Origin: Halichondria panicea
Lineage: Eukaryota; Porifera; Demospongiae; Suberitida; Halichondriidae
Direction: 5' to 3'
Assembly: GCF_963675165.1 (NCBI RefSeq)
Contig: NC_087393.1
Coordinates: forward strand, 1,141,002-1,205,001
Length of the DNA stretch: 64,000 nucleotides
Each line of letters begins with the position of its first letter. Position 1 is the stretch's first letter. Below the pieces are notes generated by a model that saw nothing but the letters and a program-made list of their open reading frames with translations, was not told the DNA's origin and made no database searches. Positions 1 to 64,000 of the stretch are shown here, one piece after another. The position numbers and the translations under genes are program-made.

Positions 1-434
1 ATGGCCGGGGGACACACTTATAGAGGATTTGTACTGCTTTGTGCAATACTGCTCTCTGTATTAAGCGTCATGAATAAAATTATAAACTGGCTATGAATAT
101 TGTTATTTTAGAATACTGCAATCTGATTGGGTTACACTCCTCAGTGCAGCAGTACAAATGTTATATAAGCGTGTCCCCCGGCCACCTGTCAGAACGGGAG
201 CAGGGCCATGCCCAGCTAGGCTCGTACTGTACGTCTGATAATTACATGTACGTAGATCTAGTCTCTTCAAGTTCTATTTATGATCTACATGATGTACACG
301 TACGTACACGTACTGTACTGTGGTTGAATCTAATTTCTATACACTAGTACATGCAGTAAGTACGTACCTTGTTGAGTTTGAGCATTGACCACAGCAGTAA
401 CAGAAAACAACAACACAGTAGGAAAGAGTTCCAT
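1..434 (-). CDS. Signal-peptide exon of type I membrane protein, copy 1 (partial)
   Basis: Exon 1 lies at 434-368 on the minus strand. It encodes a 22-residue N-terminus starting MELFPTVLLF and ending NAQTQQ, a typical cleavable signal peptide, and is followed by a GTACGT donor in phase 1. The remaining bases down to position 1 are intron 1. By comparison with the copy at 19,153-21,477, which is collinear at an offset of 21,043, exon 2 would begin about 70 bases beyond the left edge, so only the first exon is visible. The function of the family is not recognised. The sequence is indistinguishable by eye from the third copy. Confidence 0.7.
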
Positions 435-985
435 GACAGATTACCCACACGCTGATACGTACTTCTGTATAATTTGCTGGCCACTGCACTCACTATAGCT
501 AGCTATACGGTACTTGCTTTATTATAATTATTATAGCCCAGCCATAGATATAATACTATAAATTACAGCTGAGTAGCCTCGATCTCCAATCAGATTGCAG
601 TATCTCAAGGGGATTGATCACACCCACTCAACTGTACCACGTGTGAATTTTGCACACGTGAGAGGCGAGGCCAACACCCACTTTAATAAATGATATTCAT
701 CGCTATTGGTTAGCACCCACATAGAATGAATTATGATTTCATGATACTATTGCGTAACAGGCCAGAACAAAACTCAATTAACTGTGGATAGGCTTGATTC
801 CCGACCTCCTTCAAGGAGGGCGGCGGCGCTCGACTACAACTTTCCCATGTACAGCTTTTACATATTGCACAATCATCATTATCACTATAATTATCAGAGT
901 TCATTAGCCACAAAAACATGGAAACACAGAAATTCTTGAATGATTTAGAGTCTTGTTATTATGAATCTATACAATGTTTGTGTAG
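435..985. other. Spacer between membrane gene and carboxypeptidase gene, copy 1
   Basis: This spacer lies between the start codon of the membrane protein gene (434) and the stop codon of the carboxypeptidase gene (986). No supported coding exon is seen. It presumably holds the promoter of the downstream membrane gene and the 3' UTR of the carboxypeptidase. It is repeated unchanged to the eye at 21,478-22,028. Confidence 0.5.
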
Positions 986-3900
986 TCAGCCAGAGATGAC
1001 CCTCTGCAGCATGGTGAGGGCAGTGTCCCCGTTGTCAGCTGGTACCTGCAAGGAGAGACATTTGTAAAGTTCGACATAATTTATAGAATACCGTATAGTA
1101 AACTTTCGCAGAATGACCGGATTTAATTTTATGGAATATCAGCCTTTTTTTATTAAATTTGTGGTGATAAAATTAATTAATGTTTGCGGTACGTGCTGAA
1201 TCAGCGAAAACCGCAAACACCCTTGAAATACACCCGGTTACGGTACATAGATTGTAGTTACAGGAATGGAATATCAACACACAGACAGACATTACACACA
1301 AACCCCTCACACCCACACACCTCACACATAAACCCCCACCCCTCACGCACCTCACACATAAACCCCCCACCCCTTACACACCCTCACCATGTGTCCAGCA
1401 TTGAGTATCCAATAGAAGGCGAGGTTTTTGTACGCCTGATAAAAGCCACCAGTGTGTTTCTTAGTGTGGTCAGTGTCAGGGTAGACAGGCATTTTCTTAG
1501 CAGCCTTAAAACTAGGCAGTCCAGTCCACTTGAGTTTGTCCATCCAAGCCACAGTGCCTGTAGTGATAAAAAGGTAATAATTATATGTAACCAGGAGTGC
1601 ATGAGTATGTAACTATAGCAGGATATAATTATCCCAATTAATTTCAGTGTTCCTTGCATCATCAGCACCTGTGTTCTAGTCCCTGGGTTTTTTCTTGTGT
1701 TTACCAATATGGGAACCAAACACATTCCTAAGTAGACTTCAAACAACTTTAATTGCCAACTCATCATGACCATGCAATAACCAGGGACTTACCTTGAGTA
1801 CAGCAGATGAGGTCCAGCTGGCCATTGTACACAGTCACATTTACCCCCATAGAGAGTAGCTTGTCCACTGTATGAGGGAGGGTGAGCGGGCATAATAAGT
1901 ATCACACAGATACAAGTACACCCCTCCCCACTAGCACAGACCTGTGCTGATGACATCCTTCATGAAGTCCACTCTTTGTTTCTCAAACACTTTCCCAGCT
2001 TGCGCTACAGAAGTCAATTACCTTTTGAATTTGACACAGATTAATCAAAACACAAACCAATCTTCCTAAAAGATACGTTATGAATGTATCAATTGTTACA
2101 AAATCAGGCTGGTCAAATTCAATTTGCAAGTGCAGGTTCTCAAAGATAGTTACTACCAATAGAATTAGGCTTCGATAACGTACAATAATCGAGCAACTCA
2201 CATCCCCAAACCACTTGGTCCGGAATGTGGAGCTTCTGTTTGATTGGTCCGTTCATGAGTTGACTGAGTGATTGGGCATTGTACCGTTGCAGGATACGAG
2301 GGAGGCCACGCCCACTTTGAAGGGACGTTACTTCGTCATCGTTATGACGCAGGATGTTATAGAAGTCCACATCATCAGTCAACTGCGTGGAGGGGGAGGT
2401 AATTGTGGATGGGCAGGGTGTCATACAGGATTTTAAAGTTGGGGAAATAAGAAAAGTAACCGGAAAATTTGGCTAAAAAAAGGTCAATGTTATTTCGATA
2501 CCCTGTTAGTATGTAAAATTGCCAGCTATCAGGGTTTCATACAGGATTTTTAGCCAAGGGGGGGAAATGACGACAGCCGTACGCCGTTGAAAATTTGGGG
2601 GTGGGTCCGGGGGGCAGCCCCCGGAGAAAATTTGGCAGAATGATTGTCTAAGGTGCAATTTTGAGGTTTTGTGATTAAAACTATTCAGTCTAGTTCTTAA
2701 CTGCATTGTACACTTAACTCACCAGAAAAAAAAAATGTTTGAGCAAAGCAGAAAAGGTACTTAAATTGACCTCTAGTGTGTACAGAGCCTATGGTCTCAC
2801 TATGTACATGCTCTGCTTATGTTGTAAGGTTTAAATTTCAAAGGGTATCATAATAATAATTGTATACATGCATTTTGTGTATGTAATCTCCTGTCTGACC
2901 TTTTGAACTGTACCGTGTGCTAGATTGGATATACATGTATGCACTCCTGATGTATGTAAGAGGCTTTTTATCAATTGATACATGTAGAATAATCATTATA
3001 GCTACATGTAGATCTATCTGAATCACTGTACAATTTGGTATGACATCATTAATTTTTCATATTTCCAGGGAGGAATTTTGGCCAGGGGGGAAATCCCAGG
3101 GCCGGCCCCCCTCTGTATGAAACCCTGGCTATAGACACTCAGTCATACAACTACTACTTTTAGGGGGGATATGCCACCTTCCCCCTGTACACACCCTGAT
3201 GGGTATACAGTACTGTAGTAAAAGTTGGTTGAATTTCAATGGCTTGATGATTATATGAGAACTTAAAAGGAGCCCGTTCAGATGGTAAGTAATCTCATAT
3301 TCCAAACAGGAAATTGCACTTTGTAGTGCCCAGCAATATTACACTCGACTCACTGCTTCAATGACATCCTCAGTCTGAGACCAGAGCTCAGTGGACCTGG
3401 CATAGTCTCCATTGTTGAACGCAGCCTCGGTCTGTTTAGAGTAGTTTTGAATACGAGCCAGCTCCGCCTCATTCACTAGCGACTGTGTGTGTGTGTGTGT
3501 GTGTGTGGGAAGGGGATTATGAGGTCAACGCTACACTTCGACTCACTGGTATATTGCAGTACACTCACACAGGAACTAATATTATTCACTGAAAAACCAG
3601 AACTAACCGTTGCAAAAAGATATGGACCCCACATGTTGACGTAATCTATGCAGAGGGTAAGCAAAGAGCACATGAACCAGTGGGAAAGGCATAGCAACAG
3701 TGGCCTGGGGTACTCACCAATAGCAGAGATCCAGCTGTCCCCAAGACCCACACCTTTGAAGACTACTGAGACATTCCCTGCATTGATGGCCTACAAATAA
3801 TCATTAACAATAATAAAAGCTCCTAGAATCGTTAGGAAAGTTAAACTGACCTCTTGAAGCACTTCAGCAAAAGCAGCTGTCATCTTTCCACCGTACGACT

Positions 3901-4661
3901 CACAGAATATGTAGAATGGCATTTTCTGCGTGACCACATGTCATGAGAATATGAAACACTCAAGCTACATCCTCACACATGCCATAATAAATATGTAGAA
4001 AATCACTAATGAAAAAAACAGTGTTCACATTACATAATTGGTACCTGAAAAACAGAGTGTGTTTTAAGAAAGGCACTGAAGAGTGAGAGGAGATCCTTAG
4101 CAATCTCTGCAACGTCAGTGGTATATGCTGAGTCATCATCAACGTAGCTATATCCGGTGCCAACAGGGTTATCGATAAACAGAATATTAGCCACCTGAGT
4201 CCAAGTGGTGTTTCTAGGTCTGAGGTTAATATCCAGCGGTCCAATCTCCATGAAGTTCCCGAAACCAGTCGATGAGCTTCCTGGTCCACCCTAGAGGAAG
4301 GAACAAACAAGACGTGTTATTGCAGCTACATGTAGTGACATTGGGAATTACCCAATTTATGATATAGGTAATAGCAATGTAATGAAGGTTGCATTTTGTA
4401 CGTAAACGTATTTTAATTGTAGTATCACAAAAGGACTGGACTACAACAGAAGTACGTACGTACCTGCAACCACAAGACGAGAGGAACTTGTTCCCTGTTC
4501 TTGGTGCTGTCCGTGCACCCATAGAGCCACCAGAACATGTGTGCAGATGTCCTCACATCCACAAAGCCCCAATCCTCGTCTGGGATGACTGGAGCTGTCG
4601 ACTGGACGCTGCAAACGAGCAGTAGAAGGCTTAATCCAAACACTGCAACTGGAGATACCAT
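986..4661 (-). CDS. SCPEP1: Retinoid-inducible-type serine carboxypeptidase, copy 1
   Basis: A peptidase S10 family secreted or lysosomal serine carboxypeptidase, closest in my reading to vertebrate SCPEP1. Eleven exons run from ATG at 4661 to TGA at 986-988; exon 1 is 4661-4464, exon 2 is 4290-4045 and exon 11 is 1045-986. Exon 1 has a hydrophobic signal peptide (start [10 protein letters not shown]) and the WWLYG segment. Exon 2 has the [13 protein letters not shown] oxyanion-loop region and [11 protein letters not shown]. The catalytic triad is visible: Ser in CESYGGKM (about 3900), Asp in YNGQLDLI (about 1820), His in NAGHM (about 1385). Predicted length is about 435 residues against about 450 for vertebrate SCPEP1. 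No stop or frameshift was found. Copy 1 has Ser where copy 3 has Gly in GGPG(S/G)SS, a position that varies in S10 enzymes. Confidence 0.88.
2530..3127. mobile_element. Element C copy 1: CAGGGTTTCATACAG-ended repeat in a carboxypeptidase intron
   Basis: An approximately 600-bp insertion between exons 6 and 7 of carboxypeptidase copy 1. It begins CAGGGTTTCATACAGG and ends CTGTATGAAACCCTG, so its ends are inverted repeats. A second copy lies in opposite orientation at 48,254-49,438 and shares the interior, including G-rich and C-rich blocks and a region reading GATAGATCTACATG on one strand. No transposase is seen, so it is probably a non-autonomous DNA element. Confidence 0.7.
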
Positions 4662-4909
4662 AAAACAGCTTTATGCTATGTGCAGCTTAGCTTTGACACT
4701 TCCACTGAGGCATCAGCACCGTACCCACGGTGCTTTTATTATGAAATAGCAATTAATATTATACATTCTTGGCTAGAATCAAAACTACTCTGATTCCAAA
4801 AATAGAGTATAGTGTCGTTGTTGGCTTTGTTCATGTGAGACTCTTATATAGCTAGCTACAGCCGGCCGGCCTAAGCTAGCTCTAGCCATAGATACTATAA
4901 ATTTATAGT

Positions 4910-5176
4910 ATGGCTACACCAAATTAATCTTATGTTTCACGGATTTTCCGGGTCATATTTTTGCAGAATGCCAAAAAAATAGTGGTCCAGGTCAGAGGTC
5001 AGAATGGCCATGTGATCTAGCAAAACGTTGTAATGTTTTGCTAAAGTGATTTTTTGTGGTGTGTTGTGACTCTGTTTGTGGTTTTATAATGATATTCATC
5101 AATTTTTTTCTTTTCTTTGCCTGCCACCCTGAAATTAAAATTCCGTGAAACATAAGATCAATTTGGTGTGGCCTAG
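4910..5176. mobile_element. Miniature inverted-repeat element (GGCTACACCAAATT ends)
   Basis: The left end reads GGCTACACCAAATTAATC and runs into TTATGTTTCACGGA. The right end is its imperfect reverse complement, TCCGTGAAACATAAGATC followed by AATTTGGTGTGGCC. The inverted arms are roughly 34 bp, separated by about 195 bp without coding capacity. This is the structure of a MITE. No other full copy was seen in the window. Confidence 0.65.
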
Positions 5177-5510
5177 CTATGCTCTAGCTCTTCCAGCTAG
5201 CTAGCTACCAGTGTGGAGGTGAAAAAGATGTCCACGACATAATACAGAACAGTTTGTACTTCTTTGTAATAATTGTATCGATATACTTTGTTTTTAGTAG
5301 TCTGTAATGGGTGAATTTATCATCTATATAAATAAATACAGTGTCTACAACGTTATGACAGATTGACACATAGTCTTCTCCCCGCTCGCTTAATTGTTTC
5401 CACGCTTTTTGGTGCTGCCCTTTAGCGACTCGCAAATTGCATGTGTGATGTAGTATTATTGCAAGCAAGGGACTCCCCCCCTTGTTTACTTACATCATGG
5501 TACACAGTCC

Positions 5511-5628
5511 CAGAGGAGGTACGACAGGCGCAGTGAATACTAGTTATCCACCCAAACCCTGTGTTATACTGCTGAGTTTAATCAGAGGCTAATTGCTGAG
5601 CTGCACCGTGCTTGTCGTACCTCCTCTG
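5511..5628. mobile_element. Element A copy 1: CAGAGGAGGTACGACAG palindromic MITE
   Basis: A 118-bp segment begins CAGAGGAGGTACGACAGG and ends in its reverse complement (CTTGTCGTACCTCCTCTG). A second copy lies at 48,097-48,239. Inner sequences such as AATCAGAGGCTAATTG and GAGCTGCACCG are shared. An imperfect direct repeat starting GCAAGCAAGGGACT flanks it at 5461 and 5651, suggesting duplication of the surrounding host sequence. Confidence 0.72.
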
Positions 5629-6802
5629 ACACATGCAGTCCAATACATATGCAAGCAAGGGACTCTCCCATGAAGTTTTGTTCAGATTATGGTACACACT
5701 CATGCAGAGTCAGCCTGGGCTCAAAGAAAAAAGAGCTCGTATGATTATAACTAGCAAGCACCCTTATCATATACTTATTCGATTTAAGGCGATACTTATA
5801 AAAAATTACGAAGCCAGAGGTCGGCGTTTCTTTTGGAGTTTGAAAAATTATGATGAAGTCATGGTGTCAAATAATTATCAATGCATGCAGCAGTCACTAC
5901 TTTAGAAGTTAGAAAATTGCCTACAGCTTACTGCACAGTAGCCTCGATCCCAGGCCGAGTTTTCGCTTTTATAACGGTTAGGCGAACAGCTAACTGCACA
6001 GCAACTCTTCATTTTGCATTAACGCGTCGATTAAACGTGCATGTGCTTTAACACAAAAAGATCTTTTGCCACTCACGACGGTGGATAGCAATGGTTGCTA
6101 TTATTTTTTGCTTGAAACCACGCCCCGTGCACAACCTCTATAATTATATAGATCTAGTTCAACGCCGTAAGAAGATATTTTATGGTGCATGGGGGGGGGG
6201 GGCTTGAGGTGAAATTATTCATTTTTATGCTCTCAGAAATAACCGTATATATAGCGGGAAATTTTCGCGGATGCAAATTTTCCCAGTACATAAAATAATC
6301 TGCAGAAGGCATATTACAGTCTGCCCCCAGCCCCCCTGGTTCTTACGGGCATGTGACCATAAGCTTCATGTCGCACAGCTTTGGTGCCTTAACCGAGGCA
6401 TCATCAGCACCCGTAGTGCATTCAATGTAATCAGTATAATTGTATATAATTATACATGCAGCAAATTTAGCCACTTACTTCTCCATCAGGGATTGCAGCA
6501 CTGCTAGCAGTAGCTTGTTAACATTAGCTGCAAGTATATAGTGGGATATGCAAATGATGACTCACATGCAACTACAAATTACTGTGGATCACCAAGATAC
6601 TCATGCATACATGTAGAGCAATCACCCCGTGCGTTGTGAACTTCATCGCATAGCAGCAAAACCGATACAATAACTTTTTACCATAATGACCTTAGAATTA
6701 TCACAAATCAGGAATGATTGCATGTGAATCTAAAGCAACAATTAGAAAACAGTGTTTTTTATCGCCTTCAAAGATCGCCTATTATACAAGTTTCAACTAT
6801 AT

Positions 6803-6852
6803 TTATGCCTCGGTGCGCATGCGCAAGCGAGGTATACGGTAGTGTGTTTGTA

Positions 6853-6890
<38 letters not shown>

Positions 6891-7371
6891 CTATTTCAGC
6901 TGCTCAAGGATCAATAAAGTGCAAGTAAGAGTTTCTATAGGCTTCTAGTCATGTTTTCTTGGCATGCTATTTGTGGATTTGCAAAATAAAGCTTCGTTCT
7001 CGAGTTATGCCTAGTTTTGCTTACTTGGAATGCCATTGCAGCCTTTTCAGAAGAGTCCGTAGCAAAACTTGTTCACCGAGTGTTGCTACTCTACTTAGTA
7101 GTTAGCTCTGCACTAGAACGCTAGCTATTGGTAGCTGCAAGAGTGAGAAGAGAGCTGCAAGGCTCTGCTGACTTGCAGCCATTAATTTTAGCCTTAAACT
7201 TTTGGCCTCGATCGTTTTTAACAACAATCATGGTCGATCATTACCCACTATTTGAGTTTTCCACATGCAGTAAAATGAAAAATGTTCATCATGACAATGT
7301 GTGTATAAAAGCTAGCTATTAGATTATGTAGCTTTGGCACCTCCACTGAGGCATCAGCACTCGCGGTGCTT
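6803..7371. mobile_element. Element B copy 1: non-autonomous repeat with ATGCCTCGGTG ends
   Basis: An approximately 570-bp unit starts TTATGCCTCGGTGCGCATGC and ends near CACTGAGGCATCAGCAC followed by GGTGCTTTCA. The ends contain an inverted pair, ATGCCTCGGTG and CACTGAGGCAT. An opposite-strand copy lies at 48,681-49,277 with long shared tracts, for example GATCAATAAAGTGCAAGT (one mismatch in the other copy). It includes a (GT)n tract near its left end at about 6855-6890. No ORF or transposase is seen. Confidence 0.68.
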
Positions 7372-7979
7372 TCATATTATAAGTAGCCTAAACCACTGTC
7401 TCATTAGCAGTTAAATCAGTCCATGTTTAGTTTCCTCAAACAGCTCATTTTGTGTCCACAAACAGACACACACACACACCAATCACTCTACCCCTACTGC
7501 GCGCTGTGCATGTAGAGTCGCAAGCCACTCCTTTTTCTCTGATTGGACGGGGGCAGGAAAAAAGTACTGGTGACTCTGGCATACAGTAGACTCCTTGTCC
7601 TAGAAGTTGGGTTAGGTTAATCTTACCATAGCATGTGATCCAAACATTGCGTGAAGTAGTAGAATTGCGCAGCCCGCAAGTGCTCGGCTTCTTAGCTACA
7701 GATTGAGCTATAGTGCATGCTATAGAAAAGAGAAGATTGATGAAGTAATAACGAGAGCAGGCATTCAGCTAGGATATAGTCATCTAAGAGACCAGCAGAG
7801 ATTATACTTAGTGATGAGAACTGGGTGTGTTATTGGGTGCCCAAGGCTTTTGATAACCTGTGCAATACAAGACAGAGGGCAGCAGTTGAATTGCTAAAGT
7901 CATATAATTATAGAGTATAGTTGTCAGACACATACAAATCGCTGTCACTCGGTTCAAAAAATTAGGGCTGCCAAGATCT

Positions 7980-10183
7980 CTACGTCATCAGCTGTTCCAT
8001 GCTAATCCACAAGTTGTGGCGCAATGGACATGCACTGCATGTGTCAACAGACACTGTGGTACAAGGATCTATATCAAAAGGCTGGTTAGATAGATTTCTT
8101 TTTTACACTCAGCCAATGATGCATGGTGTTAGTTTCGCCTGCATGAACTCTTGTGGTGTTGGTGGAAGTGTACTTACATGGCTCATCTTGTTCCAGCTTG
8201 GCTTCTGGCTGCATATCTGGTTCTTTTTGTTGCTCATCTTGTTGCTCCAGGGCCTTCTTCAACTGATAATAGTATTGCTCACGAACTGCATGTAGTGAAT
8301 TAATTAACATCGAACATGTGAAAATTAAAGGTGTTACCTTCACGTTAATTATATATAGTGGTGGAAGGACTTTACCTGGGCCATCTTGTTGCCGCTGGGC
8401 ATCCTTCCGCTGATAATAGTATTGCTCACGAACTGTATAATTACTGTTTATTCTCACGTAACAACAAATTATGTGAACAACTATAATGGTGTCACTTTTG
8501 CATGAATTCCAGTAGTGTTGTTAGTGGAAGGGATATACTTACCTGGGCCATCTTGTTGCTTCAGGGCGTTCTTCAGCTGATAATAGTATTGATCACGAAC
8601 TGCATGTAGTAAATTACATGCATATATCGAACATGATTAATGAGGTGTCACTTTAGCATGAATTTTAATCTGTGGTGTTAGTGTAAGGTACACTTATATG
8701 CCTGGGCCATCTTGTTGCTCATGAGAAGGCCAGATATTTATAGTATTACTCACAAACTGTAATAGTTATGACAATTATAATGTTGTGAACCAACTAAAGT
8801 TACTTTTGCATGAATTCTAACTATATTATAATATCACAGTAAAAACAGATTCGTTACAAACATCTCAAATAAAATGCGAAATTTAATGTAGAAATGACAT
8901 AAATTTCTGTCCGGCATTTTAACACTAAAATACGATGATGCATCCCATATATATAACATATGTGTTTTTGCATATAGTTAGACACTTGTAGTATAGACTA
9001 TATTTAGTTAGGCCTAGGTCATTAGAGTTATTTATACCTATAATTTCCTAGTTAGTCCTGTTTTGTGTGTATTTAAGTCAGTGCATGGGCTGTGTATTAT
9101 ATTCATGCAGTTTTACTGCCATGATCTTGTTGCTTACTGAACCCCTATCAGTTTAGCTAGTGACTCAGCTAGGCTAACACACTACACACTGTTTTGGAGG
9201 TGTCTGTGGGATTTAGAAGCCCAAAGGCACTGATTTAGTATCCCGAGCGTAGCGAGGGTACACTACAAGTGGCTGAGGGCTTCTAAATCACATGGACACC
9301 GACAAAACAGTGTCTAGATACTAGTGCGCATGCACAAACCGCTTGATTACAATATACATGCATGATTATTTGACAACGGAATACTATATGTATTGTATAC
9401 TAAGTAAATTGGACTTAGTATACCTGCTCTGAGGCACTTTTCCCATGTACTTCCCATGTAGATCTTATCAACTAGTGTCTAAAGTGATGTTGTATATATA
9501 ATTATATACATATATACTTACCAGGGCCATCTTGTTGTATCTGAGCATTCTTCTGCTGATAATAGTATATTTGCTCACGAACTGTATAAAAATAATAATT
9601 CTCATATTCTCATACAACAACTATATCGAACATGTGAACCGACTAAAATTAATGGTGTCACTTTCGTATGAAATAATTATACTGGCCAGTATACTGTGGT
9701 TTGGCAGATAAAATTGTATCACACTTAAATAGAGCAGAATGACTTCATTATCCTCGAGACAAAACTGCAAAATAGATTTGAAGTAAGGTCGTTTTTTTTA
9801 GCTGCGACTATTTTCTGAAATGCAGCCACCTCGCTATTCCAGCCATGCAAGCTACACTGTCCCAAGGGTGACTGGATTAACGAGAGTCTGTATATCATAT
9901 ATATATACTTGCAATGGGCCATCTTGGGATAATAATTATAGTATTGCTCACGAAATGTAGTAAATTTTATGACAATTATAGTGAACCAACTAAATAAATG
10001 ATGCATGCATGCATGTTATCTACTTTGGCATGAATTCTATAGTGGTGTTGGTGTAATGTATATACAATCATCATGATATATTATACCTGGGCCATCTTGT
10101 TGGTTTGAAGAGAGAGCAGAAGAGGCCACGGCCATATACAGGAGAGATAGCAAAGCCACACTGGCAATCATTGAAATCTTCAT
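7980..10183 (-). CDS. Secreted protein built from repeated 57-bp exons (VREQYYYQ...QQDGP repeats)
   Basis: Not a family I recognise. Exon A (10,183-10,087) encodes a signal peptide starting MKISMIASVALLSLLY and ends QQDGP in phase 1. Intact repeat exons follow leftward at 9581-9522 (60 nt), 8599-8543 (57 nt), 8432-8376 (57 nt) and 8285-8178 (108 nt), all phase 1 to phase 1. Each encodes the pattern V-R-[ED]-Q-Y-Y-Y-Q-x-K-x-A-x-x-Q-Q-D-G-P. The third residue is Glu in all but the 8599 exon, and the 9581 exon has one extra Ile. The last repeat is extended with an acidic Gln/Glu/Pro-rich tail ending EQDEP. A likely final exon (8053-7980) adds a short Cys-containing C-terminus and a TAG stop; this is the least certain part. 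Two further exon copies, near 9953-9907 and 8755-8699, have damaged splice sites or stops. The predicted product is about 150 residues, secreted, Tyr/Gln-rich and without membrane segments after the signal peptide. Confidence 0.65.
8699..8755 (-). pseudogene. Decayed repeat exon inside the secreted-repeat gene
   Basis: The sequence matches the 57-bp repeat exon: its 5' end has TTTGTGAGTAATAC and its 3' end CAACAAGATGGCCCAG. It carries an in-frame TAA early and its donor reads GC instead of GT. It is probably skipped in the mature transcript. Confidence 0.6.
9186..9313. mobile_element. Short inverted-repeat element (ACACTGTTTTGG ends)
   Basis: A 128-bp segment begins ACACTGTTTTGGAGGTGTC and TTTAGAAGCCC. 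It ends with the imperfect reverse complement GGGCTTCTAAATC followed by GACACCGACAAAACAGTGT. The arms are about 36 bp with mismatches. The centre contains GAGCGTAGCGAGGG. It lies inside an intron of the secreted-repeat gene and is consistent with a MITE or foldback element. Confidence 0.62.
9907..9953 (-). pseudogene. Decayed repeat exon with lost splice sites
   Basis: The minus-strand sequence TTCGTGAGCAATACTATAA and then AAGATGGCCCA match the 57-bp repeat exon. The acceptor AG is changed to AT before TTCGTGAG, the middle is shortened, and the donor GT is gone. It lies between the signal-peptide exon and the first intact repeat exon. Confidence 0.55.
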
Positions 10184-12877
10184 ATTAATATAAAAATCTT
10201 TTAGCAACTTAATTAAGGGAAGTGCAGTGAAGAGTGATTGCAGGGAATGGTCATTAGTCTCGTGGACCAGCTGTTTGCATTGACAGGTGGTTAGTGGTTG
10301 GAGGGACGGATATGTGAAACCTCATAATTAGATTTGCCAAATCTAGCAGTGCAGCTGTGCGGTTTCACAACTTACTATAAACATTTATCAGCCACTTTGA
10401 GCGCCACGATATTCAGGGTCTGGGTCCGCGAGACTAAATGGTCATTGATCCTATAATATACTCAGCCTGCATGTATACTCATAATTATAAGCATAAGATA
10501 GTTATCTATTGATGTAAGGATGCCGGGATTCCCTAGGACTGTTCATCATTCCAGGTATATATAGTCTAACCACCAGCAATAATAACACTGCACCACACTA
10601 GCTCGTATACATGCATGCAGTAAATTGAATAATACCGTCTTTCTTCTAATTACAGCGCCACTTATTATTTTCCGGTGCACAAATAGAACAAGAAAAACTA
10701 TAAATTCCAGTTTGGCGCTTACATTCGAGTGGCGCTTAGCAATAGAACGTGTAGCTGTTTCCACAAGGCTATCATATAGATCAGTTGTCAGTTGTATATA
10801 TGTATAGATCCTCGATTAAAGGCCACGTTATATCTAATTACCCGCCAGCAAAAAACAAATTTCACAATTTACCTGGCGCTCAATTAAAAATATTTTGTGA
10901 ACTTGGCGCTTCTATTATAGAGTGGCACTGGAATTAAAAGAAAGACAGTACACCTGTAGCAAAAGCAACATTCCAGGTAAAAACCACACAAACTGCATGC
11001 ATGGATTCACAGATCTAATTTCCTCGGCTACAATGCATGCATGCATGCACTATAAGTACCGGTATAATTATATTAGCTTATGCATGTGTAACTTCGCTAG
11101 CTAGACCCCAGGCCTATAAGCTTAATAATGCATGCCCCAGAGAAGCTCCCCACTGAACTCAATAGCTTTCAGAATAATTCGTATAACACAAGACTGCCCT
11201 AAGGCATCACATGACAACAGTATGACGTGGCAGCCCTAAGGCCCACGCCTTACAATTAAAGAATAATACAATAACAATAACTCATATATAGTCACTTGGT
11301 TACACATGCAGAAGCCAGAAGTCAACTATACACAGAAGCCAGAAGGGTCATTCTGTATCAATTCAACGAAATTTAAAACGTGACCTCTTCAAAATTGCAC
11401 GAAACTTGGTATATGTATGAGGAATGGTATATGATAACATCTCAGAACAATTTTGTGTTTGTAAACAATATGGCTTCTGAGATTGAGTTAATCATTATTC
11501 TTGTGTTGTATCATTGAGCAGGTAGATTGATCTTGACACTGTATGATGATACCTCGAGACCTTCTGCTTCGCACCTGAATGTAGATAGTAGTATAATTAT
11601 GATCATTGTATTTCTTCACCATCACTTGTGATCATTCTACTACAATGTGGCATCTATATGAAGCGTCTACCATGCTCAATGAGACAATGGGGGTACATTT
11701 ATGGGATGCAAACACTAATAAAAATAAAAAGCACTCCAGCCTGTTGGTAAAAAATTAGCATTTTGTCTGTTGATACATGGACTATACTTAGGCTTAGAAA
11801 ATCACATGAGGAACTAGCAATTTCAACGGCATTATCGGTAAATCGTCGCAATGTTTGACCTACTAGTGGTACTATATGTGCTGCTACCCATAAAAATACT
11901 TAGACTGGAAACCACGCCCCTTTCTTTAGGGAAAGAGACTGGCTACGACTCGTCCCAACGGAATGCTTGGAATGTAGTGTGTGCATGAATGCGTGGGAGA
12001 GATCTAAACCACAATAATTATTGCACACTAAGTTATAATTGATTTTGTGTGAGTATTATTTTTAGCTGTACAGTTGCAGTATAACTTTTATGTCTACTAT
12101 AGCTGTTTAGATATAAGTTGTCTATCAGTACTTCCAAGGAAGCAATTCTAAAGTTGCTCTGCAAGCAGCTAACTTGGCTGGTTACAAGGCCACTGCACAA
12201 ATAACAGACAGAAGTAGCAGAGATATAGTTATTGTCCACTAACATCGTATACATGTATAGAGGGAAATTTTTGTGTTTTTCGAGGGCATTGAACCGCGAA
12301 TACCCACGAAAACAGCAACTGTCGTCAGGGGCAAACCATAAGCACGTGGCATTGTGTTCAGCGCATGCATGCACAATGCATTGCAAACAGTTGCAGTTTC
12401 CCATCTCCTTCACTTCCAAGTTGCATTATTTCCACATGGCCTCCCTTCCCAGTGGCGTATACAATGGGGGGCTTTGGGGGCTTGAGTACCCCCCTGTCCT
12501 CCCAGACAACCATGAAACTAATTCTATCACTCAGTAGCTAGCTAGCTAGCTAACTGTGCAGCTCCAGAGATACATGCAGCTCTATCTCACGGTTACAAGT
12601 AATGACCACGCCCAATTGAGCATGCGCAATCAGCATTGCCATTGCCATTCCAATGTTGTTATGTAATGCATAATAGCTGATCAAGATCCTCTGCACTCTC
12701 CCAGTCACCTCTTGCTCCACTGAGAGATACTGCAAAGCAATGACTAACACTAGAATTACTGGACATCCCCATTGCAGTGATTGACCAGTTTGCTAGGATG
12801 TACCCCTGGAGAATAGTGCATGGAGATCCTACAAGATAACTGACTCATAATTATGTCTTATTATCACACTATGCATG
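10184..12877. other. Gene-poor spacer
   Basis: This 2.7-kb stretch upstream of the secreted-repeat gene has no coding exon I can support. It presumably holds the promoter of that gene near 10,184-10,400. AT-rich sequence, several GGCGCT/AGCGCC motifs between 10,650 and 10,930, and unremarkable short open frames are all that is visible. Confidence 0.45.
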
Positions 12878-13106
12878 TACCGTATAGCGCGAAATTTTCG
12901 AGGGGCTTAATTTTCGTGGATTTCGTGGGTTAGCAATCCTACACGAAAATTAAGTCCACGAAAATCGTTCTTTACCTGCTATAACGTGCAAGATTTAAAG
13001 GCGTGGCTTCCGGTAAGCAGTCATTCCGCGAACATTGTGCAACGAAATAGTTTTAGAGGCTAATCCACGAAATATAAGTGCCTCGAAAATTTCGCGCTAT
13101 ACGGTA
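12878..13106. mobile_element. MITE family TACCGTATAGCGCG, copy 1
   Basis: A 229-bp element has ends TACCGTATAGCGCGAAATTT and the exact-type reverse complement AAATTTCGCGCTATACGGTA. Two more copies lie at 51,169-51,398 and 51,491-51,730, in the opposite internal orientation. Shared interior features include CCACGAAAATTAAG-type blocks, GCTTCCGGTAAGCAGTCATT and GGCGTGGC. The terminal TA on both sides is compatible with TA target duplication as in Tc1/mariner-type MITEs, but the superfamily is inferred only. Confidence 0.8.
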
Positions 13107-13778
13107 TTAGATCCCATTTGAATGTATTTAGCAGGGAACTATGAGCTATAGTACCGGTACTATAGATTCTGGGCTACAAACCACAACATTATACATTTTG
13201 ATACACATAAAATTATTGTAGCTAGATGCTTTGTGTAGTAACATAGTAACAGAACTAGAATGGAAGAGAGAAGCTCTAGAGTATTTTTGGCTTTGTTCGA
13301 GAGTAGTAGGAGCCGCTCGTTTCTTGGGCAGTGTGCTGTACTTTTTTGCTGCAAGGCTGCATGGGGGAGGAGCTGAATGTATGAAAGACGTGCTGCAATA
13401 AATGCAGGGGCATAAAATCGCGTGTGCTATGCACGCAGCCCCATTTTTTTCTGTGCTCTTGAGCACCCTCCTGCTTCAATCTCTAGAAACGCCCCTGCTT
13501 CCTAGTTATAGTTTTGACTCTGACCTTCCTAACTATATAGGAAGTGAATTGCCCTAATGGGCTTCCGTATTAGTTATTGGTATCTTTGATTTTATGATCA
13601 TGCTGCATGGCACTATAGATGTTGTTAAACTGAGTATATCCAGCTATATATATACAACTGGATACCCTCACACCTTAATTGATTTGTCAAATTGGCAACA
13701 TTAAAATTTGTTGCCAAATTTACTCGCTATATATACGGCTTATTATAATCACAAGCATCCAATTATGTGCTCTTACAG
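13107..13778. other. Spacer with a dispersed repeat fragment
   Basis: No supported gene. The first about 55 bases (13,107-13,160), including TTTAGCAGGGAACTATGAGC, recur in reverse complement at about 62,745-62,800 beside the recombinase relic, so this is part of a dispersed repeat. Confidence 0.45.
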
Positions 13779-14420
13779 GGATGAAGCAAGTGGTGTGTGA
13801 AGCTCCTTGTTTATGTCCACATGATGTTGTCAACATGGTGGTTAGGTCAGATGTTCTTGTAGTAGGTATGTTAATTCACAAATTGCGCAAACCCAATTGT
13901 ACTCTCGTTCATTGCAATTATGATGTAATAATGAAATTAAATGTTCCAGCCAGCAATCAGCCTGAATGTGCAGCCAGCATGCAATCAACCTGAATATGCA
14001 GTGACCGGCACATCTGATGCTGAGCAAGACATTCTGGGCATGGTAATGATTGCCCACGACGAAGAACTGCAGATGAGCCTAAGAGATGAAGGTGTGCTTT
14101 AAAGTATAGTTCATGATATTCATATATACTAATTTCATGGCATACATGCAGAAGAACACTTCAACCACCTTCACCTTCTCGAAGAGATTGGACACGGTAC
14201 CTTTGGGGTGGTCCACATAAGGCAATTTGGAGAGGGAAAATTGTTGCTGCAAAAGTCGTTAGGGCTGAAGCTGGGACTAGTGTTCACAACACTCTCCTAT
14301 CTGAAATGGAAGCCATCAGGTATAATTTTTATACCAAAACAGCATATTTCATTGCATGCTTAGTATATAGGAGCATCAACCATATCCCAACATACTGAGT
14401 CTGCTATATAAAAACAAACT
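13779..14420 (+). pseudogene. Truncated protein kinase gene relic
   Basis: Plus-strand exons are visible at about 13,779-13,865, about 13,980-14,091, 14,152-14,332 and 14,371-14,418. The third encodes the glycine-rich loop EEIGHGTFGVVH and, after a reading-frame jump of two surplus bases, KAIWRGKIVAAKVV with the ATP-binding lysine. The fourth reads like the segment following helix C (EHQPYPNILSL). The second exon follows a 28-bp imperfect duplication around its acceptor. Sequence after about 14,418 switches abruptly to the opposite-strand membrane-protein exon, so the rest of the kinase domain is missing. The style resembles the expanded tyrosine-kinase-like genes of sponges (inference). Confidence 0.68.
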
Positions 14421-15140
14421 GGTCTATTAGGGTCAGCCTATCACTGTTTATGCCAGCAAATAGTGCCAGAGCAATTCTGAATGAATGGGGGACTATAGCC
14501 ACTTCTCTGTTGTTTGGAGCGTCTTTGATTAGGGTAATACGACATCGCCACAAAATCGATCACCACAAGTGCTAGGGAGATATGCCTCAGGGAATATTGC
14601 GTCACGTTGTATAGAGATGTTAGTTGAGATTAGACGAGAGGATACCACCAAACCATTCGAGGACTGTTGAACAGTAAATTGGGTACCTAATGGAGACGAA
14701 TCTGCAGTGAGAGAGAATACTGCATGAATGGGCTCGTACTAGCTGGGCGTGGCCGGGGGACACGCTTATACATGATTTGTACTGCTGTGTTATGCAATAC
14801 TGCATCATGAATAAAATTATAAACCGTATCCAGTTATGAATATCGTTATCTTGCAATCTGCCTCCTCAGTACAAACCCTGTACATGTACATGTATTAAGC
14901 GTGTCCCCCAGCCATATGATATGTCAGAATGGGGGTCAAACCACACCCAGCTATGCTCGTACTGTACGTTTAGTCTATTCATGTCTAGCGAGCATTCATG
15001 ATGTAAACATGTACTCTATTGTGTTAGATCTACATTTCTATACACAGTACGTACCGACTACGTACCTTGTAGCTGAGCTCGAGCATTGATGACAACAGTA
15101 AGAGAAAATTAAACAACAGCACAGTAGGAAAGAATTCCAT
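14420..15140 (-). pseudogene. Broken copy 2 of the type I membrane protein gene
   Basis: A signal-peptide exon relic (15,140-15,066) still reads MEFFPTVLLF but diverges and shifts afterwards relative to the intact copies. A 5' fragment of exon 2 (about 14,690-14,420) matches 20,972-20,690 of the intact copy closely. It carries a two-base insertion (CACAAAATCG versus CACAATCG) and stops abruptly where kinase relic sequence begins. Most of the ectodomain, TM and tail exons are absent. Confidence 0.75.
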
Positions 15141-15490
15141 CCCAGATCACCCACACGCTGATACGTACTTCTTGATCTTCTGTATAATATTTGCTGGCCA
15201 CTTACTCACTCTGTTTACAAGAGCTAGCTACAGATTCACACAACTGGATGCCTTTTTATATAGCTGGCATCCCAGCTGAGCTGCAACGCTTAGACGTAAC
15301 GTCATTTCATGCATGCTACCATGCATTGTCATGTCATGTTCAATTTGAAATTCCCCCTTCCTTTTTACCTTACAAATTGTGCAATCATAGACCATCACCA
15401 CAAAATCCCCACAATACATGGAAGCACAGAAACACATTATATGATTTAGAGTCACAGTAATGTTATATGCAATCTATACATTGTTTGTGG

Positions 15491-16980
15491 TCAGCCAGTG
15501 ATGACCCTCCGCAGCATGGTGAGGGCAGTGTCTCCGTTGTCAGCTGGTACCTGTAAATGCAAAGTTCTACATAATTAATACTGTGATGTTTATATACTGT
15601 GATGCTGTTACAGTACAGGAATAGAATATCAACACACACACAAACCCCTCACATCCCACCCCCACCCCCACCCCTCACACACCCTCACCATGTGTCCAGC
15701 ATTGAGTATCCAATAGAAGGCGAGGTTTTTGTACGCCTGATAAAAGCCACCAGTGTGTTTCTTAGTGTGGTCAGTGTCAGGGTAGACGGGAATTTTCTTA
15801 GCAGCCTTAAAACTGCATGGGCAGTCCATCCCACTTGAGTTTGTCCATCCAAGCCACAGTGCCTGTAGTGATAAAAAGGTAATAATTATATGTAACCAGG
15901 AGTGCATGAGTATGTAACTATAGCAGGATACAATTAATTTCAGTGTTCCTTGCATCATCAGCACCTGTGTTCTAGTCCCTGGGTTTTTTCCTGTGTTTAC
16001 TTTACCAATATGGGAACCAAACACATTCCTAAGTAGACTTCAAACAACTTTAATTGCTAGCTCATCATGACCCATAACAAGGGACTAACCTTGAGCACAG
16101 CAGATGAGGTCCAGCTGGCCATTGTACACAGTCACATTTACCCTGCATAGAGAGTAGCTGGTCCACTGAATGAGGGAGGGTGGCAGGCAAAATAAGTATC
16201 ACACAGGTACAAGTACACCCCTCCCCACTAGCACAGACCTGTGCCGATGACATCCTTCATGAAGTCCACTTTTTGTTTCTCAAACACTTGCGCTACAGAA
16301 GTCAGTTACATTTTTTGATGAATTTGACACAGATTAATCAAAACACAAACCAACCTTCCTAAAAGTTACGTTATGAATGCATCAATTGTTACAAAATCAG
16401 GCTGGTCAAATTCAAGTGCAGGTTCCCAAAGTCAATAGAATTTAGGCTTTGATAGCGTACAATAATCGAACAACTCACATCCCCAAACCACTTTGTCCGG
16501 AATGTGGAGCTTCTGTTTGATTGGTCCGTTCATGAGTTGACTGAGTGATTGGGCATTGTACCGTTGCAGGATCCGAGGGAGGCCACGCCCACTTTGAAGG
16601 GACGTCACTTCGTCATCGTTATGACGCAGGGTGTTATAAAAGTCCACATCATCAGTCAACTGCGTGGAGGAGGTAATTGTGGATGGGTATACTAATACAG
16701 AACTGTAGTAAAGTTGGTTAAATTTCAATGACTTGATGATTTTATGAGAGCTTAGAAAGGAGCCCGTTCAGATGGTAAGTAATCTCATATTCCAAACAGG
16801 AAATTGCACTTTGTAGTGCTCAGCAATAAAATACATATTACACTTGACTCACTGCTTCAATGACATCCTCAGTCTGAGACCAGAGCTCAGTGGACCTGGC
16901 ATAGTCTCCATTGTTGAACGCAGCCTCGGTCTGTTTAGAGTAGTTTTGAATACGAGCCAGCTCCACCTCATTCACCAGCG

Positions 16981-17040
<60 letters not shown>

Positions 17041-17641
17041 AGGTTTCAAAATAAAATTATAAGAAAATAATAAATAACTTTTGGGTGGAATTGTGTCCAC
17101 TGCTCATATTACTAGCTCAAACGGGATGCTCGCTTAATTTAATTTTAAATTATATTGACATCTGATGCTAATTAAGTGTATTTACGACAAGGATTTACTA
17201 GAAACAAACAAAAAACAAACAAAAAAATTAGACAGCACAAAACTATACAGGTATAGAAAAAGCAAACAGATGCTCGGCCTTGAGAGCCGAGAATGATGGG
17301 TTAAAGAGTCTTTAACGGTGCACCAACCCTCCCCATTCATCTGTTGCAATTGCATTCAGAACTAAATAAGCTATTCACTTGGGGCCATGCTGATTGTAAG
17401 CTATATTCACATTTGAGGTAATGCTGACATAAAGTATAGAACTTATCTTAGACTTGATATTGGCTGCTGTAATACTTCTAAATCTGACCGACTTATCTTA
17501 TATAAGGCTGTATTGTATCTGATAATGGGGATGGGTCTATGTGGTTTTTCTAGGTGGCAAGCACAAAACAACTATTAACCTCTAATTTTGGTTCTTAGAA
17601 TTAGCATTAGGCATTAGTCAAATAAAAATAAATAGAGATGG

Positions 17642-17724
<83 letters not shown>

Positions 17725-18858
17725 CGTGTGTGTGGGTGGGGGGTGGGGGATTATGAGACGCTATATACACTTCGGCCAGACTGGTACAGTGTGTATTGCA
17801 GTACTCACACAGGAACTATCACTGAAAAATCAGAACTAACCGTTGCAAAAAGATACGGGCCCCACATGTTGACGTAATCTATGCAGAGGGTAAGCAAAGA
17901 GCACATGAACCACTGGGAAAGGCATAGCAACAGTGGCCTGGGGCACTCACCAATAGCAGAGATCCAGCTGTCCCCAAGACCCACACCTTTGAAGACTACT
18001 GAGACATTCCCTGCATTGATGGCCTACAAAGAATCATTACAATACTAGAATCATTACAAGCTACTACAATCGTTAGGAAAGTTAAACTGACCTCTTGAAG
18101 CACTTCAGCAAAAGCAGTTGTCATCTTTCCACCGTACGACTCACAGAATATATAGAATGGCATTTTCTGCGTGACCACAGGTCATGAGAATATGAAACAC
18201 TCAAGCTACATCCTCACACATGCTATATTAATTATGTAGAAAATCACTAATGAAAAAAACAGTGTTCACATTACATAATTGGTACCTGAAAAACAGAGTG
18301 TGTTTTAAGAAAGGCACTGAAGAGTGAGAGGAGATCCTTAGCAATCTCTGCAACGTCGGTGGTATATGCTGAGTCATCATCGACGTAGCTATATCCGGTG
18401 CCAACAGGGTTATCGATAAACAGAATATTAGTCGCCTGAGTCCAAGTGGTGTTTCTAGGCTTGAGGTTTATATCCAGCGGTCCAATCTCCATGAAGTTCC
18501 CGAAACCAGTCGATGAGCTTCCTGGTCCACCCTAGAGGAAGGAACAAACAAGACGTGTTATTGCAGCTACATGTAGTGACATTGAGAATTACCCTATTAT
18601 GATTATATAGGTATCAATAGCGATGTAATGAAAGTTGCATTCTGTACGTAAACATATTTTAATTGTAAAGGACTGGACTACAACAGAGGTACGTACCTGC
18701 AACCATAAGACGAGAGGAACTTGTTCCCTGTTCTTGCACCCATAGAGCCACCAGAACATGTGTGCAGATGTCCTCACACCCACAAAGCCCCAATCCTTGT
18801 CTGGGATGACTGGAGCTGTCGACTGGACGCTGCAAACGAGCAGCAGAAGGCAGTACAC
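15491..18858 (-). pseudogene. Carboxypeptidase copy 2 (decayed)
   Basis: All eleven exon positions of the SCPEP1-type gene can be recognised, but several lesions exist. The first exon is truncated, so the initiator and start of the signal peptide are replaced near 18,850 by unrelated sequence. Four codons (TDST) are missing from exon 1. Exon 8 lacks nine bases. Exon 9 has one extra base, so the segment with the catalytic Asp shifts frame. Exon 10 has a four-base insertion creating a stop after CCCATGCAGTTT. The Ser motif CESYGGKM persists. It is inferred to be non-functional. Confidence 0.85.
16984..17735. repeat. Split (GT)n array with about 605-bp insertion
   Basis: In the other copies this intron holds one GT array. 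Here two arrays (16,984-17,037 and about 17,643-17,735) flank about 605 bp of unrelated AT-rich sequence. The insert contains AAAC/AAAAC-rich runs near 17,205 and TTGAGAGCCGAGAATGATGG near 17,280. On the minus strand it looks like a non-coding element tail, possibly a retroelement 3' end, but I cannot identify it. Confidence 0.5.
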
Positions 18859-19152
18859 ACAGATCTAGACTGTGTGAATTTCTACAGGATGAATTAGACC
18901 ACTAGCCAGCTATAGATCTAGTGGTAATTCATCCTGATGTACTGGCCTACCCGCTTCTACACCGGTAGGCCTCTGGCTCTAGCTCTAGCATAAGTGTACA
19001 GCTAGCTAGCCGGCTAAAGGTACTAGGCCTGTGTACAGCTTTGTTTATTGATAATCGAAAAACGACCTGCACACACATATACACATAAAGAAAAAATTTA
19101 TATTGAAAATGCACATGCACACAAATAAATAAGAAATTCTATTATGCTGGTT
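18859..19152. other. Spacer with short hairpin
   Basis: About 300 bp between pseudogene copy 2 and membrane-gene copy 3. A hairpin lies at 18,882-18,934: CAGGATGAATTAGACCACTAG and later CTAGTGGTAATTCATCCTG are imperfect reverse complements. It is adjacent to the point where exon 1 of the pseudogene is cut. No gene is seen. Confidence 0.5.
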
Positions 19153-21477
19153 TCACGAGGTACAGACATCATTGTCAGGTGTAAGACTCCTGTGTCCTAA
19201 TGAAGAAGTGGATGTCCCACGAGGATGATGAAGATCATTGTTTACAAGAGTTTGTTGTCTGCAGGACAACTCTGGTGCTGACCCTTGGACGACAGTAGAG
19301 TGATTTACCGCTGAACTCGACTCAGAGAGCGAGCGATGTAGGTCTGTCATTTTATTGCCTGTGGGGCAGTAAAAATAATTCATTATAAACCATCACAGCT
19401 ATAACCAATTACATCTAGTGAATTCATTTTACCTTGGTTTTCACTCCTCTGAGTCGCCTGTGCTATAAGCGGACGTTGGCTAAGAGCCCTAGAAATAGTT
19501 TAAGTATACAATTAGTATACACATCTGATCAAATGTGCATGAAATTAACAGAGATGTGAATGCTATAGACTGTACATGTATCATGGCTTACTTATTTCTA
19601 GACTTCACCCAATAGCACAAGCACAAGCAAACTGCAATGAAGACGACAGTCATGACAATACATGTAGGTAAACCCAATCCAATTAAAAGGCCAAGGATGA
19701 GTTGTTGTTGACGAGGATCGATCGAATCACCCGGTGGAGAAGACGTCTCATTGGTCGGCTTTTCTTGAGGGATAGTTGATTCTGGACATAAGAAGTCAGG
19801 ATTCAACTCGAATGTGGCCAGAAGATATGTTTGGTTGCTACTGAATTGCTGTGAGTGGCAAGCAAGGTCTTGGACGACAGAAACAGTTGAATTACTGAAC
19901 AGTAACACATGACCATCAATCAGCTGGTGATTGATTTGCGCATCGTCAGCGAGAATGATTGTTTGGTTGTCCAGAAGGTTTGTGAGTGCAATGCTACCGT
20001 CTCTCGAAGTACCGATAAAATACGTGGCATCTTCAATCGTTGCACAGTCACCGACGTATCTCTCCGACAAGTTCAATGGATGAGGGATCACATGATCTAA
20101 CAGTCCGGGCGATACCAGCGCTAAAGTTTCACTTCGTTGCTCAATATAAACACCTTGAGGGCAGTGAAACCTTGTTTGAGTTCGCTTAAAGCCGACTCTC
20201 ATTCCCCCACGATATATCACGCTGATGTTGATTAGATTGTTGTCTGAGCAATACACTAGCAGATTATTTAAGTTTCTCGATTGCCTCACGTCCGTCACAT
20301 TGTTTCCAAAGCATACACTCCTGTTGGTGTCAGCATAAAAATGTTCAGCCGATGAGAATGAATTACCATAACCGGGTAGAACAGTGAATAAGACGTCATC
20401 GTCAAACCAGATCACATGACTGTCACTAACTAAATCAACACTAGAGAAGAATATCGGAGAGAGGCCAGTAGAGTACGATTGATACGGGGTGTCAATATTG
20501 TCGTTCAGCAGCGATAGGGACGACTGGTTCAAATCCTCAAAGTCGATGTGAACTTTGAACAACCATAAATCTACTTTAAAATGAGCAAGTGGAGTGAAGC
20601 GAACACACGATACCACACGTCCATCGTCTGATGGGCTTTTTGCGATAGAGGTGAAGCTACAGTTGACCTCTTCTTGCGGGCCAAGTATGAACTGGTCTAT
20701 TAGGGTCAGCCTATCACTGTTTATGCCAGCAAATAGTGCCAGAGCAATTCCGGCTGAATGGGGGACTATAGCCACTTCTCTGTTGTTTGGAGCGTTTTTG
20801 ATTAGGGTAACACGACATCGCCACAATCGATCACCACAAGTGCTAGGGAGATATACCCCAGGGAATATTGCGTCACGTTGTATAGAGATGTTAGTTGAGA
20901 TTAGACGAGCGGATACCACCAAATCATTTGAGGACTGTTGAACAGTAAATTGGGTACCTAATAGAGACGAACCTGCAGTGAGAGAGAATACTGCATGAAT
21001 GGGCTCGTACCAGCTGGGCGTGGCCCGGCCTCTGTTCTGACGGATGGCCGGGGGACACACTTATAGAGGATTTGTACTGCTTTGTGCAATACTGCTCTCT
21101 GTATTAAGCGTCATGAATAAAATTATAAACTGGCTATGAATATTGTTATTTTAGAATACTGCAATCTGATTGGGTTACACTCCTCAGTGCAGCAGTACAA
21201 ATGTTATATAAGCGTGTCCCCCGGCCACCTGTCAGAACGGGAGCAGGGCCATGCCCAGCTAGGCTCGTACTGTACGTCTGATAATTACATGTACGTAGAT
21301 CTAGTCTCTTCAAGTTCTATTTATGATCTACATGATGTACACGTACGTACACGTACTGTACTGTGGTTGAATCTAATTTCTATACACTAGTACATGCAGT
21401 AAGTACGTACCTTGTTGAGTTTGAGCATTGACCACAGCAGTAACAGAAAACAACAACACAGTAGGAAAGAGTTCCAT
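19153..21477 (-). CDS. Signal-peptide type I membrane protein, copy 3 (unknown family)
   Basis: Four exons fit in phase: 21,477-21,411 (signal peptide, MELFPTVLLF...NAQTQQ), 20,972-19,592 (ectodomain plus TM), 19,488-19,433 and 19,358-19,153 (cytoplasmic tail, TGA stop). Total 569 residues. The exon 2 donor is AA|GTAAGC, so splicing avoids the TAA that would otherwise end the frame after KSRNK. The ectodomain of about 450 residues has around ten N-glycosylation sequons (for example NLS, NVT, NQT), few cysteines and repeated short beta-like segments that might form a propeller (speculative). One TM (LILGLLIGLGLPTCIVMTVV, extending into AVCLCLCYW) is followed by basic KSRNK. The tail is Ser/Thr-rich. 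It is immediately downstream of a carboxypeptidase gene in each tandem copy. No known family is recognised. Confidence 0.78.
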
Positions 21478-22028
21478 GACAGATTACCCACACGCTGATA
21501 CGTACTTCTGTATAATTTGCTGGCCACTGCACTCACTATAGCTAGCTATACGGTACTTGCTTTATTATAATTATTATAGCCCAGCCATAGATATAATACT
21601 ATAAATTACAGCTGAGTAGCCTCGATCTCCAATCAGATTGCAGTATCTCAAGGGGATTGATCACACCCACTCAACTGTACCACGTGTGAATTTTGCACAC
21701 GTGAGAGGCGAGGCCAACACCCACTTTAATAAATGATATTCATCGCTATTGGTTAGCACCCACATAGAATGAATTATGATTTCATGATACTATTGCGTAA
21801 CAGGCCAGAACAAAACTCAATTAACTGTGGATAGGCTTGATTCCCGACCTCCTTCAAGGAGGGCGGCGGCGCTCGACTACAACTTTCCCATGTACAGCTT
21901 TTACATATTGCACAATCATCATTATCACTATAATTATCAGAGTTCATTAGCCACAAAAACATGGAAACACAGAAATTCTTGAATGATTTAGAGTCTTGTT
22001 ATTATGAATCTATACAATGTTTGTGTAG

Positions 22029-25000
22029 TCAGCCAGAGATGACCCTCTGCAGCATGGTGAGGGCAGTGTCCCCGTTGTCAGCTGGTACCTGCAAGGAGAG
22101 ACATTTGTAAAGTTCGACATAATTTATAGAATACCGTATAGTAAACTTTCGCAGAATGACCGGATTTAATTTTATGGAATATCAGCCTTTTTTTATTAAA
22201 TTTGTGGTGATAAAATTAATTAATGTTTGCGGTACGTGCTGAATCAGCGAAAACCGCAAACACCCTTGAAATACACCCGGTTACGGTACATAGATTGTAG
22301 TTACAGGAATGGAATATCAACACACAGACAGACATTACACACAAACCCCTCACACCCACACACCTCACACATAAACCCCCACCCCTCACGCACCTCACAC
22401 ATAAACCCCCCACCCCTTACACACCCTCACCATGTGTCCAGCATTGAGTATCCAATAGAAGGCGAGGTTTTTGTACGCCTGATAAAAGCCACCAGTGTGT
22501 TTCTTAGTGTGGTCAGTGTCAGGGTAGACGGGAATTTTCTTAGCAGCCTTAAAACTGGGCAATCCAGTCCACTTGAGTTTGTCCATCCAAGCCACAGTGC
22601 CTGTAGTGATAAAAAGGTAATAATTATATGTAACCAGGAGTGCATGAGTATGTAACTATAGCAGGATAAAATTATCCCAATTAATTTGAGTGCTCCTTGC
22701 ATCATCAGCACCTGTGTTCTAGTCCCTGGGTTTTTTCTTGTGTTTACCAATATGGGAACCAAACACATTCCTAAGTAGACTTCAAACAACTTTAATTGCT
22801 AACTCATCATGACCATGCAATAACCAGGGACTTACCTTGAGTACAGCAGATGAGGTCCAGCTGGCCATTGTACACAGTCACATTTACCCCCATAGAGAGT
22901 AGCTTGTCCACTGTATGAGGGAGGGTGGCGGGCATAATAAGTATCACACAAGTACACCCCTCCCCACTAACACAGACCTGTGCCGATGACATCCTTCATA
23001 AAGTCCACTCCTTGTTTCTCAAACACTTTCCCAGCTTGCGCTACAGAAGTCAATTACCTTTTGAATTTGACACAGATTAATCAAAAGACAAACCAACCTT
23101 CCTAAAAAATACGTTATGAATGTATCAATTATTACAAAATCAGGCTGGTCAAATTCAATTTCAAGTGCAGGTTCTCAAAGTTAGTTATTACCAATAGAAT
23201 TAGGCTTCGATAACGTACAATAATTGAGCAACTCACATCCCCAAACCACTTTGTCCGGAATGTGGAGCTTCTGTTTGATTGGTCCATTCATGAGTTGACT
23301 GAGTGATTGGGCATTGTACCGTTGCAGGATACGAGGGAGGCCACGCCCACTTTGAAGGGACGTCACTTCGTCATCGTTATGACGCAGGATGTTATAGAAG
23401 TCCACATCATCAGTCAACTGCGTGGAGGGGGAGGTAATTGTGGATGGGCAGGGTGTCATACAGGATTTTAAAGTAGAGGGGAGAAATAAGAAAAGTAACC
23501 AGAACATTTTGCTAAAAAAAAGGTCAACTGTTATTTTGATACCCTGTTAGTATGTAAAATTGCCAGCTGTAGACACTCAGTCATACAACTAGTACATGAA
23601 TGCACATTTTAGGGGGGGGATATCCCCCTTCCCCCCCTGTACGACACCCTGATGGGTATACAGTAAAAGTTGGTTGAATTTCAATGGCTTGATGATTTTA
23701 TGAGAGCTTAGAAAGGAGCCCGTTCAGATGGTAAGTAATCTCATATTCCAAACAGGAAATTGCACTTTGTAGTGCCCAGCAATATTACACTCGACTCACT
23801 GCTTCAATGACATCCTCAGTCTGAGACCAGAGCTCAGTGGACCTGGCATAGTCTCCATTGTTGAACGCAGCCTCGGTCTGTTTAGAGTAGTTTTGAATGC
23901 GAGCCAGCTCCACCTCGTTCACCAGCGACTGTGTGTGTGCGTGTGTGTGTGTGTGTGTGTGTGCGTGTGTGTGTGTGTGTGTGTGTGCGTGTGTGTGGGT
24001 GGGGGGTGGGGGATTATGAGACGCTATATACACTTCGGCCAGACTGGTACAGTGTGTATTGCAGTACTCACACAGGAACTATCACTGAAAAATCAGAACT
24101 AACCGTTGCAAAAAGATACGGGCCCCACATGTTGACGTAATCTATGCAGAGGGTAAGCAAAGAGCACATGAACCACTGGGAAAGGCATAGCAACAGTGGC
24201 CTGGGGCACTCACCAATAGCAGAGATCCAGCTGTCCCCAAGACCCACACCTTTGAAGACTACTGAGACATTCCCTGCATTGATGGCCTACAAAGAATCAT
24301 TACAATACTAGAATCGTTAGGAAAGTTAAACTGACCTCTTGAAGCACTTCAGCAAAAGCAGCTGTCATCTTTCCACCGTACGACTCACAGAATATGTAGA
24401 ATGGCATTTTCTGCGTGAACACATGTCATGAGAAATATAAAACACTCAAGCTACATCCTCACACATGCTATAATAATGTAGAAAATCACTAATGAAAAAA
24501 CAGTGTTCACAATACATAATTGGTACCTGAAAAACAGAGTGTGTTTTAAGAAAGGCACTGAAGAGTGAGAGGAGATCCTTAGCAATCTCTGCAACGTCGG
24601 TGGTATATGCTGAGTCATCATCGACGTAGCTATATCCGGTGCCAACAGGGTTATCGATAAACAGAATATTAGCCGCCTGAGTCCAAGTGGTGTTTCTAGG
24701 TTTGAGGTTAATATCCAGCGGTCCAATCTCCATGAAGTTCCCAAAACCAGTCGATGAGCCTCCTGGTCCACCCTAGAGGAAGGAACAAACAAGACGTGTT
24801 ATTGCAGCTACATGTAGTGACATTGAGAATTCCCCAATTACGATTATATAGGTACCAATAGCAATGTAATGAAGGTTGCATTCTGTACGTAAACATATTT
24901 TAATTGTAAAGGACTGGACTACAACAGAGGTACGTACCTGCAACCACAAGACGAGAGGAACTTGTTCCCTGTTCTTGGTGCTGTCCGTGCACCCATAGAG

Positions 25001-25135
25001 CCACCAGAACATGTGTGCAGATGTCCTCACATCTACAAAGCCCCAATCCTCGTCTGGGATGACTGGAGCTTTCGACTGGACGCTGCAAACGAGCAGCAGA
25101 AGGCTTAACCCAAATACTGCAACTGGAGATGCCAT
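22029..25135 (-). CDS. SCPEP1: Retinoid-inducible-type serine carboxypeptidase, copy 3
   Basis: Eleven exons, all with consistent phase: 25,135-24,938; 24,772-24,527; 24,410-24,336; 24,286-24,214; 24,141-24,104; 23,928-23,800; 23,417-23,237; 23,040-22,978; 22,910-22,836; 22,600-22,431; 22,088-22,029. They give 435 residues, close to vertebrate SCPEP1. The N-terminal signal peptide starts [15 protein letters not shown]. Catalytic Ser in CESYGGKM, Asp in YNGQLDLI and His in NAGHM are present, as is [13 protein letters not shown]. Family knowledge: S10 peptidases remove C-terminal residues in lysosomes or outside the cell; vertebrate SCPEP1 is lysosomal. The start codon faces that of Chibby 122 bp away. 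Intron 6 contains a GT array. Confidence 0.92.
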
Positions 25136-25257
25136 TTTCTTGCTGATTTGGAAAAACAACGTGAGCCACACCCACATTTTTTATTTGATGGGCGTGTCTC
25201 TACTAGTTTACATGGAAACTAGGTTCTCTTTCACACAAGTTTTTCACCTACAAAGAG
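25136..25257. promoter_or_regulatory. Putative bidirectional promoter SCPEP1 / Chibby
   Basis: Only 122 bp separate the start codons of the minus-strand carboxypeptidase (25,135) and plus-strand Chibby (25,258). Both 5' UTRs and core promoters must fit here or overlap the genes. No clear TATA box is seen. Called from geometry only. Confidence 0.5.
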
Positions 25258-25832
25258 ATGCCATTATTCTCTCGGTCCTCATTCAGAACTCCCAAGAAGC
25301 CACCCAGGAGAAAGGCTGACTCCCTGCCCAATATCTCTGCTCTGGATGACTCGTTCAATTTCACCTCCGATAGCATGGTCAGCATGACCTCGGGTGCTGT
25401 ACCCGCAGTCTCTATGAAGCTGGGGGACCAGGAGATCTTCTTTGAGAAAGGAGAGTGGGTCTCAAGTGAGTGTCAACGTATAAAGCAGCTATAATATTAT
25501 TTGCTTGTTCCCTCATATAAGAAGCTTTACATATACACTCCACATGAACGACAACTTTGTTGTTTTACCCTATCATCCGAATAACTTTCAGCCTGATTAA
25601 ATATTCTATGCCTCCCCCCCCCCCCTTTATCCCAGGTGGTGGAGGCAAAGGTCCTGGTTCAAGGGACTTTGTTCGGCTGCAGAAACAGAATGTGCAGCTG
25701 AGTGAAGAGAACAACCTGCTTAAGTACAAGGTGGAACTGTTGTTGGACATGTTAGCAGCTAGTAATGCTGACTTCCTGGTCATGCAGAAAGAGGTCGAAG
25801 CACTCAAGAAATCACAAACTAAAAAGAGGTAG
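25258..25832 (+). CDS. CBY1: Chibby-family protein
   Basis: Two exons, 25,258-25,465 and 25,636-25,832, joined in phase 1 and encoding 134 residues (human CBY1 is 126). The N-terminus MPLFSRSSFRTPKKPPRRK is followed by SLPNISALD and FEKGEWVSS, matching the Chibby N-terminal pattern. The C-terminal half is a heptad coiled coil (LQKQNVQLSEENNLLKYKVE) ending in basic KKR. Family knowledge: Chibby antagonises beta-catenin and works at the ciliary base and distal centriole. The acceptor lies after a C-rich polypyrimidine run. It is convergent with CENP-X, with about 390 bp between stop codons. Confidence 0.92.
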
Positions 25833-26223
25833 CTATAATAATAGAACTCATAAATTATTTTTAATTTCCAATTTACACATTTTAATCCACTACACACATA
25901 CACGCAGTTTATTATTCTCATGGTCATTTACCAGGCATCCTGAAACTAGTGTAAGCAGGAGTACATTAAGATTCTTAATGTACTCCTGGTGTGAGCCACC
26001 ATTGCTGGGGAAGTCCCTCGAGCAGAGCATGGGTATGGTGGTTGGTTACAGCTACATGTAATTAGGAACCTCAATAGGCAATGTCTCTTCAAATAATAGT
26101 CGCCCCAGTAAACATTCATTGTGTAGTGTTTCTTCTGTATTAAATGATAATTATTCATAGTTCCAGTAAGACCAACCTTGGGGCCGGCCAAGGACTGCAC
26201 CACAATAACTTGCTCTGTGATCT

Positions 26224-26915
26224 TTAGAAATCCAGTAACTGTACATGTTGAAAAATGGACAAGTACATACACCCAAGTACATCCATAATTATTAGTACCA
26301 ATTTGGGTAGAATTTTCTCAAAGTGTTGAATGTCTACTTGGGAGGCTCCTTCATCCTGTACAGATAGTGAGTAATTTAGTAAACTAGCTGCAACTTTATA
26401 CTCTTAAGCCTCACCTTAGCTTGTTGAGATGACCTATGTGCTGCTTCTGTATAAATAATAACACAAATTGATTACCTAAGGAGGGTATAAAATGAACAGG
26501 CTCTCCTACGTCAGATGTCCTACATAGCTCAACTGAGGCTAATATCTATAATGGCCGGCTAAAACAATACTTGTAGCTGGTATACATGTATATAAATCTA
26601 CAAGGTCTTCACAAACTGGCAAGTTGTGACATGACACACACATATGTAACAGTATTAACGTACGTGTACCTGTGATGAACAGGTGGAGCAGGTCTGCCGT
26701 CAGCTTTATTGCGTCATTGTTAACTGTATGTATTTTTATCATGAGTGTATGCATGAATCGTGAGTACATAAAATTATACTCGTACTTTTTGTCTTCTTGT
26801 CGCTGAAGTTGGTCTTGAGCAGTTCTACCACAGTCTCCTGCAATCATTCAGTCATACACACATGTAACACAGCACCTGCAATACCTACCAGCTTGAGTGG
26901 GTTGTCAGTATCCAT
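26224..26915 (-). CDS. CENPX: CENP-X / MHF2 histone-fold protein
   Basis: Six small exons, too short to stand out as open frames: 26,915-26,889; 26,837-26,786; 26,723-26,670; 26,446-26,415; 26,355-26,299; 26,238-26,224. Phases all agree and give 77 residues (human CENP-X is 81). The start MDTDNPLKLETVVELL corresponds to the first histone-fold helix, NNDAIKLTADLLHLFITEAA to the central helix, and VDIQHFEKILPK plus LLLDF to the conserved C-terminus. Family knowledge: CENP-X pairs with CENP-S as a histone-fold tetramer in the CENP-T-W-S-X complex of the inner kinetochore, and as MHF1-MHF2 with FANCM in DNA repair. Exon 5 reads on into an open frame without splicing, but the 59-bp intron restores the family C-terminus. 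Confidence 0.85.
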
Positions 26916-27073
26916 ATGCAAAGCTAAAAAAGTGCAATAGATCCAGTGCAGTGGTGGGGTGGCTCTTTTTAGAAGAGCAAATAATTTTATGACACTTTAT
27001 GACGCTCAAGGTACTTTCCATGTGTTTAGAGAGAGAAGTGTCAGAGGCTCTGCTGTGTTGAGGCCAGATAGTT
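26916..27073. promoter_or_regulatory. Putative bidirectional promoter CENP-X / BuGZ
   Basis: The start codons of CENP-X (minus, 26,915) and ZNF207/BuGZ (plus, 27,074) are 158 bp apart. No other gene lies between. The two products both act at kinetochores, so a shared promoter is plausible. Inferred from spacing. Confidence 0.5.
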
Positions 27074-29932
<2,859 letters not shown>

Positions 29933-30426
29933 CTGAATATTATATGTAGCTGTATATTTATGTAATGAACTGTCAATGTTATCCTTCTTCTTTGTACACT
30001 TATACGTGTCCTGTATTATTGTATTGGACTGATTTTTCTAATTCGATATAATTATTCTTGAATGCAATGAAAGTGGGTTATAATACTTATGTCAATGAAC
30101 ACAGGCCGCTTTCCTGGATCTGAGCATATAATTATATTGCTCATGTCTCCTGATACAAAGAATCTCATTAACGTACGCGTGTACCATGCACATATAATTA
30201 TAATTATGCATGCATAAATAAAATAATGTCAATAAAATTATTATGTTAATGTTGTTATTGACAAACAAGAAATAATGTAATTACAAGATCAAAACTTCTA
30301 TTGACTACAAATAATACAACAGTCAAATTGTTTCTCAGCTTAAAAACACCTACTACCACGATATGTGTACAATTGCTAACAATTCATTCTAACTACATTA
30401 TCAAGTTCTTCTAGAAGTTTCCAAGT
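29933..30426. other. Convergent 3' spacer BuGZ / myosin
   Basis: It contains the 3' UTRs of BuGZ (+) and the myosin heavy chain (-). AATAAA-like signals occur near 30,218-30,236 on the plus strand. No gene is seen. Confidence 0.5.
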
Positions 30427-44372
<13,946 letters not shown>

Positions 44373-44819
44373 ACTTCTGAGCTATAGTTCTACCTCTTTG
44401 CAATTTAGGGTGTGTTGTAGTAGTAGTTGAACGCTTTACAATCAGTTCTCTCAAACCCTTGAACACTACGTCTTTGATATCGAATAAGATGATCTGCAAG
44501 ATAAGCCCTGTTTACCTAAATGTGTGGGCGTGGCACGTGGTTCTCAGAAATGTGTTGTAACCACAACATGTAAACAAGATGGTCTCTCAACTCTCATTGT
44601 ACTTTTCACCTTACAATGTACTTGAAAAAGCAGAAATGCTTTTTATTTGACCTCAAGTGTGTAGACTAGTGTACAGAGCCTATAGTGTGTTCCCACTATG
44701 TACACTGTAGCTGCATGGTGGTGTGTTTAGGTGTTTGCATTCAAGTGATGTGAAGAGGGTTGTAAATAAAGTTATATAAAATCACCAATAAAACATAATA
44801 ATCGGAATATTCATGCTAG
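44373..44819. other. Promoter-side spacer between BTAF1 stop and myosin start
   Basis: Only 447 bp separate the stop codon of BTAF1 (44,820) from the ATG of the myosin gene (44,372), both on the minus strand. The myosin promoter and the BTAF1 3' UTR must share it. A fragment around 44,655-44,705 (TGTACAGAGCCTATAG and CCCACTATGTACA) resembles part of element C near 2780-2810, suggesting an old insertion remnant. Confidence 0.5.

Positions 44820-64000
<19,181 letters not shown>

Follow-up and report, generated by a model that had tools for sequence, protein, structure and literature searches.

The minus strand of this locus carries short exons that repeat one unit of tyrosine, glutamine and lysine, and the question is whether they belong to a real gene, where the relatives of that gene lie and what its product might do. 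The window is the whole stretch of 64,000 nucleotides that was analysed, positions 1141002-1205001 of contig C17. The genome searched was the 131.5-Mb assembly of 39 contigs, and all family search counts in it are lower bounds.

Gene model on the minus strand of the window

The window gene looks real from its sequence, with predicted splicing and secretion. A leader exon, four repeat exons and a terminal exon were joined in phase to a spliced model of 432 nt, which holds one frame of 143 residues and a stop codon (Table 1). The leader encodes a lysine, a hydrophobic core and an ASSA-like end and was judged by eye to be a putative signal peptide. An AG acceptor, a GT donor and phase-1 ends are present at each of the four repeat exons, and five units in the window match the in-frame unit motif, four of them with the acceptor. 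A preliminary description of this DNA had proposed a leader exon with four usable phase-1 repeat exons, and these were all found on the minus strand with their splice sites. The exon length of 57 bp given there was correct for repeat exons 2 and 3, but not for the first (60 bp) and the last (108 bp). The small secreted Tyr/Gln-rich repeat protein of symmetrical phase-1 exons that it had claimed fits the gene model, whereas its gene limit at 7980 was too short, since the terminal exon that completes the frame lies beyond it.

When the loci searched were compared by tblastn with the terminal exon of the C6 paralogue L050, VDELLLAVVQSMLDE, a counterpart was observed at 6527-6475 with an E value of 0.13. 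Both exons have a common ttgcag acceptor and a common donor position. In the paralogues, a donor is found at the position of the terminal-exon end (AA/GA before GTRAGT) and leads to the last few codons. When the genome was searched with the form of this 15-residue terminal exon found in L056, three places were returned, all of them on C6, and 6527-6475 was not among them.

Table 1. Exons of the predicted gene and neighbouring features in the window (positions counted from the first letter of the window)
Feature	Positions	Strand	Remarks
Leader exon, 97 nt, MKISMIASVALLSLLYMAVASSALSSNQQDGP	10087-10183	-	Phase-1 end; homologous leaders on C6
Repeat exon 1, 60 nt, VREQIYYYQQKNAQIQQDGP	9522-9581	-	atacag/gtaagt; one extra Ile
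Repeat exon 2, 57 nt, VRDQYYYQLKNALKQQDGP	8543-8599	-	atgcag/gtaagt
Repeat exon 3, 57 nt, VREQYYYQRKDAQRQQDGP	8376-8432	-	atacag/gtaaag
Repeat exon 4, long, 108 nt, VREQYYYQLKKALEQQDEQQKEPDMQPEAKLEQDEP	8178-8285	-	atgcag/gtaagt; one unit and a divergent tail
Terminal exon, SNVNKLLLAVLQSLMEK and stop TAA	6475-6527	-	Homologous to the last coding exons of the paralogues; closes the frame
Decayed repeat exon, FREQYYNYYPKMAH	~9913-9954	-	Without AG acceptor; boundaries by eye
Decayed repeat exon	~8702-8756	-	In-frame stop, GT donor lost, AG acceptor kept; boundaries by eye
Segmental duplication carrying the gene, window part	1277-12879		Other copy C17:1121380-1133011, outside the window
Short mobile-element-like sequence, 181 bp, inverted ends	about 10256-10436 (within 10246-10446)		AATGGTCATT flanks both sides

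Relatives of the gene in the genome

The protein search (E up to 10) gave at least 17 matches from 18 scored candidates, ten of them on C17, in the two copies there, and six on C6; the last, on C9, was taken as a chance match because its E value was 9.9. With DNA, at least 27 matches were obtained, six on C17 and 21 on C6 (1834763-1872275). The leader gave at least 16 matches, all those listed being on C6, with at least six in cluster A (1063850-1150489, minus strand) and at least ten in cluster B (1796560-1877046). Together with the two on C17, the family has at least 18 leader exons, and a frame-shifted nineteenth was found in L018. The gene had been described as belonging to no known family, which is right in that no Pfam family reached its cut-off, but with this number of leaders it is not a lone orphan.

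Among the matches listed, the confident relatives of the units were confined to the C17 pair and the two C6 clusters. The possibility that the repeats are a transposon family spread over the genome, against which the preliminary description had wanted its gene to be checked, was tested in this way. A transposon, satellite or dispersed repeat was rejected, as all 27 of the listed DNA matches and 16 of the 17 protein matches lie on C17 or C6. When an 18-base pattern was searched with at most 2 mismatches, other contigs were matched too (32 matches, versus 18 in the backward control).

Genes of cluster B are strings of phase-1 exons, either VREQGYYKQLMDALKQQDGGP or longer forms, where the short units are about 185 bp apart and mostly have tttactatacag acceptors and gtaagt donors. 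One spliced model from this cluster has 16 exons, 457 residues and a GC donor after the leader. In a second type of cluster B gene (L054, L057, L058) a single long exon of SNYYYKAQMQQDGGP-like repeats is present instead. Such long in-exon repeat arrays are frequent in structural proteins. As a rule the exons of the family measure 57-117 nt, and some are longer. Two kinds of end are found in the family. One is a short leucine-rich exon, present in the window gene and in cluster B; the other, in cluster A, appears to be a divergent SUEL/rhamnose-lectin-like domain. A member of the SNYYYKAQMQQDGG subfamily, read from the sequence of L059 (C6:1850900-1855000), is broken by in-frame stops.

Splice sites and constraint on the repeat units

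The splice sites were counted in a motif-only scan because the pattern that collected the units for the dN/dS analysis itself required AG and GTAA/GTAG-like sites. In cluster B (L050, L055, L056), 32 unit starts were chosen by the in-frame protein motif with splice sites disregarded and two AG distances allowed. An AG at an allowed distance and an in-frame phase-1 donor were present in all 32. For a control, the scan was repeated on the minus strands of L050, L055 and L056 and, for six other 10-kb loci, on both strands; it gave no match, so that the 32 starts with splice sites exceed what chance would give.

The dN/dS ratios are indicative only because the units evolve together by exchange. 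For the commonest class, the 20-codon units (n = 16), we obtained pS 0.062, pN 0.007 and a ratio of 0.12, whereas the other classes gave 0.33 (37 codons, n = 7), 0.82 (18 codons, n = 3) and 0.60 (19 codons, n = 3). A cruder grouping, which overlooked the units of 20 codons and included unrelated frames, had given 0.65 (18 codons), 0.94 (35) and 1.18 (37) and was later replaced. Read with this caution, the ratio of 0.12 indicates purifying selection on the stalk unit of 20 codons. The exons of the short C6 units (n = 18) diverge by 0.020, compared with 0.044 in the upstream and 0.147 in the downstream introns, and those of the C17 units (n = 4) by 0.157, compared with 0.335 and 0.503 in the flanking introns. 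Among the C6 leaders, dN/dS was 1.19 for ten distinct ones (one of them broken) and 1.52 when all 11 were compared over their first 15 codons; between C17 and C6 leaders it was 0.70.

The C-terminal exon of cluster A

In the cluster A genes read, an exon of 88 codons comes after the leader and a Tyr/Gln exon. The 88-codon exon has at least 13 matches in the genome, six on C6, three each on C5 and C11 and one on C10, the two weakest with E values of 0.003 and 0.2. Eight of the nine exons read were aligned, and all eight matched the Pfam family SUEL (PF02140) at E up to 0.1 (best 4.2e-5); the score of one member, 19.6 bits, missed the curated cut-off of 31.4. When the profile of the exon was compared with the PDB, the rhamnose-binding lectin 5h4s was matched in three stretches (E 6.9e-13) and CSL3 (2zx0) at 2.6e-4. 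These matches suggest that the exon encodes a divergent SUEL/rhamnose-lectin-like domain. In the DP-x-x-G region it reads DPYxGCxK, while the solved rhamnose-binding lectins have DPCxGxxK.

In the window, the lectin exon had no match beyond chance (best E 0.70), and the window gene is without this domain. Cluster B is also without the lectin end, and a scan of viral contigs with the lectin exon found no relative. In L060, L064 and L065 (C5, C11) the exon stands behind other leaders, without the Tyr/Gln unit in the stretches fetched, which suggests that it was spread by exon shuffling. In L061 (C6:1052600-1054800, minus strand), open frames that we take to resemble a retroelement integrase precede a lectin-like exon nearly identical to that of L063.

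Because of the lectin heads, a role in defence was ranked second after a role in the matrix. The products would then form a diversified secreted recognition or defence family with a constant leader, a variable stalk and, in some paralogues, a lectin head directed to microbial sugars, and the repertoire would arise from duplicated genes, differing numbers of exons and the skipping of exons. Besides the SUEL-like ends of cluster A, the tandem clusters with their many young copies and a design resembling that of the schistosome micro-exon genes are in line with such a role. Three close lectin exons also had a nominal excess of non-synonymous over synonymous change (pN 0.058, pS 0.024, ratio 2.49), but this excess consists of few changes, and the nominal ratio of the five cluster A lectin exons together was 0.81. 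As the lectin end is missing from both the window gene and cluster B, and as purifying selection appears to act on the 20-codon stalk unit, we regard defence as a rather unlikely main role.

Duplication and state of the window copy

Aligned over 11,643 positions, the stretches C17:1121380-1133011 and 1142278-1153880 have 99.13% identity, and another 9.9 kb is repeated about 21 kb on with 99.02% identity. The window gene is therefore inside a tandem duplication of about 21 kb, and a second copy of the gene is found 21 kb away. The two C17 copies have no difference in the 432 exon bases, whereas about 3.7 would be expected at 0.87% divergence (chance of zero about 0.02), which is a modest hint of constraint on the exons. 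The tandem duplication (window 1277-23568; C17:1121380-1164569) comprises two full units and a partial third at 99% identity, and inside it are older repeats, 83-95% identical. Elsewhere on the contig, C17:1091002-1115607 (L036, L031, L032) is an array of 1-2 kb blocks with 85-99% identity, several of them about 4-5 kb apart.

In both C17 copies the 181-bp element separates a TATA-like stretch from the 5' UTR. A genome search with this element gave at least 60 matches on many contigs (best 40 of 73 candidates scored). In six of seven C6 promoters a TATA-like box is found about 80-90 bases before the ATG, and L014 is without one. Because of the mobile element between the TATA-like box and the 5' UTR, the expression of the window copy is uncertain; expression of the C17 pair may be weak, or its 5' UTR may be longer. 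The 700 bases downstream of the stop codon of the window gene contain neither AATAAA nor ATTAAA. The intron that separates repeat exon 1 from repeat exon 2 holds an inverted repeat (9182-9317) with 50-base arms, 82% complementary, and a 36-base gap, which is probably another inserted element.

The position of the mobile element, the lack of a poly(A) signal in these 700 bases, the two decayed repeat exons, the long introns with inserted repeats and the ratio of 0.82 for the 18-codon units, two of three of which are from C17, would all fit a decaying, little-expressed offshoot of the C6 family, the window gene now being without function. We think this unlikely, as the remaining exons retain their splice sites and frame, the exon bases of the two copies are identical against the expectation, and the divergence among the C17 exons is less than half that among their introns.

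Composition and predicted fold of the product

The basic unit has 19-20 residues, contains Tyr, Gln and Lys and ends in DGP or GGP. Of the 120 residues in the predicted mature C17 product, 26 are Gln, 12 are Tyr and 10 are Lys. AlphaFold2 was run on repeat exon 4 as a single sequence and predicted a helix at residues 2-20 (block pLDDT 91 and 85), followed by a region of low confidence (59 and 61). Since the units end in DGP or GGP, the modelled product is likely a chain of short helices with breaks. The idea that single units are amphipathic was dropped, since single units and tails did not exceed shuffled sequences.

The repeat had no Pfam family above the curated cut-off. The GIT coiled coil (PF16559; 23.6 versus 28.7 bits, E 4.1e-5) was taken as a match of helix composition and rejected, and in the PDB, searched at E up to 10, a nucleoporin at 0.47 was the sole match. 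When ten open frames of the window were scanned against Pfam, five had matches at E up to 0.01, and myosin head, myosin tail and an SNF2-related domain were above the cut-off, which marks the window as eukaryotic and animal-like. A minus-strand frame of 490 residues (19588-21060) had no match in Pfam at E up to 0.01; a stretch close to its end is hydrophobic and membrane-like. At 28603-29180 of the window, a long CA/GT dinucleotide repeat adjoins a frame with short protein repeats. A genome search for the cathepsin family gave at least 77 matches, and in one of 12 loci examined, L071 (around C9:2570213-2570782), a cathepsin-like exon has a Ser at the expected position of the catalytic Cys (ATVSSWAF). 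Silicateins have Ser in place of the catalytic Cys, but this alone was not enough for that assignment, and L071 was not accepted as a silicatein.

A leader followed by near-identical units could also be a multi-copy peptide precursor from which the units are released as small peptides, a role suggested in the preliminary description. The unit borders have no dibasic site, whereas dibasic pairs are found inside the units (two in the C17 product and five in a C6 product of 436 residues), and the unit length varies within one gene. The precursor role was therefore disfavoured and we consider it highly improbable.

Proposed function of the family

The explanation we favour, though tentatively, is that of an exon-modular secreted stalk, most likely a component of matrix, mucus or an adhesive, with lectin-capped paralogues; its splicing, secretion and function are predictions from the sequence. 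The window locus would be one of two near-identical C17 members of a secreted modular multigene family. The number of units may grow through unequal exchange of an exon together with its intron, about 185 bp for each short cluster B unit. Gain, loss or skipping of an exon would leave the frame intact, because the introns on its two sides have the same phase. Each unit would form a short helix broken at D-G-P, giving a flexible helical stalk, perhaps assembled via the leucine-rich tail and cross-linkable via Tyr, Gln and Lys. The most likely job of such a stalk would be that of a secreted matrix, mucus or adhesive component, a role suggested by the composition and the repeats only. In the lectin-capped paralogues the same kind of stalk would be attached to glycans. 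If the family is structural, its members are candidates for matrix or adhesive proteins of a kind that would escape homology searches.

With its tandem exon-intron units, in-exon arrays and decayed exons, the family is a clear snapshot of the birth of a gene family by exon copying and shuffling. A more far-reaching view, which we hold to be improbable, is that a non-model and probably early-branching animal evolved a combinatorial secreted system in which a single leader is combined with a stalk of phase-1 exons that can be inserted freely or skipped, and with exchangeable ends, these being a leucine-rich helix or a lectin. If it were true, few tandem genes could give many stalk lengths and valencies for building matrix or recognising microbes. 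Titles and the opening parts of abstracts in the literature gave no published description of a Tyr/Gln-unit family, so that it appears to be undescribed as far as these parts go.

Comparison with known systems

By its profile, the 88-residue end exon of cluster A is like the SUEL or L-rhamnose-binding lectins (PF02140; 5h4s, 2zx0). In cluster A, this exon is joined to a stalk that seems to be absent from the other lectin genes of the genome. The family also resembles silk-, byssus- and cement-like proteins, which are repetitive structural or adhesive secreted proteins. It shares with them the secretion, predicted here, the low-complexity Gln/Tyr-rich repeats and, in some paralogues, in-exon arrays. 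Unlike in these proteins, the repeats are largely on separate exons, and they had no Pfam or PDB sequence match.

A further likeness is to the micro-exon genes of schistosomes. The exon size limit of those genes is about 36 nt, and it is doubtful whether exons of 57-117 nt are 'very small' in the same sense. According to a published account, the majority of the coding region of micro-exon genes is in very small symmetrical exons, their products are secreted, with protein variants from alternative splicing, and the genes appear restricted to platyhelminths (PMC4350168). The present family has in common with them the secreted products, predicted here, the coding region mostly in small symmetrical exons and the multi-copy organisation, and in both a gain or skipping of exons that is neutral to the frame is possible. 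If isoforms exist, the modularity at the level of exons would lead to variable secreted proteins, as is thought for the schistosome genes. Unlike in those genes, the exons here are larger, mostly 57-117 nt, and repeat one unit, and the likeness claimed is one of design.
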